Below are positions 1 to 64,000 of a DNA stretch of 64,000 bases, one piece after another (within the stretch, counting starts at the first letter, position 1; every line of letters begins with the position of its first letter). Made by a program: the position numbers and the translations under genes. Source of the DNA: Nitrosomonas sp. Nm132 (GTDB lineage: Bacteria; Pseudomonadota; Gammaproteobacteria; Burkholderiales; Nitrosomonadaceae); NCBI RefSeq assembly GCF_900100485.1, contig NZ_FNDH01000001.1, positions 135,681-199,680 on the forward strand. Direction: 5' to 3'. Below the pieces are notes generated by a model. That model was not told the origin of the DNA. It was given only the letters and a program-made list of their open reading frames with translations, and made no database searches.

Positions 1-260
1 GGGTGGCTTCACCCGTAACCATTGATGATTGAAAAATCAGCAATACAGTAAACAAGACACCTCTTGCAAACAGAATACAGCGATTTTTGCAGAGGAGATG
101 ATGCAATATCACGTAGGCACCTTTCGGGCACCCTCATTCCAGCCGGCAATCGCCCTCCCTGCACCCAAAGCTGCTTTATGACCGGGAAGCTGCGCCTTAA
201 TGCTTGCTTCCACACCATCAGCGCCAAACTGATACGCCCCCACGAAATGCGTCCCTGTCT

Positions 261-845
261 CTAGGGTTTAATTTTCGTTCCCAATACTTGCAGGAATTTG
301 GCGAGCCAATCAGGATGCGCAGGCCAACCTGGAGCCGTGACCAACTTGCCATCGACGTGAGCCTGGTCCATTGGAATATCCACATACTGGCCGCCGCCGC
401 GCGTGACATCCGGCCCCACCGCCGGGTAAGCAGAACACGTCTTACCCTCGACGACTCCAGCTGCCACCAGTAGCTGCGCACCGTGACAGATAGAGGCGAT
501 GGGCTTATCTGCCAGCGAAAAGTGCCGCACCATCTTGATGACTTTTTCGTTAAGGCGCAGGTATTCCGGCGCCCGCCCACCAGGAATAACCAGGGCATCG
601 TAGTCTACGGCCTTGACCTTGGCAAAAGTCGCGTTCAGCGTAAAATGATGGCCTGGCTTTTCGCTGTACGTCTGGTCTCCCTCGAAATCGTGTACTGCCG
701 TACGCACTGTCTCGCCTGCCTTCTTGTTGGGACAAACCACGTGGACGGTATGCCCCACCATCAAGAGCACTTGGAAAGGCACCATCACCTCGTAATCTTC
801 CACATAATCACCGGCCAGCATCAAGATCTTCTTTGCACTCATCAT
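261..845 (-). CDS. DJ-1/PfpI family protein
   Basis: A 194-residue single-domain protein of the DJ-1/PfpI superfamily. The nucleophile elbow is seen as ICHGAQ, with Cys120 followed by His121, and an acidic residue of the EDYE stretch (residues 16-19) is the likely partner that polarises the cysteine. Family members act as cytoplasmic glyoxalases, deglycases or chaperones, or as intracellular peptidases, and the sequence alone does not decide which. The length is slightly above the usual 170-190 residues. Two Met codons open the frame and either could be the start. It is transcribed alone; the next gene upstream on the same strand is 225 bases away. Confidence 0.88.
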
Positions 846-1070
846 GAACTCCTTTCTATTGTGTTTTTGAGTTGTCTCTCTAATAACTATTGTAACGAAT
901 AGGCTGTGATGATGAATCGGCCGGCCGTCAACTGATCCAACCGACTCTGGGGAAACGACGGAAAAGCCAATTACTGCGCTTTATCGCTTGTCCGCCGATC
1001 GAAGAGATAAGAAGCTGCTTCCGAAAAATGGCTTTTTGTCAGTACTTTTTTCAGAATCCCAAGGCAGCGT

Positions 1071-2105
1071 CTAAGGCTTGAGACCGGTTACAATGCTGTA
1101 ATAGCCAAAGGCTTTATGGATCTGAATTTCCTCAAATCCGATTTCCTTCAACATCGCAGACAATTCCTGGCCGGAATATTGTTTGCCTTCCGTCCAGCCC
1201 ATCATCATCATGCTGAATGCTGCGGAGGCAAAGGGGCCGGTTTTGTCATCGTTATAGAGCATCTCATGGATAACGATCCGCCCTCCGGATTCAAGACTGT
1301 TGAAGCTTTTCGCTGTCAAAAAATGACATTTTTCTGGCATAAAATCATGATACATGTTTGAGAAAAAGTGAAGATCCGCTGTAGGCCACCGATCCTGCCA
1401 GATGTTCCCTTCGCATGTCTTAATGCGATCTTGTAATCCGTACTCGGCAATATATCCTTGAGCGACTTCACATACCTGCAGAAAATCCAGAATGAGCGCT
1501 TGTAAATGGGGTATTCGCAATGTGGCGCCAATCGAATGTGCACCAGATCCCCCTCCAATATCGAGCATCACGCGGTGCCGGGAAAAATCCATGACGCCCG
1601 GCCAGAAGAGAGCTGAGGCCATACTCATGCTATGCATGCCACAGGTGAAGCGGTGGAGCAATTCGATTTGCTCTTCATGAGATTTAAAAATATCACCTCC
1701 TCCATAAGCCTGAGGCGCATCGGTGAGAATAGCCTTTTCCAGGCCGGCAAAGGTACTCACCTGATAATTGTCGATCATCAGATCCCAGAAAAATCCGAAG
1801 TAACTTGGACTGCTTTCGAGCAGATATTCTTCGGTAACCGGCGTCAGGGCATAGCGCCCCGTTTGCAAAGACAGGAAGCCCAAGGCAGTCGCCGCCGTCA
1901 ATATTGCCTCGGCCGGACGCGGCTTAATGTTCAGTGCATCGCAAATTTCCGGCAGCGTACGCGCCCCCTCCGCCAGCAAGGAAAAGACCTTCAACCGGTG
2001 CGCCAGGAGCAATGCTGGATAACCATAAATCGCAAAGATCACATCCCATACCGGGCGATCATCGACTCGCGGTACCTGAATGTTGGATAAAGTATCTTGC
2101 GCCAT
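1071..2105 (-). CDS. SAM-dependent O-methyltransferase (plant OMT/CrtF-like)
   Basis: A 344-residue class I methyltransferase with an N-terminal winged-helix dimerisation domain (about residues 10-95) and a C-terminal Rossmann domain. The SAM motif I is DIGGGSG near residue 185, followed by an acidic motif II region. This is the architecture of the O-methyltransferase family 2 (acetylserotonin, hydroxyneurosporene and BchU-type enzymes); the substrate cannot be told. The open frame extends seven codons upstream to 2126, but AAAGGAGG sits four bases before the ATG at 2105, so 2105 is preferred. A SRPBCC protein lies 97 bases upstream on the same strand and the two may be co-transcribed. Confidence 0.85.
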   Translation of the reverse strand: MAQDTLSNIQVPRVDDRPVWDVIFAIYGYPALLLAHRLKVFSLLAEGARTLPEICDALNIKPRPAEAILTAATALGFLSLQTGRYALTPVTEEYLLESSPSYFGFFWDLMIDNYQVSTFAGLEKAILTDAPQAYGGGDIFKSHEEQIELLHRFTCGMHSMSMASALFWPGVMDFSRHRVMLDIGGGSGAHSIGATLRIPHLQALILDFLQVCEVAQGYIAEYGLQDRIKTCEGNIWQDRWPTADLHFFSNMYHDFMPEKCHFLTAKSFNSLESGGRIVIHEMLYNDDKTGPFASAAFSMMMMGWTEGKQYSGQELSAMLKEIGFEEIQIHKAFGYYSIVTGLKP

Positions 2106-2202
2106 CACGCCTCCTTTTACTTCCATTGACTGGCAAAACCGGCCAATCGTAGGTATTCATTATTTATTAACCATCGTTGGATACTTGAATTTCTATACCG
2201 CA

Positions 2203-2712
2203 TCAGTTAGCAGAAGTTCCCATGGATTTCTCAGTCTCAACCAGGCGTTTGATATTCTGAACGGTTCGCTCAGCGCCATCTTTTATGGCAGCGCGCACTA
2301 ATGCCTCGAAGGGCCGCATGACTACCAACAGCTCAAGCAACTCAAAAGTAAACGTCAGCTTGGTTGATTGCTCAGGATTGGCATCCTGCAACTCATAGGT
2401 ACAGCGAAACGGATCAGACACGCCAACCAGCGTTAAACGCTCACCCGGTTTATAAGCAAAAATTTTAAAACGGGATTCCGTACGACGCCCCTGATCGACG
2501 CGCACTTGCCGCCCTATCGTTCCCAGGTGCACCGGGCCAGGCGTAATTTGCTCAAGCTCTTTGACCTCCGGTGACCATTTTGGATAATTCTGAAACAGAT
2601 CTTCGCCAAGATATTTGAATAACTCTCTGGCTGAACATTCTACTAAAGTAGAAGCTTTACCAACGACGGGATCAGTAGAACCCAAGTTGAGCATGGAGCC
2701 TAAATTGAACAT
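2203..2712 (-). CDS. SRPBCC (START/polyketide cyclase-like) protein
   Basis: A 169-residue protein that fits the SRPBCC helix-grip fold: an early strand-helix segment (STLVECSARELFKYLGE), a run of beta strands with TFTFELLEL, and a long C-terminal helix rich in charged residues. Such proteins bind hydrophobic ligands in a deep pocket and include cyclases, lipid-transfer proteins and coenzyme Q-binding proteins. No signal peptide or membrane segment is seen. It precedes the O-methyltransferase on the same strand, a pairing common in tailoring of aromatic or isoprenoid products, but there is no biosynthetic core enzyme nearby to confirm that. Confidence 0.65.
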   Translation of the reverse strand: MFNLGSMLNLGSTDPVVGKASTLVECSARELFKYLGEDLFQNYPKWSPEVKELEQITPGPVHLGTIGRQVRVDQGRRTESRFKIFAYKPGERLTLVGVSDPFRCTYELQDANPEQSTKLTFTFELLELLVVMRPFEALVRAAIKDGAERTVQNIKRLVETEKSMGTSAN

Positions 2713-2760
2713 GTTACATAGTCCTTTCTGGCTGGGTTGATGTCCGACTCAGCGTCTGTG

Positions 2761-2790
2761 AAAACGAAGTTTCGATAAAACGAAGTCTCG
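2761..2790. repeat. Two 14-bp direct repeats upstream of the SRPBCC gene
   Basis: AAAACGAAGTTTCG at 2761-2774 and AAAACGAAGTCTCG at 2777-2790 are spaced by two bases, giving a 16-bp period. Each holds a CGAA-GT-YTCG near-palindrome. They lie 49-78 bases upstream of the SRPBCC start on the minus strand and about 240 bases before mtfA on the plus strand. The arrangement looks like tandem operator half-sites; no regulator is assigned. Confidence 0.4.
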
Positions 2791-3027
2791 CTAATAAATC
2801 CACCGCATAGCACTCACTATGACTTGTTTACGATCTTCCAGCTTATTGATTGACAATCAATCCAAACCTTAAACGAATCGAGGATCAGTTTCAAGCTCTC
2901 CGTATAAAAAAATGCAGCATGGATGAATCAGATCTTGGGTTAGAAAGTAACAGAATGATGCAAGATCAATGGTATAGTCTGGCTGTTCGTTCAATTAAAA
3001 CTTCATTTCAAGATATCCTAAAAACTT

Positions 3028-3816
3028 ATGATATGGAGTCTGAAAAATTGGCAGCGACACGCTATCCTCCAGCGTGAACCGATAACTGAAGCCATCTGGC
3101 GGGATGTGCTGGCGCGATTGCACTTTCTGCGTGGATTGACCCAGTCTGAAATCACCCAGCTGCGGCAATGGGCAACTATTTTCTTGCATGACAAGCATAT
3201 CAATGGCGCACAAGGTTTAACCATCACAGAAGAAATGCGCGTGACGATTGCAGCGCAGGCTTGCATCCTGATTCTGAAGCTGGACTTGGATTATTACCAC
3301 GACTGGCTAGAGATCATTGTCTATCCAGGAAAATTCATTCTTGACCATGAATATACTGACGAACAGGGTATCGTCCATGCCGTGCAGATGGTGGCATCCG
3401 GCGAATCCTGGCTCGCTGGACCGGTCATCCTTTCCTGGGAAGATGTCGCCGATACCGATAATAAACGGGGATATAATGTAGTCATACATGAATTTGCCCA
3501 TAAGCTGGATATGCTAAACGGTGCTGCCAATGGTTTTCCTCCGCTTCATAGAAATATGGATCCGCAGGCCTGGACTGCGATCTTCAGTGAAGCTTTTGAG
3601 GTTTTCTGCGAGCAGGTCGAGAGAGCGGATGAGTGGGTTATCGACCCCTATGCCGCCACAAGTCCTGCCGAATTCTTTGCGGTATTGAGTGAAGCTTTTT
3701 TTGTCAAACCGTGCGAAATAAAGCAATTTTTCCCGCGGGTCTACCAGCAGTTGGCTGCATTTTATCAGCAGGATCCGGCGATGCGCTGGACAACAGAGGA
3801 AGTGGCTTATGAGTAA
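3028..3816 (+). CDS. mtfA: MtfA-type zinc peptidase (M90)
   Basis: A 262-residue protein with the zinc-peptidase motif HEFAH at residues 154-158 (VVIHEFAHKLDMLNG) and the downstream conserved stretch DPYAATSPAEFFAVLSEAFF that supplies a glutamate ligand. Sequence and length match E. coli MtfA, which binds and inactivates the repressor Mlc and so modulates ptsG. No PTS genes are visible here, so the target is unknown. The last 8 bases overlap glk, indicating translational coupling. The start at 3028 has no strong ribosome site. An overlapping 75-codon frame from a TTG at 2850 is probably spurious. Confidence 0.88.
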   Translation: MIWSLKNWQRHAILQREPITEAIWRDVLARLHFLRGLTQSEITQLRQWATIFLHDKHINGAQGLTITEEMRVTIAAQACILILKLDLDYYHDWLEIIVYPGKFILDHEYTDEQGIVHAVQMVASGESWLAGPVILSWEDVADTDNKRGYNVVIHEFAHKLDMLNGAANGFPPLHRNMDPQAWTAIFSEAFEVFCEQVERADEWVIDPYAATSPAEFFAVLSEAFFVKPCEIKQFFPRVYQQLAAFYQQDPAMRWTTEEVAYE

Positions 3817-4816
3817 CTATTTGATTTATGGTGATATAGGCGGCACCAAGACATTATTACGCATAGCCGTATCAGATGGGGACAAAACTAAATCCTATTA
3901 CGAACAGCGATATGACAGCCAAGCTCATGCTGATTTCAATGAAATACTCGCCGATTTTCTTGTTAATGCAGGCATGGATAAAGCAAAGCGCTATCCAGCA
4001 TCAGCCTGTTTTGCGATAGCCGGGCCGATTGTTGCACAACAGGCCAAATTGACCAATCTACCCTGGTTAATGGATGCAACGGCCCTCTCTGCAGAATTTT
4101 CTATTCCCAAGGTAAAGCTCATCAATGATTTTGAAGCCGTGGCACTTGGTATTGAAATATTGTCCCAGGATGATCTGGCAACACTGCAATGTGGGGTAAC
4201 GAATTCACCCGCAATGCGCGTCGTGCTAGGCGCTGGTACCGGCATGGGCGTTGCCTGGCTTCATTGGCAAGGAGATCGCTATCTCCCGCTTCCCACCGAG
4301 GGAGGGCATATCGATTTTGCACCGACCACCCCTCTGCAGATGGAATTACTTAATCATCTGACAAAAAAATTCGGCCATGTCTCGATCGAACGGGTTCTTT
4401 CAGGGTGGGGGCTAACCAATATTTTCAATTTTTTGCAAGCCGATGCCACCAGGTTTCCTGGTATCGCTGTAATGGAATTGACAGAAGACAGCGGTGCCAT
4501 CATCACTAGGCTGGCATTCGAACAAAAGCATCCGGTTGCTCTGCAAGCGCTGGAATTATTTGTTGAAATCTATGGCGCCTTTGCCGGAAATCTGGCGCTC
4601 TTGGGATTATGCCGGGGCGGTGTCTATATTGCCGGGGGAATTGCGCCCAGAATCATCGATTCCCTGAAGAAAGGCAGCTTCATGTGTGCTTTTCGGAACA
4701 AAGGACGTTACACAGGGATGATGAGTGAAATTCCGGTCCATGTCATCACGAACCCTCAAGTGGGTCTATTGGGCGCTGGACTCGAAGCGCAACGGCTGAT
4801 AGATACTGCAATTTAA
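3809..4816 (+). CDS. glk: Glucokinase
   Basis: A 335-residue ROK-unrelated bacterial glucokinase of the E. coli Glk type. The N-terminal phosphate-binding motif is GDIGGTKT (residues 8-15). It is followed by LINDFEAVALG with the catalytic Asp, by LGAGTGMGVAW, and by the sugar-binding TEGGHIDFAP. It phosphorylates glucose to glucose-6-phosphate in the cytoplasm. The start codon lies inside the end of mtfA. In ammonia oxidisers, which grow mainly on CO2, such an enzyme would serve glucose freed from storage polymers such as glycogen or sucrose; that role is inference. Confidence 0.92.
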   Translation: MSNYLIYGDIGGTKTLLRIAVSDGDKTKSYYEQRYDSQAHADFNEILADFLVNAGMDKAKRYPASACFAIAGPIVAQQAKLTNLPWLMDATALSAEFSIPKVKLINDFEAVALGIEILSQDDLATLQCGVTNSPAMRVVLGAGTGMGVAWLHWQGDRYLPLPTEGGHIDFAPTTPLQMELLNHLTKKFGHVSIERVLSGWGLTNIFNFLQADATRFPGIAVMELTEDSGAIITRLAFEQKHPVALQALELFVEIYGAFAGNLALLGLCRGGVYIAGGIAPRIIDSLKKGSFMCAFRNKGRYTGMMSEIPVHVITNPQVGLLGAGLEAQRLIDTAI

Positions 4817-4902
4817 CATCAATCCAGTCGCTTTTATCGCTCCCCTGAAAAACCTCACGTATTTCCTGCTATAAACAATCACATTATTAAAGAGCTATTA
4901 AT

Positions 4903-5577
4903 ATGAATGGGTACGAAGCCTTAATCGCCACCCTGGCGCTGACCATGGGCACATCGTGGGCAAGCGGAATCAATTTGTATGCAGTCATGCTGGTGCTGGG
5001 TATCGGAGGCGCTACTGACAACATTCACTTACCGGCGGAGCTCATTGTTCTGGAGAATCCATTAGTGATCGGTGCGGCAGTGCTGATGTATGTGATCCAA
5101 TTTTTTGTCGATAAAGTGCCAGGTTTGGATAGCGCCTGGGATACCCTGCACACATTCGTTCGTATCCCTGCGGGCGCCATGCTGGCAGCCGGTATGGTGG
5201 GGGATGTTTCCCCCGCTCTGGAAATAGCCGCAGGGATTCTAGGCGGCGGGGCTGCCGCCACCAGCCACGCCACCAAGACAGGCACACGCTTAATGATCAA
5301 TACTTCACCAGAACCGGTAACGAACTGGTCTGCCTCCATCAGCGAAGATGTGCTGGTGATAGGAGGCTTATGGACTGCATTGAATCACCCGGCGCTATTT
5401 CTGGTGCTGTTCATTATTTTTATTGGCTTGGCCATCTGGCTATTGCCCAAATTGTGGTACTTGATCAAAGAGGTTTTACTCAAAATAGGCAGGTTCTTTG
5501 GAATAGCAAAACATAACGTTGTTGAAACCAGCCATGCTGCTGTGCCGGGGGCCGAAACCAACAAACCCGACAAATAA
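4903..5577 (+). CDS. DUF4126 family membrane protein
   Basis: A 224-residue integral membrane protein with hydrophobic segments near residues 8-35, 45-65, 88-120 and 160-185. The central glycine- and alanine-rich stretch GGGAAATSHATKTGTRLMINTSPEP is typical of the DUF4126 family, whose function is not known. The C-terminal 35 residues are hydrophilic and probably cytoplasmic. It follows glk by 86 bases. No promoter or terminator stands out. Confidence 0.75.
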   Translation: MNGYEALIATLALTMGTSWASGINLYAVMLVLGIGGATDNIHLPAELIVLENPLVIGAAVLMYVIQFFVDKVPGLDSAWDTLHTFVRIPAGAMLAAGMVGDVSPALEIAAGILGGGAAATSHATKTGTRLMINTSPEPVTNWSASISEDVLVIGGLWTALNHPALFLVLFIIFIGLAIWLLPKLWYLIKEVLLKIGRFFGIAKHNVVETSHAAVPGAETNKPDK

Positions 5578-5804
5578 AATAGCGGCGACCTAAAAACGAC
5601 TATTCCCGCCGCCGCAAGTAGCGAAGAGTAGCGAAGAATTGAAGCCGAAGAGATTAAATCGATGAGAAAACTTTCGCATTCTATTCGGCGCAATCATCGC
5701 TATCGCACTCGACCTCAGCACTTTCATGACAAAAAGGTTTTGTCTGACTTTAATCGCTTCTCCTCCAGACAGGAATATCCATAACGCCATCGCCTTGAAA
5801 GTAT

Positions 5805-5825
5805 AGATAATAATCTATATTATCT
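5805..5825. promoter_or_regulatory. Inverted repeat at the brnT start, probable autoregulatory operator
   Basis: AGATAAT (5805-5811) and ATTATCT (5819-5825) form perfect 7-bp arms around a 7-base centre, ending five bases before the brnT start codon. BrnA antitoxins are known to repress their own operon by binding an operator at the promoter, so this position fits. The identity of the binding protein is inference, and the local brnA is broken. Confidence 0.5.
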
Positions 5826-5830
5826 GGGTC

Positions 5831-6106
5831 ATGAACGTTGTGTGGAATGAGGCCAAGCGACGAGCTAATCTAAAGAAGCACGGGCTGGATTTTACTGATG
5901 CTGAGCTGGTTTTTTCTGGGCATACCCATACCTTGACCAAGCCAGATACACGATTCGCCTATGATGAATTTCGATTTTCCACGATAGCTTTGCTTGGGAT
6001 TAAGGTAGTGGTTATTGCATACACTGAGACCGTTGGCGAGATTCATATTATCTCTATGCGAAAGGCGGAACGTTATGAGCAAAAAAACTACTTTGCCAGC
6101 ATCTAA
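5831..6106 (+). CDS. brnT: BrnT family ribonuclease toxin
   Basis: A 91-residue protein with the BrnT signature: N-terminal WNEAKRRANLKKHGLDF, a central beta-sheet with VVVIAYTE, and the C-terminal ISMRKAERYEQKNY that carries the conserved Arg and Glu. BrnT is a type II toxin with a RelE-like fold that cleaves RNA and is neutralised by BrnA. The frame is intact, full length and without internal lesions. The antitoxin gene that overlaps its 3' end is broken (see 6075-6154), leaving this as an apparent orphan toxin. Only a GGG lies before the start codon, so translation may be weak. Confidence 0.85.
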   Translation: MNVVWNEAKRRANLKKHGLDFTDAELVFSGHTHTLTKPDTRFAYDEFRFSTIALLGIKVVVIAYTETVGEIHIISMRKAERYEQKNYFASI

Positions 6107-6154
6107 TGAAGCGGATGATGCTCCTATCTGAACAGATGATGACTCTAACTCTAA
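6075..6154 (+). pseudogene. brnA: Truncated brnA antitoxin
   Basis: An ATG at 6075, inside the end of brnT as usual for brnTA, opens the peptide MSKKTTLPASNEADDAPI, ended by TGA at 6129-6131. Read through the stop, the frame continues TDDDSNSN. BrnA antitoxins commonly have a DAPxW(T)(D/E)(D/E) stretch here, so the TGA stands where a TGG tryptophan codon is expected. The rest of the gene, including the ribbon-helix-helix DNA-binding part, is absent: a short inverted-repeat element begins at 6155. The assignment rests on position and on this short motif. Confidence 0.6.
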
Positions 6155-6316
6155 CCCGGATATTTCATAAATTGGCACGTGCCCTCACTTATCTTTTGAT
6201 TAATAAGAAAGATTTTGCTCAGTCGGGTGTATGAATCACTACACCACTCCCTCTCAAAACTTCCCTATTAATCAAAATCCTGCGTGATCATCACGCGAAT
6301 TTATGAAATATTCGGG
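6155..6316 (+). mobile_element. 162-bp foldback element (MITE-like), copy 1
   Basis: The element starts with CCCGGATATTTCATAAATT and ends with its near-perfect inverse (one mismatch). A second copy lies inverted at 41995-42158 with about 95% identity. Inside, the two halves pair again: TTTTGATTAATAAGAAAG near the left and its near-inverse on the right. Each end also holds its own palindrome (GGCACGTGCC left, GCGTGATCATCACGC right). There is no coding capacity. Flanks are CTAA and CTAC, compatible with a decayed 4-bp target duplication. It sits directly after the truncated brnA. Confidence 0.85.
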
Positions 6317-6442
6317 CTACGCACTTCAGAAGCGATGAATCAGTGAGACCAAACTTGATCGTTCCAGCCACACCAATGCATAACCTTGCGCATGCTTTTA
6401 TCAGCCAATGTGGACAAATGAGGAAATGCTTGCTTTACCCAC

Positions 6443-6949
6443 CTACGCAGGTTTGCGATCGAGCACCACAAAATGGTATTCGAGCCCACCGTCTTCTTCC
6501 TGGGTATGCATTTCGCGCGAGACTTCATACCAGTCGTGTCGGTTAAATTCTGGAAAAAAGGCGTCTCCTTCGAACTCTTTCTGGATTTCGGTTAGATAAA
6601 GGCGCTGGCAACGCATTAATGTTTGCTGATACAGCTCCGCTCCGCCAATAATAAATATTTCCTTATCCTGATAAGGCGAGCAGGCAGCCAACGCCTCTTC
6701 AACTGAGCCTATTACTGTCGCGCCTGAAACCGAAAAACCTGATTGTCTGCTAACAATCAGGTTAATCCGCCCTGGCAACGGCCTGCCAATCGATTCATAG
6801 GTTTTCCGTCCCATGATGATGATCTGACCCATGGTAAGCGATTTGAAGCGCTTGAGATCCGCCGATAGATGCCAGGGCAAGGCGTTATTCCAGCCAATGA
6901 CGTGATTGCTGGCCATTGCAGCCAAAATGGATAAGCGCGGCAAGTTCAT
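6443..6949 (-). CDS. folA: Dihydrofolate reductase
   Basis: A 168-residue type I DHFR that reduces dihydrofolate with NADPH to regenerate tetrahydrofolate. It shows the N-terminal [31 protein letters not shown] with the substrate-binding tryptophan and acidic residue, the NADPH motif [10 protein letters not shown], and IIGGAELY. It overlaps the end of thyA by 4 bases, so the two form a thyA-folA operon in which DHFR recycles the dihydrofolate made by thymidylate synthase. The length is usual. Confidence 0.95.
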
Positions 6950-7740
6950 ACTGCAACCGGTGCTTTAATGGCTGGATGGGGATCGTAATTATCCAGCATA
7001 AAATCTTCATATTTAAAATCAAAAATATTTCTGACCGATGGATTGAGCTTCATTGCCGGAAGCTTTCTGGGCTCACGCCCTAACTGCCCCCGGGCCTGCT
7101 CAAGATGATTCAGATAGAGATGCGCATCGCCAAACGAGTGCACAAAATCACCTGGCTTTAAATCACAAACTTGCGCAATCATCAGGGTCAGTAACGCATA
7201 AGAAGCGATGTTAAACGGCACACCCAGGAAAATATCCGCACTACGCTGGTAAAGTTGACAAGAAAGCTTGCCATCGGCGACATAAAACTGAAACAGCACA
7301 TGGCAAGGGGCCAGTTTCATTTTGTCCAGATCATGGACATTCCAGGCAGAAACAATCAGCCGCCTCGAATCAGGCGTTTTCCTGATTTGTTCGATGACCT
7401 GTGAGATTTGATCAACTGAATTCCCCTCCGGGCTTGACCAGGAGCGCCATTGATGACCATAAATAGGGCCCAAATCGCCGTTCAGGTCGGCCCATTCATC
7501 CCAGATGGAAACACCATTTTCCTTGAGATAGGTAATGTTGGTGTCGCCACGCAGAAACCATAGCAATTCATGAATAATCGATTTGACGTGGCATTTCTTG
7601 GTCGTTACCAGCGGGAAACCCTGTCCCAAATCAAAGCGCATCTGATAGCCAAAAACAGACAGCGTACCGGTTCCGGTACGATCCGATTTTTGATGGCCAT
7701 GCTGAAGCACATATTGCATAAGTTCAAGATATTGATGCAT
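6946..7740 (-). CDS. thyA: Thymidylate synthase
   Basis: A 264-residue ThyA that methylates dUMP to dTMP using methylene-tetrahydrofolate. The active-site cysteine is in [12 protein letters not shown], followed by [24 protein letters not shown] and the folate-binding HLYLNHLEQ. The length equals E. coli ThyA. It is the first gene of the thyA-folA pair and faces the divergent M17 peptidase gene across a short intergenic region. Confidence 0.97.
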
Positions 7741-7836
7741 GCGTAATGAACAAAAATAAGGCAGTAATAAAAAACCATGCTAAACATCGCTAGGATAGCA
7801 GATATAATAGCGCCAACTATACTGGCAGGGACTCTA

Positions 7837-9300
7837 ATGCTTGCAACACTTTTACAAAACAACTCACCTCTCGATGAATCTATTAAAACCACACACATTC
7901 TGGTGCTCCTTCCCAAGCTAGAAAAACTGCCCAGCAAAATTAATCTGCCCGGCGAATATGCACTCAACGCGTTGCTGCTTCGGCGTGAGATGCAGGTATA
8001 CCAGATTAGTGAGACACCTGTCTGCGCCAATTTACAAAATGGTGCGCTTTGTACCTGGGCAATGGTGGATTTAAATAAATCCATATTTGAGCAGCACACT
8101 TATGTTCGCAAAGCCTTGCACTTATTATTGGAAGAAGGGCCTGCCCAGCTCCATGTGTCGGTTCATGGCAATGCGCACCAAAAACAGATCTTGGCAAAAT
8201 TGGCAGTATACGTCTCCTGGATCAATGGCGCAGTTTTACCGGTACGTAAACTTAAGCCTGACAGAAAACCACTCGAGTCGATCATTCTCCATGGGCACGA
8301 AGACCCCGATCATTTCTTACCGTTACGCGCACAAGCAGAAGGAAATCTGCTCGCCCGCGGATTGACTGGATTGCCACCCAATGAGCTAACGCCCAAAACC
8401 TATCGGGAGCAAATCGAAAAACTCGCAATCAATGAAAATTGGAAACATGAAGAATATGATTTATCGATATTGCGGAAACTGGGTGCGGGTGCATTTGTTG
8501 CGGTAGCGCAAGGTAGTGACACGGAAGATGCCGCTATCGTGCATTTACAGCGGCATACCGGCAAAAAACCGAGTAAAACAATCGCACTCGTCGGTAAAGG
8601 TATTTGCTTCGATACCGGCGGGCATAATTTAAAACCCGCACGCTTCATGCATGGCATGCATGAAGACATGAACGGCTCGGCGGTCGCTCTGGGCGTTTTA
8701 TTGGCGGCTACTCGGGCTGATCTACCCGTCAATATCGATTGCTGGCTAGCAATTGCACAAAATCATATCAGCCCGCGCGCTTACAAGCAGAATGATGTCA
8801 TTACTGCATTAAATGGCACAACGATAGAAATTATCCATACGGATGCGGAAGGCCGCCTGGTACTGGCTGATACCCTGACTTTGGCAGAAAAACAAAAGCC
8901 TGACCTGATTATCGATTTTGCAACCTTAACAGGCAGTCTTTATACCGCACTGGGATCGCGTTATAGCGGTATCTTCAGTAATCGCGAGCATCTGATCCAG
9001 AAGGCGCTGACTGTTGGAAAATCAAGTGGTGAACGCGTTTGTGCTTTTCCTATGGATACTGATTACGAAGTCGACCTTGAAAGCAAAATTGCTGATATCA
9101 AACAATGCCTGCTGGATAGCGACTATGATCATATTCTTGCAGCCCGTTTCCTCAGTCAATTTGTCAATGAGGTGCCCTGGCTGCACATGGATCTCTCCGC
9201 ATGCAATCATAAAGGCGGTCTCGGTGCTGTTGGGACGGATATTACGGGTTTTGGCGTTGCCTGGGCGATGGCGTTCCTCCAAAAATTTCTTACAAGCTGA
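7837..9300 (+). CDS. M17 family leucyl aminopeptidase-like protein
   Basis: A cytosolic di-zinc aminopeptidase of the M17 family. The metal-binding lysine and aspartate lie in VGKGICFDTGG, further ligands in MHEDMNGSA, and the signature is HTDAEGRLVLAD, where PepA has NTDAEGRL. The frame is open from 7777, but an AGGGA stands before the ATG at 7837 and there is no ribosome site at 7777, so 7837 is preferred (487 residues; 507 from the upstream start). The N-terminal half is divergent from PepA. It probably releases N-terminal residues from peptides; the Asn to His change in the signature is unusual. It is transcribed alone. Confidence 0.85.
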   Translation: MLATLLQNNSPLDESIKTTHILVLLPKLEKLPSKINLPGEYALNALLLRREMQVYQISETPVCANLQNGALCTWAMVDLNKSIFEQHTYVRKALHLLLEEGPAQLHVSVHGNAHQKQILAKLAVYVSWINGAVLPVRKLKPDRKPLESIILHGHEDPDHFLPLRAQAEGNLLARGLTGLPPNELTPKTYREQIEKLAINENWKHEEYDLSILRKLGAGAFVAVAQGSDTEDAAIVHLQRHTGKKPSKTIALVGKGICFDTGGHNLKPARFMHGMHEDMNGSAVALGVLLAATRADLPVNIDCWLAIAQNHISPRAYKQNDVITALNGTTIEIIHTDAEGRLVLADTLTLAEKQKPDLIIDFATLTGSLYTALGSRYSGIFSNREHLIQKALTVGKSSGERVCAFPMDTDYEVDLESKIADIKQCLLDSDYDHILAARFLSQFVNEVPWLHMDLSACNHKGGLGAVGTDITGFGVAWAMAFLQKFLTS

Positions 9301-9321
9301 TTGATAAAATTGACCTTACTT

Positions 9322-10701
9322 CTAAGAATTTCCAGCTAAACGGATTCTATTTGAGCTACTCAATCTGAGGGTAAGTTCCTGACCAATGGAAAGGCGCTCG
9401 CTATTACCATTCCATGATTTGATTTCTTTTATATCAATACCATATCGTTTGGCTATATCGTCTAAAGTATCACCCTTCTTGACTATATAGATAATTGAGT
9501 CATTCAATAACGAATTAGTGTTATGCTGATTGTTATCTTGTGCTAGATAATCATTTTCCCTGGTTCTATTTTTGCTACGTGGTACTAATAAAGTTTGTCT
9601 CTTTTTCAGGGTATCATTTATGGAAATACCATTGATCTCGGCAAGCTCAGCCACATTAATCGCGTATCTACTGGATAAGTCCTCGATTGTTTCTCCTTCC
9701 TTTACCTTATAAACACGCCATGAAACAAGCGATTCATCGTAATTCTCAAGATTGGCTATGAAGGTTTTCGCCTTATTGACCGGTAACAAAAGCGTACGGG
9801 GCGAGTCATCAATTCTGATAATAGGCCTATGGTATGCCGGGTTAAGTGCGGTGAATTCTTTTTCTGGCACCCCTGCAAGCTCGGCTGCCAGTTTCACATC
9901 GATATGTTGAGTAATTTCAACTTGCTTGAAATAAGGTCGATTAGGAAGAGGTTTAAGCTTGACACCGAAATTTTCTGGATTAGCAATAATATTCCTTACG
10001 GCAATGAGTTTCGCAACATGATTTCTCGTTTCATTGGGTAATTCAAGGTCACGAAAGTTAATACCATCATTCTCCTTATGATTTTCATCTATGGATCTTT
10101 TTAGCACGCCCTCCCCACAGTTGTATGCAGCCAACGTCAATTTCCAATCACCAAACATTTTATAAAGCTTCTGCAGATAGTCCAAGGCAGCTCGTGTCGC
10201 CGCAACAACATCGCGACGCTCATCATACCACCAGTTTTGTTCAAGGCCGAATGCTTTACCGGTAGAAGGAATAAGCTGCCAAAGACCCGAAGCATGGCGG
10301 TGAGAATAGGCTGCTGGATCAAACGCGCTTTCTACAATAGGAATAAGCGCAATCTCAGTGGGCATGCCACGCCGCTCCACTTCTTCCACAATATGAAACA
10401 AATAGCGCCTGCTTCGCTCAACGATGCGATCAATATATTTTTGATGGCGCGTAAAATGGTTTTCATTATGGCGTACTTCCTGGCTGCGCATACCAGCAAC
10501 GGCAAAACCACTGCGTATACGTGCCCATAAATCATCCAAATGCTTATCTGAACTGGCAGAATCCCTCTTTATTACTGAGGTAGAGCGGTTTTTATTATTT
10601 TCTAAAGTTCCCTGCGCTTCTGCCGCAGTTGGTAAGAAAGCCAATATCATACTGGCTATAAGTACTAATATCAGATTTGGTATGTTTTTTGTTTCTAGCA
10701 T
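9322..10701 (-). CDS. mltD: Membrane-bound lytic murein transglycosylase D
   Basis: A 459-residue exported protein with an N-terminal signal peptide (hydrophobic NLILVLIASMILAFLPTAAEA), an SLT transglycosylase domain at about residues 105-230 with the catalytic Glu in PIVESAFDPAAYS and the AAYNCGEG motif, and two LysM peptidoglycan-binding repeats near residues 330-375 and 405-450. It cleaves glycan strands to 1,6-anhydromuropeptides in the periplasm. The signal has no clear lipobox, unlike E. coli MltD. It is convergent with the M17 peptidase gene and the ends are only 21 bases apart. Confidence 0.92.
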   Translation of the reverse strand: MLETKNIPNLILVLIASMILAFLPTAAEAQGTLENNKNRSTSVIKRDSASSDKHLDDLWARIRSGFAVAGMRSQEVRHNENHFTRHQKYIDRIVERSRRYLFHIVEEVERRGMPTEIALIPIVESAFDPAAYSHRHASGLWQLIPSTGKAFGLEQNWWYDERRDVVAATRAALDYLQKLYKMFGDWKLTLAAYNCGEGVLKRSIDENHKENDGINFRDLELPNETRNHVAKLIAVRNIIANPENFGVKLKPLPNRPYFKQVEITQHIDVKLAAELAGVPEKEFTALNPAYHRPIIRIDDSPRTLLLPVNKAKTFIANLENYDESLVSWRVYKVKEGETIEDLSSRYAINVAELAEINGISINDTLKKRQTLLVPRSKNRTRENDYLAQDNNQHNTNSLLNDSIIYIVKKGDTLDDIAKRYGIDIKEIKSWNGNSERLSIGQELTLRLSSSNRIRLAGNS

Positions 10702-10959
10702 GAGTGTGTTGCATCCTTAATTTTCAAAATGATCGATATCTCTGAAAATTCAGATTCGATCATGCCTGCATGACTTACGACTCGACCTCCGCCGACTATT
10801 AGTCAGATAACGTAACCGTTATATTCTGCAGGCAAGTTGCTACATCATTGCTTTCGCATTTACTCCTAAAACTCCTAAATTGTTAATGAACCCCTAACTT
10901 ATAGGGTATTGAACTTCAAAAGAACGATCCAGAAAATAAAAGAGATTTTGCTGTTAACG

Positions 10960-12156
10960 CTACTCCCAACTCAAAACACCACCAGTCTGGTACTCAATGA
11001 CACGTGTCTCAAAGAAATTCTTTTCTTTTTTTAGATCAATCATTTCCGACATCCAGGGAAATGGATTGCTTGCGTCTGAAAACAGAATATCGAGACCAAT
11101 TTGCTGACAGCGGCGATTTGCAATAAATCGCAAATATTCCTTGAACATCGATGCATTCAAGCCCAAGACGCCACGTGGCATCGTATCCTCAGCATAGCGA
11201 TATTCGAGCTCGACGGCTTTCTGCATCAAAGCGCCAATCTCTTCACGAAACTCTCTTGTCCAGAGATGAGGATTTTCCAACTTGATCTGATTGATGACAT
11301 CAATACCAAAATTACAGTGCATGGACTCATCACGCAAAATATACTGATACTGTTCGGCAGCCCCCATCATTTTATTCTGCCTTCCCAGCGCCAGAATCTG
11401 CGTAAACCCTACATAGAAAAACAATCCCTCCATAATGCACGCAAACACAATCAAACTTTTTAGTAATTGCTGATCAGATTCCAATGTGCCTGTTTTAAAT
11501 TTTGGATCCGTCAAGGTATCGATGAAAGGAATCAGAAATTCATCCTTATCGCGAATTGATTCGATCTCATGATAAGCATTAAAAATCTCACCTTCATTCA
11601 ACCCCAGTGATTCAACGATATATTGATAGGCATGGGTATGAATGGCTTCCTCGAAAGCCTGTCGCAAAAGATATTGACGACATTCCGGATTAGTAATGTG
11701 GCGATAAGTACCGAGCACAATATTATTGGCTGCCAATGAATCGGCTGTTACAAAAAAACCAAGATTACGCTTGATCAGACGACGCTCGTCTTCAGTCAAT
11801 CCATTCGGATCTTTCCAAAGCGCAATATCACGGCTCATGTTGATTTCCTGAGGCATCCAGTGATTGGCGCAAGCTGACAGATATTTCTCCCACGCCCATT
11901 TATATTTGAACGGGACCAGTTGATTGACATCTGCCTTGCAATTGATAATGCGCTTATCTTCTACAGAGATGCGACGATGGGCATCCTCCATTGAACTCTC
12001 ATTCGATGTATCAATGCAGGCGCCATCCTTTGTTGTATTGCTTGCAGCAGGAGAATACAAGATCGAATCATCATCTAACACTCCGCTCAATAGATCTTTC
12101 TTCCGGATACTTTCTGGTTGCAGGGATTCATCATCAAATGTCAGCATTATTGCCAC
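10960..12156 (-). CDS. nrdB: Class Ia ribonucleotide reductase beta subunit
   Basis: A 398-residue NrdB that carries the di-iron tyrosyl radical cofactor. Iron ligands are seen in [14 protein letters not shown] and [12 protein letters not shown], and the C-terminal tail needed to bind the alpha subunit ends in VLSWE. The N-terminal 60 residues are an extra acidic segment not needed for the fold. It makes deoxyribonucleotides with NrdA, whose gene lies 41 bases upstream on the same strand. The 258 bases downstream, before mltD, hold no gene that I can recognise. Confidence 0.95.
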
Positions 12157-12197
12157 TCCTTATTCTTATATAGTTGCATTCATACATTAATTAATTA

Positions 12198-15062
12198 TCA
12201 TTGGCATGATTCACATCCAGGATCATCAATCGCGCAATACTTGATTTCCGCTGTCATTTGTTGAGCGTTTGCCGCGGTTACACCGCCACTGGCCGGCACG
12301 GCATTGAGTGCACCGGTATATACCGTAGACTTTTCTGCTGTCGTTGCGCCTAATGAGCGCAAATAGTAGGTTGTCTTGAGCCCCCGCAGCCAAGCAAGCT
12401 TATAAAGCTCATCGAGCTTCTTTCCAGAAACACCGGCCATATAAATATTGAGGGATTGCGCCTGATCGATCCATTTCTGCCGTCTCGCTGCCGCCTCAAC
12501 CAACCAGCGAGGATCCATTTCGAATGCGGTCGCATACATGTCCCGCATGCTTGCAGGTATTCTGTCTATTTTGCCGATCGCACCATCGTAATACTTGAGA
12601 TCAGCAATCATCACCTCGTCCCATAGATCGCGTTGCTTCAGATCATTGACCAGCCATTTATTGGCGATGGTAAACTCTCCAGACAAATTGGATTTAACGT
12701 AAAGATTCTGATAAGTGGGCTCGATGCTCGCTGAAATGCCGACGATATTTGAAATCGTCGCAGTAGGCGCAATGGCTAGACAATTTGAATTTCTCATGCC
12801 GTGCTTCTTGATACGCGCACGAAGTTTATCCCACTGAAAAGCCGCTGAAGTATCCACCTCAACAAAATTACCGCGCTCTTCACGTAATAGCTCGAGGGTA
12901 TCCTGCGGCAAAATCCCGCGATCCCATAAACTGCCACGATAGGAAGCGTAACAGCCACGCTCTTCCGCTAATTCGGTGGAAGACCAATAAGCATAGTACG
13001 CAATAGCCTCCATTGATCGATCTGCAAACTCCACCGCTTCTTCTGAAGAATAGGGAATACCCAGCTTATATAAACAGTCCTGGAATCCCATGATGCCAAG
13101 CCCAACTGGCCGGTGCCTCAGATTAGCATTACGCGCTTTAGCAACCGCATAGAAATTAATATCGATGACGTTATCAAGCATCCGCATCGCCGTGCTGATC
13201 GTACGCTTGAGCTTACCCATATCAAGTTTGCCATCGTTGACGTGCGCCGGCAAATTGATTGATCCCAGATTGCAGACAGCGATCTCTTGTTCATTGGTAT
13301 TCAAGGTAATCTCTGTACAGAGATTGGAACTATGCACCACCCCGACATGATTCTGAGGTGAGCGTATGTTGCAGGGATCCTTGAAGGTGATCCATGGATG
13401 TCCTGTCTCGAACAGCATGGTCAGCATTTTCCGCCACAATTGCTGAGCAGGAATCTTCCTATGTAGGGCAATTTCACCCTCCGCCGCTTTTTTCTCGTAT
13501 GTGAGATAAGCTTGCTCAAATACCTTGCCATACTTGTCATGGAGATCCGGCACATCAGAGGGCGAAAACAGTGTCCAGTCCTCCCCCTCCATTACCCGTT
13601 TCATGAACAAATCGGGCACCCAGATCGCCGTATTCATATCATGCGTACGACGACGATCATCACCGGTATTTTTGCGAAGTTCAAGAAACTCCTCGACATC
13701 AAGGTGCCAGCACTCCAGATAAGCGCATACCGCTCCCTTACGTTTACCGCCCTGATTAACCGCTACAGCGGTGTCAGACACTACTTTGAGGAAAGGAACG
13801 ACGCCTTGTGATTTGCCATTGGTTCCCTTGATACGTGATCCCATCGCCCGGACGGGTGTCCAGTCATTGCCCAGCCCACCTGCAAACTTTGAAAGCAAGG
13901 CGTTTTCCTTAATCGCTTCATAGATACTATCCAAACTATCCGACACGGTGGTCAGATAGCACGAAGACAGCTGCGGACGGCACGTACCCGAATTGAATAA
14001 TGTCGGCGTCGAGCTCATGAAATCAAATTTGGATAATACCTGATAGAACTCTATGGTACGCGCCTCACGATCAATTTCATTGAGCGCCAGCCCCATGGCC
14101 ACCCGCATGAAAAAGGCCTGCGGCAGCTCGATACGTTTTTCGTTGACATGGAGAAAATAACGATCATAGAGGGTCTGCAAACCAAGATAACCAAACTGCA
14201 TATCACGATCTGCATCCAGCACCTCTGCCAAACGGCTCAAGTCAAACTGGGCCAGACGCTCATCCAATAATCCAGCCTCGATACCTCGCTTGATAAAGCC
14301 TGGAAAATATTCCGCATAACGAGATTTCATCTCGTTATGCGTCACATCCTCTCCCAGCACCTCAAAGCGGATAGTATGTAGCAACAGTCTCGCCGTAACG
14401 TAACTATATGCCGGGTCTTTTTCTATCAATGAACGCGCCGATAGAATAATCGATTTCCTTACCTCTTCCGCCGGCACTCCATCGTATAAATCTTTTAGCG
14501 TTGATTTAAGAATCAATGCGCTATTCACCGCCTCGCCAAGATCGATACAAGCCGCATCCACCAACGCTGCCAGTCGCGCAACATCCAGAGGAATTCTGTG
14601 GCCATTTTCTACCACATGTAAAACGTGGACCTGTTTCTCGGCAGTCAGCTTTTCTTGCTGCTTTGCCCGTTCACGCGCTCGCTCCTCGCGATACAGTACA
14701 TAGGAGCGAGCCACATCGTGTTCGCCCGAACGCATCAACGCCAGTTCTACCTGATCCTGAATATCCTCGATATGAAATGTGCCCCCTTCGGGCTGGCGTC
14801 GCGTCAGCGCGCCCACCACATCCTGAGTCAAATGCGCCACCACCTCACGTACCCGTGCAGACGCAGCGCCTTGCCCGCCTTCCACCGCGATAAAGGCTTT
14901 GGTCATCGCAACAGAAATCTTGCTGGGCTCAAATGCAACCACCGCACCGTTACGACGAATCACTTTATATTGAGCATATTGCGAGCCGGGTGAAACTGGA
15001 ATTTCTGGAAAACCACTTTGAAGGACAGGGTTTAAGTTTGCACTGTCGGCCGTAAGTTGCAT
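12198..15062 (-). CDS. nrdA: Class Ia ribonucleotide reductase alpha subunit
   Basis: A 954-residue catalytic subunit. An ATP-cone allosteric domain occupies about residues 30-125 (VIRRNGAVVAFEPSKISVAMTKAF). The catalytic core shows NSGTCRPQLSSCYL and, for the radical site, SNLCTEITLNTNEQEIAVCNLGSINL. The C-terminal DPGCESCQ gives the redox pair that is re-reduced by thioredoxin or glutaredoxin. It reduces ribonucleoside diphosphates. The length is greater than E. coli NrdA (761) because of extra N-terminal sequence, as in many proteobacterial homologues. It is the first gene of nrdA-nrdB, and a strong palindrome stands 44 bases upstream. Confidence 0.96.
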   Translation of the reverse strand: MQLTADSANLNPVLQSGFPEIPVSPGSQYAQYKVIRRNGAVVAFEPSKISVAMTKAFIAVEGGQGAASARVREVVAHLTQDVVGALTRRQPEGGTFHIEDIQDQVELALMRSGEHDVARSYVLYREERARERAKQQEKLTAEKQVHVLHVVENGHRIPLDVARLAALVDAACIDLGEAVNSALILKSTLKDLYDGVPAEEVRKSIILSARSLIEKDPAYSYVTARLLLHTIRFEVLGEDVTHNEMKSRYAEYFPGFIKRGIEAGLLDERLAQFDLSRLAEVLDADRDMQFGYLGLQTLYDRYFLHVNEKRIELPQAFFMRVAMGLALNEIDREARTIEFYQVLSKFDFMSSTPTLFNSGTCRPQLSSCYLTTVSDSLDSIYEAIKENALLSKFAGGLGNDWTPVRAMGSRIKGTNGKSQGVVPFLKVVSDTAVAVNQGGKRKGAVCAYLECWHLDVEEFLELRKNTGDDRRRTHDMNTAIWVPDLFMKRVMEGEDWTLFSPSDVPDLHDKYGKVFEQAYLTYEKKAAEGEIALHRKIPAQQLWRKMLTMLFETGHPWITFKDPCNIRSPQNHVGVVHSSNLCTEITLNTNEQEIAVCNLGSINLPAHVNDGKLDMGKLKRTISTAMRMLDNVIDINFYAVAKARNANLRHRPVGLGIMGFQDCLYKLGIPYSSEEAVEFADRSMEAIAYYAYWSSTELAEERGCYASYRGSLWDRGILPQDTLELLREERGNFVEVDTSAAFQWDKLRARIKKHGMRNSNCLAIAPTATISNIVGISASIEPTYQNLYVKSNLSGEFTIANKWLVNDLKQRDLWDEVMIADLKYYDGAIGKIDRIPASMRDMYATAFEMDPRWLVEAAARRQKWIDQAQSLNIYMAGVSGKKLDELYKLAWLRGLKTTYYLRSLGATTAEKSTVYTGALNAVPASGGVTAANAQQMTAEIKYCAIDDPGCESCQ

Positions 15063-15105
15063 AGTCGACTTCTCCTTGTTTATGGATGCAAAAATACAGG
15101 CAAAT

Positions 15106-15121
15106 TAGTATGGCCATACTA
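15106..15121. promoter_or_regulatory. Perfect 16-bp palindrome upstream of nrdA
   Basis: TAGTATGGCCATACTA is a perfect palindrome centred about 51 bases before the nrdA start, in the 287-base region shared with the divergent aas fusion gene. ACAGG and CCTGT flank it asymmetrically. The position suits an operator for nrdAB, but the sequence does not match the A/T-rich NrdR box, so no regulator is named. Confidence 0.45.
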
Positions 15122-15349
15122 CCTGTAGTAGCAGGCCATGGATCATAGTGTGCCTATTGTACTAGCTTTTGGAAAAACGAAATACTTTTCTGCATTGAAA
15201 AATATTCTTTTTTTATTAACCAGTTGATAAAAATCAATAATTAGAAAAGCGATTAATCTATCGGTATTCCTATTTTGTTCGGATTACAAGATGGGTCATG
15301 TTATGAGAAACTACGAACGACTAATTATTAATTATCACGGATTTTCTTC

Positions 15350-18300
15350 ATGCACCAAAGTCAATGGCACCTGCTTACCAGTAAACGTTTTCTGCCTCTT
15401 TTCCTCACCCAGTTCCTGGGGGCACTGAATGACAATGCTTTCAAGAATGCACTCGTCATCCTGATTACCTATACAGCGATGGATAGCGCAGGCCTCAGTC
15501 CACAAATCATGGTGACCCTTGCGGCTGGCATCTTCATCCTGCCTTTCTTTCTTTTTTCTGCCACCGCAGGTCAGCTTGCAGATAAATGGAACAAAGCAAA
15601 GCTGATCAGAATCATCAAATTCATAGAAATCCTGTTGATGGGCGGCGCAGCGGTAGGCTTCTTTCTAGGGAATGCAGCTTTTCTGCTGTGCATTCTTTTT
15701 TTAATGGGAGCCCAATCAGCATTTTTTGGACCACTCAAATATGGCATTCTGCCAGACCACCTCCATGAGAATGAGTTGATTGGCGGCAATGCCCTGATTG
15801 AAGCAGGCACATTCTTAGCGATACTGTTCGGCACGATGCTAGGGGGTTTGCTCATTCTAGCTGAAAATGGCGCCGCCATTATTTCAACATTGGCCATCAT
15901 CACCGCATTCACTGGTTGGTTATTCAGTCTATTCATTCCACCAGCCAAGCCGGCATCACCCAAGATTAAAGTCGGCTACAACCTGCTATACGAGACAGGC
16001 GCCATCCTGCAGCACATCCGTCAGAACACCATTCTATTCCGCTCAATACTGGGCATCTCGTGGTTCTGGCTGTTTGGTGCAACCTTTTTATCTCAGTTTC
16101 CTGTTTTTGCGAAAGAGATCATTGGCGGCAGTGAGCAAATTGTCACGCTGTTTCTAGTCGTTTTTTCCATCGGTATTGGCATTGGCTCGCTGTTTTGCAA
16201 TAAATTGCTGAAAAGCGAAATTGCGGCAACGTATACGCCGCTGAGCATTCTGAGCATGACCATTTTTACTATTGACTTGTTTTTTGCCAGTGAAAATATC
16301 CTTCCTCCAGGAGAAGGTGAGCTGATCGGTGCAGTCGCCTTTCTGAATTCATTGGCACATTGGCGTATCTTGCTGGATCTACTGGCCATTTCCATTTGCG
16401 GTGGTATCTATGTTGTCCCACTTTATGCCATTGTTCAGCGTTATTCAGAAACCTCTCACCTATCACGTGTCATTGCTGGCAATAACATCATGAATGCATT
16501 ATTCATGGTGTTATCAGCCCTAGGCATCGGCTTGATGCTGGCCAGCGATTTCACCGTGACTCAAGTTTTTCTTACCATCGCGATTCTGAATGGTCTCGTG
16601 GCAATCTACATCGCTAGCCTGTTGCCGCAAGCACTGGTCAGATCGATTCTGCAAGGAATTTTTCATACTTTCTACCGACTGGAAGTCAAAGGACTGGAAA
16701 ACTATCAGAAAGCAGGAGAAAAAACGATCATCATTGCCAATCACCTATCATTCCTGGATGCCATCCTGTTAAGCATTGGTATCCCTGAGCCACTGTGTTT
16801 TGCCATCAACACACACATCGCACGACGATGGTGGATTAGGCCATTTCTATTTCTGGCTGACACCGTCACAATCGACCCTGCTAACCCGATGTCTACCCGG
16901 CTATTGATTAATAAAGTAAAAAGTGGTCAGAGAGTCGTCATTTTTCCAGAGGGCAGGCTGACGCTAACCGGATCACTCATGAAAGTTTATGAAGGTCCTG
17001 CCATCATTGCCGATAAATCTGGCGCGCTACTCCTCCCGATCAGAATTTCAGGTGCTCAATACACCCCTTTCTCCAGACTGAAAGGTAAAATTCGGATTCG
17101 CTGGTTCCCCAAAATCACCCTTACCTGCATGCCACCCGAATCATTTGATCTGCCGCCGCAAATCCACGGAAAGCAACGAAGACGTCTAGCCGGAATCAAG
17201 CTTTACGACATCATGACAACCATGATGTTTCAAAGCAATGAACTCAAGCAAACCTTATTTCAGTCCCTTCTGGATGCAACCGCCATTCATGGTAAAAAAC
17301 ATATCGTCGCTGAAGATATCAAACGCATGACATTGACCTACTCTCAGTTAATCACCCGCAGTTTTATTCTAGGAAACAATCTGCGAAAGCTTACGCGGGC
17401 AGGAGAAAACGTGGGAGTGTTATTGCCTAACATGACTGGCACGCTGATCAGTTTCTTTGCCTTACAAGCCTTTGGCCGCACCCCTGCCATGTTAAATTTC
17501 TCCGCCAGCAAAAAGAATCTGGTGGACGCATGTCAACTGGCACAAATCAAATCGGTCATCACGTCCAGACAGTTCATTGAAGCTGGGAAACTCACTGAAA
17601 TGATCGATGGATTGCAAGCGCAACGTGTTGCGCTACTTTACCTGGAAGATATTCACAAACACCTTCACTGGTGGAACAAGTTCGCAGGATTCTTAGCCGG
17701 ATGGATTCCGCGACTTACTTATCGCGTCACCAGTCCCTCACAGGATCCCAATGCTCCGGCGGTGGTTTTATTTACTTCTGGCTCTGAAGGGACTCCTAAA
17801 GGCGTAGTGCTTAGTCACATCAATTTACAGGCGAACCGCTTCCAGGTGTCCTCCCTTATCGATTTTGGTCCAACGGATATCGTATTCAATGCGTTACCGA
17901 TTTTTCATTCATTTGGTCTGACAGGCGGCATGCTCTTACCCGTTTTATCCGGAATAAAGACATTTTTTTATGCTTCACCACTGCATTATCGGGCTATCCC
18001 GGAACTGGTATATGACACCAACGCCACACTTCTATTTGGTACCGATACCTTCCTGGCTGGCTATGCACGTCATGCTAATCCCTATGATTTTTACAGTCTT
18101 CGCTATGTATTCGCAGGCGCAGAAAAATTAAGGGAAAGTACGCGTAGAACATGGTCAGAAAATTTCGGCGTCCGTATTTTCGAAGGGTATGGCGCTACTG
18201 AAACAGCGCCCATCCTGAGTATCAATACCCCCATGCACAACCGAGCAGGATCGGTAGGTCGCATGCTGCCAGGGATTAGCTACCAGTTGGAAAAAATTCC

Positions 18301-18787
18301 AGGTATTAAAAATGGCGGTAAGTTACTAGTCTCTGCTCCTAATGTCATGAAAGGGTATTATCTGATCGACTCGCCCGGGCAGGTTACGCCCCTACTTAAC
18401 AGCTGGTATGACACGGGCGATATCGTCGAAATAGATAATGAAGGCTATATATTTATTAAAGGTCGCGCCAAGCGTTTCGCCAAAATCGGGGGTGAAATGG
18501 TTTCTTTAGCTGCGGTAGAAGAGTATGTCAGCAAACTCTGGCCCGATTATATCCATGCCGTGGTGCAGATTCCCGATGCAAAAAAAGGAGAACGGTTGGT
18601 TCTCATTACGACCAATCCCACCGCCAATCGAAATGACTTGATTAGCTATGTTCAGGAACAGGGAATTGGAGAGTTGAGTATCCCAAAAACTATTTTAGTA
18701 ATCAATGAAATGCCTATTCTGGGCACTGGAAAAACAGATTATGTCACCCTTCACGATTGGGTTCTGCAACAGACGGCAAACCTTTAA
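15350..18787 (+). CDS. aas: LplT-Aas fusion: lysophospholipid transporter, 2-acyl-GPE acyltransferase and acyl-ACP synthetase
   Basis: A 1145-residue three-part protein. Residues 1-430 are an MFS transporter resembling LplT (LTQFLGALNDNAFKNALVIL, about 12 membrane segments). Residues 440-620 are a PlsC acyltransferase with H465 and D470 in HLSFLD and later FPEGRLT. Residues 640-1140 are an AMP-forming acyl-ACP ligase with LFTSGSEGTPKGV and GYGATETAP. In E. coli, LplT flips lysophosphatidylethanolamine inward and the separate Aas re-acylates it; here all steps are in one chain. The N-terminal start matches LplT starts. No Shine-Dalgarno is obvious. It is divergent from nrdA and convergent with der. 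Confidence 0.93.
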   Translation: MHQSQWHLLTSKRFLPLFLTQFLGALNDNAFKNALVILITYTAMDSAGLSPQIMVTLAAGIFILPFFLFSATAGQLADKWNKAKLIRIIKFIEILLMGGAAVGFFLGNAAFLLCILFLMGAQSAFFGPLKYGILPDHLHENELIGGNALIEAGTFLAILFGTMLGGLLILAENGAAIISTLAIITAFTGWLFSLFIPPAKPASPKIKVGYNLLYETGAILQHIRQNTILFRSILGISWFWLFGATFLSQFPVFAKEIIGGSEQIVTLFLVVFSIGIGIGSLFCNKLLKSEIAATYTPLSILSMTIFTIDLFFASENILPPGEGELIGAVAFLNSLAHWRILLDLLAISICGGIYVVPLYAIVQRYSETSHLSRVIAGNNIMNALFMVLSALGIGLMLASDFTVTQVFLTIAILNGLVAIYIASLLPQALVRSILQGIFHTFYRLEVKGLENYQKAGEKTIIIANHLSFLDAILLSIGIPEPLCFAINTHIARRWWIRPFLFLADTVTIDPANPMSTRLLINKVKSGQRVVIFPEGRLTLTGSLMKVYEGPAIIADKSGALLLPIRISGAQYTPFSRLKGKIRIRWFPKITLTCMPPESFDLPPQIHGKQRRRLAGIKLYDIMTTMMFQSNELKQTLFQSLLDATAIHGKKHIVAEDIKRMTLTYSQLITRSFILGNNLRKLTRAGENVGVLLPNMTGTLISFFALQAFGRTPAMLNFSASKKNLVDACQLAQIKSVITSRQFIEAGKLTEMIDGLQAQRVALLYLEDIHKHLHWWNKFAGFLAGWIPRLTYRVTSPSQDPNAPAVVLFTSGSEGTPKGVVLSHINLQANRFQVSSLIDFGPTDIVFNALPIFHSFGLTGGMLLPVLSGIKTFFYASPLHYRAIPELVYDTNATLLFGTDTFLAGYARHANPYDFYSLRYVFAGAEKLRESTRRTWSENFGVRIFEGYGATETAPILSINTPMHNRAGSVGRMLPGISYQLEKIPGIKNGGKLLVSAPNVMKGYYLIDSPGQVTPLLNSWYDTGDIVEIDNEGYIFIKGRAKRFAKIGGEMVSLAAVEEYVSKLWPDYIHAVVQIPDAKKGERLVLITTNPTANRNDLISYVQEQGIGELSIPKTILVINEMPILGTGKTDYVTLHDWVLQQTANL

Positions 18788-18830
18788 TCTGTGCACTTTC
18801 AGGTTTTGATCTTTCTGATATCCATAAATC

Positions 18831-20237
18831 TCATCGACCATATTTCTTCCTGTTCCGGCGACGGCGATTATGCGCACGCCGGGCTTCTTCTTCGGTCGGT
18901 GGCGCAGGTTTCTTATTGGCGTAGGGATTATGGCCTGTCCTGAATTCTACGCGTAACGGCGTACCTTCCAGCCGGAAAGTTTCACGAAATGTGCTTTCCA
19001 GGTAGCGGCGGTAAGTTTCTGGCACATGATCCAGCATGCTGCCATGAACAATGATTAAGGGAGGATTGGAACCTCCCTGGTGAGCATAGCGCAATTTGGG
19101 ACGAGACATCCCTCCCCGTGGAGGAGATTGTTTTGCGACAGCTGCCAGCAAAGCACGTGTCAGCTTGGGTGTGGGCAAATTCGCCATTGCGGCGGCATAA
19201 GCGGTATTAATCGATGGAAATAATCCTTTTATGCCGCTTCCCTGTAACGCAGAAATGTAGTGATATTTAGCAAAATCAAGAAACGCGAACTTTCGGGCTA
19301 TCTCCCGCTTGACAGCATCTCGCTGATAATCATCCAGACCATCCCACTTATTTATAGCGATGACCAATGCTCTGCCCGTTTCCAGAATAAATCCGGCAAT
19401 ATGGGCATCCTGGTCAGAAATATCATTTCTTGCATCAAGAACCAGGACCACTACATTTGCATCCTCGATGGCTTGCAGTGTTTTGATGACTGAAAATTTC
19501 TCGATCGTCTCGAATACTTTGCCTCGACGACGCAGACCCGCTGTATCGATCAAAGTGTAATGATGCTGACGGTACTCAAAATCAATATAAATACTGTCCC
19601 GGGTCGTACCCGGCTGATCAAATGCAATGACACGCTCTTCACCCAACAACGTATTGATCAGCGTGGACTTGCCTACGTTGGGCCGTCCGACAATGGCGAT
19701 TTTGGGATATTTTTCTGCTCTCTCCTCAATTTCTTCTGGAGGAGGAAGAAAATCGGCCAAAGCCAATTCGACCAGCTCACCCACGTGATCGCCATGAATA
19801 GCTGAAATTGCACAAGGCTCACCCAGACCGAGCTCATAAAATTCCGAAGTGACAATAGCGGTTCTCATTCCTTCGGTTTTATTCACTACCAGCAGAATTT
19901 TGCGACCTGTTTGACGCAGATGCTCCGCAATAATCTTGTCATGCGGCGCCAATCCTTGCCGGCCATCAACCACAAACAAAACAATATCCGCTTCATCGAC
20001 TGCCTGCAATGTCTGCTTCGCCATCGCATGCAGCACGCCCGACTTTACAACAGGTTCAAAACCGCCCGTATCTACAACGATATAAGGCTTATCGCCTATC
20101 TTGCCATGACCATAATGCCGATCACGGGTCAACCCTGGAATGTCTGCCACGATGGCATCACGACTGCGCGTGAGACGATTAAACAGTGTTGATTTACCGA
20201 CATTGGGTCGCCCAACCAGCACAAGCGTAGGTTTCAT
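18831..20237 (-). CDS. der: Ribosome biogenesis GTPase Der (EngA)
   Basis: A 468-residue protein with two tandem GTPase domains, each with P-loop GRPNVGKST (about residues 8 and 185), DTGG or DTAG, and NKxE/NKWD motifs, then a C-terminal KH-like domain with a basic tail ([16 protein letters not shown]). It acts in 50S subunit maturation. The frame is open to 20300, but the family begins [17 protein letters not shown], which corresponds to the ATG at 20237. It is the last gene of the ndk-to-der cluster; the next gene upstream is bamB, about 100 bases away. Confidence 0.96.
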
Positions 20238-20339
20238 GATTATAGGAAATGATAATGGCTGAAAAAATGCATGCCCGCTCCCATTACTGGAAGAAAGCAT
20301 CTCTGAAATTTATTGTGAAGAGTGGATTACCAACAACCG

Positions 20340-21566
20340 TTACTGCGCAGCAAAAGCGTAAATTCCACCCTTTGAGGTCTGCACGACAAACCCATCAGGA
20401 ATATACTCCGGACGGCTCAAAATAGCACTGCCATCCGTGGCCGCTCGTGCCACCAGACTGCCATCATGGCGCCTGAGTAGTGAGACGTTACCTTCTGCAT
20501 CACCCACTGCCAAGAGTGCACCACGAACAACCAAGGGCGCAGATAATTTACGGCTACCCAGTTTAGCCTGCTTCCACATCATGGCACCACTTCTTTTGTC
20601 ATAAGCGACGACTGCACCACGATCTTCACTTACATAGACATTGTTGTTATCCATAGTAAGACCAACATTGCTAGATGCATCTCTCGCCCAAATCTGATTA
20701 CCATCCGCGATCTCAAAGCAGGCAATGCGCCCATTATAGGCTACGGCACAAACTTGTTGATCATCAATAACGGGTAGACCAGCAATATCCGTCATACGCT
20801 CCAGCTCGGTGACCCCGCGTGGTTGTGAAACAGTCGCCTCCCAGCCTACATTGCCGTTTACTAAATTCATGGCTATCAGTTTGCCACCGGCTAATCCAGC
20901 AAATACAGCACCTCGATAAATTAACACGCTGGTAAAATTTCTCATCGTCAATGCAGGCGTAGGCCCTTGATAAACCCATTTACGTTTGCCATCCGCCGCA
21001 TCTAATCCAAAAATCCTGCCATCACCGCTCCGTGCAATCACGACACCGCTATCGACCTGGGGCGGACTTAATACTTCGCTGGTCACGCGCGCTTTCCAGC
21101 GCTCATTACCCATTTCGTCAAACGCAAGCACTTCACCCTTGAATGTTCCGATCAGGATCATTCCATGGCCTGCACCCACTCCCCCTGATAACTTATGCTC
21201 AGTCTCTACCTGCCAGTTCTCTTTTCCAGTAGCCGGATCGAGGCGAACCAGCTGTCCTTTTGCATCAGCCACGTATACTGCGCCATTCTCATAAATGGGA
21301 GAGAATACGGCTATCTCGCTCTTATTCAGGCCGAGCTGCCACAATATCGGTATCTGCGGTAGTGCTTCTAATGCCGCAATTTCTTCCTCATTAACCTCAA
21401 CTTCATCTTTATTACTCAATAGATCAACAAAATTACTAATCCCCAGATCACCCATACTGGCGCATCCGGTCAGTAAAACCAACACGACGGATAATACGAG
21501 GTGTCGTAAGAAGAAACCTCCTGCTCTAAGCAACAAAAGATACTCCAGATACAAATTGACGATCAC
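20340..21566 (-). CDS. bamB: Outer membrane protein assembly factor BamB
   Basis: A lipoprotein of 408 residues with lipobox LTGC at residues 32-35, then an eight-bladed beta-propeller of PQQ-type repeats (DPATGKENWQVE, DAADGKRKWVYQ, DKRSGAMMWKQ). It is part of the Bam complex that folds outer-membrane beta-barrels, tethered to the inner face of the outer membrane. The opening codon is GTG directly after the yfgM stop, giving a long signal peptide; a start further inside is possible because an AGGAGG occurs within the signal region. It lies between yfgM and der as in many gammaproteobacteria and betaproteobacteria. Confidence 0.94.
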   Translation of the reverse strand: MIVNLYLEYLLLLRAGGFFLRHLVLSVVLVLLTGCASMGDLGISNFVDLLSNKDEVEVNEEEIAALEALPQIPILWQLGLNKSEIAVFSPIYENGAVYVADAKGQLVRLDPATGKENWQVETEHKLSGGVGAGHGMILIGTFKGEVLAFDEMGNERWKARVTSEVLSPPQVDSGVVIARSGDGRIFGLDAADGKRKWVYQGPTPALTMRNFTSVLIYRGAVFAGLAGGKLIAMNLVNGNVGWEATVSQPRGVTELERMTDIAGLPVIDDQQVCAVAYNGRIACFEIADGNQIWARDASSNVGLTMDNNNVYVSEDRGAVVAYDKRSGAMMWKQAKLGSRKLSAPLVVRGALLAVGDAEGNVSLLRRHDGSLVARAATDGSAILSRPEYIPDGFVVQTSKGGIYAFAAQ

Positions 21567-22214
21567 CTACTGCTTGGTCTCTCTCAAAGCATCCAGCTTC
21601 ATCTGGACAATATTCTGATAGGCGCTTCTACCACCACCCAATTTATCGATTGCTTGTTGATAAGCTATACGCGCTTCAGCTATTTTTCCCGATGCAGTGA
21701 GAATATCTCCTTTCAAATCAGTATAAAGTCCTGTAAAAGATTCTCCATGCTGAGCATTTAGCAGACTCAGAGCTTCATCATATTTCTTCTCATCCAACAA
21801 TATGCCAGCAAGGCGTAATCGCGCGATATCCTTTATCTCCGACTCCTTACTCACATCCAGAATCCACTGCAATTTACTTTTAGTCCCTTGTATCTCACCA
21901 GCATTGATATTTGCATGCGCTGCAATCAGAGCTGCGCGTGAAGCATACCCGCTAGCAGGGAAGCCCTCCATCAACAAATGCGCGGCATCATTAATCTTCC
22001 CGGAGTTACTATTTTTCTCAACTTGCTGTTGCAATATAGCAAACAAGTCAGCAGCCTGCTGTGCTTGCTGCCTTTTATAATAATTCCAAGTCTGCGTTCC
22101 GACGATCGTTGCAATCAAGGTTGTTACGATGATAATCATCGTATTACCATGCGCTGCCCACCAGGCTTTTAGCCCTTCTATTTTTTCCTGTTCTTCCGGA
22201 TTATAAGCTGCCAT
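21567..22214 (-). CDS. yfgM: YfgM family ancillary SecYEG translocon subunit
   Basis: A 215-residue inner-membrane protein. One transmembrane helix at about residues 24-44 (TMIIIVTTLIATIVGTQTWNYY) follows a short cytoplasmic N-terminus starting MAAYNPEEQEKIEGLKAWW, and the periplasmic part is made of TPR-like helices (family TPR_21). In E. coli, YfgM associates with PpiD at the Sec translocon and helps periplasmic chaperone traffic. It lies between hisS and bamB, the conserved position. Confidence 0.88.
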   Translation of the reverse strand: MAAYNPEEQEKIEGLKAWWAAHGNTMIIIVTTLIATIVGTQTWNYYKRQQAQQAADLFAILQQQVEKNSNSGKINDAAHLLMEGFPASGYASRAALIAAHANINAGEIQGTKSKLQWILDVSKESEIKDIARLRLAGILLDEKKYDEALSLLNAQHGESFTGLYTDLKGDILTASGKIAEARIAYQQAIDKLGGGRSAYQNIVQMKLDALRETKQ

Positions 22215-22244
22215 TTTTTCTTGACCTGCCTAGATAATTAACTA

Positions 22245-23501
22245 TTAAATTCGTTTGAGTAGTGGGCCTGCTTCCGCTAGCCCTATTCTCACCTGCTCAG
22301 CTGCCTCACGCAACGGCTTGATGCTCACTTCCCCTGCTTTTGCTTCATCATCACCAATAATGACAGCAAAACGAGCGCCACTGGCATCCGCTTTCTTCAT
22401 TTGCGATTTAAAACTTCCGCCGCCGCAATGCAAAATAACGCTGAGCCCTTCATTACGAAACCATTCTACTGCTTTCCAGGAAAAATTCGCAGCGATCTCT
22501 CCCTGATGAGCAACATAAATATCGACGGCAGGGTTTGGAATTTCACTTTCGCCTATCAAAGCAAGAATTCGTTCAATTCCCATCGCAAACCCACAGGCAG
22601 GCGCCGGCTTTCCGCCCATTTGCGCGATCAACCCATCATAGCGCCCTCCTGCGCATATCGTCCCTTGTGCACCCAGCTTATCGGTCACCCATTCGAATAC
22701 GGTGCGATTGTAATAATCCAATCCCCTCACAAGCTGGAGATTAATCTCAAAATCAACACCTTGCTCGTGCAGCACTCGCTGCAACGCTTCAAAATGCTTT
22801 AGTGATTCCTCATCCAGATCATCCAATAACCGTGGTGCTCCAAGCAGGATCTCGCGCATGAGCGGATTCTTACTATCCAGGATACGCAGGGGATTGCTAT
22901 GCAGGCGCCTGCGTGCATCTTCATCCAGTTCATCCCAATACTGCTCAAAATACTTGATGAGTCTTGCCCGATAAATGGCACGTGATTCGGTGCTGCCAAG
23001 CGTGCCAATTTCCAGGTGCACACCTGAAATGCCCAATTGACGCCAAAGCCGCGCGCACATGATGATCAGCTCTGCATCGATATCAGCGCCCGCATATCCC
23101 AGCGCCTCCACGCCAACTTGGTGAAATTGCCGGTACCGCCCTTTTTGTGGACGTTCATGCCGAAACATCGGTCCATAGTAATATAATCTCTGCGGCCCTG
23201 CATAAAGAAGATTATGCTCAAGCACTGCACGCACACAGGAAGCTGTTCCTTCCGGACGCAATGTCAGACTATCTCCATTAAGATGGTCCACAAACGTGTA
23301 CATTTCCTTTTCGACGATATCAGTCACCGCACCGATCGAGCGTATGAATAAATCAGTCTGCTCGACGATGGGAGTACGAATATTACGGTAACCATAACTG
23401 GCGAGCCAGGTACGCACTGCATCCTCAAAAAACTCCCAACGATGCGCTTCATCTGGCAGGATATCATTCATCCCGCGGATAGCCTGAATCACATTAGGCA
23501 T
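22245..23501 (-). CDS. hisS: Histidyl-tRNA synthetase
   Basis: A 418-residue class II aminoacyl-tRNA synthetase. Motif 1 lies in the N-terminal region after [12 protein letters not shown], motif 2 is [17 protein letters not shown], the histidine motifs are [15 protein letters not shown] and AGGRYDGL, and motif 3 is [11 protein letters not shown]-terminal anticodon-binding domain starts near residue 325. The frame is open to 23543, but the family start matches the ATG at 23501, which overlaps the ispG stop by 8 bases and suggests coupled translation. Confidence 0.96.
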
Positions 23502-24738
23502 GGATTGATTTTCTTTGGTATTTGGTGCGTACATATTCATCAACGATGTGACGAAATTCGCCCGCGATGTTGTCCCCCTTCAGGGTGACTGTCTTTTGTC
23601 CATCCACATAAACCGGTGCCACCGGATTTTCTCCTGAGCCAGGCAAGCTAATACCAATATTGGCATGCTTACTTTCCCCCGGACCATTGACCACGCATCC
23701 CATCACCGCCAGCGTCATGTTTTCCACTCCATCATATTGTTCACGCCAGGTGGTCATTTGCTCTCGCACATAAGCTTGGATACTTTCAGCTAACTCTTGA
23801 AAATAAGTACTCGTTGTTCGTCCGCAACCTGGGCATGCTGCCACCAGCGGAACAAATGCCCGCAAACCCATTGTCTGCAGGATTTCCTGCGCCACGATGA
23901 CCTCACGCGTGCGATCCCCTCCAGGCTCAGGCGTCAGTGATATCCGTATGGTATCGCCTATCCCTTCAAACAACAGCACCGACAATGCTGCAGTCGATGC
24001 AACGATCCCCTTCGACCCCATCCCTGCCTCTGTCAACCCCAGGTGCAGTGCATAATCACACTGAGCTGCCAGGTCACGATAGACCGCTATCAAGTCTTGC
24101 ACACCGCTTACCTTGCAAGACAGCACGATGTGATCTCGTGGAAGCCCAAGCTCTTCAGCCTTGGTTGCACTCTCCAAAGCAGAAGTAATGAGAGCCTTGC
24201 GCATTACTTGACCAGCATCCATTGGTTCAGCAGATTTGGCATTTTCATCCATGATGCGTGCCAGCATTTCCGGATCCAAACTACCCCAATTGACGCCAAT
24301 TCGCACAGGCTTGTCGTATTTACAAGCTATCTCAATCAGCGTAGCAAACTGCTCATCGCGCTTCTTGCCATGACCTACATTTCCTGGATTGATACGATAC
24401 TTGGCCAATGCTCTGGCGCAATCCGGGTAGGCGGTCAGTAATTTGTGGCCATTAAAATGAAAGTCGCCTACCAGTGGCACATGACAGCCCATATTGTCCA
24501 ATCTTGCACGAATCGCTGGCACTGCATTGGCTGCTTCTGCAGTATTGACTGTAATTCGCACCAATTCTGAACCAGCATGCGCCAATTGCGCAACCTGTAT
24601 GGCGGTAGCCACTTCATCTGCTGTATCAGTATTAGTCATCGATTGTACAACGACAGGTGCATTACCACCGATCATGATTGAATCTACGCGAACCCCAACA
24701 CTTCTGCGCCGGGGTAAAGAAATATTATTTTGAGACAT
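23494..24738 (-). CDS. ispG: 4-hydroxy-3-methylbut-2-enyl-diphosphate synthase (IspG/GcpE)
   Basis: A 414-residue enzyme of the MEP isoprenoid pathway that converts methylerythritol cyclodiphosphate to HMBPP. A TIM-barrel N-terminal domain ([17 protein letters not shown]) is followed by the [4Fe-4S]-binding part, with CPGCGR near residue 305 and the third cysteine in [22 protein letters not shown]. The iron-sulfur need links it to the suf operon in this window. It lies between rodZ and hisS in the conserved cluster. The length is that of longer proteobacterial forms. Confidence 0.96.
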
Positions 24739-24790
24739 TATTCTATAAAGCCTGAAAAAGAACTAAAATTTGACAAATAAAACGAGAAAT

Positions 24791-25816
24791 TCATTCAAGT
24801 GAAAAACGAGCTACATCATCGTTTCTCCGGGTATAGGGAGCTAGATCAACCGGCTTGCCATTATAGGTAAGATTAACGCCCGTAGCATTACCAATCACTA
24901 AATACAAAGGTGGCATCCCTTTTATCACTTGCTCCGTACCTTTGGCATTCGTTTTGACAAAAATCACTTTTCTATTGCTGTCCTTTATCTCCACCCATGA
25001 CTCCTTGGAAAAAATGAAATGCAGTGTTTTTTCATTACTCTCAATCACCTCGGTTACAGCAGACCCAGCCACCGCCGACACGACCGGAGCAGGTACGATT
25101 CCTGATGGACTCTTCTCTGATGGCCCCATGCCGCGCGAAAGAACTGAAGGTGTCTGTGGCAGCAATAATTCCATTGTGACCTGACCATTTTCTGCTTGCG
25201 AATCAAACGAAGCATTTGCATCAATATCATGCTCCATAACCGACTCTTGCCCCCAATCTCCGCTCTGATACACACCGTAACCCAACAAAGCCAGAATTAA
25301 AACCATAGCCGAAAGCAATACTCCGCGCGCGCCGCCCGCTCGTTTCGACGAAACCAGTGGAGTCGTTTTTATCTGCCTTGCGGGACCTTGATGAGCCAGC
25401 AGGGGCGCGGATTGAGTCAATAAACGAAGCAATGAATTAGTGTCAAGCTGTAGCAAGCTACCATAATTACGAACAAAGCCTCGTAAGAATGTACCGGAAG
25501 GAAGCTTACTGTAATCTTCTTCCTCAAGGGCATTTATTTGCTGTATTGACAATCGCAATCGCCTCGCCACCTCACCTACACTCAAGCCGCGCCTCAGTCT
25601 TTCAGCACGTAGTCGCTGTCCGTACCCAATTACTGCATTAAACTCTTCCCCTGCACTTGCCCCATGACCAGCAAGAAGCTTGCTGGTCGCCTCAATACTA
25701 GCCTCACGTCCATCAATCTGAACAAGTGTGCTTTCACGAACGCCGCCATCAGAAGAGATCGCCCCTTCTAGATGGATATCAAACGCTTCTAGTCCATTTT
25801 TGGAACCATCATTCAT
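24791..25816 (-). CDS. rodZ: Cytoskeleton protein RodZ
   Basis: A 341-residue membrane protein: a cytoplasmic helix-turn-helix of the Cro/CI type at about residues 68-130 (LRAERLRRGLSVGEVARRLRLS), one transmembrane helix near residues 164-182, a low-complexity periplasmic linker, and a C-terminal RodZ (DUF4115) domain with FSKESWVEIKDSNRKVIF. RodZ links MreB to the Rod cell-wall complex and sets rod shape. An extra 65-residue N-terminal stretch precedes the HTH. The start overlaps the pilW end by 8 bases. Confidence 0.9.
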   Translation of the reverse strand: MNDGSKNGLEAFDIHLEGAISSDGGVRESTLVQIDGREASIEATSKLLAGHGASAGEEFNAVIGYGQRLRAERLRRGLSVGEVARRLRLSIQQINALEEEDYSKLPSGTFLRGFVRNYGSLLQLDTNSLLRLLTQSAPLLAHQGPARQIKTTPLVSSKRAGGARGVLLSAMVLILALLGYGVYQSGDWGQESVMEHDIDANASFDSQAENGQVTMELLLPQTPSVLSRGMGPSEKSPSGIVPAPVVSAVAGSAVTEVIESNEKTLHFIFSKESWVEIKDSNRKVIFVKTNAKGTEQVIKGMPPLYLVIGNATGVNLTYNGKPVDLAPYTRRNDDVARFSLE

Positions 25817-26600
25817 GATTTAATCTCCCTTCACGCAGCGCCATCGCCTCACTGGAATCAGGAAAACGCCTTTGTAACTGAGAAGCATAGCTGGTCTCAG
25901 CCTGATAATCTCCGATTGCATGTTCAATTTGAATGGCCAGCCATAAACTTTCTGGCGTAAGTGGATAAGCCTGCATATAGGAAGTAATGCTGGATTTAGC
26001 CGTTTTGAGATTACCACGCTTGAAAGCGATCTCAATTAACCCAAGTACTGCCAGTGGATAGTCGGGGCGAATGACCAAGGCTTTCTGGAAGAATACTTTA
26101 GCGCGTTCGAATTCATTACGTTTAAGCACACAAATTCCTGCATTCGAGTATGTTTTTTCAGGCATTTCATAAAGGGGATCTCTGATTGCACTCATAAAAT
26201 GGTCCACTGCCAGATCCATCTGTTCAGGCTGGCGCTGACAAAGAAACCAGCCAAAGTTATTATGGCTGTCAGAGTCGTTAGGTGCAATTCTGAGCGCATG
26301 CTCAAAATTCCATCGCGCACGCCCATCTTCGCGCAAATCCATATATACTAATCCGAGTACATTATAGGCCGGCGCATAATTTGGGTTTGTCCGCAATGCG
26401 ATTTCAGCTTCTTCTATTGCCACTCTGTACCGACCACGACTGTAATATTGTCCAGCTAGTTCCGTATGAATTTTTGCACTTTGTTGCGCTCGTTTTCTTG
26501 CTTCTTCCGAAGCCTGTGCTGTCTCTTTAACGGGTGATTGCGTGCATCCAGTGATCAGCACCATAAACACTCCCACCAAACCAGCCAGCACCTTTTTCAC
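25809..26600 (-). CDS. pilW: Type IV pilus biogenesis lipoprotein PilW/PilF
   Basis: A 263-residue lipoprotein with lipobox ITGC near residue 19 and about six TPR repeats, for example [37 protein letters not shown]. PilW/PilF is an outer-membrane pilotin that helps the secretin PilQ assemble. It overlaps rlmN by 4 bases upstream and rodZ by 8 downstream. The same order occurs in Neisseria and Pseudomonas. Confidence 0.92.
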
Positions 26601-27751
26601 CCTGTTACCCTTGTCATGCCACGATTTGTTCGTCGGGTTTTATCCAGTACCTGCCCAGCCAATTGACCACAAGCTGCATCGATATCATCACCTCGTGTTT
26701 TACGCACCGTGGTCATGATATCTGCTTGCATCAACACATCACGAAAAACTCGAATCGCTTCTGATGATGAACGCTTATAACCCGATCCAGAAAAGGAATT
26801 AAACGGGATCAGATTCAGCTTACAGGGAATTTTTTTTACCAGTCGCACCAACTCATGCGCATGCTCCACGCTGTCATTTACGCTGTTAAGCATGACGTAT
26901 TCGAATGTAATGAAGTCTCTAGGCGCAGCTTGAAGATAACGCTCACATGCAGCCAACAACATCTCGATTGGATACTTCTTATTAATCGGCACCAATTGAT
27001 CACGCAATGTATCATTGGGTGCATGCAAAGAAACTGCCAAAGCAACGGGGCAGCGCTCGCGCAACCGATCCATTGCGGGTACCAGACCGGAAGTACTGAC
27101 CGTTACTCTCCGCCTGGATAATCCATAAGCGCTATCATCGAGCATCAAATCCAGTGCCGTAACGACATTTTCGAAATTGGCCAATGGTTCACCCATCCCC
27201 ATCAGTACAACATTGCTAATCGCCCGAGCAGCGTTTTTTTTCTGATCGTGTATCCTTCCATTGACAACACTTTCTGGCGTAAAACAAGCTTCATGACCAC
27301 TTTCAGTTTTGAGCATCTTATTTGCCCACCACAACTGACCGATGATCTCCGCAACCGTTAGATTACGATTAAAACCTTGCTTCCCAGTCGAACAGAAACT
27401 ACATGCCAGCGCGCACCCCACCTGACTGGAAACACAGAGTGTGCCACGATTAGCTTCAGGAATGAAAACCATTTCTACAGCATTGCCGACACCCGTTGAT
27501 AATAACCATTTCCGGGTGCCATCTGCAGCGATATGATCATTGATAACTTCGGGTGATTGAATGATGGCAAGCGCAGCAAGCTTCTCTCGAAATGCTTTTG
27601 CCAGATCACTCATCTCCGCAAAATCTGACATGCCTAATTGATGTATCCAGCGCAACAATTGTTTTGCACGATAGGGTTTTTCTCCAATATCCATGCAGAA
27701 ACGCGCAAGACCCGCCGAATCAAGATCAAGTAAATTAATCGCCACATTCAT
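26597..27751 (-). CDS. rlmN: Dual-specificity 23S rRNA/tRNA adenine-C2 methyltransferase RlmN
   Basis: A 384-residue radical SAM enzyme that methylates A2503 of 23S rRNA and A37 of some tRNAs. The cluster-binding motif is CALACSFC. The conserved [13 protein letters not shown] and the C-terminal [17 protein letters not shown] with the methyl-carrying cysteine are present. An N-terminal accessory domain covers residues 1-90. About 18 residues (near 150-175, [22 protein letters not shown]) are an insertion relative to E. coli. It needs iron-sulfur cluster assembly. It precedes pilW with a 4-base overlap. Confidence 0.96.
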
Positions 27752-27779
27752 ACCAAGTTACCCTGGTTATAGACTATTT

Positions 27780-28205
27780 TTAACGTGAATAAATATCTAA
27801 AGCAGGAAAAAAGCAGGCGATTTCCACTGCCGCAGTCTCAGGCGCATCAGAACCATGCACCGCATTCGCATCGATATTTTCCGCGAAATCAGCACGGATA
27901 GTTCCTTTTTCAGCTTTCTGTGGGTCTGTTGCTCCCATCAATTCACGGTTCTTTCTGACAGCGTCTTCTCCTTCAAGCACCTGAATCATGACAGGTCCAG
28001 AAGTCATAAATTCCACCAGATCATTAAAAAAAGGGCGCCCTCGATGAACCCCATAGAAGGTCTCAGCCTCAATCCGGGATAGCTGCATCATACGCGCAGC
28101 GATAATTCTTAACCCGGCCTCCTCAAATCTTGAATAAATCTGGCCAATGACATTTTTTGCAACCGCATCCGGTTTAATAATAGACAACGTTCTTTCAACA
28201 GCCAT
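27780..28205 (-). CDS. ndk: Nucleoside diphosphate kinase
   Basis: A 141-residue kinase that balances NTP and dNTP pools by ping-pong phosphate transfer. It shows [14 protein letters not shown] and the active-site histidine in [12 protein letters not shown]. The frame opens four codons earlier at a GTG, but GGAG stands seven bases before the ATG at 28205 and the family starts [13 protein letters not shown], so 28205 is chosen. It is the first gene of the cluster that runs to der. Confidence 0.97.
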
Positions 28206-28372
28206 TAAATACTCCACGAAATTAACAGATTAAAATAAAGGGGTATTCTAACAAAAAATATATATACAGATTCTGAAAAAGAGCGCTTAAGACAAGATGT
28301 TATGAATGGCCAAATAATCATGCGCATCCCATTTAATTAACTCATCTCACTTCAGTATTGACAGCTTGAGGA

Positions 28373-28489
28373 CTAGGCAAGGATAATGTCATGATTCTCA
28401 AAAGAAAGCACTCCTGGTCGCTCAGCATGAACCGCCCTAGACCCTTGCATTTTCCTTAACTTTATTATCTGAATATCAGACACATTCAT
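28373..28489 (-). CDS. Possible small protein (38 residues), unrecognised
   Basis: A 38-codon frame in the 421-base gap between ndk and the aminotransferase gene. GAGG stands eight bases before its ATG. Just upstream, a GGAGGTGGCA precedes another ATG that opens a six-codon peptide (MMRKIP) ending in TGAATG-like overlap with this start, as if translationally coupled. The peptide begins MNVSDIQIIKLRKMQG, is basic in the first half and ends in an acidic-hydrophobic tail. I do not recognise it, and it could be chance. The rest of the gap holds nothing I can identify. Confidence 0.3.
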   Translation of the reverse strand: MNVSDIQIIKLRKMQGSRAVHAERPGVLSFENHDIILA

Positions 28490-28626
28490 GGTATTTTCCT
28501 CATCATTGCCACCTCCGTTTAAATATCAATAATAAGGTCTCTAAACTAGAAGACCCCCCTGATCCCACAAGATTCAAACATGTTTTTTCAACTTTTCACA
28601 TGCAACCTTGTCACGGAGCCTGGTTT

Positions 28627-30012
28627 ATGAATATTCAGGAACTCATTCAGCAACGCGGCAAAGAGAATTTCGCTTTACACGATCATTATCTCAATAGCCA
28701 GATGGTGAAAGTGCTCAAAACAATAGGCTTTGATCGCCATTATGTAAAAGCTGAAGGGGCCTACCTTATTGACGATCGAGGCAATCGCTACCTTGATTTG
28801 CTGAGTGGTTTCGGTGTCTTTGCGCTCGGACGCAATCACCCGAAAATCGTCCAGGTGCTTAAAGATGTTCTCAGTGCAGATCTCCCTAATCTTGTACAAC
28901 TGGATGTATCGTTGCTGTCCGGGTTACTCGCCGAAAAGCTGGTAGCCATCAGTCCAGAAGGTTTGGGGCGCGTTTTCTTTGCCAACTCTGGAACTGAAAC
29001 GATCGAAGCTGCAATTAAATTTAGTCGTTATGCAACAGGCAAATCCAAAATTATTTACTGTCAGGGAGGTTATCACGGTCTCAGCCTCGGTTCACTTTCG
29101 GCTACCGGAGATTCTCACTACAAGCAAGGATTTGGTCCACTTTTACCAGATTTTATTGAGATTCCATTCGGAGATCTGGCCGCTTTAGAAGAAGCGCTCT
29201 CCCAAAAAGATGTCGCCGCCTTTATTACCGAGCCGATACAAGGGCATGGTGTCTGGATACCGGATGATCATTATTTACCAGAAGCTGCTGAGCTGACTCG
29301 TCGTTATGGTGCATTATTTATAGCGGATGAAGTACAAACAGGATTGGGACGCACTGGCAAATGGTGGGCCGTAGAACACTGGTCGGTTGTTCCGGATATT
29401 CTCTGCATGGCAAAAGCACTGTCAGGAGGATTCGTTCCCATCGGCGCACTGATCTGCAAGGAATGGATCTTTGATCGTGTTTTCAATCGTATGGACCGGG
29501 CTGTTGTTCATGGCAGCACCTTCGGCAAAAATAATCTTGCCATGGCAGCCGGATTAGCCACCCTCGAAGTACTGGAATCAGAAAATCTGATCGAAAAATC
29601 TGCTCAATCTGGGCAAGCAATCATCGAAGCACTGCGGCCCCTTGTCGGAGAATATGAATGCCTGAAGGAAATCCGGGGAAAAGGCATGATGATTGCCTTA
29701 GAATTTACTGAACCGAAAAGCCTATCTCTGAGAATGTCCTGGAAAATGCTGGAAGCGGCTAACAAGGGGTTGTTCTCGCAAATGATTACTGTCCCCTTGT
29801 TTTCCCGGCATCGTATTCTGTCCCAGGTAGCGGGCCGCGGCATGAATATCGTCAAGTTTATTCCGCCACTCATTCTTACCGAATCCGATATAAAGTGGAT
29901 CGTAGACGCAGTTAAAAATGTTGTCAGTGACGCACATCGCGGTCCGGCTGCAGTTTGGGATTTGGGCAGAACACTTGCAACCAAGGCTTTACGAATAAAA
30001 GCCGGCACTTAA
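28627..30012 (+). CDS. Class III PLP-dependent aminotransferase
   Basis: A 461-residue fold-type I aminotransferase. It shows NSGTETIEAAIKFSRYATGK for cofactor binding, the YHGLSLGSLSATG stretch, the aspartate of FIADEVQTGLGRTGKWWA and the PLP lysine in MAKALSGGFVPIGA. It belongs with ornithine/acetylornithine-type enzymes and resembles the aminotransferases used to make aminobacteriohopanetriol (HpnO); that link is tentative, as no other hopanoid genes are here. The frame opens at 28600, but GGAG lies eight bases before the ATG at 28627. It is convergent with dnaQ. Confidence 0.85.
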   Translation: MNIQELIQQRGKENFALHDHYLNSQMVKVLKTIGFDRHYVKAEGAYLIDDRGNRYLDLLSGFGVFALGRNHPKIVQVLKDVLSADLPNLVQLDVSLLSGLLAEKLVAISPEGLGRVFFANSGTETIEAAIKFSRYATGKSKIIYCQGGYHGLSLGSLSATGDSHYKQGFGPLLPDFIEIPFGDLAALEEALSQKDVAAFITEPIQGHGVWIPDDHYLPEAAELTRRYGALFIADEVQTGLGRTGKWWAVEHWSVVPDILCMAKALSGGFVPIGALICKEWIFDRVFNRMDRAVVHGSTFGKNNLAMAAGLATLEVLESENLIEKSAQSGQAIIEALRPLVGEYECLKEIRGKGMMIALEFTEPKSLSLRMSWKMLEAANKGLFSQMITVPLFSRHRILSQVAGRGMNIVKFIPPLILTESDIKWIVDAVKNVVSDAHRGPAAVWDLGRTLATKALRIKAGT

Positions 30013-30017
30013 CGATT

Positions 30018-30060
30018 TTATAAAAAAGCATGAGATCGCATATGATATATGTGATTTCAT
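30018..30060 (-). terminator. Rho-independent terminator after dnaQ
   Basis: On the minus strand a 14-bp stem (positions 30047-30060 with 30030-30043, including G-U pairs) closes a 3-base loop and is followed by GCTTTTTTATAAAA. It begins two bases after the dnaQ stop and probably ends the rnhA-dnaQ transcript. The AT-rich stem is weak, and it may also slow transcripts from the convergent aminotransferase gene. Confidence 0.65.
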
Positions 30061-30061
30061 A

Positions 30062-30766
30062 CTATGCGCTGAATTCCGCATGTTTCCACAAGCACTTTCC
30101 TTTACTTTCTTTATCAATATGCTCAAGTTGCCGCACGTGTAATTCAAGCTCTTGCTCACTAGCAGACAGTACAGTCAAATGCAGATTTTCCACACTGACT
30201 GCTGTATCGATTGACAATGGCGCGATATCCAATTCCATCAATAAACTTTCTTGCCCTCTGGTCATAGCCAAATAGACTTCGGCCAAAAGCTCCGCATCCA
30301 GTAATGCGCCATGTAAGGTGCGCCTCGAATGATCAATCTGATAGCGCTCGCACAACGCATCCAGGTTATTCCGTTTACCAGGATGCATCTCTTTGGCGAG
30401 AACAAGGGTATCAGTAATCTCGGTGCAGTAATTTTTCAGAGGTTGCAACCTGATCAACCCTAATTCATGATCGAGAAATCCTACATCAAACGGTGCATTA
30501 TGAATAAGAAGCTCCGCATCCCCGATGAACTCCAGCAAGGCTTTATAAATATCACGAAATTTATGTTTGTCTTGCAAAAACGCTCTAGTCAGACCATGGA
30601 TTTGCAGCGCGCTCGCATCACTTTCCCGTTCAGGATTCAGGTAGTAATGAAAATGACGGCCTGTCAATTGCCGGTTGCACATTTCAATCGCCGCTATTTC
30701 AACAATGCGGTGACCCAATTTAGGATCTAAGCCGGTTGTCTCAGTATCCAGAAAAATTTGCCGCAT
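30062..30766 (-). CDS. dnaQ: DNA polymerase III epsilon subunit (proofreading exonuclease)
   Basis: A 234-residue 3'-5' exonuclease. The DEDDh motifs are seen: FLDTETTGL (ExoI), HNAPFDVGFLDHEL (ExoII), and HGALLDAELLAEVYLAM (ExoIII). The C-terminal 50 residues would bind the polymerase alpha subunit. A TTG three bases earlier keeps the frame open, but the ATG at 30766 gives the usual start [12 protein letters not shown] and overlaps the rnhA stop as TGATG. This is the conserved rnhA-dnaQ pair. Confidence 0.95.
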   Translation of the reverse strand: MRQIFLDTETTGLDPKLGHRIVEIAAIEMCNRQLTGRHFHYYLNPERESDASALQIHGLTRAFLQDKHKFRDIYKALLEFIGDAELLIHNAPFDVGFLDHELGLIRLQPLKNYCTEITDTLVLAKEMHPGKRNNLDALCERYQIDHSRRTLHGALLDAELLAEVYLAMTRGQESLLMELDIAPLSIDTAVSVENLHLTVLSASEQELELHVRQLEHIDKESKGKCLWKHAEFSA

Positions 30767-31272
30767 CAATCGCCTGCCTTACCACCTAAGTTACTCTTTT
30801 TTGGGATCACCGATTCAACTCCCCGATTAGCCAGCTCGTCTGCTCGCTCATTACCGTCATGGCCAGCATGTCCCCGCACCCAGAACCACTCAATTTGATA
30901 TTGCTGCGCCAATTGATCAAGCTCTCTCCATAATTCTTCATTCTTCACTGGCTTCCTGTCAGCCGTGCGCCATCCTTTTCTTTTCCAGCCGTGTATCCAC
31001 TCACTGATTCCTTTCTGGACATACTGGGAATCAGTATGAAGCTGTATTTTGCAAGATTCCCCTAAAACAGGCAGCGATGCTAATGCCTGCAATGCACGAA
31101 TTGCCGCGAGCAATTCCATCCGATTATTGGTAGTCCTTTCTTCACCGCCAAATAATTCCTGCGCCCCTCCCTGGTATTTTAGCAAAACCCCCCAGCCACC
31201 AATACCAGGATTGCCCTTGCAGGCACCATCGGTAAAAATCTCCACCACGCATGTAGCGTCTTGCATGTTCAT
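30766..31272 (-). CDS. rnhA: Ribonuclease HI
   Basis: A 168-residue RNase H that degrades RNA in RNA-DNA hybrids. The catalytic acidic residues are in [34 protein letters not shown] and DELANRGV, and the basic handle is [10 protein letters not shown] start two codons later (MQDATC) is equally possible. It is upstream of dnaQ with overlapping stop and start, and downstream of the yafS-like gene. Confidence 0.95.
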
Positions 31273-31321
31273 CTCTGATTTGTATTTTTACTTGATGATT
31301 AATAGTCCAGCGTGATTATAC

Positions 31322-32083
31322 TCACTCCACAGTATCTTTGAATTTCTGCGTCACCGGAGCAATCTTTCTTTTGCTAGCCAAGCTATTTTCCCAGCAAGGC
31401 TTAATAATACGCATACCATGGATTTGCTTGATCGCCTGTAAGAAATAAACCCCTCCCGAAATCGGCCACCAACGATCTCCCGCAGCCTCCATAAAATGAA
31501 AACGCTTTATCCATCTTTCTTTACTAAAGGGAGGAACATAGCAGCCGAGTCGCCCCCCGACAATCTCGAAATCAAGCAGTTTCAACCAATCCTTGAGCCG
31601 AGATAACGCGATAAATCGACCCCACCACGGAAATTCATTTTTCGCTGCCTTGAAATACTGGTGCGCCCCCCAAAGGCTGAACGGATTAAAACCACTGATT
31701 ACGACATGGCCCTCTGGCATCAAAACACGGTGTACTTCGCGAAGAATCTGATGTGGATTAGAATTGAACTCCAATACATGCGGCAACAAAACCAGATCCA
31801 TACTGCCACTGTCGATTGGCAGAAAATCAGGTAACGCATGGAAGGATGCACCATGGCTGATGCCCAGGCGAAACTGAAAAGGGATACGATTAGCGCGCAA
31901 AAAATTAAACTGAGAAAATCCGATTTGCAAAGCGTGATAGCCAAAAATATTGATAACCGCTTGATCAAAATAGCTCTGCTCCTCTGCCAACAAGTATTGG
32001 CCCAGTGAGGTTGCAAACCATTGCTGCATGTCCTGCGCTTGCGTGGAGAGAGTCATGATATTGTTAGCGCTCAATCTCATCAT
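31322..32083 (-). CDS. SAM-dependent methyltransferase, YafS-like
   Basis: A 253-residue protein with a methyltransferase type 11 domain: the central SMDLVLLPHVLEFNSNPHQILREVHRVLMPEGHVVISGFNPFSLWG is typical. The glycine-rich motif I is weak. It sits between rnhA and divergent gloB, the same place that yafS holds in E. coli, and its HVLEF and NPFSLWG stretches fit that family. The substrate is unknown. Its start faces gloB across 34 bases, so the promoters must overlap. Confidence 0.82.
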   Translation of the reverse strand: MMRLSANNIMTLSTQAQDMQQWFATSLGQYLLAEEQSYFDQAVINIFGYHALQIGFSQFNFLRANRIPFQFRLGISHGASFHALPDFLPIDSGSMDLVLLPHVLEFNSNPHQILREVHRVLMPEGHVVISGFNPFSLWGAHQYFKAAKNEFPWWGRFIALSRLKDWLKLLDFEIVGGRLGCYVPPFSKERWIKRFHFMEAAGDRWWPISGGVYFLQAIKQIHGMRIIKPCWENSLASKRKIAPVTQKFKDTVE

Positions 32084-32117
32084 AAATATATACTGTAACT
32101 AAACCGAGAGAAACACC

Positions 32118-32882
32118 ATGCTCAATATTTACCCTGTTCGCGCCTTTAAAGACAACTATATCTGGATAATTCATGATCAGCATTACGCTGCCATTGTCGA
32201 TCCGGGAAGCGCAACGCCCGTGCTAACCTATCTCCAGCAACAGAAATTGCAACCCATCGCCATCCTCAGCACGCACCATCATCACGATCATACCGCAGGC
32301 AATGTTACCTTATTGCAGGCATTTACCATGCCAGTGTATGGTCCCGCACATGAAAATATTCCCGGGCTGACACACGGTCTCAGAGAGGGGGATACTCTCC
32401 ACCTAACTGAGCTATCACTTGATCTTGCCGTACTGGATATACCCGGCCATACGGCAGGCCATATTGCGTATTATGGCGGAAAATCGTTATTTTGTGGCGA
32501 CACCCTGTTTGCCTGTGGCTGTGGACGCATTTTTGAAGGCACCGCACAACAGATGTATGCTTCATTACAGAAACTAGCCAATCTGCCTAATGAAACTCTT
32601 GTCTACTGCACTCATGAATACACGCTGTCCAATGTCCGCTTTGCAAAGGTGGTCGATGCTGATAACCCAGTCTTAGCACAACGCGCAAACGAAATAGAAG
32701 CGCAAAGAAAGCATAATACCCCCACGCTTCCCTCAACGTTAGCCATCGAAAAAGTGACGAATCCTTTTTTGCGATGTACTCAGCCAGCCATCATTCACGC
32801 TGCTAACCAGCATTCTGGCAAAATACTGCCAGACTCCATCAGTGTTTTTACAGAAATTCGCAAATGGAAAGATACATTTTAA
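32118..32882 (+). CDS. gloB: Hydroxyacylglutathione hydrolase (glyoxalase II)
   Basis: A 254-residue metallo-beta-lactamase-fold hydrolase that releases D-lactate and glutathione from S-lactoylglutathione. The metal motif is STHHHHDHTAGN, with further ligands in DIPGHTAGH, FCGDTLFACGCGR and CTHEYTLSN. The length matches E. coli GloB. The GTAACTAAACCGAGAG-type leader gives an AGAGAAA before the ATG. It is divergent from the yafS-like gene. Confidence 0.95.
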   Translation: MLNIYPVRAFKDNYIWIIHDQHYAAIVDPGSATPVLTYLQQQKLQPIAILSTHHHHDHTAGNVTLLQAFTMPVYGPAHENIPGLTHGLREGDTLHLTELSLDLAVLDIPGHTAGHIAYYGGKSLFCGDTLFACGCGRIFEGTAQQMYASLQKLANLPNETLVYCTHEYTLSNVRFAKVVDADNPVLAQRANEIEAQRKHNTPTLPSTLAIEKVTNPFLRCTQPAIIHAANQHSGKILPDSISVFTEIRKWKDTF

Positions 32883-32900
32883 TTCTCAGAATTTATATAG

Positions 32901-33476
32901 TTAAACTGGGCAACCATCTGAACCACAACTCGCAGATTCAGCGTCACTTTGTTTACTTTGAGGAGCAGATTGTACGAGTCCCGTTTCGTCAATCTCTTCC
33001 GCCAGCAATGTCCCTATGGATACGCCCAATATAAAATCATTGACATGACCAAATTTGTGCAAACGCAGATGACCAGTTTTATCAATTAAGATAGTCGTGG
33101 GTGTACCTTGCATCTGATAGGTCATCATGGTGTGCGGAATGACGTGCTGATCGCTCGGTTTATCGATCCCGATTGGAAAACGTAATCGATATTCATAGGA
33201 AAATACTTCAAGCGCTTCACGCCCCATAACTGAATGATGCTCAAAGACTGTATGGAGGCCAATCACGGCAACTTGATCTGGATTAAATTCTTCGAATATC
33301 CGTTGCGTTTGAGGAATGCCAACCTGCACACAACCAGGGCATAGCATCTGAAAAGCATGCAACAACACAACCTTACCGCGCAATGAAGTAAGTGTAATAG
33401 GGTGAGGAGTATTGAGCCAACCCACTGTCTGGAGCTCTGGCGCCAGAATTTTTTCAACTGCTTGATTAGTTTTCAT
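32901..33476 (-). CDS. TlpA/redoxin-type thioredoxin-like protein
   Basis: A 191-residue thioredoxin-fold protein. The redox motif is CPGC in FQMLCPGCVQVGIPQTQ, and the cis-proline is in GTPTTILIDKTG. A tail of about 30 residues ends in CGSDGCPV, adding a second cysteine pair that could be a metal or redox site. There is no signal peptide, so it is probably cytoplasmic. It follows cytochrome P460 on the same strand, but a 339-base gap separates them, so a shared role is not established. It is convergent with gloB. Confidence 0.8.
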   Translation of the reverse strand: MKTNQAVEKILAPELQTVGWLNTPHPITLTSLRGKVVLLHAFQMLCPGCVQVGIPQTQRIFEEFNPDQVAVIGLHTVFEHHSVMGREALEVFSYEYRLRFPIGIDKPSDQHVIPHTMMTYQMQGTPTTILIDKTGHLRLHKFGHVNDFILGVSIGTLLAEEIDETGLVQSAPQSKQSDAESASCGSDGCPV

Positions 33477-33815
33477 TAATTAACTACCTCTTGCTTTTGT
33501 TTTAGAAGCTGCATATTACGCCAATTCTAAAGCAAAACTTGCTTTGTCGGCTTCTCCTTACCGTATTGTCCATACTGTCTAGCTTACCGTCGCATCATCC
33601 TTCATTTAGAGATAATGGCATTAGAAAGCAATAGATACGAATATACACAACCCGCATACCTATCTCTTTAAATTTTATTAAAAAATAAAGGGCAAATTAT
33701 TCTGCGCCAAGAAGCGCCAGGAATAAAATACCCTTCTCATTCTAAAGCTTAGAGGTAACTATTATAGCCTTGGCAAACCCTCTCTCCTGTTTATCAACTT
33801 GCCAAGCTGCTTTGC
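33477..33815. other. Intergenic region without recognised feature
   Basis: 339 bases between the thioredoxin-like gene and cytochrome P460, both on the minus strand. An imperfect inverted repeat near 33699-33720 (CTGCGCC and GCGCCAG) follows the P460 stop at some distance but has no T tract. No reading frame with a ribosome site, no RNA gene and no clear promoter could be made out. Confidence 0.5.
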
Positions 33816-34424
33816 TCACTTCCCAGGCTTGCCAGCACGCAATACCGGGTAGTACTGGGTAAACACATGGTCTTCAGCGGCATTTTCTTTATGACAAGTA
33901 TTGCAAGATTTATCAGTTTGTGGGGCGGCACTCTTGCTTTCATAGCTTTCATAGCCAAAGTATGCCCAATTGTTGGGTCGATCAGCAAAACGCTTCGAAT
34001 CCTTTACTGTAGCAGCTATGCCGAGGTATTCACCCTGAAAGTAACCCTTGCCACTGGGTGCTTCTTTGGTACCGACACTAACCAACTCCTTGACGATAAT
34101 GGTACCATCACGGAATTTACCGGTTTTTTTCCAGTGCGCCCAGCTTGCAGGATCAATGTACACATTGTGAAACTCAGGAAATGCTGGATTGTCATCGTTC
34201 ATGTCTTTGGGTGTCACGGGCGAACCGACGAAAATCCATTCACGATAATTTCTTGGGGTTAGCAACTCTCCTTCTTTATTGAAATGAGCATACGTTTTTA
34301 CATGTCCATGATGCTCATCGTGCTCACCGGCAGTAACAGAAGTTGCCTGACCAACCAACAGACTTGATAACAATAATGGCGCAAAACCACTTAACAACGT
34401 TCTTTTAAGCCGTGACATAATCAA
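33816..34424 (-). CDS. Cytochrome P460
   Basis: A 202-residue periplasmic c-type haem protein with a signal peptide of about 33 residues (LLSSLLVGQATSVTAG) and one haem motif CNTCH (Cys174, Cys177, His178). In Nitrosomonas, cytochrome P460 oxidises hydroxylamine and nitric oxide to N2O or nitrite, and its haem is cross-linked to a lysine. The candidate lysines are in WAHWKKTGKFRDGT (residues 96-107). The domain order and length match the family. It is the gene most indicative of an ammonia oxidiser here. An insertion-sequence cluster begins about 210 bases upstream of its start. Confidence 0.93.
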   Translation of the reverse strand: MIMSRLKRTLLSGFAPLLLSSLLVGQATSVTAGEHDEHHGHVKTYAHFNKEGELLTPRNYREWIFVGSPVTPKDMNDDNPAFPEFHNVYIDPASWAHWKKTGKFRDGTIIVKELVSVGTKEAPSGKGYFQGEYLGIAATVKDSKRFADRPNNWAYFGYESYESKSAAPQTDKSCNTCHKENAAEDHVFTQYYPVLRAGKPGK

Positions 34425-34636
34425 TCCCTAAAGTAATTAAATTAGAATGTCCAGAAAACAGTTATAAACAAAGATTACTTTTTTATGTTAGACAGAGCTG
34501 CACGCCACGTCAAGGCAAGAATTTATTACACCTACCACACCCAATGATAGCTGTGAAAATTTTATTGTATGGCTTAAAAAAATCTTACAATTAAAGCTCT
34601 TAACCTCAAACACACAAATAAGTGATGCTTAGATAA

Positions 34637-35307
34637 CGTGTGTTCGACGCAAGAAAAGCTGTAAAAGGAATCCGAATTCCTTATGATGAAACGATTTTGG
34701 GAAAGAGCTTCATCACGAGAGGAGTCGGATTCCGCTGAATACTATAGCGATTTTTTGTGCGAGTGACGATTTTTGCCAGGAGTTTGAGTCGTGGTAGGGT
34801 TTCATCTGCCGGGTTACCGGACGTTTAAGCACTATTACCTGAATCAGGTATTGAGGAGTTGGTGAGTTACAATCGCTTTGTTGAGCTGTTTTCTGATCAG
34901 CCGTTTTGGGCGCTGCAGTGGGATGAGCTTCATTGATTCGACCGAGATCAGTGCATGTCACAATCGCCGCATCTGGTCACATAAAGTGATGGCGGTGTTT
35001 GCTGCCAGGGGAAAGACCCGCGTGGATTGGTTTTATGGATTCAAGCTGCACTTAGTCATTAACGACCAGGGCTACATCTCCCAGCTACTGTTTGACAAAC
35101 TTTTGTTGCGTAAACGCTCGATCATGGAGACTGTCAACGATCAACTGAAAAACATCTTGCAAATCGAGCCTTCCCGTCATCGCAGCCCATTTAACTTTTT
35201 TGTTAATCTGATAGCTTACGCATTCCGGGAGAAAAAACCCTCACTTAATATCAGACCCTCCCAAGCTCTTCCAGTTGTGCTGATGTGATCCTTATGTCGA
35301 ACTCACG
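34637..35307 (+). mobile_element. Decayed IS982-family element, copy A
   Basis: Bounded by GTGTGTTCGACGCAAG at the left and the inverse of GTGAGTTCGACATAAG at the right. Translation in shifting frames gives IS982 transposase pieces: [46 protein letters not shown], then [20 protein letters not shown] and a C-terminal [15 protein letters not shown]. The frame is broken in the 5' half. A further deletion joins IND directly to [12 protein letters not shown], making it 114 bases shorter than copy B. It lies in opposite orientation to copy B. Confidence 0.82.
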
Positions 35308-35401
35308 ATAGCTATTTAATGTCGCCCATGCTTCCTTGTAATGCTTTGTAGTTGAGAATCTCTGAGAATAGACAGAAGCCAATAAAAAACGGCAAATTAG
35401 A

Positions 35402-36073
35402 CTAATTTCTTGCGGCCCGTATCGCCTTAAGATTTTCTTTAGCATCTTCATTCCCTTGTGCTGCAGCTTTTTCGAACCATTCCACTGCTTTATTCACATC
35501 TTTTGGTACGCCCTCGCCAACAAGATTCATCACACCCAGGTTATTCTGGGCATCCACATTACCTTGCTCAGCCGCTTTGGTAAACCACTCCACTGCTTTG
35601 GCCGCATCTTGAGGAACACCTTGACCTTCTGCATACAGCAGACCTAGATTAAATTGGGCACCCGGGTGTCCCTGTTCAGCAGCACGATAAAACCAGCCTG
35701 CAGCTGCCTCGAGATCATAGTCCATAACTTTCCCCGTCGCATCCTTGGATATGGCCTCTCCAGAATAGAACAAAGCGCCCAGAGCATTCTGTGCTTCAGC
35801 ATCACCGGCGTCTGCATCCTGGCGTAACTTCAGAAATCGTTCTTCTGGCGTTAAATTATCGTCTCCCGTCGGCATGATCTTTTTCAGCAGATCAGCCTTT
35901 TGTTCCGGCGTTAATCCTTCTTGGAATATGGATGGCAATTCATTGATCGGAGTGATCTCATCCGGTAACTTCTTCCAAGATCCTTCTGTCTCGGATTTTC
36001 CTGATGATGTTCCATCACCACATCCAGAAAGCATTAACAAAGCAAACAATATAAAAACACGCGTATTCATCAA
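35402..36073 (-). CDS. Sel1-repeat lipoprotein
   Basis: A 223-residue lipoprotein with lipobox MLSGC near residue 18 and three to four Sel1-type repeats, for example AQFNLGLLYAEGQGVPQDAAKAVEWFTKAAEQGN. Sel1 repeats mediate protein contacts; no enzymatic domain is present. The gene lies between two inverted IS982-type copies and is intact, so it may have travelled with them or have been trapped between them. The repeats are near identical in spacing (36 residues). Confidence 0.85.
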   Translation of the reverse strand: MMNTRVFILFALLMLSGCGDGTSSGKSETEGSWKKLPDEITPINELPSIFQEGLTPEQKADLLKKIMPTGDDNLTPEERFLKLRQDADAGDAEAQNALGALFYSGEAISKDATGKVMDYDLEAAAGWFYRAAEQGHPGAQFNLGLLYAEGQGVPQDAAKAVEWFTKAAEQGNVDAQNNLGVMNLVGEGVPKDVNKAVEWFEKAAAQGNEDAKENLKAIRAARN

Positions 36074-36139
36074 ATAATTCCACCCTGCTTATTAGGTAGG
36101 TAAAAAATAATGGAAATTATAACATTTTGGTTATATTAA

Positions 36140-36924
36140 CGTGAGTTCGACATAAGGATCACATCAGCACAACTGGAAGAGCTTGGGAGGGTCTGATATT
36201 AAGTGAGGGTTTTTCTCCCGGAATGCGTAAGCTACCAGCCCGGCTATCAGATTAACAAAAAAGTTAAATGGGCTGCGATGACGGGAAGGCTCGATTTGGG
36301 AGATGTTTTTCAGTTGGTCGTTGACAGTCTCCATGATCGAGCGTTTACGCAACAAAAGTTTGTCAAACAGTAGCTGGGAGATGTAGCCCCGGTCACCAAA
36401 GAGTTTCCCAAATAAGGAACGTGCTAGCTCTGACACCGGGTCACGATCATCGACATTACCTTGCCACTATTTTCACGCTCATTAATTCCCTCTGGTCATT
36501 AATGATTAAGTACAGCTTGAATCCATAAAACCAATCCACGCGGGTCTTTCCCCTGGCAGCAAACACCGCCATCACTTTATGTGACCAGATGCGGCGATTG
36601 TGACATGCACTGATCTCGGTCGAATCAATGAAGCTCATCCCACTGCAGCGCCCAAAGCGGCTGATCAGAAAATAGCTCAACAAAGCGATTGTAACTCACC
36701 AACTCCTCAATGCCTGATTTAGGTAATAGTGCTTAAACGTCCGGTAACCCGGCAGATGAAACCCCACCACGACTCAAACTTCTGGCAAAAATCGTCACTC
36801 GCACAAAAAATCGCTATAGTGTCCAGCGGAGCCTGACTCCTCTAGTGATGAAGCTCTTTCCTAAAATTGTTTCATCATAAGGAATTCCGATTCCTTTTAC
36901 AGCTTTTCTTGCGTCGAACTCACG
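36140..36924 (-). mobile_element. Decayed IS982-family element, copy B
   Basis: A 785-bp copy inverted relative to copy A, with ends GTGAGTTCGACATAAG (left) and the inverse of GTGAGTTCGACGCAAG (right). Two minus-strand frames (36456-36683 and 36164-36436) hold the transposase halves [15 protein letters not shown]...FYGFKLYLIIND and [35 protein letters not shown], split by frameshift and stops. Both copies lack the segment expected between GYISQLLF and DKLLLRKRS in full IS982 transposases. No target duplication was found. Confidence 0.82.
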
Positions 36925-37005
36925 TTGTTTTACAGTCAGATACACTCACCAATCTCAAGATTAATAAGAAGTTCATAGGATCATTACCCAGATACTAACA
37001 CCAGC

Positions 37006-38007
37006 AGTTCGTTCCGATAATTGATTTGCAAATTTGCGTATGTTTGCCATGACTGTTCGGAGGACAACAACGAAAGTGGAGATGGCGAATGGCGCATGGC
37101 AAGAGGAACGAATCGGGCGGATTTGGTATTGCCGGAATCTCATAGACAGATGCTGACCGAATTGAGCGGATCAAGGGCGGCACCTGCACGCGAGGTAGAG
37201 CTCGCCAAGATATTGCTGCGATATGCGGAGGGGATTTCGATTTCCGATATCCAGCGGCAGGTTGGTATCTCCCGTCCGACTATATAAATGTATCGACAAG
37301 GCGCTTGCTGCGGGCGTTCCTGTGGGCTTGAAAGATACCTTTCACCGCCCCAAGGAGCCGGAGATTCTAGCGGATGCTAAGGCTTGGGTAGTCAGCCTCG
37401 CCTGCACCAAGCCAAAGGATCATGGTTTGGCAGCTGAATTGTGGACTCTGTCAGCGCTGATGAGAAGCCCGGCGTGCAAGCGATCGGCCTGACTACCCCA
37501 GACCTTCCATCCGTACCCGGCAGGGAAACATCATTGGCGCGAGATTACGCATATGTTCGCTTGGTACCCTGTCCATCCTGGCGGCGCTCGATTTGCATAC
37601 GGGGGAAATCATCGCCAACGTGGAGTCGAAGCACCGCAGCCGCGAGTTTATTGATCTGCTCAAGCGTTTGGACGCTCATTACCCTGCTGATGACGTTATT
37701 CGTGTGGTGCTCGACAATCACTCAGCTCATATTTCCAAGGAAACGATGGCTTATTTGGCGAGCCGTCCGGGGCGTTTCGAATATGTTCATACACCCAAAC
37801 ATGGTTCATGGCTGAATCTTATAGAGTGTGCCTTTTCCAAGACGACTCGTACCTTTCTTCGCCATATTCGGGTCTCGTCAAAGGAAGAACTCAAAGAGCG
37901 AATCCTCAAAGGTATTGCGGAGTTTAACGAAATACCGGCTTCATTACGTTGGAGAAAGTTCGATTTGGGGCTTGTTTAATTTGCAATTGTTTTAACGGAA
38001 CGATCTA
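37006..38007 (+). mobile_element. Decayed IS630-family element
   Basis: Imperfect terminal inverted repeats of about 28 bases: left AGTTCGTTCCGATAATTGAT, right the inverse of AGATCGTTCCGTTAAAAC, both followed inward by TGCAAATT. The interior is a broken transposase (37096-37979). The right end meets the stop codon of the ankyrin gene at 38005-38007. IS630 elements insert at TA; a TA is present at the right junction but was not confirmed at the left. Confidence 0.75.
37096..37979 (+). pseudogene. IS630-family transposase, multiply broken
   Basis: The start MARGTNRADLVLPESH at 37096 and the end at 37979 match IS630 transposases of the type with VVLDNHSAHISKETMAYLA and FVHTPKHGSWLNLIECAF-like DDE motifs. 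Three lesions are visible: a frameshift near 37285 (after GISRPT), an internal deletion near 37450 that joins AELWTLSA to ADEKPGVQAIG, and a frameshift near 37563 (after RDYAYVR). The C-terminal 128 residues are intact but lack the N-terminal part, so no active protein is expected. Confidence 0.85.
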
Positions 38008-38763
38008 CTGGTTAGCACCTGCTTTCTGCAGAAGATCAATGGCACCCTTATGATCGTATTTTTTTGCCAGCAATAATGCGGTTGCACCATTTTCTGCCTT
38101 AGCATTAATTTCCGCACCCACAGCAAGTAGTGTCATTATTGCTCCCTGATGACCATTTTGTGCGGCCAGCATTAATGCAGTCGCACCATTTCTTGCTTTA
38201 CTATTCACATGGGCGTTTGCTTGCAGCAAATACTGAATCACGATTTGGTTACCCATTTGTGATGCCAACATGAGCGCTGTAACACCTTTATCTGTCGCTG
38301 CATTAACATCAGCATTCATCTCGAGCAATAAGCGCACGATCTCCATGTGATTTCTTTGGGATGCCAGCATCAATGCGGTCATCCCATCGTCAGTAACCGC
38401 ATTTATATCCGCACCAGCAGCAAGTAACGTTCGTACGACACCTGAACGATCATCTTGTGCCGCCAGCATGAGTACAGTCCGGCCTTGGTCTGCCTTCAAA
38501 TTTGCGTTCACTCCGGAAGCAAGCAGAAGCTTGACGACACTTTCGTGGCCATTCTGCACCGACTTAACCAATGCCGTCTCTCTATCGCGCATCTCGTGAC
38601 TTTTCTCAGATTGAGCAAGCAGTTCTTTAACTTGAGATAAGCTACCGCGCGCAGCTGCATTGATCAGATCGCTATTCTCTAAGCTAGCCAATGCATGATT
38701 TGAAAGATGCAGCAATCCTATCAGCGCGCATAACGTATATAAGCTATTCTTTGACCAGGGCAT
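38005..38763 (-). CDS. Ankyrin-repeat protein, exported
   Basis: A 252-residue protein with an N-terminal signal peptide (LYTLCALIGLLHLSNHALA) and six ankyrin repeats of 33 residues, such as GMTALMLASQRNHMEIVRLLLEMNADVNAATDK. It is probably periplasmic and binds a partner protein; no catalytic part is seen. The stop codon coincides with the end of the IS630 relic, so the last few residues (AGANQ) may differ from the ancestral protein. Confidence 0.82.
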   Translation of the reverse strand: MPWSKNSLYTLCALIGLLHLSNHALASLENSDLINAAARGSLSQVKELLAQSEKSHEMRDRETALVKSVQNGHESVVKLLLASGVNANLKADQGRTVLMLAAQDDRSGVVRTLLAAGADINAVTDDGMTALMLASQRNHMEIVRLLLEMNADVNAATDKGVTALMLASQMGNQIVIQYLLQANAHVNSKARNGATALMLAAQNGHQGAIMTLLAVGAEINAKAENGATALLLAKKYDHKGAIDLLQKAGANQ

Positions 38764-38859
38764 TTTTTTGTTTCTCCTTCTCTATATTGAATTCACCCAA
38801 CGCAGGAACCGAGATCAGTTTTCTAGAATCCTCTGTCACCTACCCAAAAAAAATGACTT

Positions 38860-39981
38860 TCAATTTTCATTAATGGCAAACAGTCGCTGGTATTCCTTTA
38901 TTGCAAAACGATCAGTCATGCCTGCGATATAGTCAGCAATAGCCTGATGTCCATATTGAGAAAATTTAATCTGATATGCTACAGGAAGCAGCCGAATATC
39001 TGAGTTAAACGCATTGAATAACATTTTAATCGTATTTTGCGCTTTATTACTCATGCGTATTACTTGAAAATGCCGATAAAGATTCTCACGCAAAAAGCTT
39101 TTTAATTCCTGCTGCTCCTGCTTTATTATTTCGCTGAATCCAATCAGGCATGGTGCTGATCGCACTGCATCCGGGTCATCTGGCCGCATATTTTCGATAT
39201 TGATTTTACTTTGTAGCGTTAAATCTATAGCGAGACTATTAATCATGCCACGAATCGTTTCATGAATTAAACGTCGACCGACAATATCGGGGTAGTTTTT
39301 TTTCGCCTGGCGCAAATGTCTGGAAAATATCTCCACCTCTTCCAGTTGAACCAAGGTTATCAGGCCAGAACGTAATCCATCGTCCACGTCATGATTATTA
39401 TACGCAATCTCATCGGCAAGATTGGCAAGCTGCGCTTCCAGAGAAGGTCTTTGGTTGATTAGAAAACGTGCCCCCACTTCACCCAGTTTCTTGGCATTTT
39501 TCCTGGAAGCATGCTTGAGAATGCCTTCACGGGTTTCAAAACATAAATTCAAACCATCGAAAGCACCATAACGTTCTTCAAGCACATCAACCACCCTTAA
39601 AGACTGCAGATTATGCTCAAAGCCACCATATTCCTTCATGCAATCATTCAAAGCATCCTGCCCTGCGTGGCCAAAAGGCGTGTGCCCCAAATCATGAGCC
39701 AGCGCTATCGCTTCAACCAAATCCTCATTCAGCTGTAAATTTCGTGCAATAGAACGTCCAATTTGGGCCACTTCCAGACTATGTGTCAAGCGCGTGCGAA
39801 ACAAATCTCCTTCATGGTTAACGAACACCTGCGTTTTATACTCGAGTCGCCGGAAAGCTGTTGAATGAATCACGCGATCACGATCACGCTGAAATTCACT
39901 TCGACCTGAAGGAGCTGCTTCTTTGATGAGACGTCCGCGCGAATTGGTAGATGATACTGCGTAAGGTGCCAAATCACTCAT
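38860..39981 (-). CDS. dgt: Deoxyguanosinetriphosphate triphosphohydrolase-like protein
   Basis: A 373-residue HD-domain hydrolase that cleaves dNTPs to deoxynucleoside and triphosphate. Metal-binding residues lie in [40 protein letters not shown] and [21 protein letters not shown]. The N-terminal [38 protein letters not shown] is that of the type 2 family. Its start overlaps the aroB end by 8 bases, giving an aroK-aroB-dgt order common in betaproteobacteria. Confidence 0.92.
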
Positions 39982-41083
39982 TTGCCATGCAAGTTAGCAA
40001 TGTCTCTGTCAGGGTCAATGCGGGCACATCATGACTCATGATCGCCTCACCAATACGCTTTAGCAGAATAAAACGCACTCTCCCTCCCTCTACTTTTTTA
40101 TCAAGCTTCATCAAGCTCAAGTAATCATCTGGAGAAAGTTTAGGCGCAATGATTGGCAGCCCTGCCATTTGAAATACTCCGCATATGCGCTCGAAATCAC
40201 TTTCACTGATAAACTCCAGCTGTTTTGACAGCGCTGCCGCCATGATGGTGCCAGCAGCAACCGCTTCCCCGTGCAACCACACACCGTAGCCCATGGCGTT
40301 TTCAATTGCATGGCCAAAAGTATGGCCAAGATTGAGTAATGACCGCACGCCACTTTCATGCTCATCAGCGGCAACGATCTCTGCTTTAATCTCGCAACTG
40401 CGGCGAATCGCTTTACCCAGAATGTCGGCATCGCGCGCAATCAGCCTGGTCATGTTTTGTTCCAACCATGTAAAAAAATGAGCATCGCGTATTAAACCGT
40501 ATTTGATCACTTCAGCAATCCCGGCTCGCAGCTCTCTGTCAGGTAGGGTGTTAAGCGTAGCGCTATCCGTCAACACCACTCGGGGTTGATAAAACGCACC
40601 TATCATATTCTTACCCAGCGGATGGTTAATGCCTGTCTTACCACCCACCGAAGAATCTACTTGCGCGAGTAATGTAGTGGGAATCTGGATAAAAGGCACA
40701 CCTCGCAAATAGGCTGCTGCCGCAAACCCCGTCAGATCACCGATCACCCCGCCTCCTAATGCAATGAGCGTAGTTTTTCGCTCACAACGCTGCTCCAGCA
40801 AAGCATCAAAAATTAAATTTAATGTTTGCCAATTTTTATGATCCTCACCATCAGGCAGAATAATTGCATTCGAGATGACATCATGCCTCTCGAGCGCAGT
40901 ACGCAGTCTATCCAGATAAAAAGGGGCCACAGTGGTATTGGTCACAATCGCAACCCGTTTTTGTGGCAAATGGGGCAATAATAAATCCACCCGCTCTAAT
41001 ATCCCATTACCAATGTGGATGGGATAGCTTCGATCCTGTTCAGCAGAAAATAACGCTACTTTAACAGTTTGCATATGATTCAT
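39974..41083 (-). CDS. aroB: 3-dehydroquinate synthase
   Basis: A 369-residue enzyme of the shikimate pathway that cyclises DAHP to 3-dehydroquinate using NAD and a divalent metal. It shows [67 protein letters not shown] and the metal ligands in [12 protein letters not shown] and [10 protein letters not shown] start three codons later (MQTVKVAL) is possible. It is downstream of aroK by 42 bases. Confidence 0.96.
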
Positions 41084-41125
41084 ATGAAGTAATTAATCTC
41101 AGAGAAAAACTTGGTCAACTGGAAT

Positions 41126-41767
41126 TTATAATTTATCTGATTGATAAACCGCTCCTGTACTTTTTTTCCGATTTACCACCTCAGCCCGGATCTTCTTTAG
41201 TTTGAAGAAGAGCAGTTTCCGGGCTAGCCTCTGTACCAGTGAGCGCACCCCTTGTTTTCCGCTATCGACAATAATATGTGCCGTCTCGCGGTACAAGGCA
41301 TCGCGTTGTGCATGCAACTCTGTTAATCTGGCATGCAGGCCCCCAGCCTGAAGTAACGGCCTGTTTTTATCAGAACGCGTCCTGCGCTGCAATTCATTCA
41401 CGGACGCACTCAAATAAACCACGATACCATGCTGTTTTAGCAAGGCACGATTGCCAGCACTCAACACTGCCCCTCCACCGGTAGCCAGCACAATATTCTC
41501 TGCTTGCACCAGTTCTTGTAGCACCTCTGTTTCACGCCTACGAAACCCAGCTTCCCCTTCAATTTCAAAAATCAAAGGAATCTTAACGCCGGTACGCTGC
41601 TGAATTTCATGATCCGAATCGACAAACGTTTTACCCATGTAATTTGCCAGCATTTTACCAATGGTCGTTTTCCCGGCACCCATCATCCCTACAAGAATAA
41701 CATTTCCCTGTAAGAACTTTACATCATGATTTTTTTTGGCTGTCTTGATTAATTGCATAAGAACCAT
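41126..41767 (-). CDS. aroK: Shikimate kinase
   Basis: A 213-residue kinase that phosphorylates shikimate. The P-loop is GMMGAGKTTIGKMLA (about residue 28), followed by DSDHEIQQRTGVKIPLIFEIEGEAGFRRRE and LATGGGAVL. The C-terminal 40 residues beyond the usual fold are basic (RLARKLLFFKLKKIRAEVVNRKK). About 20 residues precede the usual start; an internal Met four codons in could also serve. It is the first gene of aroK-aroB-dgt. Confidence 0.94.
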   Translation of the reverse strand: MVLMQLIKTAKKNHDVKFLQGNVILVGMMGAGKTTIGKMLANYMGKTFVDSDHEIQQRTGVKIPLIFEIEGEAGFRRRETEVLQELVQAENIVLATGGGAVLSAGNRALLKQHGIVVYLSASVNELQRRTRSDKNRPLLQAGGLHARLTELHAQRDALYRETAHIIVDSGKQGVRSLVQRLARKLLFFKLKKIRAEVVNRKKSTGAVYQSDKL

Positions 41768-41804
41768 TGTATCGGAAATATTTCCACCTACGCAGGGATT
41801 CCGG

Positions 41805-41994
41805 TCAGTCCATAAAAAATTTTTCCCATTTCTTCTTTACGGATGACTGATGCCGATTTCCAGCGAGCCAGGAAAAAAATAACGGAACAAAAATAGGCGC
41901 AACAAAAGCAGCCAGTATCATTCCACCGATCACCCCTGCCCCATCGATTGCCGTGCAGCTGAGCCCGCCCCAGACACGATCACCAGAGGAATAA
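41805..41994 (-). pseudogene. C-terminal relic of an RND efflux permease
   Basis: The minus strand encodes PLVIVSGAGSAARQSMGQG in one frame and then, after a one-base loss in a G run near 41933, VIGGMILAAFVAPIFVPLFF with a basic tail, ending at 41805. Together these match the last transmembrane helices of AcrB/MexB-type permeases. The 5' part of the gene is gone: the foldback element at 41995-42158 interrupts it and the iscR promoter follows. The reading frame seen by gene finders starts inside the element's terminal repeat (MKYSG), so it is artificial. Confidence 0.8.
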
Positions 41995-42158
41995 CCCGAA
42001 TATTTCATAAATTCGCGTGATGATCACGCAGGATTTTGATTAATAGGAAAGTTTTGAGAAAGAGGGGGGGGTAGTGATTCATACACCCGACTGAGCAAAA
42101 TCTTTCTTATTAATCAAAAGACAAGTGAGGGCACGTGCCAATTTATGAAATATTCGGG
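41995..42158 (-). mobile_element. 164-bp foldback element (MITE-like), copy 2
   Basis: Perfect 19-bp terminal inverted repeats (CCCGAATATTTCATAAATT) and near identity to copy 1 at 6155-6316 in inverted orientation; the main difference is a run of eight G at 42066-42073 and nearby changes. ATAA flanks both ends, which is a 4-bp target duplication. Removing the element and one ATAA restores the coding sense GTT ATT CCT CTG of the RND relic. It ends 46 bases before the first IscR-type operator. Confidence 0.88.
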
Positions 42159-42203
42159 ATAACGTGGGGAAGTTGTGCGGGCGCCTTATTATTAACCATT
42201 ATT

Positions 42204-42236
42204 ATAGTTGACTAGTTCAGTCAGGTATTATATAGT
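42204..42236 (+). promoter_or_regulatory. iscR promoter 1 with IscR type 1-like operator
   Basis: A sigma-70-like promoter with TTGACT at 42208-42213, a 17-base spacer and TATAGT at 42231-42236. Overlapping it, positions 42204-42228 read ATAGTTGAC, then TAGTT, then CAGTCAGGTAT, which fits the 25-bp IscR type 1 consensus at essentially every conserved position. In E. coli, [2Fe-2S]-IscR represses its own operon through such sites. Confidence 0.82.
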
Positions 42237-42265
42237 TGACAAAATTGATCAAGTATTACTTATAA
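42232..42265 (+). promoter_or_regulatory. iscR promoter 2 with second IscR type 1-like operator
   Basis: A second candidate site at 42232-42256 (ATAGTTGAC, AAAATT, GATCAAGTAT) matches about 22 of 25 consensus positions and begins exactly 28 bases after the first. It overlaps a TTGACA at 42236-42241 with TTATAA at 42260-42265. Two copies in tandem suggest cooperative or two-promoter feedback control; which promoter is used cannot be told. Confidence 0.65.
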
Positions 42266-42291
42266 ACTTTAATTGTACTAAGGAATCTGGT

Positions 42292-42759
42292 ATGAGACTG
42301 ACAACGAAAGGACGATTCGCAGTGACAGCACTTTTGGATCTTGCGATGCAGCATAGCAACGGGCCCGTCACACTTGCCGATATCAGTCAGCGCCAAAAAA
42401 TTTCACTGTCATATCTTGAGCAATTGTTTGCAAAATTACGCCAACGTGAACTCGTTGACAGTGTGCGGGGCCCCGGCGGCGGTTATTGCTTAGCTAAGAG
42501 TCTAGATCAAGTATCTATAGCGGATATTATTCTTGCTGTCGATGAACCGATCGACAATACGCGATGTGGCGGCAAAGAAAATTGCCTGAATGATGGCAAG
42601 TGCATGACTCATGATCTATGGGCAGAGCTCAATGACATTATTTTCAATTATCTTGGTGGCGTAACATTAAAGCGATTGGTTGAGGAGCAAAAACAACGCG
42701 AGCAACAACGTGAGCAAGCTGTTGTCAAATTATACGATTTGCGCGAAGCAGCATTTTAG
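42292..42759 (+). CDS. iscR: Iron-sulfur cluster regulator IscR
   Basis: A 155-residue Rrf2-family regulator. A winged-helix domain (MRLTTKGRFAVTALLDLAMQ, SLSYLEQLFAKLRQRELVDSVRGPGGGY) is followed by the cluster ligands Cys92, Cys98, Cys104 and His107, at the E. coli IscR positions. The frame is open to 42208, but AAGGA precedes the ATG at 42292 and the family start is MRLTTKGR. It heads an iscR-suf operon and has two matching operator-like sites upstream, so it probably represses these genes when clusters are plentiful. Confidence 0.94.
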   Translation: MRLTTKGRFAVTALLDLAMQHSNGPVTLADISQRQKISLSYLEQLFAKLRQRELVDSVRGPGGGYCLAKSLDQVSIADIILAVDEPIDNTRCGGKENCLNDGKCMTHDLWAELNDIIFNYLGGVTLKRLVEEQKQREQQREQAVVKLYDLREAAF

Positions 42760-42792
42760 TTTTACTAATTTATAGAGTTATAGAGAGAAATC

Positions 42793-43146
42793 ATGGCGAT
42801 CACATTGACCGAGCGCGCAGCCAAACAAATCCAGCAACAACTGGCAAAACGCGGTAAGGGATTAGCCTTACGGGTAGGTATAAAAAAATCCGGATGCTCC
42901 GGCTTTACTTATATTTTTGATTATGCTGATGAGATGCAAGAAAACGACCAGCTCTTTGAGTCGTATGACGCAAGGATCATCGTGAAACACGATAATCTAT
43001 CTTATTTCGATGGATCGGAAATCGATTTCGTCAAAGAAGGTCTAAATAGCACATTCAAATTTAATAATCCCAATATTGAAAATGCATGTGGCTGTGGTGA
43101 GAGCTTCAGTCTCAAATCATCTGAAGAGTCTAAGGAAAATATATAA
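42793..43146 (+). CDS. sufA: A-type iron-sulfur carrier SufA/IscA-like
   Basis: A 117-residue A-type carrier (HesB/IscA family). The three conserved cysteines are in KSGCSGFTY and CGCGESF. It takes clusters from the SufBCD scaffold to target proteins. Compared with E. coli SufA the length is similar. It stands 33 bases after iscR and two bases before sufB, so its position favours SufA rather than IscA. Confidence 0.9.
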
Positions 43147-43148
43147 AA

Positions 43149-44585
43149 ATGAGTGCTGTACTACAAAATCTTGTAAACCAGCCATACAGGCATGGTTTCG
43201 TCACAGAAATAGAATCTGATATTGCACCCAAAGGACTTAACGAAGAAATCATCCGATTGATCTCATCTAAAAAAAATGAGCCTGAATGGCTGCTTGCATT
43301 CCGGCTGCAGGCTTATGAAAAATGGCTCAGCATGACGGAGCCGCGATGGCAAAATGTCAAGTATCCAGAAATTGACTTTCAATCAATTAGCTATTACTCG
43401 GCACCCAAGCCAAAAAAGAAACTAGCCAGCATGGATGAGGTAGATCCCGAGCTGCTACGTACCTTTGAGAAGTTGGGCGTGCCCATGCATGAACGAGCGG
43501 CTCTTGCAGGCGTAGCCGTCGATGTAATTTTTGATAGTGTATCCGTTGCAACGACTTATAAAGAAAAGCTCGCTGAAGTGGGGATTATTTTTTGCTCGAT
43601 TTCAGAAGCTGTACACACCCATCCAGAACTAGTTAAACAATACCTCGGAACTGTCGTGCCGACTGGCGACAATTTCTATGCAGCTCTTAATTCGGCGGTA
43701 TTTACCGATGGTTCATTTTGCTTCATCCCCAAAGGTGTCAAATGCCCAATGGATTTGTCGACTTATTTTCGGATCAACACTGAAGGATCGGGGCAATTCG
43801 AACGCACACTGATCATTGCTGAAGAAGGCGCTTCTGTTTCCTATCTTGAAGGATGCACCGCACCCCGATTTGATACCAATCAATTGCATGCTGCCGTCGT
43901 TGAACTGATTGCACTGGATAATGCCGAAATCAAATACTCGACTGTTCAAAACTGGTATGCAGGTGATGAAAAAGGCGTTGGGGGTATTTATAATTTTGTT
44001 ACTAAACGTGGCCTGGCAAAAGGAGTTAATTCACGTATCTCTTGGACCCAGGTTGAAACAGGCTCGGCGATTACCTGGAAATATCCTTCCTGCATTTTAC
44101 GTGGTGACAATTCAGTTGGAGAATTCTATTCGGTTGCTGTCACCAACAATTATCAGCAGGCCGATACGGGCACAAAAATGATTCATATCGGAAGAAATAC
44201 GCGCAGCACCATTGTCAGCAAAAGTATTTCAGCAGGACATTCCAATAGTAGTTATCGTGGATTGGTAAGAGTTGCACCTACTGCCGAGAATGCTCGTAAT
44301 TACTCACAATGTGATTCGATGCTCATTGGCGATCAATGCGGCGCCAATACTTTTCCTTATATCCAGGTCAATAACAATAGCGCTAAAGTCGAGCATGAAG
44401 CATCCACATCAAAGATTGGCGAAGATCAGCTTTTCTATTTCTTACAGCGCGGCATTGGTGCTGAAGAAGCTGTATCAATGATTATCAATGGATTCTGTAA
44501 AGAAGTTTTTCAGCAGTTACCTATGGAGTTTGCGGTTGAAGCAACGAAACTACTCAGTTTTAAATTGGAAGGAAGTGTCGGATGA
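43149..44585 (+). CDS. sufB: Fe-S cluster assembly scaffold SufB
   Basis: A 478-residue SufB, the scaffold on which clusters form in the SufBC2D complex. The N-terminal region includes [31 protein letters not shown], and the beta-helix core ends in [18 protein letters not shown] and [25 protein letters not shown], which holds the cysteine used for cluster or persulfide handling. The C-terminal [20 protein letters not shown] contacts SufC. Its stop overlaps the sufC start by 4 bases. Confidence 0.97.
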
Positions 44586-45379
44586 TTGATCAGAACAGTA
44601 AAACACTCCTTGAGGTGCGAGGCTTACATGCAAATGTAAGCGGCATTGAGATCCTTAAAGGTGTCGATCTCACAGTCAGAAGTGGGGAAATACATGCAAT
44701 CATGGGGATCAATGGATCTGGCAAAAGCACATTTGCCAAAATTCTCGCTGGCCACCCTGCTTACGAAGTCACTGCGGGCACTATTATCTTCAACGATCGA
44801 AATCTCTTTGATCTTGACCCAGAAGAACGGGCTCGTGCCGGCGTGTTCCTGGCATTTCAATATCCAATTGAAATACCAGGCGTCGCTAATAATCAATTCT
44901 TGCGGTTAGCATACAACACGGTTCAATCCCAACGTGGCAAAGAAGAGCTTGATCCTCTTGAATTTGATGATTTTGTGCGAGAAAAAATGAAATTGCTCGA
45001 AATGAGCCCAGATTTTCTGGATCGTAGCGTCAATGAGGGATTCTCGGGTGGAGAGAAAAAACGTAATGAAATTTTACAAATGGCATTGCTCGAACCGAAG
45101 CTCGCCATTTTGGATGAAACTGATTCGGGGCTTGATATTGATGCGCTCAGGATTGTTGCCAATGGCGTGAACCAGCTTACTAATAAAGATAACGCAACCA
45201 TTCTGGTTACGCATTACCAGCGCCTGCTTGATTATATTGTGCCTGATTATGTACACGTGATGGAATCTGGGCGGATCATCAAAACAAGCGGTAAAGAACT
45301 TGCCAAGGAACTGGAAGCACATGGCTATGATTGGATAAATGCCGATGACGGCTGCAGTACAACAGGAGTACGGGCATGA
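44582..45379 (+). CDS. sufC: Fe-S cluster assembly ATPase SufC
   Basis: A 265-residue ABC ATPase. Walker A is GINGSGKST, the signature is [36 protein letters not shown], which includes Walker B and the D-loop, and the H-loop is [12 protein letters not shown]. It powers conformational change in SufBCD. It overlaps sufB and sufD by 4 bases each, so translation of the three is coupled. The C-terminal ten residues are unusual but no lesion is present. Confidence 0.97.
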
Positions 45380-46677
45380 ATACAATGATCAGCAATGGTT
45401 ATCTTGAAAACCTCATTCGATCATGGCAGAAACCAGCAGCAGCTTCATTATCCTGGTTTGATCAACTGCGTGCAAACGCAATGGATAACGTCAATACGCT
45501 CAGGATGCCAACAACTCACGATGAAGAATGGCGTTTTACTGACATTTCGCCCCTTAGTCGCCTGCCTTATCCAGCAGCATATGCTGCACCACAACTGCAA
45601 TCTTCAGACATTAAACATTGCTATCTCGCAGAAGCTATCTGTCGCCTGGTATTTGTAGACGGTCAATATGCACCTGATCTATCGAATATTTCTAATAATG
45701 CAGGTGCTATTATTGGCAATTTATCATCGCTCGTTGCTGCTCATGGCGACACGATCGCTCGCTATCTTGGTCAACTGGCAGAATTTCAGAATGATGTTTT
45801 TACAGCATTAAATACTGCCTTTCTTCATGATAGCGCCTGCATCATTATCCCGCAGAACGTGTCAGTAACTACTCCGATTCATTTATTATTCATTACCACA
45901 CAAAAAGAAATCACCAGCTACCCGCGATGCCTGTTAATTGCCGAATCTGGGAGCAATGCAACGGTTGTTGAGGATTATGTCACCACTGAAGAAGCTGCTT
46001 ATGTTACTAACTCAGTTGTTGAAATGAATCTTGCTGATACAGCGCATGTCAGCCATATTCGCATACAGCGTGATAACCAGCAGGCCTTCCATATTGGAAA
46101 TTGCACAGTATCCCTTGCCCAGGCAAGTCAGTATTATTCGGTCAGTATAACGTTGGGAGCTTATATTTCCCGTTATAACCTGAATGTAACATTGGCGGGT
46201 GAAGGTGCTGAGTGTACAACAGATGGTTTGGTACTGATTTCTGGGCGACAACTTGCCGATACACATACGTTTATTGATCATGTGAAACCACATGGCAAGA
46301 GCCGCCAGCTACATAAATGTATCGTCGATGGTATGGCGCATGGCGTATTTAATGGAAAAATCATGGTGCGCCCACATGCCCAGTTAACGGATTCATCGCA
46401 ATTAAGCCGCAATCTCCTACTGACTAATAAAGCTCGTATCGACACTAAGCCACAACTTGAAATATTTACTGACGATGTCAAATGCGCGCATGGCGCTACA
46501 GTGGGTCAACTCGACAAAGAAGAAATTTTCTACCTAAAGAGTCGCGGCCTCTCTGATTTGACCGCGCGTAATTTGCTAACTTATGCATTTGGTGGTGAGG
46601 TTATTGATCGTATTTCAATCTCTTCACTCAAAAGAGAACTCGAAGAAATCGTACTTGCAAGAACACAAATATCCTGA
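45376..46677 (+). CDS. sufD: Fe-S cluster assembly protein SufD
   Basis: A 433-residue SufD, paralogue of SufB and partner in the SufBC2D scaffold. A helical N-terminus ([37 protein letters not shown]) leads to the beta-helix core with the conserved C-terminal stretch [26 protein letters not shown], where His and Cys residues contribute to cluster formation. Four bases separate it from sufS. Confidence 0.95.
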
Positions 46678-46680
46678 AAC

Positions 46681-47943
46681 ATGAAAATTGTTGATGCTTT
46701 ATTAGACACGAATACTTACCCGACTTCAGGGTTAGCAGCACGATATCGTGCTGATTTTCCCATTCTCAATCTCAAAGTAAACGATAAGCCACTCGTTTAT
46801 CTGGATAACGCCGCATCGAGTCAAATGCCTCAGTCGGTCATTGATCGTCTAGTGCGATATCAAACAACCCAGCATGCAAATATCCATCGTGCAGTGCATT
46901 ACCTTTCTGAAGTAGCCACGCTGGAATATGAAGCAGCACGACGTACACTGCAGCACTTCATCAATGCTCGTGAAGAAAGAGAAATCATCTTTACCAGTGG
47001 TACGACAGATGCCATTAATCTTGTTATGCATGGCTACGGTCGCAAATTCATCAAGAATGGAGATGAAATCATTCTGACAAACCTAGAACATCACTCAAAT
47101 ATCGTTCCATGGCAAATGCTAGCAGAAGAAAAAGGTGCAACAATCCGTGTCGTGCCTATCAATGACGCAGGCGAGTTATTAGTTGATGAATATGAAAAAC
47201 TATTCAATTCAAGAACCCGTTTTGTTGCGATAACACATGTATCAAATGCGCTGGGCACAATCAATCCAATTAAAAATATGATTGCTTTCGCACACAAGCA
47301 AGGTGTACCGGTTTTGATTGATGGCGCACAAGCTGCTCCCCATCTAAAAATCGATGTACAAGATCTTGATTGTGATTTCTATGCCTTCTCTGCTCACAAA
47401 TTATGCGGCCCAACAGGAATCGGCATCCTCTATGGCAAAGCCGAGTTGCTGGAATCAATGCAGCCCTTTAAAGGAGGAGGTGATATGATTTCCTCAGTAA
47501 CTTTTGAGAAAACAACCTATAACATCCTTCCGTATAAATTTGAGGCAGGCACTCCTCCTATTGCCGCCGCAATCGGCTTCGGTGCCGCAATAGATTACCT
47601 ATCGAAGATTGGGCTGGATGCAATTGCAGCTTATGAGCATGATCTGCTCACTTACGCAACCGAGCAGATCGAGACTATTCCCGGTGTTCATATTATTGGT
47701 CATACACGTACGAAAGTTGCTGTCTTATCATTTACCATTGATGGTGTTCACCCTCATGATGTGGGAACACTGCTTAATCAAGAAGGAATCGCTATACGCA
47801 CGGGTCACCATTGTGCACAACCCATTATGCAGCGCTTCAGAATACCTGCTACATCACGTGCTTCATTTGCTTTTTATAATACCAAAAAAGAGGCTGATGC
47901 CTTGGTAGCAAGTATTCACTCTGTACAAAAGGTTTTTTCATAA
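46681..47943 (+). CDS. sufS: Cysteine desulfurase SufS
   Basis: A 420-residue PLP enzyme that removes sulfur from cysteine as a persulfide. PLP lysine is in FSAHKLCGPTGIGILYGK, and the catalytic cysteine is in RTGHHCAQPIMQRF (near residue 370). The early IDNAASSQMPQSVI-like stretch (YLDNAASSQMPQ) and TSGTTDAINLV are typical of class II desulfurases. Since a sufU follows, sulfur is probably passed to SufU rather than SufE, which is absent here. The last base of its stop overlaps the sufU start. Confidence 0.96.
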   Translation: MKIVDALLDTNTYPTSGLAARYRADFPILNLKVNDKPLVYLDNAASSQMPQSVIDRLVRYQTTQHANIHRAVHYLSEVATLEYEAARRTLQHFINAREEREIIFTSGTTDAINLVMHGYGRKFIKNGDEIILTNLEHHSNIVPWQMLAEEKGATIRVVPINDAGELLVDEYEKLFNSRTRFVAITHVSNALGTINPIKNMIAFAHKQGVPVLIDGAQAAPHLKIDVQDLDCDFYAFSAHKLCGPTGIGILYGKAELLESMQPFKGGGDMISSVTFEKTTYNILPYKFEAGTPPIAAAIGFGAAIDYLSKIGLDAIAAYEHDLLTYATEQIETIPGVHIIGHTRTKVAVLSFTIDGVHPHDVGTLLNQEGIAIRTGHHCAQPIMQRFRIPATSRASFAFYNTKKEADALVASIHSVQKVFS

Positions 47944-48425
47944 TGAATCTAAAATCAATTTATCAGGAAGTTATCCTCGATCATAATCGTAAGCCACGTA
48001 ACTATGGCACGCTTGACAATGCAAACCATCACGCTGTAGGACACAATCCTCTTTGTGGTGATCGTATCGATCTTGCGCTTCACATGGAAGAGGAACACAT
48101 TGATCGTATTGCATTTCATGGAGAATCTTGTGCAATATGCAAAGCCTCCGCTTCAATGATGACAACTGTTGTCAAAGGGAAGTCACGAATAGAGGCAGAA
48201 ACAGTGATCAAAGAATTTCGAGAGATGGTGATTGGCAATCTTGATCTTTCGGGACCTCACCACCTGGGAAGACTTGCTGTATTTGCTGGCGTACGTGATT
48301 TACCCACGCGAGTCAAATGTGCAATTCTGCCGTGGCATACCTTGCAAGCCGCACTGAATTCTGTCGCCAGCATCTCAACTGAAACGGCCGACGATTCAAT
48401 TCAGGCCGCCACGGGTCATGCCTAA
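47943..48425 (+). CDS. sufU: SufU sulfur transfer/scaffold protein
   Basis: A 160-residue protein of the IscU/SufU family. The three cysteines lie in HNPLCGDRIDLAL, ESCAICKASASMM and RVKCAILPWHTL, with the asparate of CGD as zinc ligand. The insertion between the second and third cysteine and the WHTL ending mark SufU, the zinc-dependent acceptor of SufS, rather than IscU. It directly follows sufS. A tail of 25 residues (SISTETADDSIQ) is variable. Confidence 0.92.
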   Translation: MNLKSIYQEVILDHNRKPRNYGTLDNANHHAVGHNPLCGDRIDLALHMEEEHIDRIAFHGESCAICKASASMMTTVVKGKSRIEAETVIKEFREMVIGNLDLSGPHHLGRLAVFAGVRDLPTRVKCAILPWHTLQAALNSVASISTETADDSIQAATGHA

Positions 48426-48478
48426 CCAGAAAACGAGTTATATAGCATGAACAGCACTATACAAATAACTAAAACAAA

Positions 48479-49039
48479 ATGCCAAAAATAGCTGAAATAG
48501 AGGGCACACCTAACCCAAATGCATTAAAGTTTGTTCTGAAAGAACCCCTTACTTGGGGCATAAGTCATTCATATGACGGTGCCGAGCAGGCAAAAGATGA
48601 TCCACTAGCATCAGCCTTATTCGAAATAGATCATGTTACCAACGTGTTTTATGTCGACCGGTGGATCACTATCACTCAAGATGGTGAGGCTGACTGGCAA
48701 GATCTCGCACGTGCTGTTGCCGACCCGATCCGTGCAGCACCTGCAGCCAATGCTCAGTCCGCTGAGACAGTAGCAGCAGCAAATGAAATATTGGCTGGCT
48801 TAAACCCAGAAGACCAAAAGCGACTTGAGCGCATCAATATATTGCTGGATGAGGAAGTGCGTCCTTACTTACAAAATGATGGCGGAGATCTTCATATCCT
48901 AGGTCTTGAGGGAAATGTTTTAAAGATCCATTATCAAGGCGCATGTGGTACTTGCCCCAGCTCCATTTCCGGAACACTTAGAGGTATTGAGCGGCTTCTG
49001 AGAACAATAGAGCCAGATATTGAACTTATTTCTGCATAA
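48479..49039 (+). CDS. nfu: NifU/Nfu-type iron-sulfur carrier
   Basis: A 186-residue protein with an N-terminal Nfu scaffold domain (EIEGTPNPNALKFVLKEPLT, residues 4-90) and a C-terminal NifU domain (ILLDEEVRPYLQNDGGDLHILGLEGNVLKIHYQGACGTCPSS), with the cluster-binding CGTC motif. It probably delivers [4Fe-4S] clusters. It is the last gene of the iscR-suf set, 53 bases after sufU, and ends convergent with the epimerase gene. Confidence 0.9.
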   Translation: MPKIAEIEGTPNPNALKFVLKEPLTWGISHSYDGAEQAKDDPLASALFEIDHVTNVFYVDRWITITQDGEADWQDLARAVADPIRAAPAANAQSAETVAAANEILAGLNPEDQKRLERINILLDEEVRPYLQNDGGDLHILGLEGNVLKIHYQGACGTCPSSISGTLRGIERLLRTIEPDIELISA

Positions 49040-49088
49040 GATATCTTTTTCCCGCACTACCCCCCACTAAAACCATAAGCAGACCTAT

Positions 49089-50117
49089 TTATGAGAGATG
49101 CAATACATACCAATCCATCGCTTCTCTGAGTCCTTGATCAATACGATGCGTTGGTTCATAACCCAGGAATTCGTGCGCTTTAGAAATATCCGCTTGGGAA
49201 TGACGAACATCTCCCTTACGAAAAGCAATATAGGTGGGTTGATGATTATGTAAATGCGGAAATTTATCGATGAGTAATTCACACATCATCGTATAAAGCT
49301 GGTTTAGACTGGTACGCTCATTAAGTGCGATATTGTAGACTTGATTGATCGCTTTGGGTTCATTGGTCAAAGCAGCCAGCAAATTAGCTTGAATCACATT
49401 TTCTATAAAACAAAAATCTCGGCTAGTTTCACCATCACCATTAACATAAAGCTCTTTATTTCTGATCAATGCAGCAATCCATTGGGGAATCACTGCTGCA
49501 TAAGCACCATTGGGATCTTGTTTTGGGCCAAAGATATTAAAATAACGGAGTCCTATTGATTGGGTACCATAACAGCGGTTGAACACATCAGCATAAAGCT
49601 CATTCACATATTTAGTTACTGCGTAGGGGGAGAGTGGTTGACCAATAATCGACTCCACTTTGGGTAAATTTGGATGATCACCGTACGTGGAACTCGACGC
49701 AGCATAAACAAAACGTTTAATGCCTGTATCACGTGAGGCCACTAGCATATTTAGAAAACCTGAAATATTATTTTCATTGGATAGAATCGGATTTTCAATT
49801 GAACGTGGCACAGATCCCAAGGCAGCATGATGCAAAACAAAATCGATATCCCTGCAAGCCTCTAGACAATCTTGTAAACGACGAATATCTCCCTGAATAA
49901 ACTTGAAATTTAGCCAGGCATTTTGTCCCACTGCCGCCTTTACCTGATCAAGATTATGCTGATAACCCGTTGAAAAATTGTCTAATCCAACTACTTTCTG
50001 ATTTAGTCTAAGCAAGGCTTCCAGTAAATTGGAACCAATAAAGCCGGCAACACCTGTAATGAGCCAGCAGTATGGATTATTTTTTAAAGTTTGCTGAATC
50101 TGCTGGTAATTTGTCAT
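49089..50117 (-). CDS. UDP-N-acetylglucosamine 4-epimerase-type enzyme (TviC/WbpP-like)
   Basis: A 342-residue extended short-chain dehydrogenase. The NAD motif is [16 protein letters not shown], the catalytic residues are S in AASSSTYGD and YAVTKY (YxxxK), and the stretch [25 protein letters not shown] is typical of WbpP/TviC enzymes that interconvert UDP-GlcNAc and UDP-GalNAc. It follows the dehydrogenase gene by 39 bases, so the pair probably makes UDP-GalNAcA or a related sugar for a surface polysaccharide. Confidence 0.9.
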
Positions 50118-50156
50118 ATTTTAATAATAGCGTATTATCTCTGGTGTCATAAAAAA

Positions 50157-51437
50157 TTAGAGCCGCCAGACACTCAATCCTGCTTTGCGTAATAGACTTT
50201 CATCAAACTGAGATTTAACATCGATAAAACAACCATATTCCACAATTTTCGATTGAATCTCGCTCAATGGCTTCTGGATAAAATCCTGATGTGATACTGC
50301 AACAATCATCGCATGGGCTTGCGGCAAACTTTCCCATGACTGAAGCTCAACATCATATTCGTGTTGTGCATCCTTCGTATCAGCTACCGGATCATGAACA
50401 AATACATCAACCCCATAATCGCGAAGCTCAGAAATGACATCGGCTACTTTGGAATTTCTCAGATCAGGACAGTTTTCCTTGAAAGTCAATCCAAGCACAA
50501 TAACCTTAGCTCCCTTCACATTAAAGCCTGCCTTGATGATTTGCTTAATTGTCTGCTCTGCAACGAATTTAGCCATATTGTCATTGATACGACGACCTGC
50601 CAAAATGACCTGAGGCATATACCCCATCATCTCAGCTTTGTGCGTAAGATAGTAAGGATCGACACCTATACAATGCCCTCCTACCAAACCAGGTCGGAAA
50701 GGAAGGAAATTCCACTTGGTTCCTGCTGCCCGAAGAATTTCCAACGTATCGATTCCCAGCTTGTCAAAAATAATCGCGAGTTCATTCATCAGTGCGATAT
50801 TCAGATCACGCTGCGTGTTCTCAATTACTTTGGCAGCCTCAGCAACCTTAATACTGGACGCGCGATAAACACCTGCAATGACCACTGATTCATAAAGTTT
50901 CGCAATTTTCTCCAGGGTATCCGGGGTATCTCCAGAAACAACTTTAGTAATTGTCGTAAGCGTACGCTGTTTATCCCCAGGATTGATACGCTCTGGAGAA
51001 TATCCTACAAAAAAACTTTTTTTCCATTGCATCCCAGAAAACTTCTCTAGAACAGGGATACACACCTCTTCTGTTGCCCCCGGATAGACTGTAGACTCAT
51101 AAATGATTGTTGCGCCTTGTTTCATGTTTTTTCCGACAGTTTCACTTGCGCTCACGAGCGCGGAAAAATCAGGCTGATGAGCAGGATCAACTGGCGTTGG
51201 GACCGCAACGATAATATAGTCTGCTTGAGATAATTCCGCAGGATTAGAAGTCACTACCAATTGATTGGCTGCCTGAAAATCTGATGCTAAAACTTCACCT
51301 GTTGGGTCAGTATGACGTTTGTAGTTCTCAATCTTGCTTGCAGAAAGATCAAACCCGATAGTATGTCGCTCTTTTCCAAACTCAACAGCAAGCGGCAATC
51401 CCACATATCCTAATCCGACAACAGCTACTGTACTCAT
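50157..51437 (-). CDS. UDP-N-acetylhexosamine 6-dehydrogenase (TviB/WbpO-like)
   Basis: A 426-residue nucleotide-sugar dehydrogenase that oxidises a UDP-N-acetylhexosamine to the uronic acid in two NAD steps. It shows the NAD-binding VVGLGYVGLPLAVEFG, YESTVYPGATEEV and the catalytic cysteine in FRPGLVGGHCIGVDPYYLT, then KVIVLGLTFKENCPDLRNSK. The length and motifs fit TviB/WbpO of the Vi and O6 antigen pathways. It is upstream of the epimerase and divergent from prsT. Confidence 0.92.
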   Translation of the reverse strand: MSTVAVVGLGYVGLPLAVEFGKERHTIGFDLSASKIENYKRHTDPTGEVLASDFQAANQLVVTSNPAELSQADYIIVAVPTPVDPAHQPDFSALVSASETVGKNMKQGATIIYESTVYPGATEEVCIPVLEKFSGMQWKKSFFVGYSPERINPGDKQRTLTTITKVVSGDTPDTLEKIAKLYESVVIAGVYRASSIKVAEAAKVIENTQRDLNIALMNELAIIFDKLGIDTLEILRAAGTKWNFLPFRPGLVGGHCIGVDPYYLTHKAEMMGYMPQVILAGRRINDNMAKFVAEQTIKQIIKAGFNVKGAKVIVLGLTFKENCPDLRNSKVADVISELRDYGVDVFVHDPVADTKDAQHEYDVELQSWESLPQAHAMIVAVSHQDFIQKPLSEIQSKIVEYGCFIDVKSQFDESLLRKAGLSVWRL

Positions 51438-51746
51438 AGATATTCCCTTTTACATATATCCTCAATATTTATATTGGAACTGAAAAAGCGTTCAATCAAT
51501 TGAAAGCTCTTTTCATTGAAAGCTACCCACCAACCACCAGATAGATAATAAAAGAGTATCATGCCAGATGCTGAGGCTAGTTTGTATCAGCATATTAAAT
51601 AGCCGCTAATTCAACGAATTCAATTTTTATTAAGATGTGTTATAACTAATATTATAAGAATGAATCAATAATCAAAATCAATCCATGGATGAAATATTTC
51701 CAAACAGAGCCGGCTAATAGTAATAGCATTAAGGGGTTAATGGAAA
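51438..51746. promoter_or_regulatory. Divergent control region between the UDP-sugar genes and prsT
   Basis: 309 bases shared by two divergent units. A direct repeat ATTGAAAGCT occurs at 51499-51508 and 51515-51524 (16-base period), and its first copy is part of a palindrome TTCAATCAATTGAA at 51491-51504. These may be operator sites. No sigma-54 consensus was found, although other PEP-CTERM loci often use one. Confidence 0.4.
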
Positions 51747-54536
51747 ATGAATACTTTGTATAAAAGTACCACGAAAAAGAAATTAACAACAGTTCTTGTT
51801 TCAATCACTCTTATCATAATAACCGTTACTGCATGCGGAAAAGCCAAAGATATTGAAACGCTCATTGCGGAAGCAAAGCAATATCAGCAAAAAGGAGATG
51901 ACAAAGCAGCGATTATTCAATTAAAGAATGCGCTGCAGCGGAATCCGGATAACCAAGAAGCACGTTACCTTTTAGGTACGCTATACATCCAAACCGGTGA
52001 TGCGCAATCTGCCGAGAAAGAGCTGAGCAGGGCAATGAGTCTAGGAATGGATCCCGTCGAAGTGCTTCCTGAATTAGGCCAAGCCTTGCTAAGTCTTGGT
52101 CAGTTCCAACAGCTGTTAGATAAAACTGAAACACTTCCTGAAAACATCAATTTCGCAGAAATATTAACATTACGGGGGAATGCCTCTCTTGCTCTAGGAA
52201 AAGCTGAAGATGCCAAAGCATTATTTGAACAAGCACTCAAAGACAAACCCGAGTTTCCCGATGCCCTCATTGGTCTTGCGAAATTTTCATTGGTAAAAAG
52301 AGATATTGAATCAGCTACGCGCTATACAGAACAAGCAGTTACCAGCAATCCTGAAAATAGCGATGCCTGGTTTTTTAAAGGCGATCTTCTTCGCGCAGCG
52401 GGTAAAGTTGATATGGCCTCAGCCGCCTACGATCAAGCAATCAAATTAAAACCTGACCATGTAGCTGCCCATATCAATCGCGCTTCTATTGCAATTGAAA
52501 CAAGGAAATTTGATGCTGCCCGGGCGGATCTAGAAGCAGCACGCAGAATAGCACCTGGAAATCTGTATACCGTCTATACCCAGGCATTGCTTGACTTCAG
52601 CGAAGGCAAACATGCTGTCGCTTTAGAGGCTGCTCAGAAAATAATGAGTGCAGCTCCTAATCATATGCCCAGCGTGTTACTAGCAGGTGCGGCCCACTTT
52701 TCATTGGGATCATTATTGCAAGCTGAGCAATATGTCAAGCAATATCTAAAGGCAAATCCCAATAATCTTTATGCCATAAAACTGATGGCATCCATTCTAC
52801 TGAAAAACCGTCAAGCAAAGCAGGCAATAGAAGTATTGACTCCGGCACTAAATGTAGTTCAGCAAGATTCCCAATTGCTCGCCTTAGCCGGGGAAAGTTA
52901 TATGCAGGCTCGAGACTTTACCAAAGCAACTCAGTATTTTGAAAAAGCAAATTCCCTTGCACCCGATAATGCAGCACTTCATACCGCATTAGCTATGAGC
53001 AAGCTAGGACAGGGTGACAGAAAGAGCGCAATTGTAGAACTGCAAGCTGCAACTGATCTGGATACCCGATCTCCCCGAGCAGGTGTTTTGTTAGTAATGA
53101 CCCATCTTCAAGCCGGTGAATTCGACAAAGCGCTGTCGACAGTTGAAGCTCTTGAGAAAGAGCAGCCCGACAATCCTCTTTTTCACAATCTGAAAGGTGG
53201 CATCTATCTCAGTAAAAAAGATTTGAGCAAAGCGCGCACTAGTTTTGATAAAGCACTTTCTTTGCAACCAGATTATTTCCCAGCAATCTCAAACCTTGCC
53301 AGGCTTGACCTGCAAGAGAATAAACCTGATGTTGCCAAGAAACGCTTTGAGGATATTCTGAAAAAAGACAAGAACCATATGCAAGCCATGAGCGCGCTGG
53401 CAGATATTGCACTTTCGCAAGGAAAAAACAGTGAAGCAACAGGTTGGTTAGAACGCGCTAGCAATGAGAATCCCGATGAACTTCAACCTGCTTTGCAGTT
53501 GGGAGCCCATTATTTACGCATCGGTGAAAATAAAAAATCGCTCGATCTTGCCAAAAAGCTTCAAGGATCCCACTCAGAAAACCTAAGCATCATAGAATTA
53601 CTAGCACACGCTCAGTTAGCTAATGATAACAAGACTGCTGCTTTAGAAAGTTATCAAAAACTGGCTGCCAGATTGCCTGATTCTGCAGCTGCACAATTCC
53701 GCTTGGCTTCCGTTCATGAAGCGATGCATAACTCAAAAGCAGCCTCAGACGCCCTAAAAAAAGCATTAACCTTGAAGCCGGATTATTTAGAAGCAAAATT
53801 GGCACAAGCCAGACTCGAGATTCAAAATAACAACTTGGAACAAGCCCTCAAAATTTCGAAGGAGATTCAGAAGCAACACGCAAACTCACCAGCTGGTTAT
53901 GAACTGGAAGGCGATTTATTAATGAGGCAGAAAAAACCTGCACAGGCATTGAGTACCTATGAGAAAGCGTTCTCCCTTAACAAGAACAGCCAATTAATAA
54001 TCAAGCAATCTACGGCGCTCAGTCAGAGCGGCAAGGAAAAGCAAGCAGATACCCGCATAACCAAGTGGCTAGAAGAAAACCCAACCGACTCATCCACCCG
54101 CCTATATCTTGCTGGAATTTATCTTGCAAAAAAACAATACGATTCGGCCATCAAGCAATATCATATTATTCTGGAGGAACACCCCAATGATGTGCCAACA
54201 CTGAATAATCTGGCTTGGGCCTACCAGCAAAAGAAAGAACCTGCAGCAATTGAATATGCCGAAAAGGCTTATCAGCAGGCACCGGACAGTCCTGCAATAT
54301 TGGACACACTTGGATGGATACTTGTTGAACAGGGTAAAACTGATCGAGCACTGCCACTCTTGCAGAAGGCTGCCTCCCTTGCACCAGATGCTATCGTAAT
54401 TCGTTATCATTTTGCAGTTGGATTGTTCAAATCTGGAGATAAAACAAATGCACGCAAGGAACTTGAGCAATTATTGGCCACCGGAAAATCTTTTCCAGGA
54501 ATTAATGATGCCAAAGAATTACTGAAAGAATTGTAA
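51747..54536 (+). CDS. prsT: PEP-CTERM system TPR-repeat lipoprotein PrsT
   Basis: A 929-residue protein: lipoprotein signal peptide with VTAC at about residue 30, then more than 20 TPR repeats through to the C-terminus (for example AIIQLKNALQRNPDNQEARYLLGTLYIQTGDAQSAEKEL). This length and layout match PrsT of exosortase-linked EPS loci, where it is thought to act in polysaccharide export or protein sorting at the envelope. The UDP-sugar genes next to it fit a polysaccharide role. The exosortase itself is not in this window. GGGG-like leader AAGGGG lies near the start. Confidence 0.88.
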   Translation: MNTLYKSTTKKKLTTVLVSITLIIITVTACGKAKDIETLIAEAKQYQQKGDDKAAIIQLKNALQRNPDNQEARYLLGTLYIQTGDAQSAEKELSRAMSLGMDPVEVLPELGQALLSLGQFQQLLDKTETLPENINFAEILTLRGNASLALGKAEDAKALFEQALKDKPEFPDALIGLAKFSLVKRDIESATRYTEQAVTSNPENSDAWFFKGDLLRAAGKVDMASAAYDQAIKLKPDHVAAHINRASIAIETRKFDAARADLEAARRIAPGNLYTVYTQALLDFSEGKHAVALEAAQKIMSAAPNHMPSVLLAGAAHFSLGSLLQAEQYVKQYLKANPNNLYAIKLMASILLKNRQAKQAIEVLTPALNVVQQDSQLLALAGESYMQARDFTKATQYFEKANSLAPDNAALHTALAMSKLGQGDRKSAIVELQAATDLDTRSPRAGVLLVMTHLQAGEFDKALSTVEALEKEQPDNPLFHNLKGGIYLSKKDLSKARTSFDKALSLQPDYFPAISNLARLDLQENKPDVAKKRFEDILKKDKNHMQAMSALADIALSQGKNSEATGWLERASNENPDELQPALQLGAHYLRIGENKKSLDLAKKLQGSHSENLSIIELLAHAQLANDNKTAALESYQKLAARLPDSAAAQFRLASVHEAMHNSKAASDALKKALTLKPDYLEAKLAQARLEIQNNNLEQALKISKEIQKQHANSPAGYELEGDLLMRQKKPAQALSTYEKAFSLNKNSQLIIKQSTALSQSGKEKQADTRITKWLEENPTDSSTRLYLAGIYLAKKQYDSAIKQYHIILEEHPNDVPTLNNLAWAYQQKKEPAAIEYAEKAYQQAPDSPAILDTLGWILVEQGKTDRALPLLQKAASLAPDAIVIRYHFAVGLFKSGDKTNARKELEQLLATGKSFPGINDAKELLKEL

Positions 54537-54712
54537 TTTCGTACGTACCAACTCCCTAATCTCAGGTATTCAGTTTTAATGCTCTTGAACAGAGATCAGA
54601 CGAATGATACAGCCTTGTAGATCCCTTATCCAGGCAGTATTAGAAATAGGAAATTATCACTCGTTTTACAGGAAAACTCAGATGGTATGGATGTCCGATA
54701 CTCGCAAAGAGT

Positions 54713-55131
54713 ATGCCCGTGACTGATGGCTACGCAAGCGATATGATAGATACGGAATGGAAAAAAATAGCACCTCATTTGCCGCCGTGTGCAGAAACAG
54801 GGTATCCACGCACAACATGCTTTCATTCCATGGGTAAATGCCGCTTTCTACCGCTGCAATCAGATTGCCAGTGGGACATGCTCTCCAAGGATTTTCCACC
54901 TTAGCAAATGGTTTACGGTTACTTTCGGAACTAGCGGCAACAGGACATGGAAGCATATTTATGACGGTTATACCTTGCCGTCCACGATCGAGATTGGGAG
55001 GAAAGCCCGGCGCTGGCCATTATCGACGCGCAATTCGTAAGAACCGGCCAGAATGCGCATGACAATGTTGGGTTTGATGTCAGAAAGAACATCAAGCGTC
55101 GCACAAGTGGCGTATTGTTTAGTACCACAGT
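54713..55131 (+). pseudogene. IS5-family transposase relic
   Basis: Pieces of an IS5-type transposase in three frames: YASDMIDTEWKKIAPHLPP at the start, VNAAFYRCNQIASG and CQWDMLSKDFPP, then RTWKHIYDGYTL, and AIIDAQFVRTGQNAHDN with VGFDVRKNIKRR before the match ends near 55113. Stops and frameshifts separate the pieces and the 3' half with the remaining acidic residues is missing. No terminal repeats were recognised. Confidence 0.8.
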
Positions 55132-55171
55132 GTAGTGGTGTAATATATAGTCAGCTACGGAGGAAATATTT

Positions 55172-55243
55172 ATGGGACAGATTTTACACGGAAACGCCCG
55201 CACGATGGAGGCAGCCCATCGAACGATACAGCATCGTCAAAAG
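55172..55243 (+). pseudogene. N-terminal fragment of an IS481-family transposase
   Basis: An ATG at 55172 with a good ribosome site (CGGAGGAAATATTT) opens MGQILHGNARTMEAAHRTIQ, which resembles the start of IS481-type transposases (MGQxLHGxAxTTxAxRxxIQ). After about 24 residues the similarity ends, and the open frame continues into unrelated sequence to 55444. It is a 5' fragment abutting the IS5 relic. The remaining stretch to 55548 shows nothing I can identify. Confidence 0.65.
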
Positions 55244-55548
55244 TGTCTGAAGGTTGCGGTGTTCCGCAAACACAAGCTGCTACCGCTAAACAATTGCTTA
55301 TATGCGTGCAACCCGCAATCCCCATCTGCCCCGGTCAGTCTTATATCATCGCCACGACCATTCTGCACCTTCTTCTTGCTTCGCGCTGCCCTCCGAAAAA
55401 CCACACTCTCCATGCGGCTCGCCCAACTTAAGCTTCTAAGTTGAGTCATCTTATTTTTTATAAAATTTATCAATTGCTTGCAATAATAAGTCTTGCTAGA
55501 CGAGCGATTTCCATATAAAAATTATCTTTTTTAAAAATACTCGCAGCC

Positions 55549-56340
55549 ATGAATAATCAATGTCCCGAATGCGGCAGTGATCATGCTCACAGATCTCGCC
55601 TCAGACCAGGAGAACGCACTGCATTAAATTGGTTCCTGGTACCATTACGCTGCCGAGATTGCAAGGCACGCTTTTGGAGAAAAAATCCATACCTTATAGC
55701 GGCTCTACTCTTTTGTAGCGGCCTATTATTAACTGCTTTAGTTTGGATAATGGTTCCATCCGACGAGATTATCGCGAGCAACGAACATCATGATTTAGCC
55801 CGGACTACCCCTCTCGGAACAAAAAGAGTTCAACCCCGACCAAAACCTGATTCGAATATGCTGAATGAAGTTAAAGTTATATCGGAAGCAACTAAAGATC
55901 AGTCTACTACAATTCCCAACACGGGGCCTAATTCGTTTGCGCCAAATTCAAACGATAATCGCCTCTATACCGCTCATCTCTATCTTGAGAAAGCAATCAA
56001 AGGTAGTGCTGATGCGCAGTACCAGCTTGGTTCACTCTATCTGACGGGAAAAGGAACGTTACAAGATTTCGAAGAAGCTGCAAAGTGGTTTACGTCAGCA
56101 GCAGAGCAGAATCATGCACTTGCGCAATATGAACTAGGCTTACTCTACCACAATGGTTTAGGCGTTAATCCTGACAATGAAAAAAGCTATGTGTGGTTAA
56201 ACTTGGCTGCGGCTGCCGGCATTGAGCAAGCTGTCGCAGCCCGAGATAAAATAATGAGATCACTTACTGCGAAACAGCTAACCCAAGCCCAGAAAACAGC
56301 ACGCGAATGGTTAGCGAATCAGAAAAATAATTCCAATTAA
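55549..56340 (+). CDS. Zinc-ribbon, membrane-anchored Sel1-repeat protein
   Basis: A 263-residue protein. Residues 1-42 carry a CPECGSDH and CRDC pair typical of a zinc ribbon. A transmembrane helix spans about residues 49-70 (LIAALLFCSGLLLTALVWIMV), then comes a linker of about 75 residues rich in Ser, Asn and Pro, and two to three Sel1 repeats (SADAQYQLGSLYLTGKGTLQDFEEAAKWFTSAAEQN). The zinc ribbon faces the cytoplasm and the repeats the periplasm. The function is unknown. It is convergent with pntB. Confidence 0.8.
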   Translation: MNNQCPECGSDHAHRSRLRPGERTALNWFLVPLRCRDCKARFWRKNPYLIAALLFCSGLLLTALVWIMVPSDEIIASNEHHDLARTTPLGTKRVQPRPKPDSNMLNEVKVISEATKDQSTTIPNTGPNSFAPNSNDNRLYTAHLYLEKAIKGSADAQYQLGSLYLTGKGTLQDFEEAAKWFTSAAEQNHALAQYELGLLYHNGLGVNPDNEKSYVWLNLAAAAGIEQAVAARDKIMRSLTAKQLTQAQKTAREWLANQKNNSN

Positions 56341-56394
56341 TTTTTTGTGAGCGCCACATGAAAGAAGCATAGGAAAATAAGAATCTCATACGTA

Positions 56395-57777
56395 TTACAC
56401 CACCGCTTTGACCATATCCTCTACAACCTTCTTGGCATCACCAAACACCATCATTGTCTTGTCCATGTAGAATAAGTCATTGTCAAGACCAGCATAGCCA
56501 GCAGCCATACTACGCTTGACAACTATCACCGTGCGGGCCTTGTGCGCCTCCAGAATAGGCATCCCATAGATAGGACTGCCTGGAACATTTGCAGCTGGAT
56601 TGACCACGTCATTTGCACCTAAAACAAGCACTACATCAGTATTAGGAAAATCGCTGTTAATTTCTTCCATCTCCAAAACCTGCTCATAGGGTATTTCGGC
56701 TTCAGCAAGTAGCACATTCATATGCCCCGGCATACGACCCGCTACGGGGTGAATGGCAAAACGAACATTGACACCTTTTCGATGCAGTACTTCTGCAAGC
56801 TCTTTGACCGAATGTTGTGCACGAGCTACGGCCAAGCCATAACCTGGAATAATAATAACGCTATCTGCATTACCCATCAAAAATGCTGCGTCGTCTGCAC
56901 TACCGCTTCGATAGGTTTTCTGTGTTCCATCACTCGCGCCTTGGGCACCGCCTTCGCTACCAAAACCACCCAGTATGACAGAGAGAAAGGGACGATTCAT
57001 GGCCTTGCACATGATATATGACAGAATTGCCCCCGAGCTGCCCACCAACGAGCCAGCAATAATGAGCATTGGGTTGCCAAGTGAAAAGCCGATACCTGCT
57101 GCTGCCCAGCCAGAATAGGAATTCAGCATGGAAATCACTACCGGCATGTCAGCTCCCCCGATAGGAATGATAATGAGGAATCCGAGCAGAAATGCGATAG
57201 CTGTCATGGCAATAAATGCTGTCCAATTGGTTATTTCGCTGAAAAAGAACCATAAGCCAAAACCAATCATAACGATTGCCAGCAGCAAATTGATCATGTG
57301 CTGTCCAGTGAACACAACGGGAGCTCCGCTCATGCGACCAGACAACTTGAGGAAGGCAATGACTGAGCCAGACCAGGTCATGGCACCAATAAACGTTCCC
57401 AAAAACAATTCCAGCTTGCTACCAGCTGGCAATACTTCAGACAGGCCGAATGAAACAGGATTATTGACGGCAGCAATGGCTATAAATACCGCAGCCAAAC
57501 CAACCAATGAGTGCATGAAAGCAACCAATTCCGGCATGGCTGTCATCTGAACTCGTTGCGCCACAATAGAGCCTACAATCGCACCTATAGCAATACACCC
57601 CAGTATCAATGCCCAATTCTCGGTAATGGTCAGAGTAGTGCCAACGGCAATCGTCATTCCAACCATTCCAAAGAAATTACCGCGCCGAGCGGAAAGAGGT
57701 GAACTAAGCCCTTTCAGGGCCAAAATGAAAAAAACCGCCGCAACCAGATAAGCGAGAGCAATCAAATCAGCAGACAT
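56395..57777 (-). CDS. pntB: NAD(P) transhydrogenase subunit beta
   Basis: A 460-residue subunit with eight to nine membrane helices (residues 1-255) and a C-terminal NADP(H)-binding domain III (SVIIIPGYGLAVARAQHSVKELAEVL, GRMPGHMNVLLAEAEIPYE, VLVLGANDVVNPAA). It couples hydride transfer from NADH to NADP with proton entry. The start directly follows the pntA2 stop (TAAATG), so translation is coupled. Confidence 0.97.
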   Translation of the reverse strand: MSADLIALAYLVAAVFFILALKGLSSPLSARRGNFFGMVGMTIAVGTTLTITENWALILGCIAIGAIVGSIVAQRVQMTAMPELVAFMHSLVGLAAVFIAIAAVNNPVSFGLSEVLPAGSKLELFLGTFIGAMTWSGSVIAFLKLSGRMSGAPVVFTGQHMINLLLAIVMIGFGLWFFFSEITNWTAFIAMTAIAFLLGFLIIIPIGGADMPVVISMLNSYSGWAAAGIGFSLGNPMLIIAGSLVGSSGAILSYIMCKAMNRPFLSVILGGFGSEGGAQGASDGTQKTYRSGSADDAAFLMGNADSVIIIPGYGLAVARAQHSVKELAEVLHRKGVNVRFAIHPVAGRMPGHMNVLLAEAEIPYEQVLEMEEINSDFPNTDVVLVLGANDVVNPAANVPGSPIYGMPILEAHKARTVIVVKRSMAAGYAGLDNDLFYMDKTMMVFGDAKKVVEDMVKAVV

Positions 57778-58086
57778 TTAAGCGCTTCCTTTTTTATCTT
57801 TTTTTCTAAACATTTCTAACATACGCTGGGTGACGAGAAATCCACCGAATACGTTGATGGAAGCAAGGATTACTGCTGCAGCCCCTAACCAGGCGCCCCA
57901 ATCCGATTCAGCTGGGCCTGCAGCCAACATTGCGCCTACTAAAATAATACTTGAAATGGCATTAGTCACTGACATCAGCGGTGTATGCAAAGCTGGTGTC
58001 ACATTCCATACCACGTGATAGCCAACAAAAACCGCCAATACGAATACAGTAAGATGAATTATCGTTGGATCAATTTCACCAATCAT
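57778..58086 (-). CDS. pntAb: NAD(P) transhydrogenase subunit alpha part 2
   Basis: A 102-residue subunit with three to four membrane helices ([58 protein letters not shown]). It is the membrane part of alpha, separate from the NAD-binding part as in Rhodospirillum. The frame is open to 58107, but AAGAGGAACAAAC precedes the ATG at 58086 and MIGEIDP is the family-like start. Confidence 0.94.
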
Positions 58087-58159
58087 GTTTGTTCCTCTTG
58101 AATTCATTAACTTTTATAGAATCTGAAGCGCACACTAAAGCAACTCTTCACTTTCTGTT

Positions 58160-59293
58160 TTATATTTTTTTGATCACTTCTCCACCCGAACAAACCAATG
58201 TTCCGGCAATAATCTCATCCTCCCAGTTTATTTTGAGTTCGCCATTATTTGAATCAAGCATCAAATTAAGGAAATTCATAAGATTACGTGCATAGAGTGC
58301 GCTTGCATCTGCAGCCACTAAACCAGGAAGATTAGCAATACCAATGAGATGAACACCATGTTTTACCACGGTTTTATTCAACTCAGACAGGGGACAGTTC
58401 CCACCCGCTTCCACCGCCATATCTACAATTACCGAGCCAGGCTTCATCGCCTGAACCGTTTCTTCTCGGATCAAAACTGGGGCCGGACGCCCAGGTATCA
58501 ATGCAGTTGTAATGACAATATCCGCTGCGGCAGCTCTTGCATGAACTAATTCTCCTTGCCGGCGTTTGTAATCCTCCGACATTTCAGTTGCATAGCCGCC
58601 AGCTGTTTCAGCCTTCGCTTTTTCTTCCTCAGTCAGGGGAACCTCCACAAATTTTGCACCAAGGCTTTCGACCTGCTCTTTAACTGCCGGACGGACATCA
58701 AATGCTTCAATCACTGCGCCCAGCCTTTTGGCTGTCGCAATCGCCTGCAAACCTGCTACCCCCGCTCCCAGCACTAATACTCTAGCAGCTTTAACCGTAC
58801 CAGCTGCTGTCATCAGCATGGGAAAGAATTTCTGATAAACATTAGCGGCCATAATGACCGCCTTATATCCGCCAATATTTGCCTGAGAAGACAGCACATC
58901 CATACTTTGTGCACGAGAGATACGCGGCAATTTCTCCATGGAAAATGCAGTCAGGCCATGTCTAGCGAGTACCTCGATCCCTTCCATCTGATGAGGTGAC
59001 AGCAAGCCAATCAAAACTGCATCCTTGCGTATCAAAGCTAGCTCATCCGTTCCTGGACCGCGCACTTTAAGTACAATCTGTGATTGACTATATAATTGTG
59101 AAACATCATCAACGATAGTTGCACCCGCTTCTTGGTATGCAGCATCAGGAATACTCGCACCAGCACCTGCGCCAGACTGAACAAGAACAGTATGAAAACC
59201 CTTGGCAGTATATTTCTTGACCGTTTCCGGCGTAGCTGCTACACGCGTTTCTCCCGCATAAATTTCTGCAGGTATGCCTATGTGCATCGACAA
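58160..59293 (-). CDS. pntAa: NAD(P) transhydrogenase subunit alpha part 1
   Basis: A 377-residue soluble NAD(H)-binding domain I of the transhydrogenase. It begins MHIGIPAEIYAGETRVAATPETV and shows the dinucleotide motif VLGAGVAGLQAIATAKRLGAVIEAFDVRPAVKEQVESLGAKFVEV, typical of the AlaDH/PNT family. It is the first gene of the pntA1-pntA2-pntB set, preceded by 196 bases and then the large Nfn-like flavoprotein gene on the same strand. Confidence 0.96.
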   Translation of the reverse strand: MSMHIGIPAEIYAGETRVAATPETVKKYTAKGFHTVLVQSGAGAGASIPDAAYQEAGATIVDDVSQLYSQSQIVLKVRGPGTDELALIRKDAVLIGLLSPHQMEGIEVLARHGLTAFSMEKLPRISRAQSMDVLSSQANIGGYKAVIMAANVYQKFFPMLMTAAGTVKAARVLVLGAGVAGLQAIATAKRLGAVIEAFDVRPAVKEQVESLGAKFVEVPLTEEEKAKAETAGGYATEMSEDYKRRQGELVHARAAAADIVITTALIPGRPAPVLIREETVQAMKPGSVIVDMAVEAGGNCPLSELNKTVVKHGVHLIGIANLPGLVAADASALYARNLMNFLNLMLDSNNGELKINWEDEIIAGTLVCSGGEVIKKI

Positions 59294-59489
59294 TCTCCCT
59301 TATCCTTTATTCAAACTTGAAAATACCTAATGCTTTGCATCATTTTCCTCGAATGCGTGATTATAAATGAAACTAGATGCATGCATTACTCTGATTGATA
59401 CAATCTTATAAAATGTTCAACCATTAAATCCATACTTCATACTCATTTGCACTCGAAACATGACTACGAAAAGCAATTTCTTTATTTAT

Positions 59490-62400
59490 TCAATTTATAT
59501 TTTTCAGACAACGATTGATCCATTGACTCGTCAATTTCTCCTGTGCACTGTTTTGTCGCAATCGCGACGCAAGACTACCAAAATCGACCCAATCCAACGG
59601 CTGATCCTGATTAAAGCACGAAAAGACATAAGTAATCTCTCCGGTTTTAGGATCTTTATGTGGTTGCAAGCACTGGGCGCAGATTTCCTTCATCATGCAT
59701 TGCATCGGTGAATTAATGGATCCTATGGCAAAGTGATTTTCCTTCAAGTAAGGCTGAAGCTGGTGATGACGCGCAAAGCCCACTGCAGCCATCATCCGAT
59801 CAGAACCAATCGCGATGATGCGATCAGCGTCTGCTAAGGGTATCGGTTGAACACCGAGTGTACCGCTGCCATAGGCAACCATGGCCTGAACAATATTCCC
59901 GACAAAACTAAAATCACCCGGCCTGGAGGGCTCAAACCCAGGCGCTTCATCACAACACCACACTACTGTATCTGCCGCTGACTCAATTTCAGCTACTTTG
60001 TAACGATCAACAAGTTTTTTGTAGCCTGCAAAATATAAAACGCGGGATCCTGCTGCGCGCGCCGCAGCGCCAATAGAAAATAATACCGCATTCCCGAGTC
60101 CCCCTCCTACCAGCACAACAGTCTCATCGTGAAAAATCTCGGTAGGTGTTCCAGTAGGCCCCATCAGCACAACTGGATCTTCAGGTTTGAGTAACGTGCA
60201 TAAATTTGCAGACCCCCCCATCTCCAGTGCGATCAGCGAGACGCGCCCATTTGAAATATCTACCGATGCTCCTGTCAACGCTATACCTTCCATTGCTAAT
60301 CGGGTATCCTCGATTGTCGTAGCAAGTGTTGCAAAATTCTGGAAGCGGTAAAACTGCCCAGGTTGAAAGTGTTTGGCAGCCATGGGAGCTTGCACAATTA
60401 TTTCAATAATATTAGGTGTCAGCCTCTCCACCTTATGAACAATAGGCTTCAATTGATGATTCATTTCAGCAAAAAACTGCGAGACTGATTGAGTCGAAGA
60501 AGGCGTAATATGATCAAGCACCCGACTGACAATTGGATATCCCTGTTTAGCGCTAGCCATGGCTTTTACCACATTTCCTGAATATGACGGATGTAAATCG
60601 CCAAAGAAGCTGATAAAACGCCCATCTTCACAACGACTCAGCAATACTGCTGGTGTTTCTGGCTTAGGATTACCTTTCGGCAGACTCACAGGATTTCCCT
60701 GCTCATCACAGGCAGAAAAATAACGCCCGCTCAGCTTGAAATATTTCTCATCTTCTCTGGCAAGCACAGTATTCGGATGGGTTCCTGCAGCGACCAGAAT
60801 TGCCCGGGCTGGTAACTCAACTTCTCGAGTTTTTTGCCATTGTCCTGCTTCATCCAATGCTTGGACAGAAAATCTGATCGATTTTATATGCTCCCACTCG
60901 TCTACATCCACCCGCAGAGGTGTCAGTCCTTCAGCAAACCAAATACCTTCCTCCAGCGCTTTCTCGACTTCCTCATGGTTCAGCGTATAAGAAGGACTCT
61001 CTATCAAGCGCTTACGATAAGCTATCGTAGCCCCCCCCCACGATTGCAACAGCTTCAGAATATCAGGCTCACGACCTTCCTGTACCGCCTGAGCACGCTC
61101 TGCACGAATCGCTCGAGCATGTGTTAAAAATTCTTCTGCAATTTCCCGCTCCTCTTCGTCCCAAGAATGACGAACCTTAGCTTCACCCTGCTCTGAAACA
61201 AGTATTTCGTAGCGCTTCAGGAATTTCTCGACTTGTACCGGATAATAAGCCAGCGCTTCGGTAGCTGTATCAATTGCAGTCAGCCCGCCACCAATTACGA
61301 CAGCAGGTAAACGTAGCTGCATGTTGGCAATAGAATCAGCCTGTGCTGCACCTGATAACTGGAGTGCCATCAAAAAATCAGAAGCAGCGCGCACTCCTCG
61401 TGCTAAACCATTCGGTAAATCAAGAATTGTTGGACGCCCTGCACCAGCAGCCAATGCGATGTGATCAAAGCCCAAAGCCAATGCATCATCCGCCGTCAAA
61501 GTGCCGCCGAAGCGCACACTACCAAAGAGCGCAAACTCTGCTCGCCGCTCCAGCAAGAGACGGATTAATTTAAGAAAATTCTTATCCCAACGTACGGTAA
61601 TACCGTATTCCGCCACGCCACCAAAACCTCCCGCCATGCGTTCATTCAAATCTACGCGCAACATGTCCGTATCTCGAATAGCAGAAAAGGGAACGCGCTG
61701 ACCATGTAGATTGACACCGGAAATCTCTGCTGGCAACGGCTCAATTTTGAGACCATCAATACCCACCACAGTATGGCCATCATTCATTAAATGGTGTGCC
61801 AAGGTATATCCGGCGGGTCCCATGCCTACAACCAATATTTTCTTGCCTGTCGATGGCTTAGGTAAGGGCCTATGTAAATCAAGTGGATTCCAGCGTGTAA
61901 GCAGGCTGTATATCTCAAATCCCCAGGGCAATTCAAGCACATCTTTGAGCGTACGGGTTTCTGCTTGAGGAATATCGACCGGATCCTGCTTCTGATATAT
62001 GCAGGATTTCATGCAGTCATTACAGATACGATGCCCCGTCCCTGCGCACATGGGATTATCCAGTATAATCATCGCCAGACTGCCGACCGCTACACCCTGC
62101 GACTTGAGCTTGTGAAATTCCGAGATTCGCTCTTCCAGCGGACAGCCTGCCAGCAAAGCACCCAACTCGCTTTTCTTGAAAGAAGGTGGTTCTTCTGGAT
62201 TTCTAGCTTTTAGTATAAATCCTTTTGAGCAGGAATCCTTTCCCTGTTCATGGCACCAGATACAATAATTGGTTTCATCCAATGCACCCACTAAATCAGT
62301 TCCTTCATCAGTCAATGAAAAACCTTCTCGGTGGCGCAAATGATCGAGACGATGAACGGTAAATCCTGCATGGTCATCAGTCGACAGTGACAATAAGTGA

Positions 62401-63026
62401 AAATAATCGAGTTTTGCTGGAGACTTGAATAACACTCCCTGCTGGGTGTGTGTTTGTCCCGAAGTTGTGCGTAATGCCCATGCAGCATAGTGCAGCGCAT
62501 CATTCAAACGTGCTGTATTGCTGGCTTCATCCTCCATCCACTGCGCGACATGGGTTGCAAACACTAACTCTGAAAAAGGTTCGCCAAATTCAGCTTCCAG
62601 TTTTTGTTCTAAGGTAATGCCATCTATCGTTTGCAATACTTCATCGCTTACCTTAGTTTTTGCACGACGCTGCACAAATTGCCGCTTACAAAAATAAAGT
62701 GGGGCAAGTTCATGATGGCGTGCTGCAAGCGCACGCACCTGATTCTCAATACCAAAGAGCTGTGCAATAAAATCTTCCAACCAGGGAGCAAGCTCAATCA
62801 GAAAAGCAGATTCATCTTTAGGCGCCAACTCATCTGGATACCGGCGGGCATGATCCAGACGGGCACGTAATCCAGCCTCCCCCTCCCGCAGAAAATCTAG
62901 AAATGCCTCATCCAGCTTTACCAAACCATCACGGTTATATAAATCTGCAAAAGTCACGCCAAATTTAAGGCTGGGAGAAACAACCTCTGTTGAGAGACTG
63001 TTAAGCGTTGATGCTGAATTTGTCAT
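59490..63026 (-). CDS. Fused GltD/NfnB-like and PyrK/NfnA-like Fe-S flavoprotein
   Basis: A 1178-residue protein. Residues 1-240 are helical and unassigned. C255, C258, C266, C295 and C327, C335, C338, C342 form iron-sulfur binding sets like those of GltD. FAD binding begins at GMGPAG (about 401) and a second dinucleotide site at GGGLTA (about 579). Residues 855-1178 resemble the PyrK/ferredoxin-NADP reductase family: GQFYRF for flavin, VGGGLGNA (about 973) for NAD, and C1110, C1116, C1119, C1137 for a [2Fe-2S] cluster. NfnA and NfnB are separate proteins in the electron-bifurcating Nfn transhydrogenase. The substrates here are unknown. It lies upstream of pntAB on the same strand. Confidence 0.8.
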   Translation of the reverse strand: MTNSASTLNSLSTEVVSPSLKFGVTFADLYNRDGLVKLDEAFLDFLREGEAGLRARLDHARRYPDELAPKDESAFLIELAPWLEDFIAQLFGIENQVRALAARHHELAPLYFCKRQFVQRRAKTKVSDEVLQTIDGITLEQKLEAEFGEPFSELVFATHVAQWMEDEASNTARLNDALHYAAWALRTTSGQTHTQQGVLFKSPAKLDYFHLLSLSTDDHAGFTVHRLDHLRHREGFSLTDEGTDLVGALDETNYCIWCHEQGKDSCSKGFILKARNPEEPPSFKKSELGALLAGCPLEERISEFHKLKSQGVAVGSLAMIILDNPMCAGTGHRICNDCMKSCIYQKQDPVDIPQAETRTLKDVLELPWGFEIYSLLTRWNPLDLHRPLPKPSTGKKILVVGMGPAGYTLAHHLMNDGHTVVGIDGLKIEPLPAEISGVNLHGQRVPFSAIRDTDMLRVDLNERMAGGFGGVAEYGITVRWDKNFLKLIRLLLERRAEFALFGSVRFGGTLTADDALALGFDHIALAAGAGRPTILDLPNGLARGVRAASDFLMALQLSGAAQADSIANMQLRLPAVVIGGGLTAIDTATEALAYYPVQVEKFLKRYEILVSEQGEAKVRHSWDEEEREIAEEFLTHARAIRAERAQAVQEGREPDILKLLQSWGGATIAYRKRLIESPSYTLNHEEVEKALEEGIWFAEGLTPLRVDVDEWEHIKSIRFSVQALDEAGQWQKTREVELPARAILVAAGTHPNTVLAREDEKYFKLSGRYFSACDEQGNPVSLPKGNPKPETPAVLLSRCEDGRFISFFGDLHPSYSGNVVKAMASAKQGYPIVSRVLDHITPSSTQSVSQFFAEMNHQLKPIVHKVERLTPNIIEIIVQAPMAAKHFQPGQFYRFQNFATLATTIEDTRLAMEGIALTGASVDISNGRVSLIALEMGGSANLCTLLKPEDPVVLMGPTGTPTEIFHDETVVLVGGGLGNAVLFSIGAAARAAGSRVLYFAGYKKLVDRYKVAEIESAADTVVWCCDEAPGFEPSRPGDFSFVGNIVQAMVAYGSGTLGVQPIPLADADRIIAIGSDRMMAAVGFARHHQLQPYLKENHFAIGSINSPMQCMMKEICAQCLQPHKDPKTGEITYVFSCFNQDQPLDWVDFGSLASRLRQNSAQEKLTSQWINRCLKNIN

Positions 63027-63155
63027 AGTTTTTTTGTTTGGTATTATCTGTATGGAAATAAAGGTACCGCGTCAAATCTGACGCTGGTACCGTTCTTCGC
63101 GATATTGGGATTCTGTATAGGGTGTAAGAAAATGAGAACTACTCTGATAATCGAT

Positions 63156-64000
63156 CTAACAGATCATACCGGCTGCAACCGTATTATTACTTGTCTCATC
63201 AATCATAATAAAACTGCCCGTAGCGCGATTGGATGCATAGTCATCGCACACCAATGGCTGCTGGACTTTCATCACAACTCGCGCAATATCATTCATTTTC
63301 AAGGAATCTGTCGTCTCATGATTTAGCGTATTGACGTCTACACGATAATCAATCTGGCTAACCACTCCCTTAACCATTCGAGTCGTGTGCTTAACGATAT
63401 ATTTGCGTCTAGGATCAAGTGACTGTTCTGACAACCAGCACAGCATTGCTGTAAACTCTTTCTTGATCTTTGGTTGCTCTTCAGTTTTTACCAGCATGTC
63501 TCCCCGGGAGATATCTAGATGATCTTCGATAGTCAGTGTGACAGATTGCGGTGCGAAGGCATCATCAAAGGAATCTTGATACAGGAGAATTTCCTTGATA
63601 CGTGAGGTTAATCCTGAAGGTAGAATCGTCACGGCATCACCTACACGAATAGAACCTGATTCAACGCGTCCCATATATCCCCGAAAATCGTGCAATGCTT
63701 CCGTTTGCGGACGACAAACCCATTGCACTGGAAAACGGAAATCATCCGTATTGATATCGTGTTCAATATCAATATCTTCCAGTAAATCTATCAATGCCCT
63801 ACCTTCATACCAAGCAAGCTTGTCACCCCTCTCCACCACCATATCCCCGACTAAAGCAGACATAGGAATATATTCGATATTACGCAAGCGAAGTCCTTGC
63901 GCAAAAGTAGCAAAATCATTGCAGATGCGCTCAAACACCTCACGTGAATAATCCACCAGATCCATTTTATTAACTGCTACGACCAAATGGGGAATACCTA
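63156..64000 (-). CDS. cysN: Sulfate adenylyltransferase subunit 1, 3' part
   Basis: The C-terminal part of CysN, cut by the window end; the frame continues through 64000 as GIPHLVVAVN. The GTPase NKMD motif is seen early (VAVNKMDLVDYS), followed by elongation-factor-like beta-barrel domains with RGDMLVKTEEQP, WLSEQSLDPRRKYIVKHTTRMVKGVV and ATGSFIMID. With CysD it makes adenylyl sulfate from sulfate and ATP at the cost of GTP. It ends 130 bases before the large flavoprotein gene on the same strand. Confidence 0.95.
   Translation of the reverse strand, partial: GIPHLVVAVNKMDLVDYSREVFERICNDFATFAQGLRLRNIEYIPMSALVGDMVVERGDKLAWYEGRALIDLLEDIDIEHDINTDDFRFPVQWVCRPQTEALHDFRGYMGRVESGSIRVGDAVTILPSGLTSRIKEILLYQDSFDDAFAPQSVTLTIEDHLDISRGDMLVKTEEQPKIKKEFTAMLCWLSEQSLDPRRKYIVKHTTRMVKGVVSQIDYRVDVNTLNHETTDSLKMNDIARVVMKVQQPLVCDDYASNRATGSFIMIDETSNNTVAAGMIC

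Follow-up and report, generated by a model that had tools for sequence, protein, structure and literature searches.

We lean toward the view that a 1,178-amino-acid flavoprotein of Nitrosomonas sp. Nm132 is an NADPH-oxidizing flavo-iron-sulfur enzyme that passes electrons to ferredoxin, as Fpr or CysJ do elsewhere, and that its main customer in the genus is the assimilatory sulfite reductase (SiR). The gene (59490 to 63026, minus strand) lies in a 64,000-nucleotide stretch, here called the window (contig NZ_FNDH01000001.1, positions 135,681 to 199,680), and we use the label NFL for the protein, a single chain with GltD/NfnB-like and PyrK/NfnA-like halves. Because the gene sits between sulfate-assimilation genes and the genes of a proton-driven NADPH maker, its position suggests that sulfide synthesis draws its strongly reducing electrons from NFL. 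To our knowledge, it is not settled where aerobes lacking Fpr or CysJ, nitrifiers among them, draw the low-potential electrons that sulfite reductase and their other ferredoxin-dependent enzymes need.

Domain architecture and cofactor sites

All parts of NFL are encoded on the minus strand. An all-helical N-terminal domain (residues ~20 to 195; 62442 to 62969), for which a fold search of the PDB returned no match, precedes the GltD/NfnB-like half (residues 202 to 839; 60510 to 62423). This half is predicted, from its fold and ligands, to hold FAD, an NADP(H) domain, and two [4Fe-4S] clusters (ligand region, residues 228 to 370; 61917 to 62345), and it superimposes on P. furiosus NfnI-L with 2.4 Å over 439 residues. 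It carries a helical insertion relative to Nfn (residues ~597 to 664; 61035 to 61238). Fold comparison places the PyrK/NfnA-like half at residues 853 to 1173, with an FAD barrel (863 to 965; 60132 to 60440), an NAD(P)-binding domain (966 to 1095; 59742 to 60131), and a [2Fe-2S] region (1096 to 1148; 59583 to 59741) containing C1110, C1116, C1119, and C1137 and no Asp ligand; its cofactors are likewise predicted. The original prediction, that both halves and three cluster sites are fused in one chain with an N-terminal extension and an insertion, thus holds, and the comparison with Nfn that it proposed recovered both halves.

The likeness to NfnAB (P. furiosus NfnI, 5jfc/5jca; T. maritima, 4ylf) extends from the fold of both halves to the two [4Fe-4S] ligand sets with their conserved Glu, the Arg at N5 of the NfnB FAD, the Tyr-Arg motif of the NADP site, and the NfnA-type FAD barrel, NAD domain, and C-terminal [2Fe-2S] site. 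Unlike NfnAB, however, NFL is one chain in the order B-A, with the extra helical domain, one insertion separating C266 from C295 and another at ~597 to 664, a different cluster-motif spacing, four Cys at the [2Fe-2S] site where Nfn has Asp and three Cys, and relatives that in some cases lack the NAD domain.

Conservation was read from a 41-row alignment, with a second check on 38 relatives. The [4Fe-4S] ligands C255, C258, C266, C295, C335, C338, C342, and E356 are invariant. R479 (61590 to 61592) aligns with T. maritima NfnB Arg187, which bonds N5 of the bifurcating FAD according to a review of Nfn (PMC6405883); it is kept in 41/41 rows and 38/38 relatives, and E. coli GltD has Lys at this position. 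Nfn leads one to expect two arginines at the NADP phosphate; of these, R671 is present in 37 of the 38 relatives, and position 673, the approximate place of the second, varies. The same review gives the NfnB motifs RCx2Cx4Cx3CPV and GRVCPQExQCx3Cx13Gx2ER, from which NFL departs with a spacing of Cx2Cx7Cx28CP and Cx2Cx3C, all seven Cys and the Glu being there. It also describes the Nfn [2Fe-2S] cluster as high potential and Asp ligated, with the motif DGTGMCGxCRx10CV; NFL departs from this one too, with Cys1110 replacing the Asp in 41/41 rows. In the ligand check proposed originally, the [4Fe-4S] ligands and the flavin arginine agreed with Nfn and the [2Fe-2S] site differed. At the NfnA FAD strand (ERxPxT), NFL reads EGIALT (913 to 918), with Thr or Ser at the Thr position in 38/38 relatives. 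In the 41 rows, the NAD domain keeps an almost invariant glycine motif; among the 38 relatives, the domain is wholly or partly missing in 10, and the [2Fe-2S] cysteines are gone in 3.

Family assignment and distribution

By far the best family model for NFL is NCBIfam NF005128/PRK06567 (793.6 bits, residues 21 to 737). The score is below the curated cutoff of 1,072 bits, as it is for three relatives scanned likewise, and on these scores we regard NFL as kin of NF005128 and not as an accepted member. One relative (L036) aligns end to end with the model at 631 bits; the model differs from NFL, which has a full NAD domain. The family title, "putative bifunctional glutamate synthase subunit beta/2-polyprenylphenol hydroxylase," is annotation only, and its glutamate synthase naming is misleading for the NFL family. 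The module of FAD, NADPH, and two [4Fe-4S] clusters is shared with GltD and dihydropyrimidine dehydrogenase.

The family occurs in many proteobacteria; going by record titles, it is present in Betaproteobacteria, Alphaproteobacteria, and Acidobacteriota. Its hosts include aerobic nitrifiers, a further difference from NfnAB. It is known from databases, and we found no characterized member. To that extent the original remark that no described enzyme of this layout was known stands, but besides NF005128/PRK06567, the review mentions uncharacterized fused Nfn homologs, "Pattern C," with the NfnB part first and the NfnA part and [2Fe-2S] site C terminal, the same order as in NFL (PMC6405883). These are about 950 amino acids (757 plus about 200) against 1,178 in NFL. 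Pattern C is probably PRK12779 (944 amino acids), against which NFL scores 86 bits (cutoff, 1,519).

Gene neighborhood

Upstream of NFL in the window lies the 3' part of cysN (63156 to 63998, minus strand). The rest of cysN and cysD, cysH, and cysI (9863 to 11956 of L120), on the same strand, follow past the window end on locus L120 as a sulfate assimilation cluster, together with a divergent LysR gene of the cysB type. Genes for sulfate assimilation are found upstream of NFL in 15 of 16 Nitrosomonadaceae loci, the sixteenth having only 1.4 kb of upstream sequence, and cysI is upstream on the same strand in 20/20 further genomes of the genus, nine of them with cysI in place although no cysN was found. 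Often, however, NFL does not stand directly behind the cys genes: cysN is within 1.5 kb of NFL in only 6/21 loci of the genus, 0.5 to 4 kb of other sequence separates the cys genes and NFL in many, and a response-regulator gene intervenes in L045.

In an alphaproteobacterial order (that of genome G163), NFL is the last gene of a different cys operon in 17 of 20 fetched regions, which were picked mostly from the best matches and larger genomes, with cysNC ~1 kb or less upstream. A cysNC-type link is also seen upstream of NFL in L107, L137, and L143; Pfam confirmed SiR, CysG-N, CysH, CysD, and CysNC at L137. At L079, the gene for a 722-amino-acid NIR_SIR protein ends 124 bp upstream of NFL. The Nitrosomonadaceae and alphaproteobacterial cys-linked groups are separate in the tree, on which the cys link needs at least three changes. 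NFL accompanies three different SiR types in Nitrosomonadaceae, CysIJ among them. No cys gene was seen within the 1.2 to 2.2 kb of flank fetched for small-genome relatives, and most other betaproteobacterial NFL loci have no cys or ferredoxin neighbor. Sulfate assimilation genes are the main genomic context of NFL.

Directly downstream in the window, as originally described, are pntA1 (58160 to 59293), encoding the NAD-binding part of the proton-translocating transhydrogenase, pntA2 (membrane part; 57778 to 58107), and pntB (56395 to 57777), all on the minus strand. Among genomes with both genes, pntB is within 10 kb of NFL in 16/21 of the genus and in 0/25 outside it, where it is on another contig or at least 37 kb off. 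Apart from Nitrotoga (L067) and L072, in which pntA1 to pntB also follow NFL, the pnt neighborhood is a local trait. No terminator-like site was seen in the cysN-NFL or NFL-pntA1 gap of the window's genome, which is weak evidence for the function proposed here. PntAB holds NADPH highly reduced at the expense of the proton motive force.

Ferredoxin genes and occurrence relative to Fpr and CysJ

A ferredoxin gene, of the 7Fe type by motif, lies 32 to 79 bp upstream of NFL on the same strand in five betaproteobacterial loci (L076, L094, L100, L121, and L124) out of 204 locus records, duplicates included. Of 49 genomes with NFL, 4 have a strong Fpr match, versus 18 of 28 without NFL; the two occur together in G075, G081, G095, and G108. 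The pattern recurs in a phylum sample (1/17 with NFL versus 224/381 without; P = 1.1e-5) and in the window's order (3/14 versus 18/26; P = 0.007). None of these Fpr counts is independent of descent. E. coli Fpr had no match at E ≤ 1e-5 in the Nm132 genome, NFL included. Since ferredoxin genes adjoin NFL and its occurrence is inverse to that of Fpr, ferredoxin gains support as its partner. In the role that we propose for it, moving electrons from NADPH to ferredoxin or sulfite reductase, NFL resembles Fpr and CysJ, but it differs in overall architecture and, from Fpr, in mostly occupying other genomes.

CysJ was above the cutoff in only 3/49 genomes with NFL. In Nm132 it had no match at E ≤ 1e-20, and NFL does not match the CysJ-type flavodoxin and FNR domain pair (TIGR01931). 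Real CysJ does accompany NFL in G001, G036, and G045 of the same genus and at L057, and matches below the cutoff occur in G018, G213, and G238, so NFL is not just a stand-in for CysJ. The Nm132 genome, the one genome covered by the search for thioredoxin-reductase-like FNRs, also encodes HcaD-like (NADH-ferredoxin reductase type) and NorW-like proteins. A comparable supply has been shown for R. pomeroyi, whose ferredoxin-dependent SiR SPO2634 is fed by ferredoxin, the FNR SPO2637, and NADPH (PMC13188885). Judged by locus-tag numbers alone, SPO2637 seems to be near SPO2634.

Proposed function and alternatives

In the mechanism that we propose, the FAD in the GltD/NfnB-like half would accept a hydride from NADPH, a substrate with which the fold of this half and its conserved R479 and R671 are compatible. 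The two [4Fe-4S] clusters, with their invariant ligands, would then pass electrons singly to ferredoxin, the acceptor indicated by gene neighbors and occurrence, and reduced ferredoxin would serve the sulfite reductase CysI. In full-length NFL, the second half ([2Fe-2S], FAD, and NAD domain) may send the other electron to NAD+ or take electrons from NADH, a branch that would not be needed in all relatives. In nitrifiers, the adjoining PntAB would keep NADPH reduced for NFL. Counting against this proposal are the genomes in which NFL coexists with CysJ or Fpr, the loci where the cys genes are some distance away or were not seen, the variable position 673, and the HcaD-like and NorW-like proteins of Nm132. 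The module for redistributing electrons among NADH, NADPH, and ferredoxin envisaged originally is partly supported. Ferredoxin gains support as a partner, but the [2Fe-2S] ligands are not those of Nfn, and with the NAD domain incomplete or absent in 10/38 relatives, the NADH branch is not constant in the family.

A true Nfn-type bifurcating transhydrogenase (2 NADPH + NAD+ + 2 Fd(ox) → NADH + 2 Fd(red), in either direction) seems to us rather unlikely. In this scheme PntAB would form NADPH from NADH, and the pair would thereby use the proton motive force to drive ferredoxin reduction. Every Nfn cofactor site is in the one chain, including the N5 arginine (R479) and the nearly invariant NAD glycine motif, and pntB is within 10 kb of NFL in most genomes of the genus that have both, with pntA1 to pntB following NFL in Nitrotoga and L072. 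However, the Asp that gives the Nfn [2Fe-2S] cluster its high potential is Cys in every row, and outside the genus pntB is away from NFL in all 25 genomes with both. We do not file NFL as Nfn because of this exchange and because some relatives lack the NAD domain or the [2Fe-2S] site, as the 10 and 3 losses noted above show. That NFL reduces CysI directly, as a new, ferredoxin-independent kind of CysJ docking perhaps through the N-terminal helical domain, we hold to be very unlikely: the clustering with CysI in separate lineages, the SiR gene directly upstream at L079, and the unmatched fold of that domain would fit, but NFL stays with three SiR types, CysIJ included, is kept where no cys gene is seen nearby, and has ferredoxin neighbors in five loci.

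Other acceptors, such as a quinone, a thiol, or a further partner, would make the cys and ferredoxin links secondary. Most NFL genes are unlinked, the gene is widespread, and small genomes retain it, but the recurrence of the cys link in separate clades and of the ferredoxin link in another leaves this reading little credence. The electron-transfer (beta) part of glutamate synthase is extremely improbable; the NF005128 name and a Neorickettsia genome paper, which puts a like-named gene in glutamate metabolism (PMC5481527), speak for it, but no GltB-like gene was found in the 130 loci around NFL genes, domain and fold analysis found no synthase domain in the chain, and E. coli GltD carries Lys where NFL has R479.

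Returning to the NADPH-to-ferredoxin reading, a misnamed family gains a direct and testable assignment from its cys clusters, its ferredoxin neighbors, and its scarcity in genomes that have Fpr. It is conceivable, if quite unlikely, that NFL, as the soluble part, and PntAB, as the membrane part, jointly replace Rnf in aerobic nitrifiers, an arrangement in which the proton motive force yields NADPH and NFL bifurcates its electrons to ferredoxin and NAD+, so that the proton motive force would pay for the ferredoxin used in sulfite reduction. If so, flavin-based bifurcation would operate in the biosynthesis of aerobic chemolithoautotrophs.

Cofactor ligands and conserved core of NFL

The single-chain GltD/NfnB-PyrK/NfnA-like flavoprotein NFL (1178 aa, window 59490 to 63026, minus strand) belongs to a family already present in databases as PRK06567, and each of the 120 relatives listed carries the Pfam accession PF27156. 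Fused Nfn homologs are mentioned, without tested function, in a review (PMC6405883). Among the papers searched, none was found for PRK06567, and those listed included none that deals with cys, ferredoxin, or Fpr patterns in this family.

In an alignment of 41 rows, C255, C258, C266, C295, C335, C338, C342, and E356 (NFL numbering) are invariant, as are C1110, C1116, C1119, and C1137. According to the review, the Nfn signatures are an arginine at N5 of the bifurcating FAD (Arg187 of Thermotoga maritima NfnB), a pair of arginines for the phosphate of NADP, and a [2Fe-2S] cluster of +80 mV that has an Asp ligand (PMC6405883). NFL R479 aligns with Arg187, a position at which Escherichia coli GltD has Lys, and R671 falls within a Tyr-Arg motif, whereas the Asp ligand of the [2Fe-2S] cluster is replaced by Cys1110. 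Judged by these residues, the NADPH/[4Fe-4S] side of NFL is Nfn-like and its high-potential side is different.

Domain retention was checked in 38 diverse members. The seven cysteines, E356, and R479 are present in all 38 and R671 in 37, while position 673 is variable. Seven small-genome members have an NAD domain that is about half filled, and three have none. In those three, the four [2Fe-2S] cysteines are likewise all missing, and nothing left of the lost part was found downstream of their NFL genes. Because the NAD and [2Fe-2S] parts have been lost in some members, what all 38 share is the NADPH/FAD half with its two [4Fe-4S] clusters. This favors electron transfer from NADPH to a one-electron carrier as the core reaction, with an NAD branch that would be used in full-length members, including the one in the window. 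In L230, L231, and L232 (loci of genomes G612, G618, and G572), homologs of 955 to 1000 aa stop after the FAD barrel, with neither an NAD domain nor [2Fe-2S] cysteines, and each of these loci has similar-looking small genes upstream.

These data bear on whether NFL bifurcates electrons as Nfn does. The full-length protein may bifurcate: R479 and its NAD domain count in favor of this, but Cys1110 and the shortened relatives argue against its being required.

Linkage to cys and pnt genes

In the window, NFL is followed by pntA1, pntA2, and pntB. The window ends within cysN, beyond which the genome sequence (locus record L120) carries cysD, cysH, and a gene of the sulfite/nitrite reductase type, here called cysI, all in the same orientation; a divergent LysR gene lies past the cys genes. 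The intergenic gaps are 129 bp (cysN-NFL) and 196 bp (NFL-pntA1). Neither contains a terminator-like site, a weak indication since such sites are regionally no commoner than in shuffled sequences.

An NFL match was found in 59 of 61 Nitrosomonas genomes, own included; the other two, G022 and G040, are also missing pntB. Among the 16 of 80 fetched loci assigned to Nitrosomonadaceae by record title, cys genes lie upstream of NFL in 15, the remaining locus covering just 1.4 kb upstream. Where downstream sequence sufficed, pntA1-pntB follow NFL within 1 kb in 10 of 14 loci, and one further locus has them at 4.2 kb. As flanks of 1.5 kb revealed cysN in no more than 6 of the 21 same-genus loci, wide flanks were fetched for 20 same-genus genomes. 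There, cysI is upstream of NFL on the same strand in all 20, ending 2.0 to 7.6 kb before it, with cysH in 19 and cysN in 11 (at 1.9 to 4.0 kb). Thus, cysN and NFL are not as close throughout the genus as they are in the window, and the constant neighbor is cysI. No cysN was found within the sequence fetched for the nine other regions (L247, L248, L251, L252, L254, L255, L256, L258, and L259), which have cysI upstream of NFL and in which cysD is absent or a weak match, so sulfate activation may proceed there via other genes.

The sulfite reductase beside NFL swaps type within Nitrosomonadaceae, being a long form (about 700 aa, as in the window's genome), a 580-aa form with DUF934, or a CysI/CysJ pair (L057); across L040 to L057 and L083, NFL stays constant beside these three unlike types. 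Other genes can intervene. Nitrosomonas locus L045 has a response-regulator-like gene between cysN and NFL (L045:8699-9910), and NFL and pntA1 are separated there by a gene for a small protein that looks Hpt-like by eye (L045:13528-13938); L048 and L055 also contain similar gene families.

A second cys-linked lineage is the order of genome G163, where NFL was detected in 79 of 131 genomes (E ≤ 1e-100). In 17 of 20 wide regions, mostly from best matches and larger genomes, cysNC is no more than about 1 kb upstream, as a rule together with cysD, cysH, cysG, and cysI. The cysH, cysD, and cysN products of this lineage share 33 to 44% identity with those of the window genome, and its CysN is fused with APS kinase. 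A further set of 20 regions, taken largely from small genomes and with flanks of 1.2 to 2.2 kb, showed no cys genes. The order is probably Rickettsiales, since the Alphaproteobacteria record L107 falls inside its clade and the same gene name is used in a Neorickettsia genome paper (PMC5481527). That paper builds a glutamine-to-glutamate step on the family's glutamate synthase beta name, an activity for which the NFL fold gives no basis.

A tree of 77 rows places the cys-linked genes in two groups: those of Nitrosomonadaceae, nested among betaproteobacterial NFLs, and those of the alphaproteobacterial order. The cys label needs three changes, which the starred branches force, compatible with two gains and one loss in the small-genome branch. 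In L079, which sits elsewhere in the tree, a gene for a 722-aa NIR_SIR protein lies 124 bp upstream of NFL. A ferredoxin gene, of the 7Fe type by its motif, precedes NFL by 32 to 79 bp on the same strand in L124 (G070), L094, L076, L100, and L121 (G062), five of the 204 locus records (duplicates counted) that extend 500 bp or more upstream. Four of these NFLs fall in one seven-row group, whose other three rows lack the ferredoxin gene; no position in the tree could be assigned to the fifth. L063 (4479-6030) and L077 (4644-6197) carry two ferredoxin-type genes (77 and 108 aa) a few kilobases upstream that seem part of another cluster. In loci of Azospirillum and others of Rhodospirillales type (L079, L081, L087, L099, L112, and L119), a gene for a membrane protein resembling heme A synthase by eye is repeatedly present near NFL, from which it is divergent in L079 and L099.

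Occurrence relative to other reductases

Using E. coli Fpr (ferredoxin-NADP reductase) as the query, strong matches (E < 1e-20) were obtained for 4 of the 49 genomes that have NFL versus 18 of the 28 that lack it (77 examined). An even phylum sample had Fpr in 225 of 398 genomes, 1 of 17 with NFL versus 224 of 381 without (Fisher p = 1.1e-5). Within the window's order (one genome per family, genus left out), the counts are 3 of 14 versus 18 of 26 (p = 0.007). The rows compared are related by descent and not independent; counted by family, the phylum sample has Fpr in 1 of 9 with NFL (binomial p about 0.005). The pattern says little in G163's order, because Fpr is nearly absent there anyway (3 of 131 genomes, 0 of 79 with NFL). 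Of the 49 genomes with NFL, 3 have a CysJ match above the cutoff and three others have weaker matches; of the 28 lacking NFL, 1 has a CysJ match above the cutoff.

The window's genome encodes 16 Pyr_redox_2 proteins, NFL included. An NCBIfam scan of eight others identified a thioredoxin reductase, a NorW-like protein, and an HcaD-like protein (NADH-ferredoxin reductase type), with no GltD-like protein among the eight. The sole PF00175 protein is BenC/MmoC-like. The HcaD-like protein is a possible alternative ferredoxin reductase.

Proposed role

The fold, ligands, gene order, and occurrence pattern are the observed basis for a scheme in which NFL would take electrons from NADPH, probably supplied by PntAB, and pass them to ferredoxin, with sulfite reductase as the likely chief user in Nitrosomonas. 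A ferredoxin-dependent sulfite reductase served by ferredoxin, FNR, and NADPH has been demonstrated in R. pomeroyi (PMC13188885). A general ferredoxin role would account for the retention of NFL in the presence of CysJ or without a visible cys neighbor.
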